Positions 1 through 64,000 of a stretch of DNA of 64,000 nucleotides are shown here, piece after piece (position 1 is the stretch's first letter; each line of letters starts with the position of its first letter). The translations under genes and the position numbers were made by a program. Under the pieces are notes generated by a model. It did not search any database and was not told the DNA's origin. It saw only the letters and a list, made by a program, of their open reading frames with translations. The DNA is from Rouxiella sp. S1S-2 (GTDB lineage: Bacteria; Pseudomonadota; Gammaproteobacteria; Enterobacterales; Enterobacteriaceae): contig NZ_WFKL01000001.1 in the NCBI RefSeq assembly GCF_009208105.1, forward strand, positions 1,488,001-1,552,000, read 5' to 3'.

Positions 1-245
1 ATCGGTGGTGATTTTTAAGGTGACGAAGTTGCGACCCGGACAGGTAACAAAAACTTCAGCTTTGACTATTTTCATCGGGCAAGACCTTTTGCAGGAAGAG
101 AGTAAGGTGCATTGGTTAAAAAATACGCCCTTACCTAACTACCATACAAGTATGCAGATCAATTTTTGCTGGTTGAGATCACAGTTTGTTGCGCAGTTGT
201 TATTCGGTGTGGAGAAGACGAGAGGGCAGAGGGGATAAATGAGTG
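1..245. other. Left-edge intergenic DNA, no gene recognised
   Basis: One 77-codon open frame crosses this stretch on the plus strand, but its translation matches nothing I know, it lacks a convincing ribosome binding site and it would start at the window edge. The segment is probably the flank of a gene outside the window. I see no promoter or repeat that I can defend. Confidence 0.4.
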
Positions 246-271
246 AAAACTGCTGGGCGTTAGCCCAGCAG
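246..271 (-). terminator. Intrinsic terminator of yegS with the stop codon in the loop
   Basis: Read on the minus strand, a perfect 9-bp stem (CTGCTGGGC / GCCCAGCAG) encloses a four-base loop and is followed by TTTT. The yegS stop codon TAA at 260-262 lies in the loop, so coding sequence and terminator overlap. Confidence 0.8.
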
Positions 272-1159
272 TGCACAGTGTGGCGGCAGTCGGCACTGCA
301 GCGCATTGGGTAAGATATCGATGCGGAAATGCTTGCCGGTCAGCGGTTCACCGTCAAGGTTGAAAGTCATATCGTGCGGAGCGTTGATCTCCAGCCAAGG
401 CAGGGAGGTAGAAACGATATTTTTATTCTCTTCGCCGTTGAGCAGGCTGCGCAAAAATGAAGGCAAAAGCTCTTCGGCGGTCAGCAGACGCAGCTGGAGC
501 AGGCCATCGTTTATCAACGCCTCAGGGCAAATTTCCTGTCCGCCACCGGCCTGACGGCCATTACCAATGCCTATAATCAACGCATCGCCTTCCCATTTAA
601 AGTCAGGGCCGGTAATTTCACAGCGGTCAGCTTTGAGGGTGTCCATTCTCAGCAGGCCGTGAATGAAGTACGAAACACCGCCGAGCGCCGATTTGAGTCT
701 CTCGGGAGTTTCGGTGGTAATGCGCGTGCCAAATCCGCCGGTGGCCATGTTAATGAAATAGCGCTCGTGGTTGACGCTCGCGAGGTCAATATCAGTGGCT
801 CGCCCGTGTACGGCGAGGGTTAACGCTTGATCCATTTCCAGCGGAATGCCACAGCTGGTGGCAAAGTCATTGGCGGTGCCAAGAGGAATAATTCCCAACG
901 CCGGGCGAGATGACTGCGGATGAGCAATTAACGCCGTCGCGACTTCATTAATAGTGCCGTCACCGCCACCGGCAATCACCGTTTCTACGCCAAGTTCGGT
1001 GGCTTCAGCCACGTAGCGTGCGGCATCACCGTGTTCCCACGTCACGCGCACCGCAAGTTCTATGCCTTCTGAGCGAAGGTTATAAACGGCTTCGCGCAGT
1101 GCTTCGTTGCCCGCGCCTTTTCCATTTAAAATCAGCAGTGCTTGTGTTTTTTTAGTCAT
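260..1159 (-). CDS. yegS: Lipid kinase YegS
   Basis: Member of the diacylglycerol-kinase catalytic family; E. coli YegS phosphorylates phosphatidylglycerol in vitro and is cytosolic or peripheral to the membrane. The N-terminal nucleotide-binding domain carries [10 protein letters not shown] near residue 65 and GTAND near residue 95, both hallmarks of the family, followed by the beta-sandwich lipid-binding domain. Length of 299 residues is normal. I chose the ATG at 1159 (start MTKKTQALL) over an in-frame start 63 bases upstream because GGAGGG precedes it at proper spacing and E. coli YegS starts here. It is the last gene before a strong terminator and stands alone. Physiological role is not settled even in E. 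coli. Confidence 0.93.
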
Positions 1160-1529
1160 GCACCCTCCATGCTTACCGATCCAATGATTATAAAGTAGAT
1201 GATTTGAGGGGCCAATAGCCATCGGAATTTTCAGGGAAATCTGTATGAATAGATTAATCAGAGTTTTAATAAGGAAAAAATAGGCGAAGGTATTATAAAG
1301 TTTTAAATATTTTCTATATTTACTTTATTAATAGAAGTCGGGTTTTTGATGATAAATAAAATTAAATATTTTTAATAAAATAATGCCAGCCCAAGGGTGT
1401 TTGGACCGGCGAAGAGGTGGTGACTTTGAGTTTATGCGGTTCTTTTTCATTCGGGGTCTTGCTGCGGAAAATATAATAACCAAAAGAGTCAGGCCGAGAT
1501 GTGATCGGATTCTACTTTTTGAGAATAAA
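1160..1529. other. AT-rich gap between yegS and trhP
   Basis: About 370 bases, very rich in A and T from roughly 1230 to 1380, holding the yegS promoter region (minus strand). A 62-codon plus-strand frame here has no recognisable product. In E. coli the small RNA CyaR lies beside yegQ; I looked for its conserved 5' end here and did not find it. Confidence 0.5.
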
Positions 1530-1554
1530 GTCGAAATAAAAAGGCTATTTCGAC
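1530..1554 (-). terminator. Probable terminator of trhP
   Basis: Inverted repeat GTCGAAATA / TATTTCGAC with a 7-base loop, 17 bases beyond the trhP stop codon; the minus-strand transcript continues into TTTATT. The stem is A/U-rich, so strength is uncertain. Confidence 0.55.
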
Positions 1555-1571
1555 CCTATTTATTGCTTTAA

Positions 1572-2951
1572 TTACGACTCTGCATTACGCGTATTACTAT
1601 TTATAAGGTTTCTTAATAAAATAGCGAACGCTAACGGTATCTCTTGAGGGATCGGTAAATAAACGAAATGACCGTTTCCTGGCGCAACATCAATCGGTTC
1701 GCCTTTTTTATTTTGCATCTGCTCGATGAAAAACGACACATTACCCTCAGGCGTCATGATTTCTATGCTGTCACCGACCGAGAAGCGATTTTTGACATCC
1801 ACCTCTGCCCAGCCGCTGTTTTTTCCGCTGCCGCGTACGCCGGTAAATTCGCCAGCAAACTGCTGGCGGTCGCTCACGGAAAAACCGTAGTCATAGTTTT
1901 GCTGTGCCTGATGCACGTGGCGGCGTAAAAAACCTTCGGTATAGCCGCGATGGGCCAACCCTTCCAGAGTCGTAAGCAGACTGGGGTCGAAGGGCTTTCC
2001 GGCTACCGCGTCGTCGATGGCGCGTCGGTAAACCTGCGCAGTACGGGCGCAGTAATAAAACGACTTGGTGCGCCCCTCGATTTTCAGCGAATGCACGCCC
2101 ATTGTTGTGAGGCTTGAGACGTGCTCGATGGCGCGCAGGTCTTTGGAATTCATAATGTAGGTGCCGTGCTCGTCTTCGAAAGCACTCATATATTCACCGG
2201 GGCGCAGGGCTTCTTCCAGCATAAACACCCGGTCCGTGGGTTGACCGAGACCCAGGGTTGGCGCGTCGGTTTCGACCTGCTTCACTGCGATGGGGTCATG
2301 CTGATGAACGATATTGCCTAACGCGTCCTCTTTACCTTCCTGTACTTTATATTCCCAGCGGCAGGCGTTGGTGCAGGTTCCCTGATTTGGGTCGCGTTTA
2401 TTGATGTAACCCGAAAGCAGGCAGCGACCGGAATAAGCCATGCACAGTGCGCCGTGTACGAACACCTCAAGCTCCATCTCGGGAACCTGTTGACGTATTT
2501 CGGCTATCTCTTCCAACGACAGTTCGCGCGAGAGAATAACTCGGCTCAGGCCCATCTGCTGCCAAAATTTCACCGTGGCCCAGTTGACGGCGTTAGCCTG
2601 TACCGAGAGGTGGATATCCATATCGGGAAAGGCGTCGCGCACCATCATGATCAGGCCGGGATCGGACATGATCAGGGCGTCTGGCCCCATTTCGATCACT
2701 GGTTGCAGGTCGCGCAGAAAGGTTTTCAGCTTGGCGTTGTGTGGGGCAATATTGACCACCACGTAAAACTTTTTACCCAGTGAGTGCGCTTCGTTTATGC
2801 CCAGCGCCAGATTTTGGTGGTTAAACTCGTTGTTACGCACGCGCAGGCTATAGCGGGGCTGACCGGCATACACCGCGTCGGCGCCATAGGCAAAGGCGTA
2901 GCGCATGTTTTTCAGCGTGCCAGCCGGAGAAAGTAATTCTGGAGTGAACAT
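1572..2951 (-). CDS. trhP: tRNA 5-hydroxyuridine synthesis protein TrhP (YegQ), U32 peptidase family
   Basis: Orthologue of E. coli YegQ, now TrhP, which works in prephenate-dependent hydroxylation of uridine 34 in tRNAs, the step before cmo5U/mcmo5U. Nearly the whole protein matches: the start ELLSPAGTLKNM, the U32 signature region around EVFVHGALCMAYSGRC with its cysteines, and the cysteine pair in GTCTNACRWEY, which belong to the proposed iron-sulfur cluster set. The annotated start at 2951 gives MFTPELLSPAG as in E. coli; in-frame ATGs at 2957 and 2978 exist and none has a strong ribosome binding site, so the start is not certain. It stands alone between yegP and a terminator. The old label peptidase is probably misleading. 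Confidence 0.93.
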   Translation of the reverse strand: MFTPELLSPAGTLKNMRYAFAYGADAVYAGQPRYSLRVRNNEFNHQNLALGINEAHSLGKKFYVVVNIAPHNAKLKTFLRDLQPVIEMGPDALIMSDPGLIMMVRDAFPDMDIHLSVQANAVNWATVKFWQQMGLSRVILSRELSLEEIAEIRQQVPEMELEVFVHGALCMAYSGRCLLSGYINKRDPNQGTCTNACRWEYKVQEGKEDALGNIVHQHDPIAVKQVETDAPTLGLGQPTDRVFMLEEALRPGEYMSAFEDEHGTYIMNSKDLRAIEHVSSLTTMGVHSLKIEGRTKSFYYCARTAQVYRRAIDDAVAGKPFDPSLLTTLEGLAHRGYTEGFLRRHVHQAQQNYDYGFSVSDRQQFAGEFTGVRGSGKNSGWAEVDVKNRFSVGDSIEIMTPEGNVSFFIEQMQNKKGEPIDVAPGNGHFVYLPIPQEIPLAFAILLRNLINSNTRNAES

Positions 2952-3130
2952 AGCCATTCTTGTCTGCGTATTTTTCATCGATGAGAATTTATGAAAAGAG
3001 GACCGCGACGTTTTAGGCAGCGGCAGAAGGCCGCAATTGTATCGATGAAAAAAGTGAAAAGAAGCGGGCAGTGGCGGGTATTCGCAGTAGGTTTGAGCCA
3101 GATCAATTTTAGGGGTAATTGAGTTATAAG

Positions 3131-3155
3131 GACGCTGCTCTTGGCGAACAGCGTC
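3131..3155 (-). terminator. Hairpin downstream of yegP
   Basis: Perfect 7-bp stem GACGCTG / CAGCGTC with an 11-base loop, 24 bases beyond the yegP stop. No good U tract follows, so it may be a weak terminator or an mRNA 3' stabiliser. Confidence 0.4.
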
Positions 3156-3178
3156 GTCGTTTAACGTGTCATTTCACA

Positions 3179-3517
3179 TCAGTGAGTCAAGTCGCGAACG
3201 TCCGTGCTTGGACCATTTTTGACTACCGACTGCATGCCCTTTTGGGCCGCACTGGTTGCCGTATACATTTCGCTGACGCCGATGACCTGATGATTTTTAG
3301 CCTTCAACACAAAATAGTGCTGGCCGTCTTTGGAAGGCTTAAGCTCATACTGTCCTTCATCGGTGGCATTAATCTGTACCGAAGTGATCCCGTTCTCAGC
3401 GGATGCCTTGCTGGCATACATTTCGCTGCTGAGAATAATCTCTCCGTTACCGGCCTTCAGGTTAAAGTGAAACTGTCCGTTCTTCGCTTTTTTAAGATCA
3501 TAATGACCTGTCGCCAT
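3179..3517 (-). CDS. yegP: YegP family DUF1508 protein
   Basis: Small protein of 112 residues made of two tandem DUF1508 (UPF0339) repeats of about 50 residues: each contains a GQxxFxLKAxNG/KNxxx-type strand followed by a SEMYxxxxxAxxGxxSV segment (near residues 10-55 and 60-108). The function is unknown in the family. I start it at 3517 (MATGHYDLKKA) rather than 30 bases upstream because GGAG lies 8 bases before this ATG and E. coli YegP begins there. It lies just downstream of baeSR, in the same orientation and place as in E. coli, separated by about 120 bases that contain an 8-bp inverted repeat (AATCCATC / GATGGATT). Confidence 0.9.
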   Translation of the reverse strand: MATGHYDLKKAKNGQFHFNLKAGNGEIILSSEMYASKASAENGITSVQINATDEGQYELKPSKDGQHYFVLKAKNHQVIGVSEMYTATSAAQKGMQSVVKNGPSTDVRDLTH

Positions 3518-3636
3518 AAAGGTATCTCCAGTAGGTGAATAATCCATCTGTAAGTGTAGCTAATGATGGATTTTCAACCCGAGTAAAACTTCGTTACTGG
3601 CGACTTTCAGGCGAATTTGTGACCCAGGCAACAGAC

Positions 3637-4356
3637 TTATGTCAGTCGACAAGGATCGGCTTCCCAGCGATAGCCTACGCCATATACCGCGCGAATAAAG
3701 GCTTTGTCGCCGTCAATCGATTCAAGCTTGCGGCGCAGGTTTTTAATGTGGCTGTCGATGGTTCTGTCGGTCACTACGCGATAATCATCGTAGAGGTTAT
3801 TGAGCAGCGCCTCACGGGTAAAAACGTAGCCCGGTTTTATCGACAGCGTTTTAAGCAGACGAAACTCGGCAGGAGTCAGGTCAAGCTCTACGCCCTGATA
3901 ATGAGCCTGGAAGCAGCCTTCATCAATGTGCAGGCCCACGCCGTCGGCCAGCGGCTCGGTTGGGCGGTAGCAGCGGCGTAAAATAGTTTTCACTCGCGCC
4001 ACCACTTCGCGCGGACTGTAGGGTTTGCAGATGTAGTCATCTGCACCGATTTCCAGACCCAATAGTCGATCAATTTCTTCCGTTTTAGCGGTCACCATCA
4101 TGATCGGAATATCTGAAAACTGGCGAATATCACGACAAATACTCAGGCCGCTGCTGCCGGGCAGCATCAGGTCCAGCAGGATCATGGTGGGCGGATTAGA
4201 CTGCACCAAAGGCACCACGTCGTTGCCGTTGGTCAGCCATTGCGTGGCGTATCCCGCTGCCTGCAGGTAATCGACCAGCAGCTGTCCTAGCTTGGGTTCA
4301 TCTTCAACGATCAGAATCTTGAGCGGCTGGTTTTCAGCGTTAACGAATTCGTTCAT
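3637..4356 (-). CDS. baeR: Response regulator BaeR
   Basis: OmpR/PhoB-type response regulator of the BaeSR envelope-stress system, which in E. coli and Salmonella activates mdtABCD, acrD and spy. The receiver domain (about residues 12-125) has the acidic pair near residues 20-21, the phospho-acceptor Asp63 in LLDLMLPG, and the Lys of ICKPYSP; the winged-helix DNA-binding domain ends in [13 protein letters not shown]. The identity with E. coli BaeR over motifs such as [19 protein letters not shown] is very high. It overlaps baeS by one base (TAATG), implying translational coupling. acrD, a known target in E. coli, is also in this window at 43-46 kb. Confidence 0.97.
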
Positions 4357-5747
4357 TAAATTCTTTGTCCGATAGGAATTGAAAGCGGAAGCAGCAGGCT
4401 CATTCTGACGCCGCCGTTTGGCGAATGTTCGGCACTTATCTTGCCACCGTGCGCGTCAACGATATTTTGACAGATGGCGAGTCCTAAACCGGAGCCGCCG
4501 CTGGCGCGATTGCGTGAACCTTCTGTACGGTAAAAGCGTTCGAAAATACGCTGCAGCTGTTGTTCATTAAGCCCCGGCGCGGAATCCTGAAAATAGATCT
4601 GCAGGAACTTGTCGCGGCGGGTAGCAATAATCTCCAGTTCGCCCCCTGAATCAGTATAGCGCAGGCTATTTTCCAGGAGATTATTAAACAGCTGTGATAG
4701 CCGATGCGGATCGCCAAATATCGGCGCACTGTCGGGAAGCTGACTTTGCAGCGTCAGGCCCTTGGCGTTAAAACGGTCGCGGAAACTGGCTTCTGCCAGC
4801 TGAATCAGGTGCACCGCGTCAGTTTCTTCTTTACGGTAGGCCAGCGCACCGGCGTCAGACAGCGACAGCTGGTAAAGGTCGTCAACCAGCTTGGTGAGCA
4901 TCGAGACTTCTGACTGCAGCGAAAACAGTGACTCCAGCGACATTTTTCTTACACCGTCCTGAATCGCCTCAAGCTCGCCGCGCAGCACCGCAAGCGGCGT
5001 TCTCAGCTCGTGGGAAATATCGGCCATAAAGGCCCGCCGCATTTGTTCATTTTTCTCGAGCGTGATCGCCAACTGGTTAAAGTCTTGCGCCAGTTTACCG
5101 AGTTCGTCCTGCGTGCCGACCTCAACACGACTGCTGAAATCACCCGCGGCCAACTGATGCGTGGCTCTGACCAGCCGTTTCACCGGCGCCAGCATGCCGC
5201 GCGACAGCAGCCAGGTTACCGCTGCCGCCAAAAGCGTGGTGAAGCCCATAATTATCCAGCTGGTGCGGCGCTGTTGCTGATCGAAGTTAATATCGGCATT
5301 GCGCGTCAGCCGTTCGGCGGGCGTGGAAACAACGGTGCCGATAAACACCCCTTTAACCAACATTATGCGTCCGGAACCCACCAGGTCGTAGGGGATCTCT
5401 GACTCGGAGCCGGCAATTCGGTGGTTGCAGTTATCGAGTATCCAGAATTTGGTACGCCAGCCGAGGGGGGGCATGACCTGACTGTTTTCATCGTTTTGGT
5501 CGAAGGTGCGCATCATCTGGTAGATAGCTCTATCATTATTTCTAACGAAATCCCAGTTGCCGTGCTGCTCATACTGCTGCTGGAGATAGTCGGCAATCAT
5601 CTCGACCCGTTGCTCATTGCCGTGGCGGATATAGTCGATAAATCCGCGCTCGAAGCTCATACGAACGCCCCAGTTCATGGTGACCATCACCAGACTGCAG
5701 GTCAAAAATATGGCCAGAAACAGCTTGGCGGTGATACCTGGTTTCAT
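4356..5747 (-). CDS. baeS: Sensor histidine kinase BaeS
   Basis: Inner-membrane sensor kinase partner of BaeR. Visible parts: first membrane helix at residues 8-26, a periplasmic sensor of about 130 residues, a second helix near 165-185, a HAMP linker, the HisKA box [18 protein letters not shown] with the phospho-acceptor His near residue 246, and a C-terminal ATPase domain with N box ([14 protein letters not shown]) and GSGLGLAI. Length of 463 is close to E. coli BaeS (467). Start ATG overlaps the end of mdtD in ATGA (4 bases), and its stop overlaps the baeR start, so mdtD-baeS-baeR is a tightly coupled unit. Confidence 0.97.
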
Positions 5748-7198
5748 GATTTGCTCGCAGGGTCAGCAGAGGCCGCCGCATTACGACGGCGGTCTAACAG
5801 GGCATTGGTTTGGGATTCATCCGGTACGCGCATGAATATCCAGGCGGGAAGGGCAATGATCAACGTCATGCACATATAGCAGTAAATAAAGGCGCTGTGC
5901 ATGGTGACGCTGCCGGGATCAATCTGTTGGTGGGCAAACAGGCCTATCAGAATACCGGCAACACTGACCCCCAGACTCATTGAAAGCTGCATAATCATTG
6001 ACAGCAAGCTGTTGCCACTGCTGGCCAGACGAGGCGGCAGGTCTTTAAGCGTTAAGGTATTCATTGACGAGAAGCGAAGCGAATTAACCATCCCCTGGAA
6101 GAACAGCACCACGGGAATCATCCAAAACGCGCCGTAAATCGCCACCAGCGGCATGCACAGTGTGATAACCGAGAGCAGCAGCGTGGCGCTGACCAACGCT
6201 TTGCGGTAGCCGAGTTTGTTGACAAGCCGCACGACGATGCGCTTCATTCCCATGCTGCCCAGCACCATAGGAATCATCATCAAACCGGCGTGGAACGGCG
6301 TGAAACCCATGCCCAGCTGTAAAAATACCGGCGTCATAAACGGCAACATGCCGCTGCCAATACGGCCGAGAAAACTGCCGGTCAGCCCGATAGAAAAAGT
6401 TTTGGTATGAAACAGGCGCAGCGAAAACAGCGCCGAAAGGTTGCCGCGCGCGTGAAGCCAATAACCGCCGAGTGCCGCTACGCCTGTTACCACCAGCGCC
6501 GTCAGCATCCACGCCGAAAGGCCAAGCCCTCGGTTGCCCTCAAGTGCCAACGTCAAGGTCGCCATGCACACCGCCAGCATAATAAAGCCGCTGACATCAA
6601 AACGGCGGGTCTGCATTTTATAGTTGGGCATCAGCATCACGGTGGCGATAGCACCGGCAAGCCCGACCGGCAAATTAATCAAAAAAATCCAATGCCAGCT
6701 GGCGTACTGCACCAGAAAACCCCCCAGCGCCGGGCCCATGAGAGGGCCAATCTGGCCGGGCAGCGTCACGAAGGTCATCGCCGCCATGTATTCGCTGCGC
6801 GGCACGATTTTTAGTACCGTTAACCGCCCAACCGGCACCATCATGGCGCCACCGATGCCCTGCAGCACCCGCGACATTACCAACTGTTGCAGCGTGGTGG
6901 ACTGGGCGCAAAAAAGAGAACCGAGGGTGAACAGCACGATAGCCGAGAAAAAGACCCACTTAACGCCGACTTTATCGGCCAACCAGCCGCTGGCGGGCAG
7001 CATCACCGCAACGGTAAGCACGTAGGCAACGACCACACTTTGCATGTGCAGGGGATTCTCGCCAAGGCTGGCGGCCATCGAAGGCAGGGCAGTGTTGACG
7101 ATGGTGGTATCCAGTGACTGCATAAAGAAGCCGAAGGCGACAATCCATAGCTGCCAGCGCACAGAAATAGGTAGGGTAGTACCTGTAGACTCGGTCAT
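5744..7198 (-). CDS. mdtD: MFS transporter MdtD (DHA2 family, 14 membrane helices)
   Basis: Drug:H+ antiporter-2 family protein of 484 residues, orthologous by sequence and position to E. coli MdtD (also called IceT, proposed iron-citrate exporter). It has the MFS motif region [12 protein letters not shown] after helix 2, the motif C-like stretch around [16 protein letters not shown], and about 14 hydrophobic segments. In E. coli it is the fourth gene of mdtABCD-baeSR. Here mdtABC are absent immediately upstream, and the gene starts an operon with baeSR. The start has only a weak ribosome binding site (AGGCATT about 13 bases before the ATG), as might be expected for a gene that used to be translated by coupling to mdtC. 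Confidence 0.93.
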
Positions 7199-7637
7199 CG
7201 ATTCGTAATGCCTAATAAATAGTGCCTGATAAATTTTTTGCTCACCGCGTTGATTTTGCCTTCATTCACCGGCCTAACACCAGTGGAAATATACAGAAGA
7301 TAAAAGCATTGGCTGGCCGCCGGCGAGATGTGGCAGATTAAACCAACACGGCCGACGGAGGAGCTTAAAGGCCATCCTTGGCGGTCGATATGACAACAGG
7401 CTGATTGTTTTCGTTTTTATGTGTGCGAGCAGAAATCAGATTTGCATCGATATCCAGTTTAACGAAGTCTTCAGGCTGAAAAATGGAGGAATTAAGGAGT
7501 CCCTTTCATTGCGTGACAATTAATTGCAGCGATCATCACTGGGTATTATCAGCGCCGAGGTGCTAAGGTTAATGCTGTGATTCGCAGACTAATTAAATTC
7601 TTCATTCATAATGAGTCATCGGGTAAAGGAGAGCATG
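7199..7637. promoter_or_regulatory. Divergent control region between mdtD and the aldo/keto reductase gene
   Basis: About 440 bases with no gene. It must hold promoters for the mdtD-baeSR unit (minus) and for the reductase (plus). On the minus strand a stretch at 7476-7493 resembles the BaeR box only loosely (about 11 of 18 positions, core CCTCCAT). A good AAAGGAG at 7625-7631 serves the reductase start. I find no remnant of mdtA, mdtB or mdtC. Confidence 0.5.
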
Positions 7638-8594
7638 ATGAGTAAAAGAGAATTGGGTCGTTCCGGTATCAAGGTTCCATTGCTGACCTTTGGTGGGAAC
7701 GTATTTGGCTGGACAATCGACCAGTCTACCTCTTTCAGCATTCTTGATGCGCTAGTGGAGCACCAGCTTAACTTCATCGACACTGCCGACGTTTATTCAC
7801 GCTGGGCTGAAGGCAACAAGGGCGGAGAGTCGGAAACCATTATCGGCAACTGGCTTAAAACCAGCGGTAAACGTGACAAAATCATTCTGGCTACCAAGGT
7901 CGGTATGGAGATGGGCGAGGGTGAGAAAGGCCTGTCACCGAGCTATATCAGGCGGTCGGTAGAAGATTCGCTAAAGCGCCTGCAAACCGACTATATCGAC
8001 CTTTATCAAGCACATAAAGACGACGAAGATACGCCGCTGTCCGACACGCTCGCCACCTTTGACGCACTTATCAAAGAGGGTAAGGTCCGTGCTATCGGCG
8101 GCTCTAACTACTCCGCTACCCGTTTTGCCGAAGCGCTAAAAGTGTCTAAAGAGCAGGGCCTGGCGCGCTATGAAACCCTGCAGCCGGAATACAATCTTTA
8201 CGACCGCAAAGACTATGAGTCAGGATTGGAAAAGGTTGTGACTGAACACGGTGTCGGGGTGATCAACTACTATTCACTGGCCAGCGGATTCCTGTCGGGT
8301 AAATATCGCAGCAAAGAGGATGCCAGCAAGAGTAAGCGCGGCGCCGGCGTGGTTGATAAGTATTTAAACGATCGCGGGCATAAAATCATTCAGGCGCTGG
8401 ATAACGTTGCCGAGAAACATCGTGCGTCTCCAACGCAGGTTTCGCTTGCCTGGCTGATTGCTCGTCCAAGCATCACGGCACCTATCGTCAGTGCCACCTC
8501 GATCAAGCAGCTTGATGACCTGGCACTGGCCACTAAACTGAAGCTCGACAAGCAGGATATCGAGGCACTTGATCAGGCCAGTGCCTGGGAATAA
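7638..8594 (+). CDS. Aldo/keto reductase
   Basis: NAD(P)H-dependent oxidoreductase of the AKR superfamily, 318 residues, (beta/alpha)8 barrel; likely reduces an aldehyde or ketone in the cytoplasm, substrate unknown. The tetrad can be placed: Asp and Tyr in NFIDTADVYSRW, Lys in IILATKVG, His in LYQAHKDD. The cofactor region near the C-terminus includes PIVSATSIKQLDDL. Start chosen at 7638 (MSKRELGRSG) because AAAGGAG ends six bases before it; an ATG directly upstream at 7635 is too close, and one at 7611 would add nine residues without a ribosome binding site. It stands alone, divergent from mdtD, and occupies the place where mdtABC lie in E. coli. It resembles the YajO/Tas-like subgroup but I do not assign a name. 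Confidence 0.88.
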   Translation: MSKRELGRSGIKVPLLTFGGNVFGWTIDQSTSFSILDALVEHQLNFIDTADVYSRWAEGNKGGESETIIGNWLKTSGKRDKIILATKVGMEMGEGEKGLSPSYIRRSVEDSLKRLQTDYIDLYQAHKDDEDTPLSDTLATFDALIKEGKVRAIGGSNYSATRFAEALKVSKEQGLARYETLQPEYNLYDRKDYESGLEKVVTEHGVGVINYYSLASGFLSGKYRSKEDASKSKRGAGVVDKYLNDRGHKIIQALDNVAEKHRASPTQVSLAWLIARPSITAPIVSATSIKQLDDLALATKLKLDKQDIEALDQASAWE

Positions 8595-8640
8595 TACTTT
8601 GAATTGATTCTAGAATTACATTCGTAAGTCGTAGAAATAA

Positions 8641-8674
8641 AAAAGCGCCGACGTGAGTCAGGCGCTTTTTTATT
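8641..8674. terminator. Bidirectional terminator between the reductase gene and yegD
   Basis: AAAAGCGCC and GGCGCTTTTTT pair across an 11-base loop. Run of A before and T after the stem lets it end transcription from both converging genes. Confidence 0.85.
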
Positions 8675-8741
8675 TGGGGGGTTATCAAGGTGATAATGCA
8701 GAACTGTTATCACCTGTTCATCAGCGTTTATCGCTACGGTA

Positions 8742-10094
8742 TTATCTAAACAGCGTCTGCGCCCAGCGTGCTAGCCCTGCCGTTACCGAGCCAAAATCAT
8801 TGCCGCCCACCAGCGGTATACCCGGCAGCTGGGCCTGCAGCGCCGTGCGCAACAGAGGTGAGCGCGCACTGCCCCCGGTGAGATAAATCACGTCCGGCTT
8901 AATTTCGCTGCTGGCGAGCGCGAGGCTGACCTGTTCCTGAATGCGCTCCAGCGGCTGAGAAATCGCTTCGCTGAGCTGCTGCTGGCTGATATTTTCGCTC
9001 AGCCCGGCTTCGATGAAGTCCAACGCGGCGGTCACGCTTTGGCGCTCAGACAGCGCAATTTTGCTCTCTTCGGCCGCGCGAACCAGACGATAGCTCAGTC
9101 GCTGCTGGTGCACCTTCAACAGGCGTTTAACCTGATCGGGATTAGCCGCATCGCGGATCATATCGCGCAGTAAACGGCCGTTCGCCACGCTGTAGAAATC
9201 GAGCTGCGCGGGCACGTCGTTGGTTGCTACGGCGTTCCAGTAAGGCAGTGAAGGCATGGCGATGCCTTTCTGTGTTTCGCTGCCCATGCCAAATTGCGGC
9301 GTTAACTGCTTGAACGCGGTCATAATGTCGAGGTCGTTACCGCCAACGCGGCAGCCGCTATGACCTAGCAGGCTGTGCTGACGCTCGGCCTTATCGCGCC
9401 AGCTTGGCCCCATCAGCAGCACTGAGCAGTCGGTGGTTCCCCCGCCGATATCCACGACCAGCACGGTTTTGTCTTCAGTCAACGTGGCCTCAAAGTCCAG
9501 CCCGGCGGCAACCGGCTCAAACTGGAAGGCGATATCACGGAATCCGGCACGCGCTGCGGCGCGTTCCAAAATACCCTGCGCCTGGCGGTTAGCCTCTTCG
9601 CCACCCATGCCCTGGAAATTAATTGGACGGCCAATTACCGTCTGCTCGATAGTCTGCTGTAAAACTGATTCGGCCTGACGTTTGATGTGAAACATCATGG
9701 CGCACACCAGGTCTTCAAACAGGGCTATCTGCTGTGGCTTCAGGCCGTTGGCACCCAGAAACGACTTCGGTGAACGAACGAAGTAAACGTCTTCCGGGTC
9801 TTCCATATAGGTTGCCAGCGCCTGCAGACCAAAATGCACGCTTTGAGTATTAACCTGAATATCTTCTTCGCGGTTGAAACTCACGCTGCGGCGCAGAAGT
9901 TGCTGGTTTTCATCGCTGCCCGTCGGCACCTGCCAGTGGCGATGCAAGCATTCACTGACGGCTTCACGGGTTGGGGCGCACAGCATGGAGGGTAAATAGC
10001 TGTCCCCATTTTCAAGTGCCAAAAGTTCTGCGTTGTTGTCACGCATCACGGCAACGGAGCAATTCGCCGTACCGTAGTCAAATCCAATAAACAT
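8742..10094 (-). CDS. yegD: Hsp70-family putative chaperone YegD
   Basis: Actin-fold ATPase of the Hsp70 superfamily, 450 residues, lacking the C-terminal peptide-binding domain of DnaK. The phosphate-1 loop FIGFDYGTANCSVAV opens the protein, the phosphate-2 loop is VLVVDIGGGTTDCSVLLM near residue 200, and the adenosine motif VIYLTGGSARSPLL lies near residue 415. Client and role are unknown. The start at 10094 gives MFIGFDYG as in E. coli, with GGGGA 8-12 bases upstream; the open frame extends 20 codons farther but without support. In E. coli the gene neighbours alkA, as here with one gene between. Confidence 0.93.
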   Translation of the reverse strand: MFIGFDYGTANCSVAVMRDNNAELLALENGDSYLPSMLCAPTREAVSECLHRHWQVPTGSDENQQLLRRSVSFNREEDIQVNTQSVHFGLQALATYMEDPEDVYFVRSPKSFLGANGLKPQQIALFEDLVCAMMFHIKRQAESVLQQTIEQTVIGRPINFQGMGGEEANRQAQGILERAAARAGFRDIAFQFEPVAAGLDFEATLTEDKTVLVVDIGGGTTDCSVLLMGPSWRDKAERQHSLLGHSGCRVGGNDLDIMTAFKQLTPQFGMGSETQKGIAMPSLPYWNAVATNDVPAQLDFYSVANGRLLRDMIRDAANPDQVKRLLKVHQQRLSYRLVRAAEESKIALSERQSVTAALDFIEAGLSENISQQQLSEAISQPLERIQEQVSLALASSEIKPDVIYLTGGSARSPLLRTALQAQLPGIPLVGGNDFGSVTAGLARWAQTLFR

Positions 10095-10579
10095 CACGGT
10101 TTCCCCATGCCAAAGAAGGGGGGCGACTTTACCGGAGTCGCTGCCAGCAGGCAAGAAAGAAGTTATACGGGAGTTTTGTGACGATCAGTGCACCTGCTGC
10201 ATAAATAGCACGGCTAAAATAAATATCATTCTTAAAATTAAAAAAACCTATTTATTATTACAATACGAGTAAAATGCTATTCATAGTAAATGCTTTATTT
10301 CACCCAGTTAGTTGAAGTAATGAAATCTACGTTTTTATAATTTCTCGGATGCTATCACTATTCTTGCTTCGCGATACTGCGAACATTTAACTTATCGGGT
10401 AAAGAGCAATGAAATCTTACTCCCCTGTGAAAAATAGAAAACGCATGGCGCTTTTCCCCGAGTGGAGTAAATGAAAATAGAAGGGATGACCTTATCAACG
10501 TTGGCAGGGATAAAAAAGTCTGTTTCTACGTATTTTACCCTTTATTATCGCCATGTCTGCCTATGAAGACGCGGCGATA
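10095..10579. other. AT-rich gap upstream of yegD
   Basis: About 485 bases, AT-rich from 10200 to 10380, containing the yegD promoter region on the minus strand. A possible 31-codon ORF on the plus strand at 10471-10566 has GGAG only three bases before its ATG and an unknown product, so I leave it unannotated. No repeat or terminator with a convincing U tract was seen for the acetyltransferase gene that ends at 10580. Confidence 0.4.
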
Positions 10580-11032
10580 TTACAACTCTCTGACCCACCG
10601 CGCCGGATTACCGACATAAACACCTTTAAGCGTAATGGGTTTCACCACAACGCTGCCCGCACCGATGACGACACCGCTGCAAATCGTGTCAGTGAGGATG
10701 GTGGCCCCGCTACCGAGGGTGACGTTATCGCCCAGAACGATTCTCAGCCAATTTTCCGCATTGGCGTCAGGTGTACCACTTTTAAACAAATCGTTGGCAA
10801 AGGTGACGCCGTGCCCAATAAAGCAGTTTTCGCCCAGTGTGACGTTTTCGCATAAAAAAGAGTGCGACTGTATTTTACTGCCGCGTCCAATAATGCAGCC
10901 TTTTTGTATCTCGACAAACGGGCCGACGAAAACCTCATCCCCTAAGGTGCAGCCGTAAACGTTGGAGGGCATCATTACTCTGACGTTCTGTCCTGCTTTC
11001 ACATCCCTTATGCTACATTCAATAATCTGCAT
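10580..11032 (-). CDS. Left-handed beta-helix (hexapeptide) acyltransferase
   Basis: Protein of 150 residues built from hexapeptide repeats ([LIV]GxxxxI-type), for example residues 25-60 (EVFVGPFVEIQKGCIIG) and 98-130 (IVLGDNVTLGSGATILTD), ending in GVYVGNPARWVREL, the usual C-terminal loop of sugar N/O-acetyltransferases. It resembles WbbJ/WlbB-like and dTDP-amino-sugar acetyltransferases, which use acetyl-CoA to modify nucleotide-linked sugars for surface polysaccharides, and forms trimers in known members. No sugar-biosynthesis genes lie nearby, so its substrate cannot be inferred. It is divergent from alkA with 61 bases between the starts, and GGGA lies upstream of the ATG. Confidence 0.85.
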   Translation of the reverse strand: MQIIECSIRDVKAGQNVRVMMPSNVYGCTLGDEVFVGPFVEIQKGCIIGRGSKIQSHSFLCENVTLGENCFIGHGVTFANDLFKSGTPDANAENWLRIVLGDNVTLGSGATILTDTICSGVVIGAGSVVVKPITLKGVYVGNPARWVREL

Positions 11033-11093
11033 TATTTTCCCATCGCTCTTTCCGTAACAGAGTCATTATACAACTTATTGAGGAACTGCCTGC

Positions 11094-11993
11094 GTGCAAA
11101 CGACAAAACATCTTCTTCCTTATATGCCTCCGTATGACTGGAGCTGGATGGCTGCGTTTCTCGGGGCGAGGGCACTGGCGGGCATTGAGCATTTTGAAAG
11201 CGCGGCAGATGCCGACGGTGATTCAACCCAGATTGTCTATCGGCGCACGCTGACGGTGGGGCAGGGGAAGAGCGCAGTAAGCGGCTGGATTTGCTGGCGA
11301 CCTCTTAAGGATAAGCACGCCGTGGAGCTTGAGATTTCTGCTTCGCTGGCGCCACATCGTGAAGAGGTTAAAAAGCGGGTCAATAATTTACTGGATTTGG
11401 ATGCCAATCCGCAGGAGATTGCACAAACACTTGGCCCCTTGGCCGACGACGACGCGGGACTGCGGCTGCCGGGCTGTATCGACAGTTTTGAGCTTACCGT
11501 GCGCGCTATTCTCGGCCAACTGGTGAGCATTAAGATGGCCGCCACTTTTTGCGCCCGACTTGCCTCGCTGTGCGGTGAGCCGATAGTCACGCCGTTTGCC
11601 AGCCTGACTCGGTTGTTTCCTACGCCACAGCGCATTGCCGCACTCAGCGTTGAGGACCTGCGCGCTATCGGTGTTCAGTCCAAGCGCGCTGCTTGCCTGA
11701 TTGGTATCGCCAAGGCGGTGCAAAACGGCGAGCTGCCTCTTTACAGCATCCGCGATGTTGAGCAGGGCATCAGACAATTAGTGGCGATGCCCGGCATTGG
11801 TGCCTGGACGGCAAACTACGTCGCAATGCGTGCGTGGGGAGAAAGGGATATTTTTCTGCACAGTGACTATTTAATTAAGCAAAGATTTCCAAATATGACG
11901 CCGGCGACAATAAATCGCTATGCTCAAATTTGGAAACCGTGGAGAAGTTACGCGACGTTACTTATTTGGAATAACCCTAATTGGAAACCATAA
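11094..11993 (+). CDS. alkA: DNA-3-methyladenine glycosylase II AlkA
   Basis: Base-excision repair glycosylase removing alkylated purines. N-terminal AlkA domain (residues 1-110) is followed by the HhH-GPD fold: hairpin LVAMPGIGAWTANYVAMRAW at about 229-248 and the catalytic Asp258 in FLHSDYLIKQRF, equivalent to Asp238 of E. coli. The C-terminal WKPWRSYATLLIW is also conserved. It starts at GTG (11094) with AGGA nine bases upstream. At 299 residues it is slightly longer than E. coli AlkA (282). In E. coli alkA is induced by Ada; I see no ada gene here and no clear Ada box in the 61-base gap. Downstream sequence is AT-rich. Confidence 0.95.
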   Translation: MQTTKHLLPYMPPYDWSWMAAFLGARALAGIEHFESAADADGDSTQIVYRRTLTVGQGKSAVSGWICWRPLKDKHAVELEISASLAPHREEVKKRVNNLLDLDANPQEIAQTLGPLADDDAGLRLPGCIDSFELTVRAILGQLVSIKMAATFCARLASLCGEPIVTPFASLTRLFPTPQRIAALSVEDLRAIGVQSKRAACLIGIAKAVQNGELPLYSIRDVEQGIRQLVAMPGIGAWTANYVAMRAWGERDIFLHSDYLIKQRFPNMTPATINRYAQIWKPWRSYATLLIWNNPNWKP

Positions 11994-12197
11994 TAATCAA
12001 TTGTTAAATTTGTTGATAATAAATGTTATCCCATGGTGTCCATAAGGATACAGTTATTAAATAAATGAAATCCTATTTACATCGACAGAATTTGAAATCA
12101 AAAAACCGCACAAAGTGGCCGAAAGTTTTTTAACATTTTAAAGAAATACACGTACAATTCATGCGAATCGAAATTTCTCTACTTCATTAGGCTGAAC

Positions 12198-12662
12198 GTG
12201 TCTTTAATCTTGATCAACTCTTCACGAAGTTTCTCACCCGCGTGGTGGGGTATCTTCGCGATACTCATGTTACTGCTTGCTCCTGCTATCTCGCGATCGC
12301 TGGAACACTTTAGTATGGGTACTGCAGAGTCGTCTGCAACGACGAACTCGGTGGCGAGCTTTGTGTCGGGGGCAAACCGAGTCATTGCGACAGGCATCAA
12401 GGACCATCAGTCATCAATCTCAGACCAACTTGGCCGCATGCAGATGCAGCTGAACGCGTCGGCGAATGATGTCTCGGTGCACGAAGATTTATCTTGCTCG
12501 CATTGCGCATTAATTGACCAGTTGACTATAATCAATGTGGGAAATGTTATGCTTCATTGGTCGGGTAAACTGAGTTCTGTCCTACCCAGAGAACATTTCG
12601 ATTCTCCGCTGTTTAGTATATTTAAACTGTCGGAGTCTCAACCCCGCGCTCCACCTTTTTAA
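12198..12662 (+). CDS. DUF2946-like small membrane-anchored protein
   Basis: Unnamed protein of 154 residues. Seen: an N-terminal hydrophobic helix or signal anchor (about residues 16-33, WWGIFAILMLLLAPAI), a hydrophilic middle, a CxxC-type motif in LSCSHCALID, a hydrophobic stretch, and a C-terminal PRAPPF. A cysteine pair in the middle and a RAPP tail are typical of the DUF2946 family, whose members are often near copper-handling genes; that family call is inference. The GTG start at 12198 has a weak AGG six bases upstream and could be wrong. It lies directly upstream of cioAB in the same direction, about 215 bases away, so a functional link (metal or thiol handling for the oxidase) is possible but unproven. 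Confidence 0.6.
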   Translation: MSLILINSSRSFSPAWWGIFAILMLLLAPAISRSLEHFSMGTAESSATTNSVASFVSGANRVIATGIKDHQSSISDQLGRMQMQLNASANDVSVHEDLSCSHCALIDQLTIINVGNVMLHWSGKLSSVLPREHFDSPLFSIFKLSESQPRAPPF

Positions 12663-12877
12663 TTAACACCTGCGTTTACACTTACAGACATCGTGTTGAA
12701 TCCGTAGTGGACCATAAAAGGTTTTCTACAAAGGATTTTCTACCAAGAATATATTTATTTTTATTTTAGTCATTGGGTAACGTGTTGCTTTTTTTGCTTC
12801 AGGACGCCTGCGACTTTTTTTTCGAACAAACTGACTGTCTGTCATATGAAACTTTCTATGCAATCTGAGGTAATGCC

Positions 12878-14293
12878 ATGTTTGGCTTAACTGCACTGGA
12901 TCTTGCAAGGACCCAGTTCGCCTTTACAGTGTCGTTTCACATTATTTTCCCGGCTATCACCATAGGTTTGGCGAGTTTTCTGGCTGTGCTCGAAGGGCTC
13001 TGGCTGAAAACAAAACAAGATGCCTATCGTGATCTTTATCATTTCTGGTCCAAGGTCTTCGCCGTAAACTTCGGTATGGGCGTCGTCTCTGGTCTGGTTA
13101 TGGCTTACCAATTCGGTACTAACTGGAGCGGCTTCTCTGATTTCGCCGGTGCTATTACGGGTCCCCTGTTGACCTATGAAGTACTGACCGCATTCTTCCT
13201 CGAAGCCGGCTTCCTGGGTGTCATGCTGTTTGGCTGGAATCGTGTTGGTCCTGGCCTGCACTTTTTCTCTACCTGTATGGTGGCCCTGGGAACTATCTTC
13301 TCAACCTTCTGGATCCTGGCCTCAAACAGCTGGATGCATACCCCACAGGGTTACAGCATCGTAAACGGTCTGATTGTGCCGGTTGACTGGTTGAAAGTTA
13401 TCTTCAACCCGTCGTTCCCGTTCCGTCTCATGCACATGAGCGTGGCCGCATTCCTGGCCTCGGCGTTCTTTGTGGCTTCTGCCGCGGCATACCACTTGCT
13501 GCGCGGAAACAACACGGCGGCGACCCGCAAAATGTTCTCGATGGCCATGTGGATGGCGCTGATCGTCTCTCCAATCCAGGCATTCCTGGGTGATGCGCAC
13601 GGTCTGAACACCCTGAAGTATGAGCCTGCCAAGATTGCTGCGATTGAAGGCCACTGGGAAAACCTGGACAACAAACCTACGCCGTTGGTGTTGGTCGGTT
13701 GGCCAGACATGGACGCCGAAGAGACCAAGTACAAGATTGAAATTCCCGATCTCGGAAGCTTAATTCTGACGCACAGCCTGACCAAGCAGATCCCGGCGCT
13801 TAAGTCTTTCCCTAAAGAAGACCGTCCAGATTCGACCGTCGTGTTCTGGTCATTCCGCATCATGGCCGGTTTGGGCATGCTGATGATTCTGTCAGGCTTC
13901 GTGGGCCTGTGGCTGCGTCGTCGCGGTACGATGTATGAGAACAAAAACTTCCTGCGCTTTATGCTGCTGATGGGGCCGTCGGGTCTTATTGCACTGCTGG
14001 CGGGCTGGTTCACGACGGAAGTGGGTCGTCAGCCGTGGGTTGTTTATGGTCTGCTGCGTACTAAAGACGCGGTTTCGGCGCACGGTGTTGTGCACATGAG
14101 CATCACGCTGATTGCCTTCATTGTTATCTACTGTTCCGTATTCGGTGTGGGCTATGCCTACATGATGCGCCTGATTAAGAAAGGCCCTCAGGCACACGAA
14201 GGCGAAACTCACGAGCACGGTGGCCCGGGTCAAACACGTACCCCATCGCGTCCGCTTTCTGCAGTAGATGAAAAACTAGATTCCAGGAGCTAA
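12878..14293 (+). CDS. cioA: Cyanide-insensitive type bd ubiquinol oxidase subunit I (short Q-loop CydA/CioA)
   Basis: Subunit I of a cytochrome bd oxidase, oxidising ubiquinol and reducing oxygen at the inner membrane without proton pumping. The N-terminal heme ligand is His21 (TVSFHIIFPAITIG); RLMHMSVAAF near residue 185 and FWSFRIMAGLG near residue 325 supply the other conserved heme-ligand regions, and GRQPWVVYGLLRT is the signature seen in CioA. Compared with E. coli CydA (522 residues), the loop between AAIEGHWE and FWSFRIM lacks about 60 residues, which makes it the short-Q-loop type. A His-rich tail (HEGETHEHGG) ends the protein. GAGG lies six bases before the ATG; cioB follows after two bases. 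Confidence 0.94.
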   Translation: MFGLTALDLARTQFAFTVSFHIIFPAITIGLASFLAVLEGLWLKTKQDAYRDLYHFWSKVFAVNFGMGVVSGLVMAYQFGTNWSGFSDFAGAITGPLLTYEVLTAFFLEAGFLGVMLFGWNRVGPGLHFFSTCMVALGTIFSTFWILASNSWMHTPQGYSIVNGLIVPVDWLKVIFNPSFPFRLMHMSVAAFLASAFFVASAAAYHLLRGNNTAATRKMFSMAMWMALIVSPIQAFLGDAHGLNTLKYEPAKIAAIEGHWENLDNKPTPLVLVGWPDMDAEETKYKIEIPDLGSLILTHSLTKQIPALKSFPKEDRPDSTVVFWSFRIMAGLGMLMILSGFVGLWLRRRGTMYENKNFLRFMLLMGPSGLIALLAGWFTTEVGRQPWVVYGLLRTKDAVSAHGVVHMSITLIAFIVIYCSVFGVGYAYMMRLIKKGPQAHEGETHEHGGPGQTRTPSRPLSAVDEKLDSRS

Positions 14294-14295
14294 TA

Positions 14296-15303
14296 ATGGG
14301 TATCGACTTGCCGTTGATCTGGTTCGTCATTATCATTTTCGGCATCATGATGTATGTCGTAATGGATGGTTTCGACTTAGGTATTGGTCTGCTCTTTCCG
14401 TTCGTTAAAAAGAGCGAAGATCGTGATGTGATGATGAACACCGTCGCCCCCGTTTGGGACGGTAACGAAACCTGGCTGGTGCTGGGCGGTGCGGGCCTTT
14501 ATGGCGCGTTCCCGCTGGCCTACTCGGTGATCCTTGATGCATTGGCGATGCCATTGACCATCATGCTGTTTGGCCTGATTTTCCGCGGCGTGGCGTTTGA
14601 ATTCCGTTTCAAGGCCAGTGAAGAAAAGCGTCACATCTGGGACAAATCCTTCATCTGGGGTTCACTGGTGGCTACCTTCTGTCAGGGCGTGGTGCTGGGT
14701 GCTTTCATCGACGGTATGCCGGTTGTTAACCGCGTTTACGCCGGTGGCCCGATGGATTGGCTGACGCCATTCACCGTGTTCTGCGGTCTGGGTCTGATCG
14801 TGGCTTATGCGTTGATTGGCTGTACCTGGCTTATCATGAAAACCCAAGGCTCGCTGCAGCAAAAAATGCACGACATGGCGAAACCTTTGCTGTTCACTCT
14901 GCTGGCCGTGCTGGCTGTCGTCAGCATCTGGACGCCAATGACCCACGCTGACATCGCGCATCGCTGGTTCAGCAGGCCTAACCTGTTCTGGTTCCTGCCG
15001 GTGCCTGTTCTGGTGCTGCTGGTGTCATTCTGGTTGGTGAAAGCGGTAAACCGCAATGCGCATTACACGCCGTTCCTGCTCACGCTGGCACTGGTGTTCC
15101 TGGGTTACAGCGGTTTGGGCATCAGTGTATGGCCAAACATCATTCCACCGTCCATCACGTATTGGCAGGCATCGTCCCCGCCGCAGAGTCAGGGCTTTAT
15201 TCTGGTTGGCGCGTTGGTGATTATCCCCATCATTCTGGTTTACACCTTCTGGAGCTACTATGTGTTCCGTGGGAAAGTGACGCCGGATCAGGGTTACCAC
15301 TGA
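14296..15303 (+). CDS. cioB: Cytochrome bd ubiquinol oxidase subunit II (CioB)
   Basis: Subunit II of the bd oxidase, 335 residues, with about eight or nine membrane helices. Family features are FVIIIFGIMMYVVMDGFDLGIG at the N-terminus, VWDGNETWLVLGGAGLYGAFP near residue 54, and the C-terminal PPSITYWQASSP. The gene starts two bases after cioA with AGGAG in the end of cioA, so the subunits are co-translated in matched amounts. A strong intrinsic terminator follows 21 bases after the stop, before the small third gene. Confidence 0.95.
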   Translation: MGIDLPLIWFVIIIFGIMMYVVMDGFDLGIGLLFPFVKKSEDRDVMMNTVAPVWDGNETWLVLGGAGLYGAFPLAYSVILDALAMPLTIMLFGLIFRGVAFEFRFKASEEKRHIWDKSFIWGSLVATFCQGVVLGAFIDGMPVVNRVYAGGPMDWLTPFTVFCGLGLIVAYALIGCTWLIMKTQGSLQQKMHDMAKPLLFTLLAVLAVVSIWTPMTHADIAHRWFSRPNLFWFLPVPVLVLLVSFWLVKAVNRNAHYTPFLLTLALVFLGYSGLGISVWPNIIPPSITYWQASSPPQSQGFILVGALVIIPIILVYTFWSYYVFRGKVTPDQGYH

Positions 15304-15324
15304 TAACGTGTTGACGTGATGACG

Positions 15325-15357
15325 AGAGGGGCGGGCAACGCGCTGCCCCTCTTTTTT
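15325..15357 (+). terminator. Intrinsic terminator after cioB
   Basis: Perfect 8-bp stem AGAGGGGC / GCCCCTCT with a 12-base loop, followed by TTTTTT. It sits between cioB and the DUF2474 gene and should limit transcription into the latter. Confidence 0.85.
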
Positions 15358-15376
15358 CAAAAGATTGGAGGGCTGA

Positions 15377-15559
15377 ATGAAAAGTATTATTAATATTCAA
15401 AAGATGGACGACAAAACCGTCCCGGCGAAAAACGTCTCTTTTTGGAAAAAGATTTCCTGGTTGGTGATTATCTACGGCGGCAGCGTACTGGCTCTGTTCG
15501 TGGTCGCCAGCGCGTTTCACATCTTGATGTTTGCTGCCGGAATGAGAACGCACGGCTAA
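15377..15559 (+). CDS. DUF2474 small membrane protein of the cio operon (CydX-like)
   Basis: Protein of 60 residues with one membrane helix (about residues 26-52, KISWLVIIYGGSVLALFVVASAF) preceded by positive charges. The pattern FWKKISWLVIIYGGSVLAL matches DUF2474, a family found after cioAB genes, and its place parallels CydX, the third subunit of E. coli bd-I. It is likely a small accessory subunit of the oxidase; that role is inference. GGAGG lies five bases before the ATG. It starts 73 bases after cioB, behind an intrinsic terminator, so it would be made by readthrough or from its own promoter. Confidence 0.8.
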   Translation: MKSIINIQKMDDKTVPAKNVSFWKKISWLVIIYGGSVLALFVVASAFHILMFAAGMRTHG

Positions 15560-15617
15560 TTCACGCAGGTAAGTTATTGAGATAATTAGCTGCGAGTATG
15601 TTGGCGTACACCACATC

Positions 15618-15638
15618 GCTCCCTGAGTTTCAGGGAGC
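15618..15638. terminator. Hairpin between the DUF2474 gene and mgtE
   Basis: Perfect 9-bp stem GCTCCCTGA / TCAGGGAGC with a three-base loop between two converging genes. No long T run follows on either strand, so efficiency is unclear. Confidence 0.5.
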
Positions 15639-15677
15639 GGCTTGCAGTAGCCAGGATGGCGTAGAAACAAGAAAGCG

Positions 15678-17111
15678 TTACAGCAGGAAGACGGTGGCCA
15701 GACCGAGAAAGATAAAGAATCCGCCGGTGTCGGTCAGCGCCGTAATCATTACGCTCGCCCCCAGCGCCGGGTCTCGCCCCAGCCGCACCATCGTTAACGG
15801 AATAATCACCCCCATCAGTGCCGCGACCAGCAGATTGAGCACCATTGCCAGCGTCATGACACCGCCCATCGCCATATTGCCGTAAAGCAGCCAGGTCACA
15901 ATCCCCATCAGGCCGCCCCAAACGAGGCCATTAATCAGCGCCACGCCAAGCTCTCTGAACAGCAAAAACGGCAGGTTGCCGAGCTGAATTTGATGCAGCG
16001 CCAGCCCGCGAACGATCATGGTGATGGTCTGGTTACCGGTGTTACCGCCGATCCCGGCAACAATGGGCATCAACGCCGCCAGTGCCACCAACTCGGAAAT
16101 GGTGTGCTCAAATAGCCCAATAACGCGCGAGGCGACAAAGGCGGTACACAGGTTGATGGCCAGCCACGCCCAACGATTTTTCACCGCCTTGGTCACCGGC
16201 GAGAAAATGTCTTCTTCCGGGCTTAGGCCACCCATGCGACGGATGTTGGTATCAGAGTCTTCGTTAACAAAATCGACAATAGACTCAACCGTCAGTCGGC
16301 CCATCAGCTTGCCTTTTAAGTCTACTACCGGTGCGGTTATCAGGTCATAGCGCTCAAACGCACCGGCGGCATCGTCGGCTTTATCATCGGGGCTGAAGCA
16401 GGTTGGGTCATCATTCATCACCTCGCTTACCCGCCTCTGTGGCGCATTAAGCAGTACGGTGGTTAAGGGCAGTTCACCGAGCAAGAGGTTTTTGCGGTCG
16501 GTGACAAACAGCTTATCGCTGCCTTTGGGAATGATTTTACGAAAGCGCAGATAGCGCTGCACGGTGGCCAGCGTGACGTCGGGACGAATGGACAACAGTT
16601 CGAAGTCCATAATACGGCCCACCGAGGTCTTACCGAACTTCATAACCTCGCGCACTTTGTCGCGCAGGCGGGGTTCAAGTGAGGTCAGTACGCGACCGGT
16701 CAAATCACGCGGCAGGTACTCGGCCAGATAGACCTGATCGTCAAGGTCTAGCAGAGCGATAGCCTTGAGCAGGTCTCGGTCGCTCATCTCCTCAATCAGG
16801 CTGTCCCAAACCGTTTCTGACACTTCAACCAGCGCCTTGCCGCGCGCCGAAGTATCTACCAGGCTCCACAGTGCCAGACGCTGACGTTCGGGCAGTGCTT
16901 CGAGTATATCGGCAAGGTCGGCGGCGTGAAGGCTGGCTACGCTGGCGCTGAGGTCAGCGGTTTGGTCCATCAGAAGAGTGTTGCGGCTTTCTGCTGACTT
17001 TTCACCGAGAATGCTGTCGGCTAAATCATCGTTATTAAGCAGTAAATCAAGAATATGATGGCGTAATTCTGCCAGTTTTTGTGAATGGTTCTGCGGTTTT
17101 GCTGCTGACAT
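15678..17111 (-). CDS. mgtE: Magnesium transporter MgtE
   Basis: Mg2+ channel of the MgtE/SLC41 family in the inner membrane, 477 residues. Order: cytosolic N domain of helical repeats (about 1-150), two CBS domains (about 155-280) that sense cytosolic Mg2+, a plug helix, and five membrane helices from about 310. Pore and family motifs are PIVAGIGGNTGNQTI and ALTDTGGFFIFLGLA at the C-terminus. No Mg-responsive leader could be recognised in the 61 bases upstream. It stands alone between the cio region and yfgG; E. coli K-12 lacks mgtE, so this is one difference from the E. coli layout. Confidence 0.94.
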   Translation of the reverse strand: MSAAKPQNHSQKLAELRHHILDLLLNNDDLADSILGEKSAESRNTLLMDQTADLSASVASLHAADLADILEALPERQRLALWSLVDTSARGKALVEVSETVWDSLIEEMSDRDLLKAIALLDLDDQVYLAEYLPRDLTGRVLTSLEPRLRDKVREVMKFGKTSVGRIMDFELLSIRPDVTLATVQRYLRFRKIIPKGSDKLFVTDRKNLLLGELPLTTVLLNAPQRRVSEVMNDDPTCFSPDDKADDAAGAFERYDLITAPVVDLKGKLMGRLTVESIVDFVNEDSDTNIRRMGGLSPEEDIFSPVTKAVKNRWAWLAINLCTAFVASRVIGLFEHTISELVALAALMPIVAGIGGNTGNQTITMIVRGLALHQIQLGNLPFLLFRELGVALINGLVWGGLMGIVTWLLYGNMAMGGVMTLAMVLNLLVAALMGVIIPLTMVRLGRDPALGASVMITALTDTGGFFIFLGLATVFLL

Positions 17112-17172
17112 TCAGAGTCCTTCTGCAATCTGGAAACTAAAATGGCGCGTTAAAATAAGGGCGGAATAACGG

Positions 17173-17358
17173 TTAAGGCGTTTTATCTGACGGATTTTCT
17201 TGTGTTGCTGAGGACATACTTTGTTCAATCTGCGCCTGTTTCTGACTTTTATGATGGGAATAAGACCCTATTGCGGCGTAGATCAGACGTCCAAACAAGA
17301 TTATGAAGCTTATCGTCAGAACGATTTTCGTCATCTTTATGTTATTTTTTTTACGCAT
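17173..17358 (-). CDS. yfgG: Small membrane protein YfgG
   Basis: 61-residue protein with one membrane helix (about residues 10-28, KIVLTISFIILFGRLIYAAIG) followed by SHHKSQKQAQ. The motif I-S-F-I-xx-F-G-R-x-I-Y and the location beside ppx match E. coli YfgG, a small inner-membrane protein linked to metal stress. I chose the ATG at 17358 (MRKKNNIKMTK), as in E. coli; the open frame runs 22 codons farther upstream. An ATG eight codons later (MTKIVL) is an alternative, and neither has a strong ribosome binding site. Confidence 0.8.
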   Translation of the reverse strand: MRKKNNIKMTKIVLTISFIILFGRLIYAAIGSYSHHKSQKQAQIEQSMSSATQENPSDKTP

Positions 17359-17440
17359 TGTGGTATCTACAGTGTCATTTGAGGTGGGGCGATGCGCGCT
17401 CTTCCTAAGCAAAAGGGCGCGCATGGCAAATGAGAGGGCG

Positions 17441-18982
17441 CTACTGTTCTTGCTCGCCTTCTTCCTCTTCCAGCATCAGTTTCCAGCCTGTTACGTCACT
17501 CCAGTAATTTTGCTCGCGTTCGAAATCCAGTTGAACCAAGTTGTTCTGCGCCATAAATCCTGCCGGGAAACGCAGCGTCCAGTGGTTGTCGTCGGTATGC
17601 AGTCGCAGACTTTCAGGCTGCGTGGTGGCCTGACGCTGATTGTTCAACAGTGCGCCGAGGCGCAGCAGCTGGATAAGTGGCAGGTAATGTTTTTTCTTGA
17701 ACAGGTTAAGGCGCGGCAGATCATCCAAGCGAATCGCTTTACGCTGAAAACGTACCAGCGTAGCCAGCAGCGTTTGCTGTTCCTGAGTGAAGCCCGGCAA
17801 ATTTGAGTTCTGCAAAATGTAGGCAGAATGACGATGCATGCCGCTGTGGTTAATGCCCAGGCCCACTTCATGCAGCATAGAGGCCCACTTCAGCAGCGAT
17901 TCAAGCTGTGGCTGAGCCAGTGTCGCATTTTGCGCCAGCCACTGGGTGTACAGCGTCTCGGTGGTTTCCAATACCCTACGGGCCTGCTCGCGGTCGATAT
18001 TATAGTGATCGGCCAGGCTTTTTGCCGTGCGGCTGCGAATATCCTGATGACGAAAACGACCTTCCATTTCGTACAGCACGCCTTCACGCAGCGCACCGTC
18101 AGACAGGCGCAGCTCTTTGATTGCCAGCGCGTCAAACACGCCGCACAGGATAGCTAATCCAGGCACGAACACTGACTGACGGTCTTCTGAAAGGCCCGGA
18201 AGACTGAGTGAGGAGAAGTTTTTATACTTCATGACCTCATCGGCCAGCATCTCAAGACGCTCGGCGGTGATCAATCCGTCTTTCTCACCCATTTCAATCA
18301 GCACTTCATGGGCAGCTTTTATTGTTCCGGAGGCGCCGAGCGCATACTGCCAGCCCTGCAGGCGATATTGCCAGGCCAGCGTTTCGAGCTTTTGCGCGGC
18401 GGCCAGGCGGGCGCGTTTAAAATTACTGCGGCTGATTTCGCCACCGCGGAAAAATAGCTGAGCAAAACTCACACAGCCCATGCGGCGGCTTTCGGCCAGC
18501 AGTGGTTCGAAGTCTTCACCGATCACCAGTTCGGTTGAGCCACCGCCGATATCAATCACCAGTTTGCGGCCTTTCTCAGGTTGAGTGTGCTCAACGCCCA
18601 TAAAAATCAGACGCGCCTCTTCCTGACCCGAAATAATCTCAATCGGATAGGGAATGACTTCAGCAGCACGCAGCAGAAACTCTTCGGCATTAATCGCCTG
18701 ACGCAGTGAGTGAGTGCCTACAATAGTCACGTTCTCACCTGAGAAACCCTGTAGCCGTTCAGCAAACAGCGCAAGACAGTCAAGACCGCGCTGAATGGCC
18801 TCTTCGCTCAGTTTGCTATTACTGTCCAGACCGTCTGCCAGATGAACGCGCTGCTTCAATCGGCCTAATACCTGGAGTGCGCCGTTAACGACGCGGGCTA
18901 TCACCATATGAAAACTGTTTGACCCAAGGTCGATAGCGGCAATTTCCTGTGGTTTGGCAGTCATTGAGCTGTTTAACGGCAT
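17441..18982 (-). CDS. ppx: Exopolyphosphatase Ppx
   Basis: Ppx/GppA phosphatase that trims terminal phosphates from long-chain polyphosphate. Acetate/sugar kinase fold with [18 protein letters not shown] at residues 14-31, catalytic-region [24 protein letters not shown] near 140-153, and a C-terminal HD-like domain with [19 protein letters not shown]. Length is 513 (E. coli 513). It lies 21 bases downstream of ppk in the same direction, the standard ppk-ppx operon of enterobacteria that makes and degrades polyphosphate. Confidence 0.97.
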
Positions 18983-19003
18983 GAGTTTGTATGCTCCAAA
19001 GTA

Positions 19004-21088
19004 TCACGCAGGGTCTTTAGGTGGTGTTTGATTATTAAGTTCAAACGCTTTTAAATAGTCATAGATCGCCACCTGAGCGCGCACCTTGCGACGATTTCCG
19101 CGTGGAACATAACGGTTACTGAGCTCTTTATCAATAACTCTTGCTTTTACCGTGTCACTGAACTGTATCGCCAGCAGGTCCAGCACGCGCTGTTTTATCA
19201 CCGGATCGAGCAGGGCAACCGCCACCTCGATTCGGTAATCAATATTGCGCGTCATCCAGTCTGCTGACGACAGATAGACCTTAGTATCGCCTTTGTTTTC
19301 AAATGTATAAACGCGGTCATGTTCAAGATAACGGTCGACAATGCTGGTGACCTGAATGTTTTCGCTGACGCCTGCCAAATCGGGCACCAGTGAGCACATG
19401 CCGCGGATCAATAGACGTATTTTGACCCCGAAACTGGAGGCGGCATAAAGTCTGTCGATCAGTCCTTTATCAACAAGGTTGTTTATTTTAAGGGTAATCC
19501 CTGCCTTTTCGCCGGCCTGCGCGTTGGCGATTTCCTGGTCTATCAGCGCATACAGCATGCTGCGTGAATTTTGTGGCGACACCATCAGGTGTTCAAAGGT
19601 CACCGGCCGGTAAGGATTTTCAATGAAGTTGAACACGCGACGCACTTCATTGGTGATTCGGGAGTCGGCGGTCAGTAACGAATAATCGGTGTACAGACGG
19701 GCCGTTTTCTCATTGAAATTGCCGGTACCAATATGAGCATAGCGGACAATTTCATCATCTTCGCGGCGCGAGATAAGAAATAGTTTGGCGTGGATCTTAA
19801 GCCCCGGCGCGGAGAAAATAACGTGTACACCGGCCTCGGTCAGTCGTTTGGCCCAGTGAATATTGGCCTCTTCGTCAAATCGCGCCTGAAGCTCAACCAC
19901 TACGGTGACTTTTTTACCGTTGTGCGCTGCATGGATCATCGATTCAATGATGCGCGAGTCTTTGGCGACGCGATAAATATTAATTTTAATCGACAGCACG
20001 TTAGGATCGAAGGCTGCCTGACGCAGCAGTTCGAGCACGTGCTCGAAGGTGTAATAAGGGTAGTAAAGCAGAACGTCCTGCTTTCGAATAGCGGCGAAGC
20101 CGTTGCGGAAATTGTCAAACCACAGGTGGCGAAGGCGCGCAATCGGGCGGTTGACCATATTGGCCTTGCCGACGTTCGGGAAATTAATAAAGTCTTTAAA
20201 GTTATGGTAGCGCCCGCCGGGGATGACGGAATCGTAGTTGGAAATACCCAGCTTTTCGCGCAGCAGTTCGACCATTTCATCAGGCATATCGCGTTGATAA
20301 ACAAAGCGCACCGGTTCAGCAGTCAGACGCTGCTTCAGGCTCGATGACATCAGCTCCAGCAGGCTAGACTCCATTTCTGTGACCAGGTCATATTCGGCAT
20401 CGCGGGTCATTTTCATCGAATAGGCGTTGAGCGAATCGTAATCGAAGAAGCCCTTAAAGATGTCGTCGAGGCAGTAACGTAGAATGTTATCTAGAAGAAT
20501 CATTGGCTTGCGGCGACGCGGCGCTTCTGGCGGCAGGTTCACAAAGCGAGGAACCTTGTCGGAAGGGATTTCGAGCAGCGCATAGTCTATTTTTTCGCCA
20601 CGAATGATTTCTACCGCCAGATAGGTGTAGTCATCCTTAAGAAACTGAACCAGGTTCGTTTCCTGATTGACCAAAATCGGCGTAATAAATTGGCGCAGGT
20701 GATGCTTGAAATACTGACGCAGCCAGGCCTGCTGGTTTTCTGAAACCTGACGCTCATTGATTAGAAATATTTGGTTGCGGGCCATTTCTAACAGCAAATC
20801 ATTGTACAGGCTGTCAAATTCCTGATCGATACGCATCACCTTTGCCTGGATCTTTTTTAGCAAATGGCGTGATGCGCCGATAAAACCCTGCTCCTCGCTG
20901 ATCAGGATACGTCGCTTCAAGTCGGCAAAACGGACCTTATAGAATTCATCAAGGTTGTTCGAATAAATCCCCAGAAAGCGCATACGTTCGATCAATGGGT
21001 TACTCTTGTCAGCCGCCTCCTGCAGTACTCGCTCATTGAAGGACAACCAACTCAACTCTTTATCTATATACAGTTTTTCCTGACCCAT
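19004..21088 (-). CDS. ppk1: Polyphosphate kinase Ppk1
   Basis: Reversible ATP:polyphosphate phosphotransferase, 694 residues, membrane-associated tetramer in E. coli. The autophosphorylated His is in [22 protein letters not shown] (E. coli His435), and the second conserved His is in [13 protein letters not shown] (E. coli His592). Start at 21088 ([14 protein letters not shown]) because GGAG lies six bases upstream; the open frame begins five codons earlier. A tandem 10-bp repeat occurs about 125 bases upstream, in the likely control region. Confidence 0.97.
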
Positions 21089-21209
21089 GTTAACTCCGTT
21101 CATTTAGCCTGAAACCTGGCCCATCAAGACGCATTTTTCAGCCTGCGCTGCCTTCAGGGAGAGGGCCTAGTATCTTCCTTCATTATTGCGAGAGATTGAC
21201 AAGAATGTC

Positions 21210-21229
21210 CAATAAATCCCAATAAATCC
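21210..21229. repeat. Tandem decamer upstream of ppk
   Basis: Two perfect head-to-tail copies of CAATAAATCC lie about 120-140 bases upstream of the ppk start codon. Ten-base spacing puts both on the same DNA face. Next to it, GACAAGAATGTC forms a 4-bp inverted repeat. Neither matches the Pho box well. Confidence 0.5.
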
Positions 21230-21278
21230 ATATTGTTTGGAAATGTTGGGACCCGTCAGAGAGTGGTAGCAGAATAAC

Positions 21279-21854
21279 TTAGAGTACGCCCGCGCCCAGT
21301 GCTTCGATAGCAGGGCTTTCGGCGGTTTTAGTTTTGTAGCGGACTAAAAATTCCGGTTGGAAAATGCACATGCGGATCACACTGCGGTATTCGCCGTTAA
21401 CGAAGAATTCGTTTCTAAGCTCGGCTTCCATTTCAAAGCCCAGTTTGCGATAGATGTGGATAGCCTTGTCATTTTCCTTATCAACAATCAGGTACAATTT
21501 GTACAAATTGAGGACGGAAAAGGCGTAATCCATCGCCAAACGAGCGGCTTCGCTAGCAAAACCCTGGCCCTGATGGTTGGGGTCGATGATTATCTGAAAT
21601 TCAGCGCGGCGGTGAATGTGGTTTATTTCAACCAGTTCAACCAGACCGACACGGGTTCCCTGAAATTCAGTAATAAAGCGGCGCTCGCTTTGGTCATGGA
21701 TGTGTTTGGCGTAGAGATCTTCTAACTCAACGTAGGCTTCGTAAGGTTCTTCGAACCAGTAACGCATGACGTTAGCATTGTTATCAAGGCGGTGTACGAA
21801 CGTCAGATCGTCCTTTTCCAGTGGGCGAAGTCTGATGCGGTTGGCGCTGAACAT
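21279..21854 (-). CDS. speG: Spermidine N1-acetyltransferase SpeG
   Basis: GNAT-family enzyme, 191 residues, acetylating spermidine and spermine with acetyl-CoA to reduce polyamine toxicity. The polyamine-site sequence [16 protein letters not shown], the CoA loop [19 protein letters not shown] and the catalytic-region [24 protein letters not shown] match E. coli SpeG closely. The C-terminal tail differs and is slightly longer. It stands alone between the purMN terminator and ppk. GGACC upstream of the ATG is a modest ribosome binding site. Confidence 0.95.
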
Positions 21855-21979
21855 GATGGTCCTTAATGTTCTATTTATTTTAGGTTAACTAGTTTAAAAA
21901 ACTGCATTGTGCAATTTGATTGCAATGATAGCGCATTTTTTAAACTTATTACACCGGGGCGCGCCGACGCGATTCGGAA

Positions 21980-22005
21980 ATAAAAAAACCGGCATTTAGC
22001 CGGTT
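21980..22005 (-). terminator. Terminator of purMN
   Basis: On the minus strand AAACCGGC pairs with GCCGGTTT across a five-base loop and continues into TTTTTTT. It separates purMN from speG. Confidence 0.88.
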
Positions 22006-22037
22006 TCCAGAAAGTATTCACTGCGTCAGCGAGATAA

Positions 22038-22676
22038 TCAGTCGGCGGCGTGGCCTTCGGCAGGCAAGATTTTCCCGTCGAGAACCGGCTGTCCGTCGCG
22101 CAAAACCAGGCGTCCGTCAACGAACCAGCTCACCACCAGAGGATAAATATTGTGCTCTTGAGTCTGCACGCGCTCATTCAAATCTTCGGCGGTATCTTCT
22201 TCAAAAACAGGGACTTTAGCCTGAAGTACAACGGGTCCGCCGTCGAGCTCCTGAGTGACGAAGTGCACTGAGGTGCCATGTTCAGCATCTTTATTGTCGA
22301 TAGCCTTTTGGTGGGTGTGTAACCCAGGGTATTTCGGCAACAGAGAAGGGTGAATATTCAGCATGCGACCCGCGTAACGATCCACGAAGTCTGGGCTGAG
22401 AATACGCATATACCCGGCAAGAACCACGAGGTCGGGCTGATAGGCGTCAATCTCTTCCATAAGAGCGGCGTCAAACGCAACGCGATCGGCATACGCCTTT
22501 GGGTCTAACGCATGAGCGGGAATACCCGCCGCCTGCGCGCGTTCAAGACCATAGGCCGACGCTTTATTACTGAAAACGGCACTGAGTGTGGCGTTAACTC
22601 TTCCCTGCTGGCAGGAATCGATTAATGCCTGGAGGTTGCTTCCATCGCCAGAAACTAAAACAACGATCCTTTTCAT
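22038..22676 (-). CDS. purN: Phosphoribosylglycinamide formyltransferase PurN
   Basis: 10-formyl-THF-dependent GAR transformylase, third step of purine synthesis, 212 residues. Phosphate-binding loop VLVSGDGSNLQALID at the N-terminus; catalytic region LVVLAGYMRILSPDFVDRYAGRMLNIHPSLLPKYPG with the Asn-His of NIHPS; GTSVHFV with the second His near 137; and DGGPVVLQ. It is downstream of purM in the same direction, but separated by 159 bases containing an inverted repeat, more than in E. coli, where the two genes nearly abut. Confidence 0.97.
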   Translation of the reverse strand: MKRIVVLVSGDGSNLQALIDSCQQGRVNATLSAVFSNKASAYGLERAQAAGIPAHALDPKAYADRVAFDAALMEEIDAYQPDLVVLAGYMRILSPDFVDRYAGRMLNIHPSLLPKYPGLHTHQKAIDNKDAEHGTSVHFVTQELDGGPVVLQAKVPVFEEDTAEDLNERVQTQEHNIYPLVVSWFVDGRLVLRDGQPVLDGKILPAEGHAAD

Positions 22677-22835
22677 TTTACCTTCACTCTTAACGCTGTT
22701 GCGGCGTTAGCTTCGCCTGTTTACCCGAATCACTGACTGATGTCAGCTCATCGGGATCCGCAGGCTCGCGGCCTTGCTACAACGCCAAAAGCTCGGTAAA
22801 GAATTTACCTGCATTAACGTTGTAGCAAATTTTAG
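22677..22835. repeat. Intergenic repeat-like sequence between purM and purN
   Basis: The 159-base purM-purN gap holds a perfect 11-bp inverted repeat, TTGCTACAACG (22774-22784) with CGTTGTAGCAA (22818-22828), enclosing a smaller GGTAAA/TTTACC hairpin. The rest includes GCCGCGAGCC-, GATCCCGATGAGCTGA- and ATTCGGGTAA-like segments on the minus strand that resemble the ERIC/IRU-like dispersed repeats of Yersinia and Serratia. The family call is from memory of such repeats. It is transcribed within the purMN mRNA. Confidence 0.55.
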
Positions 22836-23873
22836 TTATTTAATGATAACGCGTTCTTCTGAGTCGGAAGCTTTAATACTGCCGATAACCCAGGCTTGTT
22901 CGCCGTTGTCATTGAGCAGGGCAATAGCTTGATCAGCCAACTCTGCTGGCAATGCAACCAGCATGCCCACGCCGCAGTTGAACGTGCGGTACATTTCGTG
23001 GCTGCTGACGTTGCCATTTTGCTGTAACCAGCCGAACACGTCCGGCCATTTCCAGCTTGATTCATCGATAATTGCCTGGGTGTTTTCTGGCAATACGCGC
23101 GGGATGTTTTCCCAGAAGCCGCCACCGGTCAGGTGACAGATTGCGTGAACTTCAACGTTTTCAATCAGTTTAAGGATTGATTTTACGTAGATTTTAGTCG
23201 GTTCAAGGAGGTGGTCGGCCAGAGTTTTATCCGCCAGACGGGTGGTCAAAGGATCGGCCTTGCTGACTTCGAGAATTTTGCGAACCAGAGAGTAGCCGTT
23301 TGAGTGCGGGCCACTTGAAGCCAGCGCAACCAGAACGTCGCCGTCCTGCACTTTGCTGCCGTCAATAATTTCTGATTTTTCAACCACGCCAACGCAGAAT
23401 CCTGCGACGTCGTAATCATCACCGTGGTACATGCCCGGCATTTCTGCGGTTTCGCCCCCGACCAATGCACAGCCAGACTGCAGGCAGCCTTCGGCGATGC
23501 CGGTGATAACGCTGGCTGCGGTATCCACATCCAGTTTGCCCGTCGCGTAATAGTCCAGGAAGAACAGTGGCTCTGCGCCCTGAACAACCAAGTCATTCAC
23601 ACACATGGCGACCAAATCGATACCAATGGTATCGTGGCGTTTTAAATCCATTGCCAGACGCAGCTTGGTGCCAACGCCGTCGGTTCCCGAAACCAGCACG
23701 GGTTCACGATATTTTTGCGGCAGCGCGCACAGGGCACCAAAACCACCCAGTCCACCCATGACTTCTGGACGGCGAGTCTGTTTTACTACACCTTTAATGC
23801 GGTCTACCAATGCGTTACCTGCATCAATATCCACACCTGCGTCTTTATAGCTGAGAGAGGTCTTTTCGGTCAC
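22836..23873 (-). CDS. purM: Phosphoribosylformylglycinamidine cyclo-ligase PurM
   Basis: AIR synthetase, fifth step of purine synthesis, 345 residues, dimeric ATP-grasp-like PurM fold. Signature sequences: [17 protein letters not shown] at the N-terminus, [15 protein letters not shown] (nucleotide site), [11 protein letters not shown], and [16 protein letters not shown]. The start codon is GTG at 23873, the same as in E. coli purM, with GGGGAT about eight bases before it. A PurR box lies 80-95 bases upstream. Confidence 0.97.
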
Positions 23874-23952
23874 TGCGGAATCCCCACGACGTATGCGTTT
23901 TGTGGTTGTTGTTAAAAACTGGAAGCTTGAAGCGCGCTAATTCTAACAGCGC

Positions 23953-23968
23953 AGGCAAACGTTTGCGA
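23953..23968. promoter_or_regulatory. PurR operator upstream of purMN
   Basis: AGGCAAACGTTTGCGA matches the PurR consensus and contains the perfect palindrome GCAAACGTTTGC. Located 80-95 bases before the purM start codon, as expected for hypoxanthine/guanine-dependent repression by PurR. Confidence 0.88.
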
Positions 23969-24090
23969 GAGGTCTCGTTATGTTTATCTCTCTATACTTG
24001 GAATACGTTGAGAAAATAAATTTTGGGTGCTTTGTGCAAATTCCTTGATCTGCATCAGTCTATACTGTCGATCAGTATCAGTTATTGGCG

Positions 24091-24134
24091 CTGGCGTTGA
24101 AAATAAAAGGCGTTATAATCACGCGATTTTTTTG
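24091..24134 (+). promoter_or_regulatory. upp promoter with GATTTTTTTG start region (UTP-sensitive type)
   Basis: A TATAAT at 24114-24119 is followed six bases later by G-A-T7-G (24125-24134), with a weak -35 CTGGCG 17 bases upstream of the -10. In E. coli upp, transcripts starting within GATTTTTTTT are controlled by UTP-dependent reiterative transcription and start-site choice. The same layout is visible here; regulation itself is inferred. Confidence 0.75.
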
Positions 24135-24161
24135 GTCAGCAGCCTTAGGAGAGAGAGAAAA

Positions 24162-24788
24162 ATGAAGATCGTTGAAGTGAAACACCCGCTGGTAAAACAC
24201 AAGCTGGGACTGATGCGTGAAAATGACATCAGCACAAAACGCTTTCGCGAACTGGCTTCTGAGGTAGGCAGTTTACTGACCTATGAAGCAACCGCAGACC
24301 TTCAAACTGAGAAGGTGACCATCGAAGGTTGGAACGGTCCGGTTGAAATTGAACAGATTAAAGGCAAGAAAATCACCGTAGTGCCTATTCTGCGTGCGGG
24401 TTTGGGCATGATGGAAGGCGTATTGGAACATGTGCCAAGTGCACGCATCAGCGTTGTCGGCGTGTACCGCGACGAAGAAACGCTGCTGCCGGTACCTTAC
24501 TTCCAGAAGCTGGCCTCAAATATAGAGGAACGCATGGCGCTGGTGGTTGACCCGATGCTGGCGACCGGGGGTTCAATGATTGCCACTATCGATCTGCTGA
24601 AAAAAGCCGGCTGCCAAAGCATTAAAGTGCTGGTGCTGGTTGCAGCACCGGAAGGGATTGCCGCCCTCGAGAAGGCGCACCCAAACGTTGAGCTGTACAC
24701 CGCCTCGATTGACCAGGGGCTAAACGACAAGGGATACATTATCCCGGGCCTCGGTGACGCAGGCGATAAAATATTTGGTACCAAGTAA
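24162..24788 (+). CDS. upp: Uracil phosphoribosyltransferase Upp
   Basis: Salvage enzyme converting uracil and PRPP to UMP, 208 residues as in E. coli. The PRPP loop is [16 protein letters not shown] near residues 128-143 and the uracil-binding C-terminal region reads [19 protein letters not shown]. The reading frame is open for 45 codons upstream, but the ATG at 24162 ([16 protein letters not shown]) has AGGAGA nine bases before it and is the family start. It is followed by a terminator, then by uraA, so uptake and salvage of uracil are linked. Expression is probably raised when UTP is low through the start region described separately. Confidence 0.97.
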
Positions 24789-24792
24789 GTAT

Positions 24793-24820
24793 TAGCCGAC
24801 TGAGAAGTCGGCTTTTTTTT
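24793..24820 (+). terminator. Terminator or attenuator between upp and uraA
   Basis: AGCCGAC pairs with GTCGGCT across a five- to six-base loop and is followed by TTTTTTTT. It sits 5 bases beyond the upp stop and should reduce but may not abolish readthrough into uraA. Confidence 0.85.
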
Positions 24821-24859
24821 GATTTTTTTTAGCGTGATATTTTTTGATAGGATAACTAT

Positions 24860-26152
24860 ATGACACGACGAGTTATTGAGGTCAGCGAACGTCCACCCCT
24901 TTTGCAGATGATCCCCCTCAGTTTTCAACATCTGTTTGCCATGTTTGGCGCAACCGTGCTGGTGCCGATACTTTTTAAAATCAATCCAGCCACCGTGCTG
25001 CTGTTCAACGGCATTGGTACTCTGCTTTACCTCTTTATCTGTAAAGGTAAAATTCCGGCCTATCTTGGGTCGAGCTTCGCGTTTATTTCACCGGTGTTGC
25101 TATTGTTACCGATGGGGTACGAGGCGGCATTGGGCGGCTTTATTGTCTGCGGCATCCTGTTTTGTGTGATGGCGCTGTTTGTCAAAAAAGCCGGTATAGG
25201 CTGGATAAACGTGATGTTTCCTCCGGCGGCGATGGGCGCGATTGTGGCGGTAGTCGGACTTGAACTGGCTGGCGTGGCAGCGAAAATGGCCGGACTGCTT
25301 CCAGCAGACGGCGCAGCGATTGACAACACTACGGTAATTATCTCCGTGGTCACACTGTCGGTGACGGTGCTTGGCTCGGCACTTTTTCGCGGTTTTCTGG
25401 CGATTATTCCGGTGCTTATCGGCGTGCTGGTCGGCTATGCGCTGTCGTATTTTATGGGCGTGGTCAACGTCGCCTCCATTGAGCAGGCGGATTGGTTTGC
25501 CTTACCTACCTTTTATACCCCGCGATTCGAGTGGGCGGCGATTCTGACCATTATCCCGGCGGCGCTGGTGGTGATGGCTGAAAACGTCGGACATTTGGTG
25601 GTCACCGCTAACATCGTCAAGAAAGATCTGCTGCGTGACCCAGGCCTGCATCGTTCAATGCTAGCAAACGGACTCTCAACCATTCTCTCCGGTTGTTTTG
25701 GCTCCACGCCTAATACCACCTACGGTGAAAACATTGGCGTGATGGCGATAACCAAGGTTTACAGCACTTGGGTTATCGGCGGCGCGGCGATTTTGGCTAT
25801 CCTGCTTTCTTGCATCGGTAAGCTGGCTGCGGCGATTGAGGCCGTGCCGCTTCCGGTGATGGGCGGCGTGTCGCTGCTGCTGTACGGTGTGATTGCCGCC
25901 TCGGGAGTCCGCGTATTAGTCGAATCTAAAGTGGACTACAGCAAACCCAAGAACCTGATCCTAACCTCAATAGTGCTGATTATCGGCGTGAGCGGGGCAA
26001 AAGTGCACATCGGCGCCACAGAACTCAAGGGCATGGCGCTGGCCACCCTAGTCGGCGTTTTCCTGAGCCTGCTGTTTAAAGTGAGCGAAGTTTATCGTGG
26101 CGAAGAAGAGATCATTGACGTGCCGGACGATCGTAATACACCGACCGTTTAA
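24860..26152 (+). CDS. uraA: Uracil:H+ symporter UraA
   Basis: Nucleobase-cation symporter-2 protein of 430 residues with about 14 membrane segments in the 7+7 inverted fold. Family motifs: QHLFAMFGATVLVPILFKINPATVLL near the N-terminus, KIPAYLGSSFAFISPV, the substrate-site Glu region VVMAENVGHLVVTANIV near residue 240, and GCFGSTPNTTYGENIGVM near 285. ATG at 24860 follows GATAGGATAACT. It is the second gene of the upp-uraA salvage unit. Confidence 0.97.
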   Translation: MTRRVIEVSERPPLLQMIPLSFQHLFAMFGATVLVPILFKINPATVLLFNGIGTLLYLFICKGKIPAYLGSSFAFISPVLLLLPMGYEAALGGFIVCGILFCVMALFVKKAGIGWINVMFPPAAMGAIVAVVGLELAGVAAKMAGLLPADGAAIDNTTVIISVVTLSVTVLGSALFRGFLAIIPVLIGVLVGYALSYFMGVVNVASIEQADWFALPTFYTPRFEWAAILTIIPAALVVMAENVGHLVVTANIVKKDLLRDPGLHRSMLANGLSTILSGCFGSTPNTTYGENIGVMAITKVYSTWVIGGAAILAILLSCIGKLAAAIEAVPLPVMGGVSLLLYGVIAASGVRVLVESKVDYSKPKNLILTSIVLIIGVSGAKVHIGATELKGMALATLVGVFLSLLFKVSEVYRGEEEIIDVPDDRNTPTV

Positions 26153-26181
26153 TACAAGTTTTCGCTAAACTCAGGCAGGTT

Positions 26182-26211
26182 TTACCGGGCAAACGCTGTT
26201 TTGCCCGGTAA
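26182..26211 (+). terminator. Stem-loop after uraA
   Basis: TTACCGGGCAAA and TTTGCCCGGTAA form a perfect 12-bp stem with a six-base loop 30 bases past uraA. The stem is strong but no T run follows, so termination may need Rho or the loop may protect the mRNA 3' end. Confidence 0.65.
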
Positions 26212-26335
26212 GTCGCTCGCTTAACCAGCGTTTAGCGTACCTAAAGTTCAATTCTTCACGGATCCTATGATAGAATTCTGTGATTAATTATTTGCCCTGA
26301 CGTTTTATTATTCGCCAGTTTTGGTTGAGGTGCTT

Positions 26336-27037
26336 CTGAATACGCCGGCACAGCTTTCCCTGCCACTTTATCTTCCCGATGACGAAACCTTTGCCAGTTT
26401 TTATCCGGGGGAGAACACCTCGCTGCTCTCCGCTATTCAAACCGCGCTGCAGCAGGAACACGGCACTTATGTCTATTTCTGGTCGCGAGAAGGCGGGGGA
26501 CGCAGTCATCTGCTGCACGCAGCCTGCGCAGAACTTTCGCTGCGCGGCGAGGCTGTCGGCTATGTTCCTTTAGACAAACGCGCTTATTTTGTGCCTGAAG
26601 TACTCGACGGAATGGAGCAACTTGCACTGGTGTGCATTGATAACATTGAAGGCATTGCCGGTGACGAAGCTTGGGAAGCGGCCGTTTTCCACCTCTATAA
26701 CCGAATTCTCGAAACCGGCCGTACACGTCTGTTTATTACCGGCGATCGCCCGCCGCGTCAGCTGAATCTTGGCCTGCCTGACCTGGCTTCGCGCCTTGAC
26801 TGGGGGCAAATCTATCGTCTGCAGCCGCTGTCTGACGAAGAAAAACTCCAGGCGTTGCAACTGCGATCTAAACTGCGCGGCTTTGAGCTGCCGGAGGACG
26901 TAGGACGTTTCCTGTTAAAACGTCTGGATCGCGAGATGAGAACGCTGTTTATGACCCTCGACCAGCTCGACAGGGCCTCAATCACGGCGCAGCGCAAACT
27001 GACTATCCCTTTTGTTAAAGAGACCCTCAGCCTCTAA
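26336..27037 (+). CDS. hda: DnaA regulatory inactivator Hda (CTG start)
   Basis: AAA+ DnaA paralogue that, with the DNA-loaded sliding clamp, stimulates ATP hydrolysis by DnaA to prevent re-initiation. N-terminal clamp-binding motif QLSLPL (residues 6-11), a modified Walker A region [14 protein letters not shown], Walker B-like [12 protein letters not shown], and arginine-finger region [12 protein letters not shown]. No ATG exists near the start. The CTG at 26336 gives (M)[10 protein letters not shown] and 233 residues, the length and start reported for E. coli hda, and GAGG lies five bases before it; the TTG at 26321 lacks a ribosome binding site. Confidence 0.95.
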
Positions 27038-27057
27038 TCCCCAAGGTCTGCAAAGCG

Positions 27058-27414
27058 TTAGAGGATCTCCAGCACCTGCTCGGGCGGACGGCCCAGGCGC
27101 GCTTTACCTTTTTTCACCACAATCGGGCGTTCAAGCAGGCGCGGACTGTCGGCAACGGCCTGCAGGAGCTGCTCATCGCTCAGGCTTTTATCCTCAAGTT
27201 TCAACTCCTTATAAACCTCTTCTTTGGTACGCATCATCTCTCTGGCGGAGGTAAAGCCCAGCTCCTGCTGCAATTTTTTCAGGGTATCGAGGGAGGGCGG
27301 CGTCTCGAGATAGAGGATAACGTCAGGCTTGATGCCTTTTTCTTCTAGCAGCTTTAACGTCTCACGGCTCTTGCTGCATCGCGGGTTGTGATAGATAGCG
27401 ACATCGTGCTTCAT
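27058..27414 (-). CDS. yfgD: ArsC-family protein YfgD
   Basis: Thioredoxin-fold ArsC-like arsenate reductase of 118 residues. It has the N-terminal YHNPRCSKSRETLKLLEEKG with the single catalytic-type Cys and the C-terminal RPIVVKKGKARLGRPPEQVLEIL with the Arg residues expected of glutaredoxin-dependent ArsC. Orthologue of E. coli YfgD, whose physiological role is not defined and which is not in an ars operon. Start chosen at 27414 because AAGGAG lies six bases upstream; the frame is open 54 codons farther. It lies downstream of bepA in the same direction, as in E. coli, and converges with hda. Confidence 0.92.
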   Translation of the reverse strand: MKHDVAIYHNPRCSKSRETLKLLEEKGIKPDVILYLETPPSLDTLKKLQQELGFTSAREMMRTKEEVYKELKLEDKSLSDEQLLQAVADSPRLLERPIVVKKGKARLGRPPEQVLEIL

Positions 27415-27466
27415 AAATATCTCCTTATTTTGCTCCAGCATTGACTGAGAAATAGTCACGATTAGG

Positions 27467-28942
27467 TCAGCCTTTCTGATATTGCTGGAAGCGTTTTTGC
27501 AATTGGCGCAGCTGGTCAATGCGGGCGTCGTAGCGAGCCTGATCGAGACTGCCAAGTTTTGACAGCGCGCTGGCATTGCTCAGCATGCTGATGGACTGAT
27601 CGAGACGACCGACTAACGCCATACTTTCAGCACGTGCGGCCAGTTCCTGCGCGCGAAGACCTTGCTCCGCAACGGCCTGTGTCAGCAAATCCCATCCGTT
27701 AGGATCGTCCTGATGAGCATAAGTGTAGCGATAAAGTAGCCGGCTGGCCTTGGCAAACTGACCCCCTTCAATATAGGCATTGGCCAAGTTCAACTGTAGC
27801 ACAGCGTCTTTACTGGTCGCGGCATTGACCTTTTCGAGTCGTGCAATAGCCTGCGGAGCGCGTTTCTGATCGATATCGATATCGGTCAGTAAATCGAGGT
27901 ACCAGATATTACCCGGGTCTTTAATGAGCATCGGCTCGAGGATATTTCTGGCCTGAGTATTACTTTTGGCCTTATAGAAAAGCATTGCCTTGCCATACTG
28001 CGCGGCATTTTGTTCACGCACGTTGCCTTGGCTAAGCTGCTTGAGATAGTCGTCGGTTAGCGGATGATCCTCCGTGCCATACATGCCCAATATGCGGACT
28101 TTGGCGAACAGAAAATCCTGTGAAGACTGCAAGACTATGCGTGGCATCTGGTTTGCACGATTGCGGGCGTCAGAAAGTCGGCTATCGGGCAGGGGATGAG
28201 TGAGCAGCATTTCCGGCGGTTTGCTGGAGTAGCGCGACTGGTCGGCAAGTTTCTGCAGGAAGTTTGGCATCGCCTCGGGATCAAACCCTGAACGCTGTAG
28301 CACTTGCAAACCGATGCGATCGGCCTCTTCTTCATTCGATCGTGTAAAGCTGATCATACCCTGCTGCGTGCCTGCCAGCGTGCCGGTGAGTCCTGCCATA
28401 CCGGCCTGCGGACTGGCCATGGTCAACAGGATGGAACCTAGTACACCGACCCAGGTCAGCGGAGATTTACGTTTTTGGTCTTCCATTGCGCGCGCAAGAT
28501 GGCGCTGGGTAACGTGTGAAATTTCATGCGCTAAAACAGATGCGAGCTGGCTCTCGTTGTCGGTATAGCGAAATATTGCCGAGTGCAGCACCACGTTGCC
28601 GCCAAAGAAGGCGAAGGCGTTGAGTTCATCATTGTTAACGATGAAGAAATGAAACGGAAAACGTACGGAGTAGGCGTGAGCAACTAGCCGCTGTCCTAGC
28701 TGATTAATATACTCATTAAGCAGAGGATCATTGATAAGCGGCGCGCTGCCCCGAAGCTGACGGACATAAAAATCGCCCATTTGCAGCTCTTGATCGATAG
28801 TCAGCGTGCCGCCCGCCGTGGTGCCCATATCGGGCAAAAGATCGGCGCTGTCCGCTTTGGCATAAAATGGCACACCTGCGCTCAGCGTGGTAACCATTAG
28901 GCCGGTGGTGATAAAACGCGCTGCTCTCTTTCTCAACTTCAT
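27467..28942 (-). CDS. bepA: Periplasmic metalloprotease/chaperone BepA
   Basis: M48-family zinc protease that assists LptD maturation or degrades misassembled outer-membrane proteins. A signal peptide of about 30 residues ends in PFYAKA. The zinc motif is HEISH at residues 139-143 with the third ligand in [10 protein letters not shown], and the C-terminal half is TPR repeats that contact the BAM/LPS assembly machinery. Start chosen at 28942 ([10 protein letters not shown]), giving 491 residues, with GAGGCGG upstream; an in-frame start 57 bases earlier would break the signal peptide. The upstream 256 bases before the divergent perM contain no gene. Confidence 0.95.
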
Positions 28943-29198
28943 TTTTAACCGCCTCGCCGTGAAACCCTTTGTTAAACATAGGCCAAGTTTGCTTTGCAAA
29001 AGACCTTGAGCCGTTCATCCGTGATAAGGTTCGGCTACGGGTTGACTGAGGTCAGAGTAGCATCACGTTTTGTTGTTTCGCACATAACACTGATGTTCCC
29101 TATTTTATCTAAGCGATGCAATATTGGAACCACTGTACCTGATTTATCTGCGGCATATGCGTCGGCGATAGGGTAATGGAATTTAGGAGTTAGCACTG

Positions 29199-30272
29199 AT
29201 GCTCGAGATGTTATTACAATGGTACCGCCGTCGATTCACTGACCCGCAGGCTATAGCGCTACTGGCGATTCTGGTGGTCGGTTTCTGTATTCTCTATTTT
29301 CTCAACGGTATTCTGGCACCGTTGCTGGTGGCGATCGTACTCGCCTATCTGCTTGAGTGGCCCACCGTTCGCCTGCAAAATCTCGGCTGTTCGCGCACGC
29401 TTTCGGTCAGTATCGTGTTCATTATATTTACCGGTATTGTCATGCTGATGGTGTTTGTCATTGCACCGCTGACCTGGCAGCAGGGGGTAAATTTACTGGC
29501 TGATCTGCCGAGCATGCTTAACCGCTTCTATGCGCTGGCGGCTACCTTGCCTAAACGATATCCGGCGCTGGTCGATGCAGGCATTATCGACATGATGACC
29601 GACAACCTGCGGGCTAAACTTTCAGGTGCCGGTGAGTCGGTGGTGAAATATTCACTGGCCTCGCTGGTAGGGATACTGACGCTGGCGATTTACCTGGTTA
29701 TTGTGCCATTAATGGTGTTTTTTCTGCTTAAGGACAAAGACCAGATGCTAAGTGCGGTACGCCGCGTGCTGCCAAGAGACCGCGGTTTGGCAGGCTTGGT
29801 GTGGACAGAAATGAATCAGCAAATCACCAACTACATTCGCGGCAAAGTGCTTGAGATGATTATCGTCGGCTTCGCGACCTATCTGGTGTTCTTCTTTATG
29901 GACATGCGCTATTCGCTGCTGTTGGCGGTGCTGGTCGGTTTTTCGGTGCTTATTCCTTATATTGGTGCCATGCTGGTGACAATTCCGGTATTCGTGGTGG
30001 CGTTATTCCAGTGGGGGATCGGCGCTGATTTCTGGACGCTGGTTATTGCCTATCTGGTCGTTCAAGGGCTTGACGGCAATCTGCTGGTGCCTTTGCTGTT
30101 CTCTGAAGCGGTGAACCTGCATCCGCTGGTGATTATTCTGGCGGTAGTGATTTTTGGCGGACTGTGGGGGTTCTGGGGCGTGTTCTTTGCCATTCCACTC
30201 GCGACGTTGGTGAAGGCGGTATATCACGCATGGCCGGATGAACTGCTTAACGAAGAAATTGATCAAAGCTAA
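29199..30272 (+). CDS. perM: PerM (YfgO), AI-2E family transporter
   Basis: Inner-membrane protein of 357 residues in the AI-2E/PerM family, with hydrophobic helices near 20-55, 65-90, 150-180 and four more from about 215 to 335. Motifs include FLNGILAPLLVAIVLAYLLEWP and the C-terminal HPLVIILAVVIFGGLWGFWGVFFAIPLATL. Substrate is not known for this orthologue group; paralogues such as TqsA affect AI-2. Divergent from bepA, as in E. coli. ATG at 29199 follows TTTAGGAGTT. The gene ends at an inverted-repeat element beginning three bases after the stop. Confidence 0.92.
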   Translation: MLEMLLQWYRRRFTDPQAIALLAILVVGFCILYFLNGILAPLLVAIVLAYLLEWPTVRLQNLGCSRTLSVSIVFIIFTGIVMLMVFVIAPLTWQQGVNLLADLPSMLNRFYALAATLPKRYPALVDAGIIDMMTDNLRAKLSGAGESVVKYSLASLVGILTLAIYLVIVPLMVFFLLKDKDQMLSAVRRVLPRDRGLAGLVWTEMNQQITNYIRGKVLEMIIVGFATYLVFFFMDMRYSLLLAVLVGFSVLIPYIGAMLVTIPVFVVALFQWGIGADFWTLVIAYLVVQGLDGNLLVPLLFSEAVNLHPLVIILAVVIFGGLWGFWGVFFAIPLATLVKAVYHAWPDELLNEEIDQS

Positions 30273-30275
30273 AAA

Positions 30276-30402
30276 CCCTCGCCCATTTATTGGGAGGGGT
30301 AGGGTGGGGAAATAAGCGACTCCAATTTAAAGAATTGGCCATAAAATGACTGATTTATTGGTCGCTTACTCCCCGATCCCATCCTTCTCCCGTGAACGAG
30401 GG
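30276..30402. repeat. Inverted-repeat element (MITE-like) after perM
   Basis: About 127 bases bounded by imperfect inverted arms: 30276-30320 begins CCCTCGCCCA and ends AAGCGAC; 30361-30402 begins GTCGCTTACT and ends CGAACGAGGG-type sequence, so the outer CCCTCG and inner AAGCGAC elements match as inverted repeats. Between them lies a CCAATTT/AATTGG mini-hairpin. G-rich and C-rich arms like these are common dispersed intergenic elements in enterobacteria. No transposase is present. Confidence 0.65.
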
Positions 30403-30470
30403 AAGGGGCATACTCACCGCTCACTTCAACCCCGTAAAAGAGAGAAGGGGTTTATTCACTGACCGGGTAA

Positions 30471-30500
30471 GGGTCAATGCGTTGCCGCCCTTATTGACCC
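30471..30500. terminator. Stem-loop overlapping the 3' end of bcp
   Basis: GGGTCAAT pairs perfectly with ATTGACCC across 14 bases; the second arm is within the last codons of bcp. A second hairpin, AACCCCG-type, precedes it at about 30428-30451. Likely ends the gcvR-bcp transcript, though no clear T run is present. Confidence 0.5.
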
Positions 30501-30958
30501 GTTACGTAAGCCAGTACGATGTCGTGGTGATTGCTGGTTTTGAAGTCATCAAAGACTTTTTCAACCTTGCCGTTGCCGTCGAGCAGGAAGCTGATGCGGT
30601 GAATGCCGTCATAGGTTTTACCCATAAAGGATTTCTCACCCCACACGCCAAACGCCTCACAGACCTTGTGATCTTCATCTGAAAGCAGCGTGAAGTTCAA
30701 AAGCTCTTTTTCTGCGAATTTAGACAGTTTTTCTGGCTTATCGGTGCTGATCCCTAGAACTTCCACGCCAACTTCTTTCAGTTGATCCATGTTGTCGCGT
30801 AGGCCACAGGCTTGTACGGTACAGCCTGGCGTCATGGCCTTCGGATAGAAATAGACCAGGACTCTCTGTCCCTGGAAGTCGGCCAGATTAATTTGTTCAC
30901 CGTCTTGATCAGGCAAACTGAACTGCGGCGCTGTATCTCCGGCTTTCAGTGGGCTCAT
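30491..30958 (-). CDS. bcp: Thiol peroxidase Bcp
   Basis: Atypical 2-Cys peroxiredoxin reducing hydrogen and organic peroxides with thioredoxin. 155 residues; peroxidatic Cys46 and resolving Cys51 are in TPGCTVQACGLRD, with the PxxxTPGC context of the Bcp/PrxQ group. The start ATG overlaps the stop of gcvR by one base (TAATG), so the two are translationally coupled, as in E. coli where gcvR-bcp are also adjacent. Confidence 0.96.
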   Translation of the reverse strand: MSPLKAGDTAPQFSLPDQDGEQINLADFQGQRVLVYFYPKAMTPGCTVQACGLRDNMDQLKEVGVEVLGISTDKPEKLSKFAEKELLNFTLLSDEDHKVCEAFGVWGEKSFMGKTYDGIHRISFLLDGNGKVEKVFDDFKTSNHHDIVLAYVTGQ

Positions 30959-31554
30959 TATTTTTCTCCATCATTATGTTTATCTGCAGGCTGTGAATAG
31001 CTGACGACGTTAATACTGCCTTGTGCATTCAATTCTGTACATAGCTGGTGAAACGCTTGCTCAATAATCGCTGCATCAGTATTTGCCGGACTGTGCGCCG
31101 TGATTTGAATAGACAATTGCGCGCTGCGCGAGCCTTCAGCTGGCGTAGTTTTAGACGCAAGTTCGGCAATATTCATCTGATGCGTATGAAAAAGGTTGGT
31201 AAAACGCTCAATCAGGTGCGGTGAATCCTTAACCTCTACTTTGACCCAAACGGTGGCCGGCATCGGCGGTCGTTCGGACGCGCTGGTTCTTTTCATCACA
31301 ATAAGCAGTTCAAGCTCAGCGCCTTTTTGCGGCAGCGTTGACTCGATAAGCGTGATGGCATTCCAACTGCCCGAGAGGAACATGATAAAGGTAAATTCCT
31401 CACCCAGCATGGCGAGGCGGCTGTCTTCAATATTACAACCGCAGCTGCTCACCTGGCGAGTAATGGTATTCACAATGCCAGGCCTGTCGGCACCCAGCGC
31501 GGTGATAACCAGATAATGTTGTTGTGGTTGTGACAAAATAGCCCTTCCTGTCAT
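30958..31554 (-). CDS. gcvR: Glycine cleavage system regulator GcvR
   Basis: Cytoplasmic protein of 198 residues with two ACT domains (about 12-90 and 98-180), beginning HYLVITALGADRPGIVNTITRQVSSCGCNIEDSR. In E. coli it binds GcvA and prevents gcvTHP activation when glycine is low. Divergent from dapA with about 240 bases between starts, as in E. coli. A stretch of small plus-strand frames in that gap (31584-31766) has no recognisable product. Confidence 0.95.
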   Translation of the reverse strand: MTGRAILSQPQQHYLVITALGADRPGIVNTITRQVSSCGCNIEDSRLAMLGEEFTFIMFLSGSWNAITLIESTLPQKGAELELLIVMKRTSASERPPMPATVWVKVEVKDSPHLIERFTNLFHTHQMNIAELASKTTPAEGSRSAQLSIQITAHSPANTDAAIIEQAFHQLCTELNAQGSINVVSYSQPADKHNDGEK

Positions 31555-31793
31555 GCCCTGTTGTAGGGCTTACTATCGCAGACATGAAAACTATCGCAAA
31601 CAGAAAAACTATTTCAACTGTAAAAACGCTCAAGCTGATAAAAATCCACGATCGTTTAAAAAATAGTCTGCGTGGTAAAAATGTCGGTAAACAGAAAAAA
31701 AACCGTCTGGTGGGCGCTTACATCACGTTGTTTGCTTGCTTTGCCCAAGTGTCAAAAGTACCATGAGTCACCTGTTTGTGGAGGGGAAGGTCA

Positions 31794-32675
31794 ATGTTTA
31801 CGGGAAGTATTGTTGCACTGGTTACGCCGATGGACGACAAAGGTGCCGTCTGTCGCGCGAGTCTAAAAAAACTGATTGATTATCATGTGTCCAGTGGTAC
31901 TGCGGCGATCGTTTCCGTAGGCACAACCGGTGAGTCTGCAACCTTGAACCACGACGAGCACGCTGACGTGGTGATGCAGACGCTGGAGCTGGCCGACGGA
32001 CGTATTCCGATCATTGCCGGAACGGGTGCAAATGCCACCGCTGAAGCCATCGCGTTAACAAAGCGCTTTGAGAATTCCGGCGTTGTAGGCTGCCTGACGG
32101 TAACGCCTTACTACAATCGTCCGACTCAGGAAGGCCTTTATCAGCACTTTAAAGCCATTGCTGAAAATACGGCACTGCCACAAATTTTATACAACGTACC
32201 GTCTCGCACCGGTTGCGATATGCTGCCTGCGACCATTGCGCGTTTAGCAAAAATTAAAAATATTGTTGCTTGTAAAGAGGCAACAGGGAACTTAAGTCGC
32301 GTTAGTCAGATCCAAGTGCTGGTTGATGATGAAGATTTCATCCTGTTCAGTGGTGATGACTTTACCGGACTGGACTTCATGCAACTGGGTGGCAAGGGCG
32401 TTATTTCCGTAACTGCGAACATTGCGGCTGCCGAAATGGTCGAGCTTTGTCGTCTGGCAGCGGAAGGCAAATTTGCCGAAGCGCGCCGTTTAAATCAGCG
32501 CTTGATGCCGTTGCATCAGCATTTGTTTGTAGAAGCAAACCCCATCCCTGTGAAATGGGCCTGTAAGGCGCTGGGATTGATAGCAACCGATACAGTGCGT
32601 CTGCCGATGACGCCGTTGACCGATGCTGCTCGTCCAATAGTGGAAGACGCACTAAATAAGGCCGGTTTGCTATAA
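31794..32675 (+). CDS. dapA: 4-Hydroxy-tetrahydrodipicolinate synthase DapA
   Basis: Condenses pyruvate with aspartate semialdehyde, the first committed step of lysine and diaminopimelate synthesis. 293 residues, TIM barrel. Active-site residues are visible at Thr44-Thr45 (GTTGES), Tyr133 (YNVPSRTG) and the Schiff-base Lys161 (VACKEATGN), with the same numbering as E. coli. The frame is open six codons upstream, but ATG 31794 has GAGGGGAAGG just before it and gives the family start MFTGSIVAL. bamC follows 61 bases downstream and is likely co-transcribed. Confidence 0.97.
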
Positions 32676-32736
32676 CCCGCAGTAGTTGGCGCGGTCGCGT
32701 TAAGTACTTAGGGGATAACACTTTTAGGGATATTTG

Positions 32737-33807
32737 ATGACCTATTCATTAACAAAACCACGTTTTCAAAAGTCGACGGTAGCAAAAGTTGTGGGTCTGT
32801 CCCTGATCATGCTGCTCGCGGCCTGCTCTAACGATTCACGTTACAAACGTCAGGTAAGCGGCGACGAAGCCTATCTTCAAGCCACGCCACTGCAAGAGCT
32901 GAAAACGCCGGAAGGCATGATTTTGCCTCTGCAGAATGGAACGTATGATGTGCCGGCCGGCAGCCTTCAGGGCGCATTGGGTAAAAGTTTGGACATTCGT
33001 CCTCCGCTGCAGCCTTTGGCACTGGTAAACGGTTCACGTGCGCAGTACACCACCGATACCGGTACTGTGATGCTTGAAAACAGCGCGCAGAACAGCGGCC
33101 TGTGGGCAAACGTGGTGACTATCGTTCAAGAGAACGGTTATCCTATTGCCAACCGTGATGACGCGAACCAGACACTGACCACCGGTGTGGTGCAGTGGAA
33201 CCGTAAAGATGAAGACTTCCAGTATCAGGGTCGTTATCAAATCAGCGTGAAAACGCAGGGCTATCAGACCTCGCTGAGCGTCAAAACGCTTGAGCTTCAG
33301 CAGCAGGGTAAACCGGTCACGTCTGCGGCTGAACAGCAGCGCTATACCAGCCAGATGCTGAACACGATTACTGCCGGCCTAGGCAAACGCCAGCAGGATG
33401 CGCAAAGCCGTCTCGACAACCGTAAAATCGGCGAGATTGACGTGCAGAGCGGCGCAGATGATACCGGCCTGCCGGTGCTGATTATTCGCGCACCTTACGG
33501 CAATGTTTGGGAACGTCTGCCAACCGCGTTGGCTAAAGCGGGCATGAAAGTGACCGACAGCAGCCGTCCTCAGGGGACCTTAACCGCGAAATACTCACCG
33601 CTGGGCAGCGATGCCTGGGACACGCTGGGCGCGAAAGACCCTGAACTGACGTCTGGAGAATATAAACTCCAGCTCGGCGACCTGAATAACCGCAGTAGTC
33701 TGCAGTTCCTTGATCCCAAAGGACATGCTCTGACCCAATCACAGAACGATGCGATGGTGGCAGTGATGCAAGCGGCGTTTAATCAAAGCAGTGCAGTAAC
33801 CAAGTAA
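32737..33807 (+). CDS. bamC: Outer membrane assembly lipoprotein BamC
   Basis: Lipoprotein component of the BAM complex (formerly NlpB). Signal peptide ends in the lipobox LLAAC with the lipidated Cys30, followed by [17 protein letters not shown], the conserved unstructured segment that binds BamD. Two helix-grip domains follow, ending in [32 protein letters not shown] 32737 is chosen over the TTG directly before it; AGGGA lies six bases upstream. At 356 residues it is slightly longer than in E. coli (344). Downstream of dapA, as in E. coli. Confidence 0.96.
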
Positions 33808-33814
33808 TATGCGA

Positions 33815-33835
33815 AGGGGCTCCGGCCCCTTTTTG
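33815..33835 (+). terminator. Terminator of dapA-bamC
   Basis: AGGGGC-TCCG-GCCCCT stem followed by TTTTT, directly after the bamC stop and before purC. Confidence 0.88.
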
Positions 33836-33908
33836 CATTTGCCGATTTCTGGCGAATAATTAAGATTCAAGTTCTACCCAACACGTCATATCACTGGAGT
33901 AAGTTAAG

Positions 33909-34622
33909 ATGCAAAAGTTAGCTGAGTTGTATCGCGGAAAGGCGAAAACCGTCTATACCACCGAAAACCCAGACCTGCTGGTTTTGGAGTTCCGTAATGA
34001 TACGTCAGCACTGGATGGCGAACGTATTGAACAGTTCGACCGTAAAGGCATGATCAACAACAAATTCAACCATTTCATTATGCAAAAGTTGGAAGAAGCC
34101 GGCATTCCTACCCAAATGGAACGTTTGCTGTCAGACAACGAAGTGCTGGTGAAAAAACTGGATATGGTTCCGGTTGAGTGCGTTATCCGCAACCGTGCCG
34201 CCGGTTCACTGGTTAAGCGTTTAGGCGTAGAAGAAGGTTTGGTGCTGAACCCACCGCTGTTTGACCTGTTCCTGAAAGACGATGCCAAGCACGACCCAAT
34301 GGTCAACGAATCCTATTGCAAGACCTTCGGTTGGGTTAACGAAGAGAATCTGGCACGCATGAAAGAGTTGAGCTACAAGGCAAATAACGTGCTGAGCAAG
34401 ATTTTTGGCGATGCCGGTCTGATTTTGGTCGATTTCAAGCTTGAGTTTGGCCTGTTCAAAGGCGAAGTGGTACTGGGTGACGAGTTCTCTCCAGACGGTA
34501 GCCGCCTATGGGATTCCAAATCGCTCGAGAAAATGGATAAAGATCGTTATCGTCAAAGCCTGGGCGGCCTGATCGAAGCCTATGAAGAAGTCGCAAAGCG
34601 TATTGGTGTTAATTTAGACTAA
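33909..34622 (+). CDS. purC: Phosphoribosylaminoimidazole-succinocarboxamide synthase PurC
   Basis: SAICAR synthetase, eighth step of purine synthesis, 237 residues as in E. coli. N-terminal [28 protein letters not shown] forms the nucleotide loop; [18 protein letters not shown] and [25 protein letters not shown] are catalytic/binding signatures. The 73 bases between the preceding terminator and the ATG do not contain a PurR box I can recognise, unlike purM. CTGGAG lies before the start. Confidence 0.97.
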
Positions 34623-34652
34623 TCTTTTTTTAGCCCTACCGCGCAAACGATT

Positions 34653-34711
34653 ACGCCCCCTCAGATTGCTAACACGGCTTAGCGCTGTCGTCTGAGGGGG
34701 CGTTGTTTTTT
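34653..34711 (+). terminator. Terminator of purC
   Basis: Perfect 13-bp stem ACGCCCCCTCAGA / TCTGAGGGGGCGT with a 25-base loop, followed by a T-rich run (TGTTTTTTG). The long loop includes GCTAACACGGCTTAGC, which can form an inner stem. Confidence 0.85.
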
Positions 34712-34828
34712 GTGCAAATTATCGTTTTTTAACGATAAATGTTGAGCTATCCCTAAATAGTCGTCCCGCCTGTGGTATTCCTTTGCCTTGTTAACTAGGA
34801 TTAGTAAAAAACAGCGGAGGTGAATGAT

Positions 34829-35713
34829 ATGCGTTGGCAAGGGCGTCGGGAGAGCGACAATGTGGAAGACCGCCGAGGAGAAAGCAACGGCCAGAGCGGA
34901 AACGGTATGGGCGGTATGCGCATTCCCATTCGCGGCAAAAGCGGCATCGTTATTGTCATTGTGGTGCTGATAGCCGGTTACTATGGCGTTGATCTTACCG
35001 GTTTTATCGACGGTGGGCAGTCTCAAAATCCTTCGCAGTATCAGCAGCGGCAAACGCCTGCCTCAATCAGTCCTGACGATGACCGTCAGGCGAAGTTCAC
35101 CTCGATTATACTAGCCTCTACCGAGGACGTTTGGACACAAATATTCAAGCAAAACGGCATGACTTATCGTGACCCTAAACTGGTGATGTACCGTGGTGCC
35201 ACCCGCACCGGCTGTGGCACGGGACAGTCGGTCATGGGACCGTTTTATTGCCCTGCCGACAGTACGGTGTATATCGACTTATCCTTTTATCAAGAGCTGA
35301 GAGACAAGCTCGGAGCCGGTGGCGATTTCGCGCAGGGTTATGTGGTGGCGCATGAAGTGGGGCATCACGTGCAGAATCTGCTGGGTATCGACAACAAAGT
35401 ACGTCAGATGCAGCAGGGTGCCTCACAAACTGAAATCAACCGTCTGTCGGTAAAAATGGAACTGCAGGCCGACTGCTTTGCCGGTATTTGGGGTCACGCC
35501 ATGCAGCAGGAACAGGTGCTTGAAAGTGGTGACCTCAAGCAGGCGCTGGATGCCGCCCGCGCCATTGGCGACGACAAGCTTCAGCAGCAAAGTCAGGGAA
35601 GAGTGGTGCCGGACAGTTTCACTCACGGGACTTCCGCTCAGCGCTATGACTGGTTTAAACGCGGTTATGATAGCGGTCGTATTGATCAGTGCAACACCTT
35701 TGCCAGTCGTTAA
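34829..35713 (+). CDS. ypfJ: Neutral zinc metallopeptidase family protein YpfJ
   Basis: Protein of 294 residues with a charged N-terminus ([16 protein letters not shown]), one membrane helix near residues 38-55, and a periplasmic zincin-like domain. The zinc motif HEVGHH sits in [18 protein letters not shown], with the downstream [13 protein letters not shown] expected to carry the third ligand. Substrate unknown. Start at 34829 because GGAGG is eight bases before it and E. coli YpfJ begins [16 protein letters not shown]; an in-frame GTG lies nine bases upstream. Located after purC, as in E. coli. Confidence 0.94.
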
Positions 35714-35760
35714 ATGCGGCTGGCCTAGCGTATAAAAATAATAAATAATCATCTCCTTTA

Positions 35761-35794
35761 TCTCTCACCGCAGCCATTTAGCTGCGGTGAGAGA
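35761..35794. terminator. Long perfect hairpin between ypfJ and yeaL
   Basis: TCTCTCACCGCAGC and GCTGCGGTGAGAGA form a perfect 14-bp stem with a six-base loop. No T run follows, so it may be an mRNA end protector or a Rho-assisted terminator of ypfJ. Confidence 0.6.
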
Positions 35795-35823
35795 GCTATT
35801 GGGAAAAATGACATAACTTTGGG

Positions 35824-36282
35824 ATGACTATGGCTTTCCTCGATCCAACCTTGCTTATTCTGCTGGTTTTCGCCGGTTTAGGTATTATCAGCCACAATTC
35901 CGCCGTGACGATTGCCATGTTCTTTCTGCTCACGGTCCGTATTACGCCGCTGAATAATTTCTTTCCGTGGATAGAAAAATACGGTCTGACACTGGGAATT
36001 ATTATTCTTACTATTGGTGTGATGACGCCGATTGCCAATGGCAAACTGAGTGCCAGCACACTGATTCACTCGTTTATGCACTGGAAATCCCTGGCGGCTA
36101 TCGTGGTCGGCGTGGGCGTTTCGTGGCTCGGGGGCCGTGGGCTCACCCTAATGGGCACACAACCGCAGCTGGTGGCCGGACTGTTAGTGGGTACGGTGCT
36201 GGGCGTTGCCTTTTTCAAAGGGGTACCGGTTGGCCCGCTGATCGCCGCCGGTTTGCTTTCGCTGCTGGTGGGGAAAACTTGA
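35824..36282 (+). CDS. yeaL: UPF0756 membrane protein YeaL (DUF441)
   Basis: Inner-membrane protein of about 150 residues with four hydrophobic segments. It matches E. coli YeaL over [26 protein letters not shown] and [28 protein letters not shown]. Function unknown. Two starts are possible, ATG 35824 or ATG 35830; the second has GGGA five bases before it and may be the real one. In E. coli yeaL is elsewhere on the chromosome; here it is four bases upstream of tmcA, suggesting one transcript. Confidence 0.88.
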
Positions 36283-36286
36283 CCCG

Positions 36287-38431
36287 ATGAACCGCGATAA
36301 GTGCCCATCAGGCGCAGACGAGCCGTTAATCGCCCAGCTAGAACGCTGCCAGCAGCAGATGCAGCGTCAGGGCGTGCGCAGACTGCTGGTTTTGAGTGGT
36401 GAAGCTGCGTGGTGTCAGGCGCGCGTAGAAGAGATAATCCGCCCGTTTATCGGCGACTGGTTGTGGATTAGCCCAAATTTACAGCCAAACTTCAAAACGC
36501 TAGCGCCTGAGGTGGTTAATCAACTGCTGGGTCAGGAGTGCCTGCACGGCGTTTTTGATGCCAGAGAGGGGGTGAACGTTGAGGCGCTGGCGGCGTTTAG
36601 CGGTGTATTGCGCGCCGGAAGCTGGCTCATTATGCTGGTGCCGGAGTGGCAAATTTGGCCACAACTGCCCGATGCCGACAGCAGGCGCTGGAGTGATCAG
36701 GCTGAGGCCATTGCCACTCCGCAGTTTATTGCCCGCTTTACTCAAAAAGTGCAGTCAGACTCGCAGGCCATTATCTGGCGACAGGGAGAAGACTGTGCTC
36801 CCTGCCTGCTTGCATCAACGCCGTCGTGGTCCGCGCCACAAGGAAACCCAACCGCTCGGCAGCAGGCTATTTTGGAAAAACTGTTAAAGGCACAGGCAGG
36901 CGTCTGGGTGCTGACTGCCGCGCGCGGTCGTGGCAAATCGACACTCGCCGGCATGTTGGTGCAGCAGTGGCAGGGAACCTGCTGGATGACCGCACCCAGT
37001 AAGGCGGCGGGAAAAATGCTGAGTGTGCAGGGCGAGCATGGTGCGACGTTTTGGGCACCCGATGCGCTGCTGGCACACTGCGAGAGGGGTGCACCGATTG
37101 ACGCCGACTGGTTATTGATTGACGAAGCCGCCGCTATTCCTACACCGCTGCTTGCGCAGCTGATTACCTCTTTCCCCCGCGTGCTACTGACCACTACGGT
37201 GCAGGGTTATGAAGGCACAGGGCGCGGTTTTTTGCTCAAATTCTGTGCCTCACTGCCGCACTGGCACGACCTGCGCCTCCTTGAGCCTATCCGCTGGGCC
37301 CAAGGCTGTCCGCTCGAGTTACTGCTCGACGATATTCTGTTGTTCAATGAACCTGAGTCTATCACTGCCGCCAGCCCGAGCCGTTCAGTGAATCCCTTGC
37401 ATTTCTTACATTTTACCGCCGAGGTTTGGGCCAAATATCCTGAGCGGCTGGCGGCATTTTACCACCTGCTGACCAGCGCCCACTACCGCACCTCGCCGCT
37501 TGACCTGCGCCGAATGATGGATGCGCCGGGCAGTTCCTTTTCCATTGCCCAACGCGATGAGCATTTATTGGCGGCACTGTGGACGGTGGATGAAGGCGGT
37601 CTTGAGGCGGATTTGGCACATGAAATTTGGGCGGGTCGTCGGCGTCCAAGAGGCAATCTGGTGGCGCAGTCTTTAGCCGCGCATGGCGGTTTCCCTGAAG
37701 CGGCCGAGATGCTTTCCAGACGCATAACCCGCATCGCGGTGGCTGTTGATTCGCGCAGGCAGGGCATAGCCAAGGCATTGGTTAACGAGCAGCGCCAGTT
37801 TGCCGCACAGCTTCGGCTGGATTATCTCTCGGTGAGTTTCGGCTTTACCGCGGAACTGTGGCATTTTTGGCACAGCTGCGGCTTTGAGATGGCACGCGTG
37901 GGCGGAGTGCGAGAGGCAAGCAGCGGATGCTATACCGCGATGGCCCTATTGCCGCTCAGTGAGCGCGGCCAACAACTTTGCCAAAAGGCCGTGCAGCAGC
38001 TGTTCAGAAACCGGCAGCAGTTGCCCACTGAGGTCACGCAAACCCTGTGGCAGGTGGGGGGGATCTGCAATGACGGCAACCCTTATAAACAGCATGATAT
38101 TCAGCAAATGATTCCTCAAGACGAGGCGCTGAACGACGATGATTGGCGCGAACTTGCCGGGTTTGCCTATGCTAACCGCACGCTCGACGGCAGTCGCAGC
38201 GCGCTTTTGCGTTTGTTAACGCAATCCCCATCATCTTTAGCCACGCTGTGCGCCGTGTTGCTTCATGATCAAAGCATGGCCGAAGCCGTTTTACAGTCTG
38301 GATTGAGCGGCAAAAAGGGCCTTATTCAGCAGTGTCGTCGCGAAACACAGACGGCATTGGGGAAGATTGATGCCCAAAAGAGTGAGTTCTGGGAACGGTT
38401 CTGCGCTCCAATCTCTCAATTATCTAAATAA
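36287..38431 (+). CDS. tmcA: tRNA(Met) cytidine acetyltransferase TmcA
   Basis: Makes N4-acetylcytidine at wobble position 34 of elongator tRNA-Met using acetyl-CoA and ATP/GTP. 714 residues. Domains: N-terminal DUF1726-like region (to about 170), RecD-like helicase core with Walker A TAARGRGKSTLAG near 213 and Walker B LLIDEAAAIPTPLL near 285, a GNAT acetyltransferase domain with RRQGIAKALVNEQ near 495, and a C-terminal tRNA-binding domain. Longer than E. coli TmcA (671). Begins four bases after yeaL; E. coli ypfH, which follows in that species, is absent. Confidence 0.96.
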   Translation: MNRDKCPSGADEPLIAQLERCQQQMQRQGVRRLLVLSGEAAWCQARVEEIIRPFIGDWLWISPNLQPNFKTLAPEVVNQLLGQECLHGVFDAREGVNVEALAAFSGVLRAGSWLIMLVPEWQIWPQLPDADSRRWSDQAEAIATPQFIARFTQKVQSDSQAIIWRQGEDCAPCLLASTPSWSAPQGNPTARQQAILEKLLKAQAGVWVLTAARGRGKSTLAGMLVQQWQGTCWMTAPSKAAGKMLSVQGEHGATFWAPDALLAHCERGAPIDADWLLIDEAAAIPTPLLAQLITSFPRVLLTTTVQGYEGTGRGFLLKFCASLPHWHDLRLLEPIRWAQGCPLELLLDDILLFNEPESITAASPSRSVNPLHFLHFTAEVWAKYPERLAAFYHLLTSAHYRTSPLDLRRMMDAPGSSFSIAQRDEHLLAALWTVDEGGLEADLAHEIWAGRRRPRGNLVAQSLAAHGGFPEAAEMLSRRITRIAVAVDSRRQGIAKALVNEQRQFAAQLRLDYLSVSFGFTAELWHFWHSCGFEMARVGGVREASSGCYTAMALLPLSERGQQLCQKAVQQLFRNRQQLPTEVTQTLWQVGGICNDGNPYKQHDIQQMIPQDEALNDDDWRELAGFAYANRTLDGSRSALLRLLTQSPSSLATLCAVLLHDQSMAEAVLQSGLSGKKGLIQQCRRETQTALGKIDAQKSEFWERFCAPISQLSK

Positions 38432-38464
38432 TTTTCCAGGACAAAATCAAAAAAGGAAACCTGC

Positions 38465-39127
38465 ATGACCCAGCAATCACGCTATCTAGAAGATACCTAT
38501 TGTTTCAGCATCGAGAGTGAAGCCGTTGCCCGCGGCAGTGATGAGCACGGCGAGTGGATTGCGCTGAAAGACAATATCTTCCACCCTCAGGGCGGCGGTC
38601 AGCCTGCTGATATCGGCTGGGTCAATGATATTGCGGTAAAAGTTCGCCGACACGCTTCTGGGCTAGTAGCGCTGTATCCCGAACAGCCACTGGAGTTTGT
38701 GGAGAATGAAGCTCTGCAAGCGAAAGTGTCGTCAGCGGAAAGGTTGAGAAACTCGGCACTGCATACGGCCGGGCATTTTCTTAACTTTGCACTCTACCCG
38801 TATGGATGGAAGGGAATTGCCGGTCATCATTTCCCCGGAGAGTCGCGGGTAGAATTTTCGCCTATTGGCCCTGATGCGGTAGCCGTCGACGCTTTGCCAT
38901 TAAGAGAAATTGAAGAGGAAATGGCCGCAAGGCTGCGCGACGGGGCGGAGGTTAAGGCGTGGCGTGAGGGAGAAACCCGGATTACGTTGATTGAAAATAC
39001 CGAGCCGATTTTGTGCGGGGGAACGCACCTGGCCAATATTAATCAAATCGCTGACTTAACCATCAAGTCAGCCAAGTTCAAAAAAGGCACATTACGTGTC
39101 AGCTATGATGCGTCGCACCGCGGCTGA
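38465..39127 (+). CDS. AlaX-like alanyl-tRNA editing protein
   Basis: Free-standing relative of the AlaRS editing domain, 220 residues, expected to hydrolyse Ser-tRNA(Ala) or Gly-tRNA(Ala). FHPQGGGQPADIG near residue 39 matches the family's FxPxGGGQPxDxG element, and the zinc site is present: His100 and His104 (HTAGH), Cys184 and His188 (CGGTH). It lacks the longer N-terminal extension of AlaX-L proteins with aminoacylation-like parts. GGAAACCTGC precedes the ATG, 33 bases after tmcA, so the two tRNA-quality genes are probably co-transcribed. E. coli K-12 has no such gene here. Confidence 0.9.
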   Translation: MTQQSRYLEDTYCFSIESEAVARGSDEHGEWIALKDNIFHPQGGGQPADIGWVNDIAVKVRRHASGLVALYPEQPLEFVENEALQAKVSSAERLRNSALHTAGHFLNFALYPYGWKGIAGHHFPGESRVEFSPIGPDAVAVDALPLREIEEEMAARLRDGAEVKAWREGETRITLIENTEPILCGGTHLANINQIADLTIKSAKFKKGTLRVSYDASHRG

Positions 39128-39162
39128 ATTTTTTGATAAGCGGTGAGGAGATGAGGTAACGG

Positions 39163-39220
39163 GCGGATTTTAACAGCGTCAAGTGCAGGTCTATTAGCTA
39201 CCTGGCAGGTTAAAATCCGC
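39163..39220. terminator. Nested inverted repeat between the AlaX-like gene and ypfN
   Basis: GCGGATTTTAAC (39163-39174) and GTTAAAATCCGC (39209-39220) are perfect 12-bp complements; within the loop CAGGT and ACCTG form a second stem. Placed between converging genes, it likely terminates both; T runs flank it imperfectly. Confidence 0.7.
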
Positions 39221-39225
39221 GACTG

Positions 39226-39417
39226 TTACTTTTTCTTGTCCTTCGGCCAATCGTCGTCGTCATCCCATTCAGCGTTGTTATCGCGATGTGGCGGGACTTC
39301 CGGCTTGTCTTTGAGGTACGCTTTGACATCGACCCGATTAAGTTCTTTAACGCCGCTGATGATGATGCCGGCCAGTACGATCAGCACTATCCACCAGTAA
39401 TCTTTAACCCATTCCAT
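39226..39417 (-). CDS. ypfN: UPF0370 membrane protein YpfN
   Basis: 63 residues: one membrane helix (about 7-23, YWWIVLIVLAGIIISGV) then a charged tail with PPHRDNNAEWDDDDDWP, the diagnostic sequence of YpfN. Function unknown; single-pass inner-membrane protein. Lies downstream of the dapE unit on the same strand, as in E. coli. GGAGC lies five bases before the ATG. Confidence 0.93.
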   Translation of the reverse strand: MEWVKDYWWIVLIVLAGIIISGVKELNRVDVKAYLKDKPEVPPHRDNNAEWDDDDDWPKDKKK

Positions 39418-39457
39418 AACGTTGCTCCCTTACTGGTTATTCTGCGCACTCGCAGAA

Positions 39458-40138
39458 CTATTTGCCTACAACAGCTTTAATTATAACGTATTGCTGGAAG
39501 ATCCTCTCAAGCTGACTCGTTATCCATGCATAACCGGCAAGATCTTGTCCAATCCAGGCCTGTTTTAGCACCTCCGGCGTCAGCAAATGTTCACACTGCT
39601 CGGCCAGCGGACGGTAGCTCAAATGCCACGGCTCAACGGCCACGCCGCCGCTGTCGTGGCTAAACGGTCTATAAAAGCCAAATGTCGCCATATTTTCGGT
39701 CAACCATTGGGTCAGCGGATAAAAATAGCCACCTTGCTCGTATTCCCAAGGTTCCAGCTGCAGCTTGCTGCCTTCAGGTAGCAGGTTAGGGTCATAAATA
39801 TCCAAATCACTGCCCCAGTGATGGCGACTGGCACCGGGCAGCGCTGACCAGCGCAGGATCAATTCCCCGCGCTCTGCGTCGCCAAGCAGGCTTACGTCGA
39901 CCGGTTGGCTGTTACTGTCTAATACTGGGCGCTCTGCGCGGAATTTTCCATTCCAGATTGCCAGTTGCCGACTGAAGTCACGAAACGTGCTGGCCGGTTG
40001 CAGAGTAAACCCTGCCTGCGACGCTGCGGATTGCAGTGCGTGAAACGCGTCTACCGCCTCAGCCTGCAGTCGATGGGGTCCGCATAGCTCGCTCAAATGT
40101 GCCGTTGAGCGGCCGGTCAGCATCTCGTGATTTATCAT
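39458..40138 (-). CDS. M15-family D-Ala-D-Ala carboxypeptidase-like protein
   Basis: 226-residue protein of the VanY/LdcB-type peptidase M15 family. Zinc and catalytic motifs: [15 protein letters not shown] (SxHxxGxAxD type, His and Asp ligands) and [10 protein letters not shown] (ExxWH, catalytic Glu and zinc His). No signal peptide or lipobox is visible, so it may act on cytoplasmic muropeptides in recycling; that is inference. The start at 40138 overlaps the dapE stop in ATGA (4 bases), implying coupled translation; the frame is open 23 codons into dapE but that is not needed. Linking a peptidoglycan-peptide hydrolase to the diaminopimelate gene dapE makes biological sense. Confidence 0.88.
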
Positions 40139-41262
40139 CCGACCAGCTGTTCCATAATACGCTGATACATGCGGCTTAGAAGCTGCAAATCGGCCGCCTG
40201 CACGCATTCATTAATTTTGTGGATTGAGGAGTTCACCGGGCCCAGTTCAACCACCTGCGCGCCCATCAGGGCAATAAAACGACCGTCTGATGTGCCGCCG
40301 GTGGTTTGCAGCTCAGGCGTGATTTCACTGTAGTGGCGCACCGCGTTGACCACCGCATCAACCAGTTCACCGCGCGGCGTCAGGAACGGCTGACCCGAAA
40401 CTACCCAATTAAGCGTATAATTTAATTGATGTTTATCAAGCAGGGTGGCAACACGTTCTTTGATTAATGCATCGGTGAGTTCGGTGCTGAAACGGAAGTT
40501 GAACTGCACATACAGCTCACCGGGAATAACATTATTGCTGCCGGTTCCCGCGTTGATATTGGCAATCTGCATGCTGGTCGGCGGGAAGAATTCGTTACCG
40601 CGATCCCATTCGGTGGCAACCAACTCATTCAGCGCAGGCATGGCACGATGCACCGGATTATCGGCCAGATGAGGATAGGCAACGTGGCCTTGCACGCCGT
40701 GAATTTGCAGGTTGGCGGTCATTGAGCCGCGACGGCCGTTCTTTACAATATCGCCAACGCGCGTGGTGCTTGAAGGTTCTCCTACCAGGCAGTAATCCAG
40801 ACGATCGTTGCGCGCCATCAAGGCTTCAACCACTTTAATCGTACCGTTGACCGCGCTGGCCTCTTCGTCTGAGGTGATGAGGAACGCCAGACGGCCCTGA
40901 TGATGAGGGTTAGCAGCCACAAAGCGCTCGGCGGCAACGACCATCGCGGCCAGTGAACCTTTCATGTCTGCCGCACCGCGACCAAATAGCATGCCGTCGC
41001 GCAGGGCTGGTTCAAACGGTGGCGTTATCCACAGTGAAGGATCACCGGTTGGCACCACGTCGGTATGACCGGCGAAGGCCAGCGTTTTACCCTGACCGCG
41101 TGTGGCCCAGAAATTGAGGGTATCGCCAATGTTCATGGTTTCGATATGGAAGCCAATCGCCTGCAAACGGGCAATCATAATTTCCTGACAGCCTGCGTCA
41201 TTCGGACTGAGGGACGGGCGGCGAATCAGCTGCTGCGCAAGATCCAGAACCGGACAAATCAT
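40135..41262 (-). CDS. dapE: Succinyl-diaminopimelate desuccinylase DapE
   Basis: M20 metallohydrolase, 375 residues, releasing LL-diaminopimelate for lysine and peptidoglycan synthesis. Zinc-site motifs: [11 protein letters not shown] (His67 type), [14 protein letters not shown] (bridging Asp), [12 protein letters not shown] (catalytic Glu and Glu ligand) and a C-terminal [11 protein letters not shown] (His). The ATG abuts the yffB stop with no gap, and the stop overlaps the M15 gene, so yffB-dapE-M15 form a tight unit. Confidence 0.97.
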
Positions 41263-41637
41263 TTACTTCACCTCTGCAACAAATTGCGCATAGCTTTCAG
41301 GTTTAAAACCGAGCAGCGATTGTCCGCTGGCGGCGAGAAGAAAAGGGCGTTTTATAACGGCGGGATGCTCAAGCATGATGGCTTTGGCGGCTTCGGCGTT
41401 GTCACAGGCGGCGCGCAGTGATTCAGCAAGCTTGCGCCAGGTTGTGCCGCGCGTATTGAGCAGCGCTTCCCAGCCCTGTTTATCAATCAGCTTTTGCAGC
41501 AGTGCGCCATCGAGGCCATCGACGCGATAATCATGAAAGCGTGCCTCAATGCCATTTTCTTCTAACCAACGGCGGGCTTTTTTAACGGTATCGCAATTTT
41601 TGATGCCAAAAATCGTCAATGAGGATGTTTCTGCCAT
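41263..41637 (-). CDS. yffB: ArsC/Spx-family protein YffB
   Basis: Thioredoxin-fold protein of 124 residues matching E. coli Yff[23 protein letters not shown] with the single Cys, [25 protein letters not shown] and VIKRPFLL. Members are often labelled arsenate reductase, but structural work on YffB homologues suggests a glutathione-dependent thiol reductase. Start placed at 41637 ([11 protein letters not shown]); an open frame continues 11 codons upstream. An even shorter start is possible because E. coli YffB begins near the first beta strand. First gene of the yffB-dapE-M15 unit. Confidence 0.92.
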
Positions 41638-41682
41638 GTGCAAATGTACCCTAAAAGTTAACTCGCCCAATCAAGGGAGAAA

Positions 41683-41916
41683 TTAGACGGAAAAGTAGCC
41701 AGTTTCAGGCCGCAGGGCGTTATCTGCCTGCGTTTTTGGCCTGAAAAAATGATGCGTTACATAATGCTGCAAAACATCGTCTGGATCTACCCTCAGACCT
41801 CCATCAATCAGGCTGATTTCCGGCGGTGGATACTTTTGACGACAGGCGTATCGAGATTGCTGGCCTTTTACGCCGGTGAGGGGATATTTTGCAACTTCGG
41901 CATTGATTTGATTCAT
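41683..41916 (-). CDS. Small hypothetical ORF, 77 codons
   Basis: Not recognised. The predicted product is polar, with a central KYPPPEISLIDGGLRVDPDDVLQHYV and no membrane segment or known motif. It fills a gap between the GNAT gene and yffB on the same strand. No clear ribosome binding site precedes the ATG, and its 3' third coincides with a strong inverted repeat (41703-41746), which argues that part of this region is a terminator rather than coding. Listed with low confidence. Confidence 0.3.
   Translation of the reverse strand: MNQINAEVAKYPLTGVKGQQSRYACRQKYPPPEISLIDGGLRVDPDDVLQHYVTHHFFRPKTQADNALRPETGYFSV
41703..41746. terminator. Nested stem-loop upstream of yffB
   Basis: TTTCAGGCC (41703-41711) pairs with GGCCTGAAA (41738-41746), and directly inside GCAGG pairs with CCTGC. 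On the plus strand AAAA follows; on the minus strand it precedes CTGGCTACTTTTCC. Could end the GNAT-gene transcript before yffB. Confidence 0.5.
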
Positions 41917-41989
41917 TGTTTATATGTGCATGCCAAAAATCAATAATTACGATTTCGAATAAGCAGTACTTTATATCTGCGTTTTACTT

Positions 41990-42436
41990 TTATGCCGCCG
42001 GAGGAATATAGCCGAGCTGACGCATGCGGGTCAGATTTTCCCCCTCGACGTAAGTCATCGCAGTTAATAGAGGATGAAAGCTAAAGCGCTTATAGAACTC
42101 AATTTTATCGGGTACAGCATAAATAATGACCTTGCCCAACGGCGCGAGATCTCGCATGACACGATCCATTAATATTTTTCCGAAACCCCGCCCTTGAAAA
42201 TCAGGGTGGATTGCCACATCGCTTAAATAGGACGCCGAAGTAAAATCACTGATTGCGCGGGCAGTGGCAACCAACTCACCGTCGCAGTATCCCAGATAGC
42301 GGAACTGACTGTGCTCAAAACCCTGTTGCAGCTTATTTAAGTCACGTTTATTAAGGCCGCTTAGCTCTAAAATGTCGGCCAGCCGTTGCCAATCAACCGA
42401 ACCGATGCCGTCATTGCTGATGATGTCGAAACTCAT
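41990..42436 (-). CDS. GNAT family N-acetyltransferase
   Basis: 148-residue GNAT domain. The acetyl-CoA loop is HPDFQGRGFGKILMDRVM near residues 77-94 (Q/RxxGxG/A), preceded by the beta-4 strand ASYLSDVAIH, and the C-terminal IIYAVPDKIEFYKRFSFHPL is the usual beta-5/alpha-4 end. Substrate is unknown; similar proteins acetylate small molecules or protein termini. It stands alone, divergent from ypfM. A weak GGGATTACAA lies before the ATG. Confidence 0.85.
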   Translation of the reverse strand: MSFDIISNDGIGSVDWQRLADILELSGLNKRDLNKLQQGFEHSQFRYLGYCDGELVATARAISDFTSASYLSDVAIHPDFQGRGFGKILMDRVMRDLAPLGKVIIYAVPDKIEFYKRFSFHPLLTAMTYVEGENLTRMRQLGYIPPAA

Positions 42437-42607
42437 TGTTTGTAATCCCTGTATGCGCTGGTTATTTCTTATGCTTCAAAGATTAACCGTTCTGATGCTG
42501 GCAGGCAACGCCGCACGGGGTCATTTTAAGCCCATTATTTAAGCTCTGGAGGCCGTGTTTACCGGTAAAGATTGCGTGATCCCGGTTTCATTATCGGAAT
42601 AAACTGT

Positions 42608-42635
42608 TTGTCTGCTTAAATATTGCTCGTATAAT
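42608..42635 (+). promoter_or_regulatory. Promoter of ypfM
   Basis: TTGTCT (42608-42613) and a perfect TATAAT (42630-42635) are 16 bases apart, placing the start point near 42642, about 20 bases before the ypfM ATG. Confidence 0.75.
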
Positions 42636-42662
42636 CCCCTCCGTTCATTCAAGGGGAATAAT

Positions 42663-42722
42663 ATGGTCGAGCAAGAGTTAGGTAATTGGAAAGACTTTAT
42701 CGAAGCAATGCTGCGCGGTTAA
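42663..42722 (+). CDS. ypfM: Small protein YpfM, 19 residues
   Basis: ATG, 18 further sense codons and TAA encode a 19-residue peptide whose core QELGNWKDFIEAMLR matches E. coli YpfM (ELGNWKDFIEVMLR, also 19 residues). AAGGGGAA lies 4 bases before the ATG, and a good sigma-70 promoter precedes it. In E. coli ypfM also lies between acrD and yffB, so position agrees. Function is unknown. Gene finders with a length cutoff would miss it. Confidence 0.9.
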   Translation: MVEQELGNWKDFIEAMLRG

Positions 42723-42977
42723 TACCCTCACACTACTTTGGCAAAGATAATAACAAGATCCTGTAGTTACATCTGTTTTCACCCGTGGGAACCCGATATA
42801 AATATCTTCATCTTGTAAAAGGCCTCTTTCAACTATTTTATAGATACTCTAAGAGCGTTGATAAAATTCAAGCAGGCTGTGAGCGCTGTTTGTAACACTG
42901 TGTTTTTAACTGAAACAAATGAATAAGACAGTCACTCAATTTGATTTGGTCAATTTAATACGGTATAGCTCAATAAT
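42723..42977. other. Gap between ypfM and the acrD terminator
   Basis: About 255 bases, AT-rich, with no open frame of note and no RNA family that I recognise. It may be the ypfM 3' untranslated region. Confidence 0.4.
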
Positions 42978-43003
42978 AAAAGGCGCTAATACATTAGCGC
43001 CTT
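42978..43003. terminator. Bidirectional terminator at the end of acrD
   Basis: AAAAGGCGCTAAT and ATTAGCGCCTTTT are exact complements separated by two bases. Serves acrD on the minus strand and the ypfM transcript on the plus strand. Confidence 0.9.
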
Positions 43004-43038
43004 TTCTATTTCATCAATGCCTGATTAATAACAATCGA

Positions 43039-46000
43039 CTAGTCATTGTCAAGATTCGGTTTAGTTTCAATGATGTCGTTAATCAGAGTCGCATTCTCGC
43101 TTTTACCCGGGAAGCGGCGACGCACCAGCACAAAGAACAGCGGTACGAAGAATATGGCCAATACCGTTGCCGAAATCATGCCGCCGATAACGCCAGTGCC
43201 TACCGCATGTTGACTGCCTGAACCTGCGCCCTGACTGGTCGCCATCGGCAGTACGCCAAACACAAAGGCCAATGACGTCATCAGGATCGGACGCAAACGC
43301 ATCCTTGATGCTTCCAGCGTCGCCTCAAGGAGTGCCTTGCCGCGCACGTTGAGGTCATTGGCAAACTCCACGATCAGAATGGCATTTTTCGCCGACAAAC
43401 CAATAATGGTCAACATCCCTACCTGGAAATACACGTCGTTTTCGAGCCCGCGCAGATAGGTTGCGATCACCGCACCGATTACCCCAAGCGGCACAACCAG
43501 CATGACTGAGAAAGGAATAGACCAGCTTTCATAAAGCGCGGCCAGACAGAGGAACACCACCAGTAGCGAAATCGCATACAGGGCAGGGGCCTGAGAACCA
43601 GACAGGCGTTCCTGATACGACATTCCCGTCCATTCGAGGCCAATACCTGCCGGAAGTTTTGCCACCAGTCGTTCCATTTCATCCATTGAAGCACCGCTGC
43701 TCACGCCGTTGGCGGCTTCACCCACTATTTCTAGCGATGAACTGCCGTTATAGCGTTCGAGGCGCGGAGAGCCGGTTTCCCAATGCGATGAGGTGAACGC
43801 CGAGAACGGCACCATGCTGCCCGCACTGTTGCGTACAAACCACTTGTCAACATCTTCAGGCAGCATGCGGAATGGCGCATCGGCCTGCACATAGACTTTT
43901 TTAACGCGGCCACGGTCAACAAAGTCATTCACGTAGCTTGAGCCCCAAGCCGTGCTCAGCGTGTTGTTGATGTCGGCAATCGACAGACCCAGTGCCTGAG
44001 CCTTGTGCTGATCGATATCTATTTGCAACTGTGGGCTGTCGTCGAGACCGTTATGACGTACTCGGGAAAGCAGCGGGCTTTTCGCCGCCATCTCCAAAAG
44101 CGAATCACGCGCGGCCATCAGTTGGGCATGGCCTACACCAGCGTGGTCCTCAAGCTCCATGTCAAAGCCTGACGAGTTGCCAAGGCCGTTAATCGCCGGA
44201 GGGCTGCTGGCGATAATGCGTGCATCGTTATATTTACTTTTGCTGAACTCTTTGGTCGCTCGGTCGATAATATCGAATGACGTGTTAGCACCGGAGGTTC
44301 TGTCATCCCAGTCTGCGAGTCGTACAAACATGCGGGCGACGTTTTGTCCGTTGCCGCCTGGCCCAGAACCAATGGTCGAGAATACCGACAGCACGTCTTT
44401 TTTCTCGTGGGTCAGGAAATACTGCTCAACCCGCGAGACCACCTTGGTGGTTTGCGCCATGGTTGCACCCGGCGGCAGCTGAATTTGCACCGTGAACACG
44501 CCGCGGTCTTCCTGCGGCAGGAAAGAGGTCGGCAGTTTGACAAACATAAAGCCCAGCGCCACCACCAGCAGCAGGTAAATCAGCATATAGCGGAAACCGT
44601 GGTGCAAAATTCGCCCAACGCCGCGCTCATAGCGGCGGGCATTTTTATCGAACATACGGTTGAACCAGCCGAAAAAGCCGCGCTTTCCGTGGTGGTGGCC
44701 TTGAGCGATAGGTTTTAAAATAGTGGAACATAGCGCGGGTGTCAGGGTGAGGGCGACAAATACCGACAGCACCATGGCCGCGACAATGGTCACCGAGAAC
44801 TGACGATAAATAGCCCCGGTTGTGCCACCGAAAAATGCCATTGGCACGAACACCGCCGAGAGCACCATGGTAATACCGACCAGCGCACTTTGTATCTGGC
44901 CCATTGATTTTCGCGTAGCGTCGCGCGGACTCAGACCCTCTTCACTCATTACCCTTTCGACGTTCTCGACCACCACGATGGCGTCATCCACCAGTAGCCC
45001 GATGGCCAACACCATCGCGAACATCGTGAGGGTGTTTATACTGTAGCCGAACTGATGCAGCACAACGAAAGTTCCCAGCAGAACCACCGGCACTGCAATT
45101 GTCGGGATCAGCGTGGCGCGGAAGTTTTGCAAGAACAGGTACATCACCAAAAATACCAGTACGATAGCTTCAAACAGCGTTTTTACTACATCGGTGATGG
45201 CGGCTTTTACAAACGGCGTCGTTTCGTAGGCAATCTCGGTTTTCAGGCCGTGCGGGAAGTACTGCGACAGCTCTTTAATCTTGGCGCGCACCGCCGTGTC
45301 GGTTTGCAGTTCGTTAGCGCCGGAGGCTAGCTGAACGCCCATGCCTGATGCGGGTTGGCCATTGTAACGGCTGTCGAAGTTGTAGTTCTCGGCGCCCAAA
45401 CCTACCGTGGCAACCTGACCCAGCGTAACCTGTGAACCATCGGCGTTCACCCGTAAAGTGATATCGCGAAACTGCTGCGGCGTTTGCAGTTGCGACTGTG
45501 CGTTGACCGTGGCGTTAAGCGCCTGTTGGTCAACTGCAGGCGTGCCGCCTAACTGGCCGACCGCAACCTGGCTGTTCTGGTTTTCTATCGCGGTCACCAC
45601 GTCTGAGGTGGTCAGGCTGTAGTTGTTAAGTTTGTTGGGGTCGAGCCAAATGCGCATCGCATACTGCGTGCCGTAGGCATTAATCGTACCGACGCCGCTC
45701 ACGCGACTGATCGGGTCCTGAAGATTCGACGCAACATAGTCAGAAATATCCTGCTTGCTCATGCTGCCGTCGGTGGAAACAAACGCCACCATCATCAGGT
45801 TGGTATCACCGGTTTTAGAGACGGTAACGCCCTGGCTTTGCACCGTTTGCGGCAGGCGTTTAAGCGCCTGCTGTAGTTGGTTTTGCACCTGTTGCAGCGC
45901 TTCGTTTGGGTCAGTTCCAGCCTCAAAGCTCAGGGTTATCTGGGACTTGCCGTCATTGCTGCTCTGCGAGGACATGTACATCAGATTATCGAGTCCAGTC

Positions 46001-46206
46001 ATGTTCTGCTCGATAATCTGCGTGACGGTATTTTCTACAATAGTGGCAGAGGCACCCGGATATTGGGCGGATATGCGCACATTCGGTGGCGCAAGGGCGG
46101 GGTATTGCTCAACGGGCAGGTCATAAATGGCCAAGGCCCCTGACAGAGAAATAATGATCGCCAATACCCAGGCAAAAATTGGGCGATCGATAAAAAAGTT
46201 AGCCAT
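43039..46206 (-). CDS. acrD: RND multidrug efflux pump AcrD
   Basis: Inner-membrane trimeric proton-driven exporter, 1055 residues, best match E. coli AcrD (aminoglycosides, anionic drugs, metals). N-terminus [17 protein letters not shown]; proton relay Asp-Asp in [16 protein letters not shown] near residue 405; Lys of [13 protein letters not shown] near 938; [12 protein letters not shown]; closing [22 protein letters not shown]. AcrD rather than AcrB is supported by position (ypfM/yffB side, nudK side) and by the absence of a membrane-fusion gene beside it, since AcrD borrows AcrA. A candidate BaeR box lies about 200 bases upstream, and baeSR is in this window. Confidence 0.93.
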
Positions 46207-46545
46207 GTGTCACAAGCCTCGTCATCACCCGCAGGGTGGATGACATCAGGAAATAATAATGAAGTTCTTTCTGATAAAGTAGCCTACTTTTATGTCATGC
46301 AATCCGATGCGAAACGCAATTATTAGTAACACTCATTTTCAGACTGATGCCACGATAGGCGCAAAAAGCGACCTATAACTCTCTGCACTTTACCTTCAAT
46401 ACCTAAAAAAAACGTGGAGAAAAAAAGGAGATGATGTAAAAAAGGCTTAGGGGAACGCTGAAGCTGCGTTGATTGCACTTAATGGCTGGATTAATTTAAA
46501 AAAGTAACCATTTATTCGCATATAAGGGACGTTGAGAGTGAGATT
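46207..46545. promoter_or_regulatory. Divergent control region of acrD and the winged-helix gene
   Basis: About 340 bases without a gene. It includes the BaeR-box candidate, an A-rich tract near 46405-46430 and several AT-rich segments suited to promoters for both directions. A hairpin-like CATCACCCGCAGGGTGGATG lies near 46223-46242. Confidence 0.5.
46407..46424 (-). promoter_or_regulatory. Candidate BaeR box upstream of acrD
   Basis: The minus strand reads TTTTTCTCCACGTTTTTT. The first ten bases equal the published BaeR consensus half TTTTTCTCCA; the second half (ATDATTGGC region) matches poorly, about 12 of 18 overall. It is 200-218 bases before the acrD ATG. Confidence 0.45.
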
Positions 46546-46827
46546 ATGTTGAATTCAGTTTTTGCCCGTCGGCTCTATCTTTGCTGGTTAATTAATAATA
46601 ATGAACGTCCAAACGTACCTAAATTAATGGCGTTGAGCGGATGGCCAAGACGCACGCTGCAGGACGTGCTGAAAGCCCTGCCTGGGATGGGCGTTGAGCT
46701 GGTTTTTGTCCAACAGGGCGTTCGAAATAACGACGGTTACTATCAGCTTACCCACTGGGGCCCGTTGAACGCGCAGTGGATAGACTTGCATCACGACCAA
46801 CTGCTAACCGCGATTGAACAGGGGTAG
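46546..46827 (+). CDS. Small winged-helix DNA-binding protein
   Basis: 93 residues with an N-terminal helix [18 protein letters not shown], a helix-turn-helix ([23 protein letters not shown]) and a wing-like strand pair ([26 protein letters not shown]). This fits the HTH_43-type winged-helix family of enterobacteria and vibrios; the family name is from memory. Target unknown. It is divergent from acrD across a 340-base control region and precedes nudK, so regulation of a neighbour is possible but unproven. The ribosome binding site is weak (GAGTGAGATT). Confidence 0.75.
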
Positions 46828-46994
46828 CCTACCTTTGTTCTGACGCGCGCCAACGCTTGCCCTCATGCATGGCCAAGGGATTGCATGGAATACAAATTTT
46901 ATCAATATTAGGAACATTCGGGACAAACTATTCGTTCTCATTCCCTTCGGCTCATTCTACTATTAACAGCTTCTGTCACTCACCTCGAGGCGCT

Positions 46995-47570
46995 ATGTCC
47001 GCTAATATTGAAATCATCAAAAATGAGTTGCTGTCTGATAACTGGTTCATGCTGCGCAACTATACCTATGATATAGCCAAGAAAGACGGGACTAAGGTCA
47101 GACATAAACGCGAGGTTTACGATCGGGGCAACGGCGCGACAATTTTGCTCTATAACCGCAAAAAACAGACCGTGCTGTTGGTAAAGCAATTTCGAATCCC
47201 AAGCTATGTTAACGGCAATGCCAACGGCATGTTGATTGAAACCTGCGCCGGATTGCTGGACAACGATTCGCCGGAAGACTGTATCCGTAAAGAGGCTATC
47301 GAAGAAACGGGTTATCAGGTTGGCGAGGTTGAAAAACTGTTTGAGCTTTTTATGTCGCCAGGCGGCGTCACTGAGGTGATCCACTTTTTTGCCGCCGAGT
47401 ATCATGATGAGAGTCGAGCGAACAACGGTGGTGGCGTGGAAGATGAAGACATTGAAGTGCTCGAAGTGCCTTTCAAGCAGGCGCTGGCGATGATTAAAAA
47501 TGGTGAGATTAAAGACGGTAAGGCAGTGATTTTATTGCAGTATGCGCAGTTGAATGGCCTTTTGGGCTGA
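46995..47570 (+). CDS. nudK: GDP-mannose pyrophosphatase NudK
   Basis: Nudix hydrolase splitting GDP-mannose to GMP and mannose-1-phosphate, 191 residues as in E. coli. The Nudix box is [27 protein letters not shown] (about residues 84-110) with the REx2EE-type core KEAIEETG, and [14 protein letters not shown] follows as in NudK. The frame is open 46 codons upstream, but ATG 46995 ([18 protein letters not shown]) aligns with E. coli and has GAGG four bases before it. In E. coli nudK lies next to ypfG; here one unknown gene separates them. Confidence 0.95.
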
Positions 47571-47578
47571 GTAAGAAA

Positions 47579-47602
47579 AGACCGAAGTTGCGGCTTCGGT
47601 CT
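47579..47602. terminator. Terminator between nudK and the secreted protein gene
   Basis: AGACCGAAG and CTTCGGTCT form a perfect 9-bp stem with a six-base loop, between converging genes; A-rich before and TTTAAA after. Confidence 0.75.
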
Positions 47603-47618
47603 GATTTAAAACACCTCT

Positions 47619-48824
47619 TTATTGAGGGAGTGAGAGCGAAATGCCGCCTTCATGCTGGCCTCTTGCCGACCACGGTAGCACCGACCAACGGGTCCCTTCA
47701 CAGGCACGCATCGCTCTGGCGAATGATGGCCCGAAGTGGATCCCCTTGGTGGTCATGTACCAGGACGGGAAATACCAGATTTCCGCATCACTGTAGTCAC
47801 AATCATCATCTCCCTTGGGTTTTTGCATCTCCCCCGGATACAGCTGTTTAAATTGTCGAATCAACCACGGTGCAAAATTCTTTTCCCGGTAGTTTGAATA
47901 ATCATCAAAGCTAACGGTGTTACTGCTTTGATCCGCATGGTCGTCGGCATACATATAATGGAAAGGTTTTTCCTGTCCCACCCACAAAATGTCTTCCAGT
48001 GACAGCGGCGCGCCAGTCTGGGCATTTAAATTAAGCGGTGAATCGCCAAAGTCGGGATGCGCCCCCCCGCAACTATAGCTGGTGGATATTTTAATACTCA
48101 CTGCCGTGGGCGACAGCAGTTCAGGCGTTACGGTTTGTTCAAAATCACCTTTGCCAAACTGGCTAGCGCCGAGCATGCAGCTATGGTAATCAATGACTTC
48201 CTGCCACATTCTCGCCATCAGTCGTTGATTGATGACATTAAGCTGGGCATCGGGGTAACCGGAGGCCAAGGTGAACAGCGAGACGTCTGATTCTGGCTCG
48301 TGCCACCACTGCAGTGGGTATCCCATAAAGGTTTGCTGTTTACCTTTCTTGAGCGTTAAATCGCTCAGGCGCAAATATTCATAAGGTGATTCGTGGATCA
48401 GGCGTGTCAGGAACCCATCGGGATTTGACTCAGGCAATTGCGCTGGAGTCAATGCGATGGGCATGATTTTTCCCTGAGGATTTGACCAGGTACCCTGCCA
48501 GCCAGATTTACCGTCGGATTCTATCCGCAGCGTTGGTCGGGGAGTATCGTTAAAGTCGTCGGTGCCTTCCTGTAGCGTAATTTCACCGTCCTGCTCACTG
48601 CCGTTTAGCGGTAAATCGAGATGATATTTTTGATAAAAGTAACGTCCTGTTATGGCTTCGGGTTTATTTAAATCCAGCTCAACGACTACGGCAGTACGGC
48701 CAATGGTTCCTGTCAGCACGATTGGCGGTTCTTCCGCCAGCGCTGAGGCTGATACTAACGAAATCATAAGCAGAATTATTTTTATTTTTATGGTCTGCAA
48801 ACTAAAATTGCGAACTATCGCCAT
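47619..48824 (-). CDS. Predicted secreted protein, DUF3298-like
   Basis: Unnamed protein of about 401 residues. A signal peptide is visible near residues 8-30 (LQTIKIKIILLMISLVSASALA). The central sequence YSCGGAHPDFGDSPLNLNAQTGAPLSLEDIL resembles the core of DUF3298/RsiV-like domains (YxGGAHP ... tGxxLxLxDl), so a periplasmic ligand-binding or lysozyme-binding type fold is possible; this is inference. Four cysteines lie in the mature part. The start is uncertain: ATG 48824 has no spaced ribosome binding site. It converges with nudK and is divergent from ypfG; E. coli has nothing at this position. Confidence 0.7.
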   Translation of the reverse strand: MAIVRNFSLQTIKIKIILLMISLVSASALAEEPPIVLTGTIGRTAVVVELDLNKPEAITGRYFYQKYHLDLPLNGSEQDGEITLQEGTDDFNDTPRPTLRIESDGKSGWQGTWSNPQGKIMPIALTPAQLPESNPDGFLTRLIHESPYEYLRLSDLTLKKGKQQTFMGYPLQWWHEPESDVSLFTLASGYPDAQLNVINQRLMARMWQEVIDYHSCMLGASQFGKGDFEQTVTPELLSPTAVSIKISTSYSCGGAHPDFGDSPLNLNAQTGAPLSLEDILWVGQEKPFHYMYADDHADQSSNTVSFDDYSNYREKNFAPWLIRQFKQLYPGEMQKPKGDDDCDYSDAEIWYFPSWYMTTKGIHFGPSFARAMRACEGTRWSVLPWSARGQHEGGISLSLPQ

Positions 48825-49094
48825 CCCTATTGTACCTTTTATATATTATGACCGGTGCTAATCAATAGAATATCAGCTCAGGGTGTTCTTAAGCGTATAA
48901 CAGCGCAACAAAACGTGTTTATCCCCTTAATGATGAAACTATTTCGTGTCTTCCAAACTGACGTGAGTGCATTTTTACGTTTTAAAAAGCTATCCATTTC
49001 TATTTACTGGTAAAAAAATGATGCTTTTCGGGCAGAGTCTTTGCACAGCTTAGGTTAATATCTAAAGGTTTACTTCGTAAAAGAGCTTATTCTA

Positions 49095-50168
49095 ATGATA
49101 CCCAATTGGATATCCACCCCGCTGTTGTTGATGGCAACCCTGTTAACCGGCTACGCGCATGCCCAACCGATGCAAAGAATCTACAACGATTGGCAGGTAA
49201 GTTGCGACAATTTAAACCATTGTTCAGCGAGAAGTGCGCAGGACAGCCAGGGTCTGGTGTTGCAGCTAACCCGTGATGCCGGCCCGGAAGGGCGTGCGAG
49301 CGTCAGTATTGATTATCAGCGCAACGGTGACGAGCAGACCTCAGACCTGGCCATTGCCAACCGTCTCACGTTCAGCGGCAAGCCACTCACATTTAATCGC
49401 CGTGAATGGGACGTGAGCAAAAAACATATTGCCAGCATTAACCGTCTGGTGGTGGGTGATTTTGTGAACATTATCCGCGAAGGCAGCAGCATTCAGTTGG
49501 CTGGAAAGCTGGATCCGGCGCAGAGCACGCGGCCTGCTATTTCTTTGAACGGGCTAAAGGCGGCGCTGTTGGCTATTGACGAGCAGCAATCGCGCGAAGG
49601 GACAAAAACCGCCTGGGCTAGCCGTGGCAATAAATCGCCGTCAACGGTGCCAGCAGCGCCCGCGGTGCCATTATTGCCGCGGTTCAACGAACCCCATCCG
49701 CTGACGGAAGGGGAAATCTCGGCGATAACTCAAAATACCGCCACCAATATTGAAAATAACGACTGCAGCCTCGACCCCTCGGAGCGGGAAGTGCATCTGT
49801 ATCCGCTAAGCAATGACAAAGCGCTGATGACCGTTAACTGCGATATGGGGGCCTATAATCTGTATGTATTGGGTTATATGGTTTCGCGGCAGGCGCCTTA
49901 TAAAGCCGATACTCTGGTGCTTGACCTGCCGTTTAAAACGGGTGAGGACGACCAGCCTCCCGAGCTCATTAACGCTGATTTTGATGAGAAAACAGGGATG
50001 CTTTCGATCTTTGATAAAGGACGCGGGCTGGGTGATTGCGGCGTATCTTCGCGCTGGATGTTTGACGGTAAAACCTTCCGCCTTGCGTTTTATTCCTCTG
50101 AACCAAGCTGTGACGGCTATAGCAAGAGTGGACAGTGGCCCGTACTGTGGATGACAAAATCTTCATAG
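49095..50168 (+). CDS. ypfG: DUF1176 periplasmic protein YpfG
   Basis: 357-residue exported protein with a signal peptide (about residues 1-23, ending GYAHA). Family features are YNDWQVSCDNLNHCSAR near the N-terminus and a C-terminal half with paired cysteines (GLGDCGVSSRWMFDGKTFRL and EPSCDGY). Matches DUF1176 and, by position beside tktB-talA and nudK, E. coli YpfG. Function unknown. A proline/alanine-rich linker near residues 180-200 divides two domains. The ribosome binding site is weak. Confidence 0.88.
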   Translation: MIPNWISTPLLLMATLLTGYAHAQPMQRIYNDWQVSCDNLNHCSARSAQDSQGLVLQLTRDAGPEGRASVSIDYQRNGDEQTSDLAIANRLTFSGKPLTFNRREWDVSKKHIASINRLVVGDFVNIIREGSSIQLAGKLDPAQSTRPAISLNGLKAALLAIDEQQSREGTKTAWASRGNKSPSTVPAAPAVPLLPRFNEPHPLTEGEISAITQNTATNIENNDCSLDPSEREVHLYPLSNDKALMTVNCDMGAYNLYVLGYMVSRQAPYKADTLVLDLPFKTGEDDQPPELINADFDEKTGMLSIFDKGRGLGDCGVSSRWMFDGKTFRLAFYSSEPSCDGYSKSGQWPVLWMTKSS

Positions 50169-50267
50169 ATTTGTCCTCAAGCGAAAACCTCTGTAGCCAC
50201 CCATTTCACCGGTTTCTGGCTGTCCGGTTCTGGTTTAGCTCCGGGAGAGGGGTAGGGTGATGCCATA

Positions 50268-50299
50268 AAAAAGGCCCCGGCTTTCACCGGGGCCTTTTT
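50268..50299. terminator. Bidirectional terminator between ypfG and tktB
   Basis: AAAAAGGCCCCGG and CCGGGGCCTTTTT form a perfect 13-bp stem with a six-base loop. Confidence 0.92.
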
Positions 50300-50334
50300 A
50301 GACCTGCTTCAAACAATCTCTGACGATAAAAGAC

Positions 50335-52329
50335 TTATTTCAGCAGCGCCTGCGCTTTCGCGACCACGTTGTCTACCGTAAAGCCGAACTCTTTGAACAG
50401 CAGCTCCGCCGGCGCCGACTCACCAAAGGTGGTCATGCCCACGATAGCGCCGTTCAGGCCCACGTATTTATACCAGTAGTCGGCAATGCCCGCTTCCACC
50501 GCCACGCGCGCCGAAATCGCTTTCGGCAGGACGGACTCGCGATAGGCTTCATCCTGCTTGTCGAACGCGTCGGTTGACGGCAGCGACACCACGCGTACCC
50601 TGGTCCCCGCCGCGGTCAGCTTGTCGGCCGCTTCCACGGTGATACCCACCTCAGAGCCGGTGGCAATCAGGATAACCTCTGGCGTGCCTTCGCTGTCCTT
50701 CAGAATGTAACCCCCGCGCGCCACGTTCGCCAACTGCTCGGCGGTACGCGGTTGCTGGGTCAGGTTCTGACGGGAGAAAATCAGCGTCGTCGGGCCGTCG
50801 TTGCGCTCAATCGCGTATTTCCACGCCACCGCGGACTCGACCTGGTCGGCCGGGCGCCACAGGCTCATGTTCGGCGTCACGCGCAGGCTGGCCAACTGCT
50901 CCACCGGCTGGTGCGTCGGGCCGTCTTCGCCCAGACCGATAGAGTCGTGGGTGTAAACGAACACGTTGCGGATTTTCATCAGCGCGGCCATGCGCACCGC
51001 GTTACGGGCGTACTCCACGAACATCAGGAAGGTCGCCGAGTACGGCAAGAAGCCGCCGTGCAGCGCGATGCCGTTGGTGATGGCGGTCATGCCGAACTCG
51101 CGCACGCCGTAGTGAATGTAGTTACCCGCCTGGTCGTCGCCGATTGATTTCGAGCCGGACCACATGGTCAGGTTGCTCGGCGCCAGGTCGGCAGAGCCGC
51201 CCAGGAACTCCGGCAGAATTTTGCCGAAGGCTTCCAGCGAGTTCTGCGACGCCTTGCGGCTGGCAATGTTCGCCGGCTTGGCCTGCAACCCTTCGATGAA
51301 TTTCTGTGACTCGGTTTCCCAGTTCTGCGGCAGCTTGCCGTTAACGCGACGGTCAAACTCGGCGGCCAGCTCCGGGTAGGCTTTGGCGTAGGCGGCGAAC
51401 TTGTCGTTCCAGGCCGCTTCTTTGGCCTTACCGGCTTCCTTGGCGTCCCACTGGGCATAAATGTCCTGAGGAATTTCAAACGGCGGATAGTTCCAGCCAA
51501 TCGCTTTACGCGTGGCGGCCACTTCGTCCGCACCCAGCGCGGCGCCGTGCACGTCGTGGGTGCCGGCCTTGTTCGGTGAACCGAAACCGATGATGGTTTT
51601 GCACAGGATGAGCGTCGGCTTGTCGGTCACCTTGTGGGACTCTTCGATAGCCGCTTTAATCGCGTCAGGGTTGTGGCCGTCTACGTGACGAATGACGTGC
51701 CAGTTGTAGGCTTCAAAACGCGCCGCGGTGTCATCGGTGAACCAGCCTTCTACGTGGCCGTCGATGGAGATGCCGTTGTCATCGTAGAACGCGGTCAGTT
51801 TACCGAGCTTCATGGTACCGGCCAGCGAGCACACCTCGTGGGAGATACCTTCCATCATACAGCCGTCGCCCAGGAAGGCGTAGGTGTGGTGGTTGACGAC
51901 GTCGTGGCCTTCGCGGTTGAACTGCGCGGCCAGCGTGCGTTCGGCGATGGCAAAACCGACGGCGTTAGCAATCCCCTGACCCAGCGGGCCGGTGGTGGTT
52001 TCAACGCCTGGGGTGTAGCCGTACTCCGGGTGACCTGGGGTCTTGGAGTGCAGCTGGCGGAAGTTGGCAAGCTCGTTAATCGGCAGGTCGTAGCCGGTGA
52101 GGTGCAGCAGGCTGTAAATCAGCATAGAGCCGTGACCGTTTGAGAGGACGAAGCGGTCGCGGTCGGCCCAGTGCGGGTTGGTCGGGTTGTGGTTCAGGTA
52201 ATCACGCCACAAGACTTCGGCGATGTCGGCCATGCCCATAGGGGCGCCAGGGTGGCCGGAATTCGCTTTCTGCACGGCGTCCATGCTGAGTGCGCGGATA
52301 GCGTTCGCAAGCTCTTTACGAGAGGACAT
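50335..52329 (-). CDS. tktB: Transketolase TktB
   Basis: Thiamine-diphosphate enzyme of the non-oxidative pentose phosphate pathway, 664 residues, interconverting xylulose-5-P, ribose-5-P, erythrose-4-P, fructose-6-P and glyceraldehyde-3-P. Conserved parts: [48 protein letters not shown], ThDP motif [21 protein letters not shown], and the C-terminal [25 protein letters not shown]. Named tktB from its place downstream of talA, as in E. coli; sequence alone does not separate TktA from TktB. 16 bases after talA, with TGGAGT before the ATG. It can consume erythrose-4-P from the neighbouring island. Confidence 0.93.
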
Positions 52330-52345
52330 GTTCTACTCCAGTTAA

Positions 52346-53296
52346 TTACAGTTGAGCGGACAGCATATCTTCCAGCTTCTGCTGGTCGACAGCGAACAAA
52401 CGAATGCCTTCAGACAGCTTCTCAACCGCCATTGGGTCTTGGTTATGCTGCCAGCGGAACTCTTCTTCTGCCAGCGGCGCTGGCTGATGGAATGCTTCTG
52501 TGGAGGGAGTCAGTTTACGTTCAACCGGCTCGTTGCTGTTTTTCAGCTCTTCCAGCAGGTTTGGCGAAATAGTCAGACGATCGCAACCAGCCAGTGCCAA
52601 GATCTGGTCAACTTTACGGAAGCTGGCACCCATGATCACCGTCTGATAACGATGCTCTTTATAGTACTTGTAGATATCTGTCACGGACTTCACACCCGGA
52701 TCTTTCGTCGCATCGTAGGCCGCGTTTGGCTCTTTGGCCTTATACCAGTCGTAGATACGGCCCACGAAAGGTGAAATCAGATAAACACCGGCTTCGGCGC
52801 AGGCACGGGCCTGGGCGAAGGAGAACAGCAGAGTCAGATTACAGTTGATGCCTTCTCTTTCTAACTGTTCAGCGGCTTTGATGCCTTCCCAGGTGGAGGC
52901 CAACTTGATCAAAATACGCGATTTATCAATGCCGTGGTCCGCATACATGCCGATCAGCTTACGCGCTTTTGCCACACACATGCCGCGATCGAAGGACAGA
53001 CGTGCGTCAACTTCGGTTGAAATACGGCCAGGGACACTTTTGAGGATCTCCAGACCGATGTTCACAGCCAGCTTGTCAGAAGCATTGATAATTTGCGTTT
53101 CCTTGCTTCCACCTTGTCTACGGGCGTAATCAAGCGCTTCTTGAATCAGAGGTTTGTACTGTGGAATATCAGCAGCTTTGAGGATCAGTGAAGGATTGGT
53201 GGTCGCATCCTGCGGTTCGAAATGACGAATGGATTCAATATCGCCACTGTCGGCTACCACTGTCGTTAGCTGTTTAAGTGCGTCTAACTGGTTCAT
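52346..53296 (-). CDS. talA: Transaldolase TalA
   Basis: Class I transaldolase, 316 residues, moving a dihydroxyacetone unit between sedoheptulose-7-P or fructose-6-P and aldose phosphates. Schiff-base Lys131 is in [12 protein letters not shown], with [10 protein letters not shown] at 30-39 and [18 protein letters not shown]. Position upstream of tktB favours TalA over TalB. It is separated from the divergent-facing catabolic island by about 210 bases. Together talA-tktB offer an exit for D-erythrose-4-P. Confidence 0.95.
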
Positions 53297-53506
53297 CTCT
53301 TACTCCTTAAGAAGAATCGATACAGCAAAAAGTCGTTACGTTTTAATTAGAGTACATAGACTGCATCATTTTATTAACACATTGAATGCGCTTTTTCTGA
53401 TTATTGTGATGGGCCAGAGCTATGGCTTTAGATATCAACAGGTTATAAAACCGGTTGGCGGACCTTATTATAAACAGTTAAACAAAGTCCGCTGACAGCA
53501 GAAAAA

Positions 53507-53956
53507 TTAAGCGCCTTTCAAACCTTCATAGTAGCCAATTTTTTCAACTTTGCTGGTTGAACCGCCTCCTTCGAAATTAGAGGCCAGCCAGGCCGCGACG
53601 ATCGATTTTGCTAATTCCGGGCCAATGACGCGCGCACCCAGCGTCATCACTTGTGCGTCATTACTTTTGCGGGCGCGTTCGGCTGAATAAGTGTCATGGC
53701 ACTGGGCGGCGCGAATGCCAGCAACTTTGTTCGCCACGATGCTCATTCCAATGCCGGTGCCACACAGCAAAATGCCGCGTTCAAACTTTCCTTCTTTAAT
53801 TGCCGTTGCCACGGTGAAGGCAATATCCGGGTACAGCGGATTATTAGCATCCTGGCTGTAATCGACCACTTCCAACCCCTGTTGCTGAATAAAAGCTTTA
53901 ACGATGTTTTTCAGTTCAATAGCCGCATCATCGGCTCCAATCGCGATAGGTAACAT
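53507..53956 (-). CDS. RpiB-like D-erythrulose-4-phosphate / D-erythrose-4-phosphate isomerase (EryI/DerI type)
   Basis: RpiB/LacAB-family isomerase, 149 residues. Catalytic Cys65 is in LLCGTGIGMSIVANKVAGIRAA. The N-terminal signature that is usually DHA in RpiB (His10) reads ADDAA here, and residues 87-95 are HDTYSAERA, as in tetrose-specific EryI/DerI proteins, not the EPYSA of E. coli RpiB. I therefore infer interconversion of D-erythrulose-4-P and D-erythrose-4-P, the last step of tetrulose catabolism. AGGAAGGA precedes the ATG. It is divergent from the transporter operon across a 523-base control region and faces the same way as talA-tktB, 210 bases upstream of them. Confidence 0.82.
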   Translation of the reverse strand: MLPIAIGADDAAIELKNIVKAFIQQQGLEVVDYSQDANNPLYPDIAFTVATAIKEGKFERGILLCGTGIGMSIVANKVAGIRAAQCHDTYSAERARKSNDAQVMTLGARVIGPELAKSIVAAWLASNFEGGGSTSKVEKIGYYEGLKGA

Positions 53957-54094
53957 AATTTATCCTTCCTAATTAATAGGTTATGAATGTTGAGTGGCGT
54001 CATGGCATTGAACACAGCGGCCATCTTTCTGCTGCGGCTCCCGGCCTTTTTGGGGGGCGCGCAACGCATAAAATCAAGATAGCGCGAAATCAAT

Positions 54095-54121
54095 CATATG
54101 TTCAATGATCGTTCATATGTT
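54095..54121. promoter_or_regulatory. Candidate operator 1 (isomerase side)
   Basis: CATATGTTCAATG (54095-54107) followed by TTCATATGTT (54112-54121). Both strings recur exactly in operator 2, 160-180 bases away. Probable binding site of the SorC-family regulator encoded at the end of the island. Confidence 0.6.
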
Positions 54122-54271
54122 TTGTGATGAATGATCTAAACTGATGCCGTCCGCGTAAATGTATTGAACAAAATGTGATGTAAACTCAGGTGTGATCCGT
54201 TTTAATCGGCTTTTTGAGTCGTGTCACACTTTTAACGTTGGGGTGTAGGCAATTTAAGAGGGAAAGGGTAG

Positions 54272-54304
54272 TGTTCATATGTTCAATGTAGATATTTATG
54301 AACA
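54272..54304. promoter_or_regulatory. Candidate operator 2 (transporter side)
   Basis: The inverted repeat TGTTCATA (54272-54279) / TATGAACA (54297-54304) has a 17-base centre and includes CATATGTTCAATG (54276-54288) and TTCATATGTT (54274-54283), identical to operator 1. It lies 28 bases before the leader ORF. Confidence 0.62.
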
Positions 54305-54331
54305 GCTCAAAACCCGTCAGAGGATGAGACC

Positions 54332-54469
54332 ATGAGACAAGCCTGCAAAAGCCCTACAAGCACTGCCCATTTTGCAGCGTCGGATAAGACATCCAGCGCT
54401 TTTGAACGCTGCACCAGCCAGCACACCAGAAGCTCCTTAGTTAATGCTTTGCCTGCCTGCGGGCAGTAG
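54332..54469 (+). CDS. 45-codon leader ORF upstream of the transporter gene
   Basis: ATG at 54332 has AGAGGA seven bases before it. The ORF encodes a 45-residue polar peptide, Ser/Thr- and Cys-rich (MRQACKSPTSTAH at the start, PACGQ at the end), and its TAG stop (54467-54469) is the first part of TAGGAG, the ribosome binding site of the transporter gene, whose ATG is ten bases farther on. The junction between the transporter and kinase genes has the same TAGGAGTA stop/ribosome-site fusion, suggesting translation is coupled at both. Could be a regulatory leader peptide or a fortuitous frame; no homologue is recognised. Confidence 0.5.
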   Translation: MRQACKSPTSTAHFAASDKTSSAFERCTSQHTRSSLVNALPACGQ

Positions 54470-54479
54470 GAGTAAAAAA

Positions 54480-55847
54480 ATGACAACAATTTCTCAAACA
54501 GTACCTGGGACTGCTGAAAAATCAGCAATTCGTAAAATTTGTTTGCGCCTGGTTCCTTTCGTGGCGCTGATGTTCTTTATTAACTTCCTCGACCGTACCG
54601 CTATCTCTTTCGCTGGCCCCAATGGGATGATTAGCGATTTAGGCATTCAGGTGGCCCAGTTTGGGCTAGCGTCGGGTGTTTTCTTTGTCGGCTACATTTT
54701 GCTGGAAGTCCCGAGCAACCTGGCACTGCATCGCTACGGCGCACGCCGCTGGCTGGCGCGTATCATGGTCTCGTGGGGCATTGTGTCGCTGCTGTTTACT
54801 TGGGTTAGCAGCGTGCAAGGGCTTTATGGTCTGCGTTTGCTGTTAGGCGTGGCCGAAGCAGGTTTCTTCCCTGGCGCCATTTTCTTCCTCAGCGCATGGG
54901 TGCCGGCACGCTATCGCAGCAAGATTCTCGCGCTGTTCTATCTTGCCCAGCCGTTGACCGTAGTATTTGGCGCACCGCTGGCCGCGTGGTTTATTAACCA
55001 GCACGGGCTGTTCGGCCTTGAGGGCTGGCGCGTGATGTTCCTCGGCGTATCGATCCCGGCGATTCTGGTGGGGATTGCTGCCTGGTTCTATTTGGTTGAT
55101 AAACCTAAAGATGCTAAATGGCTGACAACAGAAGAGCGCGTTTGGCTCGAGACTGAACTTGAAAAAGAAGAGTCGAGCAAGAAAACCCCTCACGGCCATC
55201 ACGGGCTGAGAGCGGCATTTGCCAGCGGTCGCGTATGGATGCTGTGCATGATCTATTTCGGTTTCGTCTATGGCCTGTATGCATTGGCGTTCTTCCTGCC
55301 GACCATTATCGGCGGATTCCAGCAGCAGTTTGGCGTCACTTTCAGCGTGCTGCAAAAAGGGCTGATCACCGGTATTCCTTATTTGGTAGCCGCGGTAGTG
55401 ATGTTCTTCTGGTCGCGTGATGCTTCAAAACGTGGTTGCAAAACCTGGCATATCGCACTGCCTGCACTGGTGGGCGGGGTTAGCGTACCGCTGGCGCTGT
55501 ATATGGATTCGCCAGCCGCCACCATTGCCGTCATCACTATTACCGCCTGTTCAATTTTCGCCGCGCTGCCGAATTTCTGGACGCTGCCCACGCAGTTCCT
55601 TTCCGGGGCTTCTGCCGCCGCTGCAGTTGCGCTGATTAACACCCTCGGCAACGTGGCGGGTTTCTCGGCCGGTTATGTCACCGGTGCACTGCACGATGCC
55701 ACCTCGAGTTATACGGTTCCGATGATGGTCGTTGGCGGATTTATGCTGCTTTCGGCTCTGTTGATGGTGCTGCTGCGTGCAACTCAGCGACCGGCCAAGC
55801 CTGTGTCATCAACCCTTAAAGACTCGCATTCCGCTAAAGCTGTCTAG
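54480..55847 (+). CDS. MFS transporter, anion:cation symporter family
   Basis: 455-residue inner-membrane transporter with 12 helices. FINFLDRTAISFAGPNGM in helix 1, the loop RYGARRWLARIMVSWGIVS, and LLGVAEAGFFPGAIFFLSAWVP belong to the ACS family (ExuT, GudP, tartrate and phthalate permeases), which carry sugar acids and other organic anions. That predicts an acidic substrate such as D-apionate for this island, rather than a neutral polyol. ATG 54480 follows TAGGAG by seven bases. Its stop codon overlaps the ribosome binding site of the next gene, so translation is likely coupled. Confidence 0.85.
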   Translation: MTTISQTVPGTAEKSAIRKICLRLVPFVALMFFINFLDRTAISFAGPNGMISDLGIQVAQFGLASGVFFVGYILLEVPSNLALHRYGARRWLARIMVSWGIVSLLFTWVSSVQGLYGLRLLLGVAEAGFFPGAIFFLSAWVPARYRSKILALFYLAQPLTVVFGAPLAAWFINQHGLFGLEGWRVMFLGVSIPAILVGIAAWFYLVDKPKDAKWLTTEERVWLETELEKEESSKKTPHGHHGLRAAFASGRVWMLCMIYFGFVYGLYALAFFLPTIIGGFQQQFGVTFSVLQKGLITGIPYLVAAVVMFFWSRDASKRGCKTWHIALPALVGGVSVPLALYMDSPAATIAVITITACSIFAALPNFWTLPTQFLSGASAAAAVALINTLGNVAGFSAGYVTGALHDATSSYTVPMMVVGGFMLLSALLMVLLRATQRPAKPVSSTLKDSHSAKAV

Positions 55848-55857
55848 GAGTAGTGAA

Positions 55858-57618
55858 ATGACCTATTTATTCAATAAACCCTCGGCGTTTGCCAATGAGC
55901 TGATCGAAGGATTCGTTGCGGCGCATGCCGCTAAAGTTCGGCAGGTGCCGGGTGGTGTGGTGAGAAGTACGCGCAGTCAGCCCGGCAGCGTTGCCGTAGT
56001 GATTGGCGGTGGCTCGGGTCATTATCCTGCCTTTGCCGGGCTGGTTGGGCAGGGGATGGCGCACGGTGCGGCGATGGGGAATCTGTTTGCCTCGCCGTCC
56101 GCCCAGCAGATTTGTTCAGTGGCGCGTGCGGCCAACAACGGCGGCGGCGTGCTGTTGACCTTCGGCAACTATGCCGGTGATGTGCTGCACTTTGGCCTGG
56201 CGCGAGATCGCCTGATTTCAGAAGGCATTCCGTGTGAAACTGTGTTGGTTACCGATGACATCTCCAGCGCCAGCAAGGCCGAGCGTGAAAAAAGACGCGG
56301 CGTAGCCGGTGACCTAGTGGTATTCAAAGCGGCTTCAGTTGCTGCTGAGCAGGGTCTTTCATTAGAAGAGGTTACGCGCATTGCCCGCCTTGCCAACCAG
56401 CGTATTCGCTCGTTTGGCGTCGCCTTCAGCGGCTGTACTTTGCCGGGTGCCGACCATCCTTTATTTAGCGTGCCGCAGGGTAAAATGGCGCTGGGTATGG
56501 GCATTCACGGCGAACCGGGAATTGGTGAGTCAGACATTCCTACCGCTGACGAACTGGCTGAAGTGCTGGTCAAAAGTCTGCTTGATGAATTGCCAGACGA
56601 CATTGCCAGCGCCAAGGGCCAGCGGGTTGGCGTGATCCTTAACGGTCTCGGTTCGGTGAAGTACGAAGAGCTGTTCGTGGTTTATCGCCGCATTGCCCAA
56701 CTGCTGGATGAAGCAGGAATTGTTGCGGTCGATGCGGAAGTTGGCGAATTTGTGACTAGCTTTAATATGGCGGGGGCATCCTTAACGCTGTTCTGGCTGG
56801 ACGACGAGCTAGAAGCGCTGTGGCGTGCACCGGCCGATGCGCCAGCCTTCCGCAAAGGGTCGGTGATTGCTGCCGAGCCGCTTGAGGCGCAAAAGATTGT
56901 TGAAACGGCGGCGGTGAGCGTGCCACCTTCCAGCGAAGCATCGAAGAAAGCAGCACAGTGTTTGGTTGGCGTATTGAATACTTTGGCGCAGACCGTAGTA
57001 ACCCACGCCGACGAGCTGGGGCGTATCGATGCCGTTGCCGGAGACGGTGACCATGGAATCGGCATGGAGCGCGGTGCGCTGGCGGCGGCGGAAAAAGCTG
57101 CCGAAATGCAGCTGCGCGGTGCGGGTGCGGGCACATTATTGCAGCATTCCGCCGATGCCTGGGCCGACCGCGCCGGAGGAACCTCGGGGGCGCTGTGGGG
57201 AATGGCACTTAACGCGCTGGGCACGGTGATTGGCGATGAAAAATATCCCGATGCGCACACTGTCGCCGAAGGCGTAAGCAAGGCGAAAGACGGCATCATG
57301 CACTTTGGTAAAGCCAAGGTCGGCGATAAAACGCTGGTCGACGTGCTGGTTCCGTTTAGCGATACCTTAAGCGCCTGCGTTCAGCGCGGCGACAGTTTTG
57401 GTGCTGCGTGGCAGCATGCGGCGCAGGAGGCCGACGTTCAGGCGAAAGCGACCGCCCATCTGCGCCCTAAAGTGGGCCGTGCCAGACCGTTGGCAGAAAA
57501 GAGTTTAGGGACTCCGGATGCCGGTGCCGTGTCGCTGGCGCTGATTGTTAATGCACTGCTGCCGCTGTTTGCTGATAAAACCGGCGACGGTGTAAAACCA
57601 CGTGAGGAAAAAGTGTGA
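55858..57618 (+). CDS. Fused DhaK-DhaL kinase, L-erythrulose kinase type (LerK-like)
   Basis: ATP-dependent dihydroxyacetone-kinase-family enzyme, 586 residues. DhaK domain (about 1-330): GGGSGH at 50-55 and His217 in GMGIHGEPGIGE, which binds the ketose carbonyl covalently in the family. After a linker rich in proline and serine, the DhaL domain (about 370-580) has the Mg-nucleotide motif AGDGDHGIGMERG and RAGGTSGALWG. Single-chain ATP-dependent forms include Citrobacter DhaK and the erythrulose kinases DerK and LerK. In this cluster I infer phosphorylation of L-erythrulose to L-erythrulose-1-P. TAGGAG lies seven bases before ATG 55858; the frame is open upstream into the transporter. Confidence 0.85.
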   Translation: MTYLFNKPSAFANELIEGFVAAHAAKVRQVPGGVVRSTRSQPGSVAVVIGGGSGHYPAFAGLVGQGMAHGAAMGNLFASPSAQQICSVARAANNGGGVLLTFGNYAGDVLHFGLARDRLISEGIPCETVLVTDDISSASKAEREKRRGVAGDLVVFKAASVAAEQGLSLEEVTRIARLANQRIRSFGVAFSGCTLPGADHPLFSVPQGKMALGMGIHGEPGIGESDIPTADELAEVLVKSLLDELPDDIASAKGQRVGVILNGLGSVKYEELFVVYRRIAQLLDEAGIVAVDAEVGEFVTSFNMAGASLTLFWLDDELEALWRAPADAPAFRKGSVIAAEPLEAQKIVETAAVSVPPSSEASKKAAQCLVGVLNTLAQTVVTHADELGRIDAVAGDGDHGIGMERGALAAAEKAAEMQLRGAGAGTLLQHSADAWADRAGGTSGALWGMALNALGTVIGDEKYPDAHTVAEGVSKAKDGIMHFGKAKVGDKTLVDVLVPFSDTLSACVQRGDSFGAAWQHAAQEADVQAKATAHLRPKVGRARPLAEKSLGTPDAGAVSLALIVNALLPLFADKTGDGVKPREEKV

Positions 57619-58406
57619 TGAAACCGCAACTGACGCTGGGGGTGAGCCTCAAAATGTATTTCGGCTATCAGCAGACGCTCGAATGGTCACGTCAGATAGC
57701 CGAAATTGTCAGCCACCATCCGGCGACGCGCGACGGGCAGGTTGAGCTGTTCGTGTTTCCTTCTCTACCCGCTATTGCCGGTACGCTCGAAGCTTTTCGC
57801 GACACGCCGGTGAGGGTGGGGGCGCAAAACATGTTTTGGGAAGACACCGGTGCCTATACCGGTGAAGTGAGTGGGGCAATGTTGCATGAGATGGGCTGTG
57901 GCTATGTCGAAATTGGGCACGCCGAGCGCCGCCGCTATTTTGCCGAGACCGATCGACAAATTGCCGATAAAACCACCGCCGCGTTGCGCAACCAACTGAT
58001 ACCGGTTATCTGCATGGGTGAGGCCGAACGCTGCTCTGCCGCCGAGGCGATTGAGCAGGCGGTTGAACAGGCCCATCAGGCGCTGGGACCGGCTGAAAAA
58101 CTCGGGCTGAACGGTGATGCCATTCTGGCCTATGAACCGCAGTGGGCGATCGGTGCTAAAGAACCGGCTTCGGCCGAGTTTATCGGTGAGGTGTGTCAAG
58201 GCTTGGCCGAACGATTGACCCGCGATGCCAGCGGCGCGCGTCGGGTTATTTATGGCGGCAGTGCTGGACCGGGCCTACTTTCACAGCTTGGGCACCGCAG
58301 CGGCGGACTGTTCCTCGGGCGGTTTTCACATCAGCCTGCGGCCTACAAAGCCATCCTCGATGAAGCTTTCACGCTGTTAAACGCCTCGACTAAAGGGAAC
58401 GGATAA
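57618..58406 (+). CDS. Triosephosphate-isomerase-like L-erythrulose-1-phosphate isomerase (LerI/EryH type)
   Basis: TIM-fold protein, 262 residues. The catalytic set is intact: Lys12 (VSLKMYFG in place of the usual NWKMN), His101 (EIGHAERRRYF) and Glu173 (LAYEPQWAIGA), with the phosphate loop YGGSAGPG. The altered active-site entry SLKMYF and context point to the LerI/EryH group, which interconverts L-erythrulose-1-P and D-erythrulose-4-P, rather than housekeeping TpiA. ATG 57618 overlaps the kinase stop by one base (TGATG), with GAGGAA eight bases upstream; a GTG three bases earlier is an alternative. It overlaps the next gene in TAATG. Confidence 0.85.
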   Translation: MKPQLTLGVSLKMYFGYQQTLEWSRQIAEIVSHHPATRDGQVELFVFPSLPAIAGTLEAFRDTPVRVGAQNMFWEDTGAYTGEVSGAMLHEMGCGYVEIGHAERRRYFAETDRQIADKTTAALRNQLIPVICMGEAERCSAAEAIEQAVEQAHQALGPAEKLGLNGDAILAYEPQWAIGAKEPASAEFIGEVCQGLAERLTRDASGARRVIYGGSAGPGLLSQLGHRSGGLFLGRFSHQPAAYKAILDEAFTLLNASTKGNG

Positions 58407-59206
58407 TGGCGATTGGACTGAGTACTTACGCCTATTTTTGGCGACATTCAGACCGTGTTCCCGTCCCGATGGGGCTAGATGCGATGCTCGAACAAACTGC
58501 CGAGCTGGGCGGTCAGGTTTTTCAAATTTGCGATTATCCCAAAATTGAAAAACTGTCGGCAGAAAGCCTGGAAAAACTGAGACAGCGTGCCGAATCGCTT
58601 GGCGTGGTGCTAGAGCTGGGAACGCGCGGTCTGAAAGCGGATCACCTCGGGCTGTATTTAAATCTGGCTAAATCGCTGGACGCCAAAATTCTGCGCTCAA
58701 TGTTTAACAGCCCGGATTTGCGTCCGACGATTGCTCAGGCGCAGCAGCAGCTGTCGCAGATTTTGCCGGATTTCGAGCGCAGCGAAGTGGCGCTGTGTAT
58801 CGAAACCTATGAACAGGTTCCTACCGCCAGCAATCTTGAGGTGGTGAAACACTTCAACTCACCGTGGCTGGGCATTTGTCTCGACCCAGCCAACTGCGTG
58901 GCGGCACTGGAAGCACCGAAAGAGGTGATTACCCTGACCACGCCCTATGTGCTGAATCTGCACGTTAAAGACTTTGCCTTTTCCCGTCGTGACGGCTGGG
59001 TGGGCTTTACCTTTGCCGGCTGTCCGCTGGGTGAAGGATTGCTGGATTACGACGCGATGATTGCTGAGGTGAACCCCCAGTCGCGCGGCATTAACCAGAT
59101 TATTGAGCATTGGTTGCCGTGGCAGGAAGATGCCGACGCAACCTGTGCGATGGAAGACGCGTGGACGCGTCACAACCTCGATTACCTGCTGTCGCGAAAT
59201 GCATAG
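58406..59206 (+). CDS. Xylose-isomerase-fold protein: 3-oxo-isoapionate decarboxylase (OiaC) or tetrulose-phosphate racemase (EryC) candidate
   Basis: 266-residue AP-endonuclease-2/xylose isomerase-like TIM barrel. Likely metal-site residues are in LCIETYEQVPT (Glu), WLGICLDPANCVAAL (Asp), VLNLHVKDFAF (His) and INQIIEHWLPWQED (Glu). Two functions are known for this fold in such clusters: EryC, racemising tetrulose-4-P in erythritol catabolism, and OiaC, decarboxylating 3-oxo-isoapionate to L-erythrulose. The next gene resembles ApnO, the producer of 3-oxo-isoapionate, and eryA/eryB are absent, so I favour OiaC. One-base overlap with the preceding gene. Confidence 0.72.
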   Translation: MAIGLSTYAYFWRHSDRVPVPMGLDAMLEQTAELGGQVFQICDYPKIEKLSAESLEKLRQRAESLGVVLELGTRGLKADHLGLYLNLAKSLDAKILRSMFNSPDLRPTIAQAQQQLSQILPDFERSEVALCIETYEQVPTASNLEVVKHFNSPWLGICLDPANCVAALEAPKEVITLTTPYVLNLHVKDFAFSRRDGWVGFTFAGCPLGEGLLDYDAMIAEVNPQSRGINQIIEHWLPWQEDADATCAMEDAWTRHNLDYLLSRNA

Positions 59207-59285
59207 CGCATCGGCAGGCAGGTTATCGATTACCCCTTCTTTTAAGTACAACTTTGAATTTTAAATATTAAGTGAGGAACACATC

Positions 59286-60143
59286 ATGACGACAACATTG
59301 AAAACAATTACTGTACTGGGTGCCGGTGGTAAAATGGGCATGCGTATTTCTGCCAATTTCCAGAATAGCGATTATCAGGTGTTCTACTGCGAGAATTCTC
59401 CGCGCGCGCAGGAGCAGGTTGCCGCACAGGGTCGTGAAATATCGGATGCCGACACTGTTGTGCCGCACAGCGACGTGGTTATTCTTGCCGTGCCTGATAT
59501 TGCACTCGGTGCCGTTTCTACCGCCATCGTGCCGAAAATGAAAGCGGGTGCTGTTCTGTTGACGCTGGACCCTGCGGCGGCCTACGCTAACCTGATTTCT
59601 CAGCGTGATGACATTAAGTATGCGGTGGCGCATCCTTGTCATCCGTCAGTGTTTCTTGAGCGTTATACCAAAGAAGAGCACGCCGATGCCTTTGGCGGCA
59701 TTGCGGCTATTCAGCACGTTGCGGCTTCCTATGAGCAGGGCAGCGATGCCGATCGCACTGAATTAGCTAAAGTGGTCAGCGTAATGTACGGTCCGGTTGA
59801 GCAGGTGCATTGGGTGAGCGTTAAACAGCTGGCCTATCTTGAGCCGACGCTGGTCGAAACCGTGGCCTGCATGGTCGGTTCTTTCATGAAAGAGGCACTC
59901 GACGAAACCGTTAAGTCCTGCGGCGTACCGGAAGAAGCGGCTAAAGCCATGCTCTACGGCCATATTCAAATTGCGCTGGCCGTCGCATTCCGCAGCACGA
60001 ATCCTTTCTCTGATGCCTGTATGATTGCGATGGAGTATGGTCGTGAAAAAATTATTAAAGAGGACTGGAAGCAGATCTTCGAGGAAAAAGAGCTGGATAT
60101 TGTGATTGCCCGCATGTTGAAAATTGATGCCATAAAACGCTAA
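59286..60143 (+). CDS. NAD(P)-binding oxidoreductase resembling D-apionate oxidoisomerase (ApnO)
   Basis: 285-residue protein with an N-terminal Rossmann fold (ITVLGAGGKMGMR, GAGGKMG at 12-18; VVILAVPDIALGAV near 70) and an all-helical 6-phosphogluconate-dehydrogenase-like C-terminal domain with VKQLAYLEPTLVETVACMVGSFMKEALDE. Proteins of this type include ApnO, which oxidises D-apionate with migration of the hydroxymethyl group to give 3-oxo-isoapionate. Assignment rests on architecture and on neighbours that would process the product; it is not certain from sequence alone. GAGGA lies nine bases before the ATG. 79 bases separate it from the preceding gene, with a T/A-rich stretch but no terminator, so it probably belongs to the same operon. 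Confidence 0.72.
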   Translation: MTTTLKTITVLGAGGKMGMRISANFQNSDYQVFYCENSPRAQEQVAAQGREISDADTVVPHSDVVILAVPDIALGAVSTAIVPKMKAGAVLLTLDPAAAYANLISQRDDIKYAVAHPCHPSVFLERYTKEEHADAFGGIAAIQHVAASYEQGSDADRTELAKVVSVMYGPVEQVHWVSVKQLAYLEPTLVETVACMVGSFMKEALDETVKSCGVPEEAAKAMLYGHIQIALAVAFRSTNPFSDACMIAMEYGREKIIKEDWKQIFEEKELDIVIARMLKIDAIKR

Positions 60144-60160
60144 TTTAGCACGCAGCAGCA

Positions 60161-60191
60161 GGTGGCGCAGGCCCACGAGGTTTGCGCCACC
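60161..60191 (+). terminator. Stem-loop at the end of the island operon
   Basis: GGTGGCGCA (60161-60169) and TGCGCCACC (60183-60191) form a perfect 9-bp stem, followed by TTCACTTTCCC. It separates the catabolic genes from the regulator gene; termination may be partial. Confidence 0.65.
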
Positions 60192-60303
60192 TTCACTTTC
60201 CCGCCCCGTGATCTTTTTCCCGTCTCGTCGATGCCCTGCTGTAGTCAAGTTTCCCTGATTAGCGTATAAAAAGGCAGAATTTGCCAGGAGAATTGAGCCC
60301 CGG

Positions 60304-61266
60304 ATGGAAAAGCAAACTGTCATTCAAGATAACGAACTGCTGACTGAGATTGCCGTCGCTTACTATCAGGACGAAATTACTCAGGAAGAAATCGCAAAAA
60401 AATTTGGTATTTCGCGGATTAAAGTCGGGCGCTTGCTCAAGCGAGCCAAGGAAGAGGGCATTGTTGAGATAAACGTGCGCTACCATCCGGTATTCAGCAC
60501 TCGTCTCGAACAGCAGATGATGGAACGCTTTGCGATAAAACGTGCACTGATTGCCCTCGACCATCAGGACGAAGAGGAGCAGCGTCGCCAAGTCGCAGCA
60601 CTGGTTTCCAACTATCTGGCCTCTACGCTAAAAGACAATACCGTGGTCACCGTCGGGCAGGGCCGCAATGTGGCGGCCATCGCCGACCATCCGGGCAGTA
60701 TGCCGGAACGCCAGTGCAAATTTATTTGTGGCATCGGCGGCACCCACCGCCCCGGTGATTCGATTAATGCTGATCACATCAGCCGTCGTTTGGCCAAGAA
60801 GTTTGGCGGCATCAGCGAAACGCTTTACGCCCCAGCCTACGTTGAGGAGAAGTCCCAGCGTGAGGCGTTTATGCGCAATGGCACCATTAACGAAACGCTC
60901 GACCGCGCGCGCAAGGCAGACATCGCACTGGTGGGCATCGGTGACATGAACGAAAACAGCTACATGGTCAAGCTGGGCTGGTTCACTCCGCATGAAATTA
61001 TCGACGCCAACCTCAATCAAGGTGTGATCGGCGACGTGGCAGGTTATGACTTTTTCAACGCGCAAGGTCAGCACGTTGATACAGTGATGAACGAACGGGT
61101 GATTGGCCTGAGCATTGACGAGCTGCGACAAATACCCTGCGTGATAGCCATCGCCGCTGAGAACACCAAGGCGCTGGCCATTCTCGGGGCGCTGCGCACC
61201 GGCGCGATTGATATTATCGCCACCACGGCGCTGAATATCCGCACCATTTTGAACATGTCGCAATAG
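60304..61266 (+). CDS. SorC-family transcriptional regulator of the island (EryD-like)
   Basis: 320-residue SorC/DeoR-type regulator. The helix-turn-helix is at about 22-55 (YQDEITQEEIAKKFGISRIKVGRLLKRAKEEGIV), followed by a sugar-binding domain with VTVGQGRNVAAIAD (phosphate-binding-like loop) and RTGAIDIIATTALNIRTIL at the end. EryD of Brucella is in this family and responds to erythritol. The effector here is probably a pathway intermediate such as a tetrulose phosphate (inference). It has its own promoter region: AAGGCAG and TATAAA near 60267-60273, and CCAGGAG before the start. The repeated motifs at 54095-54121 and 54272-54304 are the best candidate operators. Confidence 0.88.
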   Translation: MEKQTVIQDNELLTEIAVAYYQDEITQEEIAKKFGISRIKVGRLLKRAKEEGIVEINVRYHPVFSTRLEQQMMERFAIKRALIALDHQDEEEQRRQVAALVSNYLASTLKDNTVVTVGQGRNVAAIADHPGSMPERQCKFICGIGGTHRPGDSINADHISRRLAKKFGGISETLYAPAYVEEKSQREAFMRNGTINETLDRARKADIALVGIGDMNENSYMVKLGWFTPHEIIDANLNQGVIGDVAGYDFFNAQGQHVDTVMNERVIGLSIDELRQIPCVIAIAAENTKALAILGALRTGAIDIIATTALNIRTILNMSQ

Positions 61267-61299
61267 TCCTTTAAAGGCGTCGAAATAGTCCTTCCCGCA

Positions 61300-61329
61300 T
61301 TGCCCGAGTCCTTCGGGCAAGCTGTTTTT
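61300..61329 (+). terminator. Terminator of the regulator gene
   Basis: TTGCCCGA and TCGGGCAA form an 8-bp stem with a five-base loop, followed by GCTGTTTTTC. Confidence 0.85.
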
Positions 61330-61425
61330 CCGCTTTTCGAGCCGCTTCAAGGTTTGTCTTTTTGAGCTCCTTATACTGGTTAACTGGAATTTCTCAGTCA
61401 GTGCCAACATTAAAAGGAACCGATA

Positions 61426-63705
61426 ATGGACGATCAATTGAAGCAGAGTGCGCTCGATTTTCATGAGTTTCCCGTTCCCGGTAAAATTCAGGTCTCCCCC
61501 ACCAAGCCGCTGGCAACTCAACGTGACCTCGCGCTGGCCTATTCACCCGGCGTGGCGGCACCCTGTCTTGAAATCGAAAAAGACCCCCTTGCTGCCTACA
61601 AATACACCGCAAAAGGCAATTTGGTGGGGGTGATTTCTAACGGTACCGCGGTGTTGGGACTGGGTAACATTGGCGCACTGGCCGGCAAGCCGGTAATGGA
61701 AGGCAAGGGCGTGCTCTTCAAAAAGTTTGCCGGCATCGACGTGTTTGATATCGAAATTGATCAGAATGACCCCGACAAGCTGATTGAGGCGATTGCCTCG
61801 CTGGAGCCGACGTTCGGCGGTATTAATCTGGAGGATATCAAGGCGCCTGAGTGTTTTTACATCGAGAAAAAGCTGCGCGAGCGCATGAAAATTCCGGTAT
61901 TCCACGACGATCAGCACGGTACGGCGATTATCTGCACCGCAGCGGTGCTTAACGGCCTGCGTATCGTCGAGAAAAATATTGCCGAGGTTCGCCTGGTGGT
62001 GTCGGGCGCCGGTGCCTCGGCGATTGCCTGCCTGAATCTGCTGGTGGCGCTTGGCCTTAAACGCGAAAATATCACCGCCTGCGACTCACGTGGTGTGATT
62101 TATAAAGGCCGTGAAGAGAACATGGCCGAGACCAAAGCCGCCTACGCGATTGACGACAACGGACAGCGCAGCCTGGGCGACGCCATTCCCGGGGCGGATA
62201 TCTTTCTTGGTTGCTCAGGTCCCGGCGTGCTCACCCAGCCGATGGTGAAAGCGATGGGCCGCAGCCCACTGATTCTGGCTCTGGCCAATCCCGAGCCGGA
62301 AATTTTGCCACCGCTGGCAAAAGAGGTGCGTCCTGACGCTATTATTTGCACCGGCCGCTCTGATTATCCTAATCAGGTCAACAACGTACTGTGTTTCCCG
62401 TTCATCTTTCGCGGTGCGCTCGACGTAGGTGCTACTACCATTAATGAAGAGATGAAGCTGGCCTGCGTACACGCCATTGCCGACCTGGCGCTGGCCGAGC
62501 AAAACGACGTGGTGGCGTCGGCCTATGGTGAAGAAGAGCTGTCTTTTGGCCCGGAGTATCTGATACCTAAACCTTTTGATCCGCGCCTGATTGTGAACAT
62601 TGCGCCAGCGGTAGCTAAGGCGGCGATGGACTCCGGCGTGGCGACTCGGCCGATTACCGACTTTGACGCCTACAGAGAAAAGCTCTCCGAGTTTGTCTAT
62701 AAAACCAACCTGTTTATGAAGCCGATTTTTTCGCAGGCTAAAAAAGAGGCCAAAAAAGTGGTGCTGGCAGAAGGAGAAGAGGCGAGGGTGCTGCATGCCA
62801 CGCAGGAGATTATTTCACTCGGACTGGCTAAGCCAATTCTGGTGGGCAGGCCCGGCGTAATTGATATGCGCATTAAAAAGTTGGGACTGCAAATTGAAGC
62901 TGGCCGAGATTTTGACGTGGTAAACAACGAATCCGATCCGCGTTTTAATGAATACTGGAGCGAGTATTACCAATTGATGAAACGACGCGGGGTGTCACAG
63001 GAGCAGGCGCGACGAGCTGTTATCGGTAATCCCACGCTGATCGCCGCCATTATGCTGCTGCGCGGAGAGGCCGATGCGATGATTTGTGGCACCATTGGTA
63101 CCTATCACGAGCATTACGAGGTGGTAGAAAAAGTGTTTGGTTTTCGCGAGGGCGTGCGCGTGGCGGGAGCAATGAATGCGCTGCTCTTGCCGAGCGGTAA
63201 TACATTCATCACCGATACTTATGTGAATGAAGACCCCACCGCCGAGCAATTGGCCGAGATAACCCTGCTGGCGGCTGAAACCGTGCGGCGATTTGGTATT
63301 GAGCCTAAGGTCGCGCTGCTGTCGCACTCAAGTTTTGGCACCTCAGACGGGCAAACGGCGCGCAAGATGCGTAAAACGCTGGAGCAGGTTAACAAGCTCG
63401 CGCCAGAGCTGGAAATTGACGGAGAAATGCATGGCGACGCGGCGCTGGTTGAAAGCATCCGCCATGACCTGATGCCAGACAGTCCGCTAAAAGGCTCGGC
63501 TAACATTCTGGTTATGCCCAATATGGAGTCGGCACGAATCAGCTATAACCTGCTGCGCGTCACCAGTTCTGAGGGGGTCACTGTGGGGCCGGTACTGATG
63601 GGCGTCGCGAAGCCGGTGCATATTTTAACGCCCATCGCCTCGGTAAGACGAATTGTTAATATGGTTGCACTGGCCGTGGTTGAGGCGCAGGCCGAGCCGC
63701 TGTAA
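61426..63705 (+). CDS. maeB: NADP-dependent malic enzyme MaeB
   Basis: 759-residue enzyme making pyruvate, CO2 and NADPH from malate. The N-terminal malic-enzyme part (about 1-425) contains [16 protein letters not shown], the catalytic-Lys/metal region [21 protein letters not shown] and the NADP fold [21 protein letters not shown]. The C-terminal part (about 430-759) is a phosphotransacetylase-like regulatory domain. AAAAGGAACC precedes the ATG. In E. coli maeB follows talA directly; here the island at 53.5-61.3 kb separates them. Confidence 0.97.
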
Positions 63706-63770
63706 GCCTACCGTTGCTGGCAGATTTTGGCGACTCACCCACATTGACTATCTGATTAAAACGGGAGAAT

Positions 63771-63816
63771 GGCCTTCGCCAGTGAAGGCCAGAATGCCCC
63801 CAAAGACGCTGGGGGC
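63771..63816. terminator. Two adjacent hairpins between maeB and an MFS gene
   Basis: GGCCTTC/GAAGGCC (63771-63790, six-base loop) and GCCCCC/GGGGGC (63796-63816, nine-base loop) lie between converging genes. T runs are poor on both strands, though TTTT follows the first hairpin on the minus strand. Confidence 0.6.
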
Positions 63817-63825
63817 GGTCATGAA

Positions 63826-64000
63826 TTACTTCTGTAGGGTCACCAAAATCGGTTTTTTCACAAACAGTCCGTAGCTTAGCGCACCCAGCATCAGTAAACC
63901 GGCGCCGAGGAAGAAGACGTTGGTGAACTGGCCGGTAGCATCAAGGATTATCCCGGTGACAATGGGCGCACAGGCTGCGCCCAGGAAGCCCCCAAAGTTC
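63826..64000 (-). CDS. C-terminal end of an MFS transporter (cut by the window edge)
   Basis: The last 58 codons of a transporter gene entering from the right edge. The product ends NFGGFLGAACAPIVTGIILD, then a hydrophobic helix (FFLGAGLLMLGALSYGLFV) and a short basic tail. The sequence FGGFLG-xx-AP-x-x-TG matches helices 11-12 of anion:cation symporter MFS proteins (glucarate, hexuronate, tartrate carriers). Substrate cannot be inferred. Converges with maeB. Confidence 0.8.
   Translation of the reverse strand, partial: NFGGFLGAACAPIVTGIILDATGQFTNVFFLGAGLLMLGALSYGLFVKKPILVTLQK

Follow-up and report, generated by a model that had tools for sequence, protein, structure and literature searches.

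The seven-gene island at positions 53507 to 61266 of the window, the 64,000-nucleotide stretch of the Rouxiella sp. S1S-2 genome analysed here, is best explained as an apionate-degrading head set on an erythrose 4-phosphate-forming module that is shared with the genome's own erythritol locus and controlled by a SorC-family regulator, a composite reading that we regard as quite probable. We read the head as the MFS carrier, LerK, OiaC and ApnO, and the module as SorC, LerI and DerI beside tal and tkt. Gene content, site, signatures, context and motif are read directly from the sequence, whereas substrates, activities, operator, effector and sharing are inferred from it. All seven open reading frames named in the initial annotation are present with the domains given there, as judged by profile matches: on the minus strand an RpiB/LacAB-domain isomerase gene, read as DerI/EryI (53507..53956, PF02502), and, divergent from it across a 523-bp promoter region (53957..54479), the remaining six on the plus strand, which encode an MFS carrier of the anion:cation symporter type (54480..55847, PF07690), a fused DhaK-DhaL (Dak1-Dak2) kinase read as LerK (55855..57618, PF02733 and PF02734), a TIM-like isomerase read as LerI/EryH from its PDB ranking (57615..58406), a xylose-isomerase-fold protein read as OiaC (58406..59206, PF01261), the putative D-apionate oxidoisomerase ApnO (59286..60143, PF16896 (PGDH_C) and KARI_N) and the SorC-family regulator with its Sugar-bind domain (60304..61266, PF04198). 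Their starts and stops had been described as mostly overlapping, which is an overstatement: overlaps occur at two of the six junctions (4 bp for DhaKL/TIM, 1 bp for TIM/xylose isomerase), three others have gaps of 7, 79 and 160 bp, and 523 bp separate the divergent RpiB and MFS genes. A terminator-like hairpin found by pattern match only (61300..61320, plus strand, 9-pair stem and T-rich tail) closes the plus-strand operon; a weak one lies between rpiB and tal (53502-53488), where two are found against 1.8 in shuffled sequence.

The island occupies the divergent gap between tal and maeB, which is a new observation. To its left lie the transaldolase gene tal (52346..53296, minus strand), 210 bp downstream of the DerI gene on the same strand, and, 16 bp downstream of tal and in synteny with E. 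coli, the transketolase gene (50335..52329, minus strand); maeB (61426..63705, plus strand) forms the right border. In the E. coli record examined, maeB and tal are likewise divergent, and the 288-bp gap between them is empty of the island. The neighbouring transaldolase is a user of erythrose 4-phosphate, and the predicted apionate pathway would be placed at a precise chromosomal site, adjoining genes that use its product.

The gene set recurs in other loci. Among 61 related loci recruited with the window's OiaC, with per-locus gene counts made by tblastn, all six carrier and enzyme genes occur together in 49 and an ApnO relative in 59, the copies in L046 and L059 being just 40% identical; the island genes co-occur more often than expected by chance. 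(Two locus sets overlap, in L015/L083 and L021/L086, and their counts are not summed.) The MFS gene also keeps with OiaC and ApnO where the kinase and isomerases are not nearby, as in L024, L027, L084, L088 and L090. Relatives of the island adjoin tal/tkt and maeB, and in three loci with flanking sequence (L018, L020, L026) neither tal nor tkt stands beside rpiB. A strictosidine-synthase/SMP-30-like domain is found near the island of Pantoea At-9b.

The initial reading of the island as a route from D-apionate to D-erythrose 4-phosphate is well supported at the level of sequence, in that each enzyme falls where it had been placed and relatives provide the context of an ApsD-like gene and importer. 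Along this route the MFS carrier would import D-apionate, a sugar acid of plant origin that ApnO would convert to 3-oxo-isoapionate by an oxidation with carbon migration, much like ketol-acid reductoisomerase (KARI) in reverse; OiaC would then release CO2 to give L-erythrulose, LerK would phosphorylate this to L-erythrulose 1-phosphate, and LerI and DerI would isomerise it via D-erythrulose 4-phosphate to D-erythrose 4-phosphate, for uptake by the neighbouring transaldolase and transketolase. No PF00016 protein was found in the genome, so the description of the pathway as independent of a RuBisCO-like protein holds. Its claim to novelty does not: the pathway is already known in outline, and the five-step combination corresponds to a branch of D-apionate degradation already described, the one with an enzyme of the xylose isomerase family. 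MetaCyc has such a branch, with a decarboxylase of the xylose isomerase family, and the work of Carter and colleagues from 2018 is reported to describe D-apionate degradation via 3-oxo-isoapionate and L-erythrulose in the order ApnO, OiaC, LerK, LerI, DerI. The island matches that system in enzyme families, in the order of the chemistry and in having no RuBisCO-like protein, and appears to differ in its MFS carrier, SorC regulator, tal-maeB site and lack of a close ApsD in the genome. What is new here is the island's site, the candidate operator, the link to erythritol, and the relatives of the module on plasmids and a chromosome.

The candidate operator is the 11-bp motif TGAACATATGA, which matches the 5.36-Mb genome exactly at just two places, both on the minus strand of the island's divergent promoter (54094..54104 and 54275..54285). 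Of 23 distinct divergent gaps, 21 contain the exact motif; the window's own gap is among them, and L021 and L086, which represent a single gap on opposite strands, count once. SorC would bind these repeated sites. The window's regulator is 76-78% identical to those of four other tetrose modules, in E. coli PD7 and on Klebsiella/Salmonella plasmids (L111, L114, L115, L116). Its effector is most likely D-erythrulose 4-phosphate or else erythrose 4-phosphate, both being common to the systems using this regulator. Both a candidate operator and a candidate effector can be offered for a SorC regulator.

The module's predicted chemistry is that of erythritol catabolism. In Brucella and Rhizobium, as far as the available parts of PMC5992420 and PMC3599248 describe it, the EryABC-EryH-EryI pathway shares with the island its erythrose 4-phosphate product, the steps of LerI (EryH) and DerI (EryI), and regulation by a protein of the SorC family; the island pathway would instead start from a sugar acid and pass through a ketose kinase. 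In the EuMP cycle built in E. coli with the tetritol enzymes LerK, LerI and DerI, LerI and DerI likewise lead from L-erythrulose 1-phosphate to erythrose 4-phosphate, but there a tetritol dehydrogenase stands in front and, in the sections of the source available, no apionate steps appear (PMC10733421). The Rouxiella genome has an erythritol locus of its own (L101), 2.7 Mb from the island on the contig, with EryA-D 61-79% and importer parts 57-81% identical to those of R. leguminosarum (L109). It has no EryH or EryI and so does not show the rhizobial arrangement, in which EryABCD, importer, EryH and EryI stand together; across four ery loci no match to EryH or EryI was better than E 1.7. The genome's only candidates for these two enzymes lie in the island, whose rpiB-type gene is the sole PF02502 gene and whose TIM gene is one of two, the other being the housekeeping TpiA elsewhere; relative to L109, the window's TIM is 37% identical to EryH, its RpiB 45% to EryI and its SorC 28% to EryD. 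The four erythritol genomes are all among the 11 with a close OiaC out of 149, for which the probability by chance is 1.7e-5 when relatedness is ignored; two of the four belong to one genus.

Direct joining of the two gene sets is seen in E. coli PD7 and on a K. pneumoniae plasmid, where an ery locus is followed by a SorC (76% identical to the window's), a TIM (52%), an RpiB (70%) and a transaldolase (68%). More widely, a SorC-DerI-transaldolase core is joined to erythritol or other tetrose genes on the E. coli chromosome and two plasmids, a third plasmid adding LerK and LerI; in PD7 and all three plasmid modules tal comes next after RpiB, with RpiB 67-70% and tal 65-68% identical to the window's. 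Their heads vary: eryABC with an importer in L111 and L114, unlike the island; DhaKL-TIM with MFS, a 2-hydroxyacid dehydrogenase and two xylose-isomerase-like proteins in L115; and DhaK, DhaL, SDR, ADH and MFS, without TIM, in L116. The island's module probably serves the Rouxiella erythritol locus too. If so, one copy serving two pathways would explain a working enterobacterial erythritol locus without EryH/EryI, a testable answer to the published gap in E. fergusonii, whose erythritol locus is reported, in the part of the source available, to be without TpiB (PMC3599248). For Enterobacterales at large we lean, if only slightly, towards a mobile, substrate-neutral erythrose 4-phosphate module (SorC, DerI and transaldolase, joined where required by LerI, LerK and tkt) under one regulator sensing a tetrulose or tetrose phosphate, on which apionate, erythritol or other tetrose heads can be swapped and of which the single Rouxiella copy serves two pathways.

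A tentative alternative, to which we give a real if clearly smaller chance, is that the island is for apionate only and the erythritol locus follows a route independent of LerI and DerI, for example one in which an aldolase splits erythrulose 1-phosphate into DHAP and formaldehyde. The E. fergusonii report, as available, and genome G027, whose ery locus is without EryH/EryI and which has no LerI/DerI in 56 kb around its apionate genes either, suggest that another solution may exist, and L101 contains no copy of the 11-bp motif; yet in PD7 and on the K. pneumoniae plasmid the ery loci directly adjoin island-type TIM, RpiB, tal and SorC genes, and Rouxiella has just the one RpiB and the one TIM besides TpiA.

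As to the head of the shared-module reading, the ApnO gene is the sole PF16896 gene of the genome, and sequence and predicted-fold searches both point to a KARI-like NAD-binding oxidoisomerase, with PDB 5t57 closest, 3c24 next and KARIs following; the predicted structure is of no more than fair quality, with a mean pLDDT of 74, 53 of its 285 residues under 50 and an rmsd of 8.8 to 5t57. The putative OiaC, judged without a characterised OiaC reference, is a xylose-isomerase-fold protein clustered with ApnO, and its residues E133, D160, H186 and E234 are kept in 71 of 71 aligned rows. No NCBIfam model named OiaC or ApnO is among the matches of the island proteins. The carrier's best NCBIfam matches, HpaX (TIGR02332) and the D-galactonate transporter (TIGR00893), are both under cut-off, and D-apionate is its likely substrate.

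We consider it unlikely that this upstream pair acts on some other branched or 3-oxo sugar acid, with only the half from L-erythrulose to erythrose 4-phosphate read correctly. In its favour, OiaC has no close solved relative (a single PDB match, 8z1i, E 4.8e-4), the title D-apionate oxidoisomerase, carried by 86-87%-identical ApnO relatives in 2 of 120 among the matches listed, may be propagated annotation, and the genome has no ApsD-like gene nearer than 31%. Against this, the KARI-like relatives suit an oxidoisomerase, loss of CO2 from a C5 acid would leave the C4 ketose on which the following enzymes are predicted to act, and in 5 of the 61 loci (four Pseudomonas and Halotalea: L005, L006, L007, L014, L024) an ApsD-like gene and a sugar importer of the apiose-cluster type accompany the MFS, OiaC and ApnO genes. 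The ApsD-like protein of L007 matches PDB 5uhw, which we take to be ApsD (D-apiose dehydrogenase), at E 7.5e-112, the next entry standing at 2e-22; its AlphaFold model is poor (mean pLDDT 52). The importer parts in these loci are 40-52% identical to those of the E. coli SE15 D-apiose cluster, and are weaker evidence for apiose because SE15 and erythritol importers are themselves 42-47% alike; the ApsD-like gene ties these loci to apiose more firmly. In the Rouxiella genome the best ApsD match is 31%, over residues 4-218 only, and no apiosidase (PF13204) was found, so that apionate rather than apiose is likely taken in. Two further candidates for an apiose link were rejected: in L084 (G027), an OiaC-ApnO locus, the split transketolase is only 34%/30% identical to SE15 AptA/AptB of the apiose transketolase pathway, and a DUF2291 importer in the Rouxiella genome is placed by its neighbours in the erythritol locus. 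A search of the same genome for an AptA-type gene gave only large transketolase-length frames, at 30-31%.

Turning to the enzymes of the predicted module and the kinase that feeds it, the latter is a fused Dak1-Dak2 protein whose IHGEPG and GDGDHG motifs, which presumably carry the substrate His and ADP/Mg roles, are kept in 56 of 56 aligned rows; we read it as a predicted L-erythrulose 1-kinase, LerK. The window's TIM ranks nearest in the PDB to 3s6d (a putative TIM) and 11ef (L-erythrulose-1-phosphate isomerase), ahead of triosephosphate isomerases, but by identity it is about as near to the genome's TpiA (35%) as to R. leguminosarum EryH (37%). The RpiB-type protein has D9-D10-A11 and H87-D88-T89, and S98 where the ring-opening His of the fold is presumably expected. 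The signature D[DS]A, HD[TS], SN[DN] is found in all 55 distinct cluster rows and in R. leguminosarum EryI; C65 and T67, which we take to be the catalytic Cys-Thr pair, are present together with S98 in 60 of 60 rows (55 distinct), and the His is missing from every distinct row, as in the rhizobial enzyme. Its loss fits an open-chain tetrose phosphate substrate and, with the RpiB fold and Cys-Thr kept, a DerI/EryI-like enzyme. The protein scores below the cut-off of the DerI model NF051858 (173.5 vs 240 bits) and above that of the ribose-5-phosphate isomerase B model TIGR01120 (150.5 vs 138.65); where ribose-5-phosphate isomerase B would have its ring-opening His, it has Ser. NF051858 is named for rhizobial DerI, and the claim is therefore limited to a protein that would work like DerI.

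A reading in which the island makes no erythrose 4-phosphate, its RpiB being a conventional ribose-5-phosphate isomerase B and its TIM-like protein an extra triosephosphate isomerase, is suggested by these model scores and by the TIM's Lys, His and Glu at what we take to be the catalytic positions of triosephosphate isomerase, but is very improbable given the Ser common to the cluster rows and rhizobial EryI, the PDB ranking of the TIM, and the company of both genes, which in 49 of the 61 loci accompany a DHA-type kinase gene and in PD7 follow eryABC. In alignments of five PDB RpiBs, the position holds His in 3he8, 3ph3 and 1nn4, Asn in 2vvr, presumably E. coli RpiB with an engineered substitution, and Ser in 3qd5; it suggests a residue rule by which, among genes annotated as ribose-5-phosphate isomerase B, those for tetrose-phosphate isomerases might be separated from the true ones.

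The island is well supported as a member of a known apionate pathway: all seven genes named in the initial annotation have open reading frames encoding the expected Pfam domains, and the pathways of Carter et al. (2018) reportedly include ApnO, OiaC, LerK, LerI and DerI. The functions of LerI, DerI and LerK in E. coli and the EryH/EryI steps are described in the consulted portions of PMC10733421 and PMC5992420, respectively. What we think is new is the modular build, the use of one regulator type across tetrose sources, and a likely sharing of isomerases with erythritol breakdown; no report of a shared apionate-erythritol module was found in the literature searched, most subscription journals lying outside it.

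Within the 5.36-Mb, two-contig Rouxiella genome, a divergent gap of 523 bp separates rpiB from MFS, followed by spacings of 7, -4, -1, 79 and 160 bp, with overlap at just two of the six junctions rather than the mostly overlapping starts and stops first described. A terminator-like hairpin of nine pairs lies 3' of SorC (61300-61320). The ten genes tkt-tal-rpiB/MFS-DhaKL-TIM-XI-ApnO-SorC-maeB match those of Rouxiella silvae 213 at 97-100% (OiaC 98% identical), and the island occupies what in an E. coli record is a 288-bp gap between maeB and the divergent tal-tkt. Among the 18 enterobacterial-layout loci of L002-L062, from a genome scan with OiaC, tal or tkt adjoins rpiB in 13 of the 16 whose flanks are long enough (neither does in L018, L020 and L026) and maeB lies beyond SorC in six of 18; in the same-family sample (L081-L090), which shares at least two loci with that set, the corresponding counts are 7/7 and 6/7. 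Some of the enterobacterial-layout loci have tal alone or tkt alone at the island, and the Rouxiella genome has a second transaldolase gene elsewhere. This siting means that erythrose 4-phosphate, the predicted product, would arise beside the genes of two enzymes that use it; a weak hairpin in the rpiB-tal interval bears on whether rpiB, tal and tkt share one transcript.

The scan, which covered one genome per species (84,980 species), is sensitive only to close relatives. It yielded 61 loci; 59 of them also encode an ApnO relative, whose identity falls to 40% in L046 and L059 and is at least 58% in the other full-length copies listed, and 49 have the full set of six genes for the carrier and enzymes. 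The enterobacterial layout has a divergent rpiB and ends in SorC; complete Pseudomonas and Streptomyces loci have six genes in one direction, MFS-DhaKL-RpiB-TIM-XI-ApnO. MFS-XI-ApnO is kept without the kinase and isomerases nearby in two of the 61 (L024, L027) and in L084, L088 and L090 of the family sample, which argues that the carrier belongs with the acid and not with L-erythrulose. The trait is patchy: of 149 genomes sampled from the window's GTDB family, 11 encode a close OiaC (E < 1e-90) and 23 give a hit of some kind at E 0.001. L046 and L059, Propionivibrio/Accumulibacter contigs, pair their distant ApnO with an OiaC relative at 53-55%, and upstream genes in L059 include one that is PdxA-like and one that resembles a D-threonate kinase but scores far short of the model threshold.

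The ApnO-like reading of the oxidoreductase held: its nearest solved relative by sequence is 5t57 from Cupriavidus necator (E 5.6e-58), then 3c24 and then ketol-acid reductoisomerases, and a search with the predicted structure, whose pLDDT averages 74 and drops under 50 at 53 of its 285 residues, gives the same ranking (TM 0.71, rmsd 8.8 to 5t57). Oxidation with carbon migration would be reductoisomerase chemistry reversed. The name "D-apionate oxidoisomerase" (JGI or NCBI) appears on two of 120 listed relatives (P0054 and P0055, 86-87% identical), and such names may be propagated annotation. A Gfo/Idh gene lies directly 3' of ApnO in four Pseudomonas loci (L005, L006, L007 and L014) and upstream of MFS-XI-ApnO in Halotalea (L024); the L007 copy matches 5uhw, an Agrobacterium radiobacter oxidoreductase that we take to be the D-apiose dehydrogenase described by Carter et al., at E 7.5e-112, the next PDB entry following at 2e-22. 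Apiose-pathway enzymes of A. radiobacter K84 were assayed by these authors, according to the part of PMC6302742 consulted. The same five loci encode an SBP, permease and ATPase 40-52% identical to parts of the E. coli SE15 D-apiose cluster (ECSF_RS02670-02715, limits from the consulted part of PMC13001218), a three-part match seen in no other locus among those compared; importers of this family are used for erythritol as well, so the connection to apiose rests more on the ApsD-like gene. In the Rouxiella genome itself, the best ApsD match reaches just 31% over residues 4-218, apiosidase (PF13204) and the RuBisCO large subunit (PF00016) have no match, the latter in line with the proposed independence from RuBisCO-like proteins, and an AptA search returned solely transketolase-length frames at 30-31%; D-apionate itself is therefore the likely intake compound.

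The most informative enzyme of the pathway's lower half is the RpiB-like one. The RpiB structures 1nn4, 3he8 and 3ph3, presumably the E. coli and Clostridium enzymes, have DH near the N-terminus and R-x-H-N-D, whose His we take to be the ring-opening residue, where the window protein has DD and R-K-S-N-D, plus an extra H-D-T; 2vvr, with Asn at the place of that His, is presumably an engineered mutant. The window's pattern, including HDT and S-N-D, recurs in 3qd5 ("putative ribose-5-phosphate isomerase"), and D[DS]A, HD[TS] and SN[DN] are found in all 55 distinct RpiB sequences (from 60, the window's and its own duplicate among them), HN[DN] in none. Ser and HD are also present in Rhizobium leguminosarum EryI (GDSAG, HDTYS, SNNA) and in the RpiBs of E. 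coli PD7 and three plasmids, with V or I instead of T after HD in PD7 and two of the plasmids. Furanose ring closure is impossible for the 4-phosphates of erythrulose and erythrose, which would make a ring-opening His dispensable. On the other side, the window protein scores above the cut-off of the RpiB model TIGR01120 and below that of NF051858, the model for rhizobial DerI; our claim is thus one of DerI-like function, not of membership of NF051858. The kinase motifs IHGEPG and GDGDHG stand in 56/56 aligned sequences, and the TIM-like protein, encoded in addition to a separate TpiA gene, retains the Lys, His and Glu of triosephosphate isomerase and ranks nearest to 3s6d (putative TIM) and 11ef (deposited as L-erythrulose-1-phosphate isomerase). 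3qd5 and 3s6d, the latter the best PDB match to the island TIM, are to our understanding both Coccidioides proteins and may both be tetrose-phosphate isomerases.

The same genome carries an erythritol locus (G000:C1:4264000-4283000), reached via a DUF2291 search, whose EryA, EryB, EryC and EryD are 61-79% identical to those of R. leguminosarum plasmid pRL9b4, with the importer at 57% (DUF2291) and 75-81% (ATPase, permease, SBP) and a DeoR-like gene at 33%; the R. leguminosarum record has generic product names, and Ery names were assigned from the gene order in the consulted part of PMC3599248. At its end the R. leguminosarum locus encodes EryH (TpiB, a triose-phosphate isomerase) and EryI (RpiB); the Rouxiella locus has the rhizobial-type EryABCD and importer but lacks both, and neither it nor the ery loci of three other genomes (L106-L108) gave an EryH/EryI match better than E 1.7. 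With two TIM genes and one RpiB gene in the genome, the island holds the sole EryH/EryI candidates there. EryC is present in four of the 149 family genomes, all within the 11 with a close OiaC; one of them, G027, showed no LerI/DerI in its ery region or in 56 kb around its apionate genes. The missing-TpiB gap is already in print, E. fergusonii having EryABCD and EryG without EryR and TpiB, and the portion of PMC3599248 consulted gives no answer to it. The island isomerases are likely shared with erythritol breakdown and, if so, would be a possible answer for the Rouxiella locus as the only candidates in its genome. Oxidation of erythritol in Biolog plates is reported for a Rouxiella strain of 5.37-Mb genome size, possibly other than the window's, in the consulted part of PMC6761702.

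The module appears to be mobile, related copies occurring with other tetrose genes. E. coli PD7, the sole ery-locus carrier among 5426 E. coli genomes, has its ery locus followed by SorC (76% identity to the window's), TIM (52%), RpiB (70%) and tal (68%). Against R. leguminosarum, the PD7 TIM shares just 34% with EryH and the PD7 RpiB 49% with EryI; the 27.9 kb read gave no match to MFS, DhaKL, OiaC or ApnO. Among plasmid records, 17 of 714 have an RpiB 60-80% identical, and three of the 12 listed were examined besides Pantoea At-9b, whose plasmid carries the apionate island itself. The K. pneumoniae plasmid repeats the PD7 gene set; the K. variicola plasmid (L115 7035-19058) has SorC-TIM-DhaKL/RpiB-tal-tkt plus an MFS carrier, a 2-hydroxyacid dehydrogenase and two xylose-isomerase-like proteins; and the Salmonella diarizonae plasmid (L116 4671-12463) has SorC-DhaL-DhaK-SDR-MFS-ADH/RpiB-tal without TIM, which fits a D-erythrulose or threitol route. 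Common to these four modules are SorC (76-78% identical to the window's), RpiB and tal, and as TIM is absent from one, the SorC effector would most simply be D-erythrulose 4-phosphate or erythrose 4-phosphate.

A natural candidate for the SorC operator is the 11-mer TGAACATATGA, present twice in the window's rpiB/MFS gap and nowhere else in the genome as an exact copy (a reversed control pattern occurs once). It recurs in 21 of 23 distinct divergent gaps, the window's own included and L021/L086, one gap read from both strands, counted once; outside the gap it was found, within the fetched loci, only in L018. An exact copy is also found on the Pantoea At-9b plasmid and one with a single mismatch in the PD7 TIM/RpiB gap; allowing one mismatch, no copy was seen in the plasmid loci of K. 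pneumoniae and Salmonella.

A lumazine-synthase-like gene separates eryC from eryD in five of the six enterobacterial ery loci read (L101 3882-4307, in the own genome; L106; L107; L111 15930-16373, PD7; L114 7567-8010, K. pneumoniae; not L108) and lies beside SorC in two Pantoea apionate islands (L117 10982-11419, the At-9b plasmid; L023 7594-8028), with PF00885 in both proteins tested. Lumazine synthase binds a deoxytetrulose 4-phosphate, and a role in handling tetrulose phosphates is thus possible. Downstream of the Pantoea At-9b island, one open frame (L117 13712-15835) joins an ABC permease domain to a strictosidine-synthase/SMP-30-like domain, a candidate lactonase or sensor.
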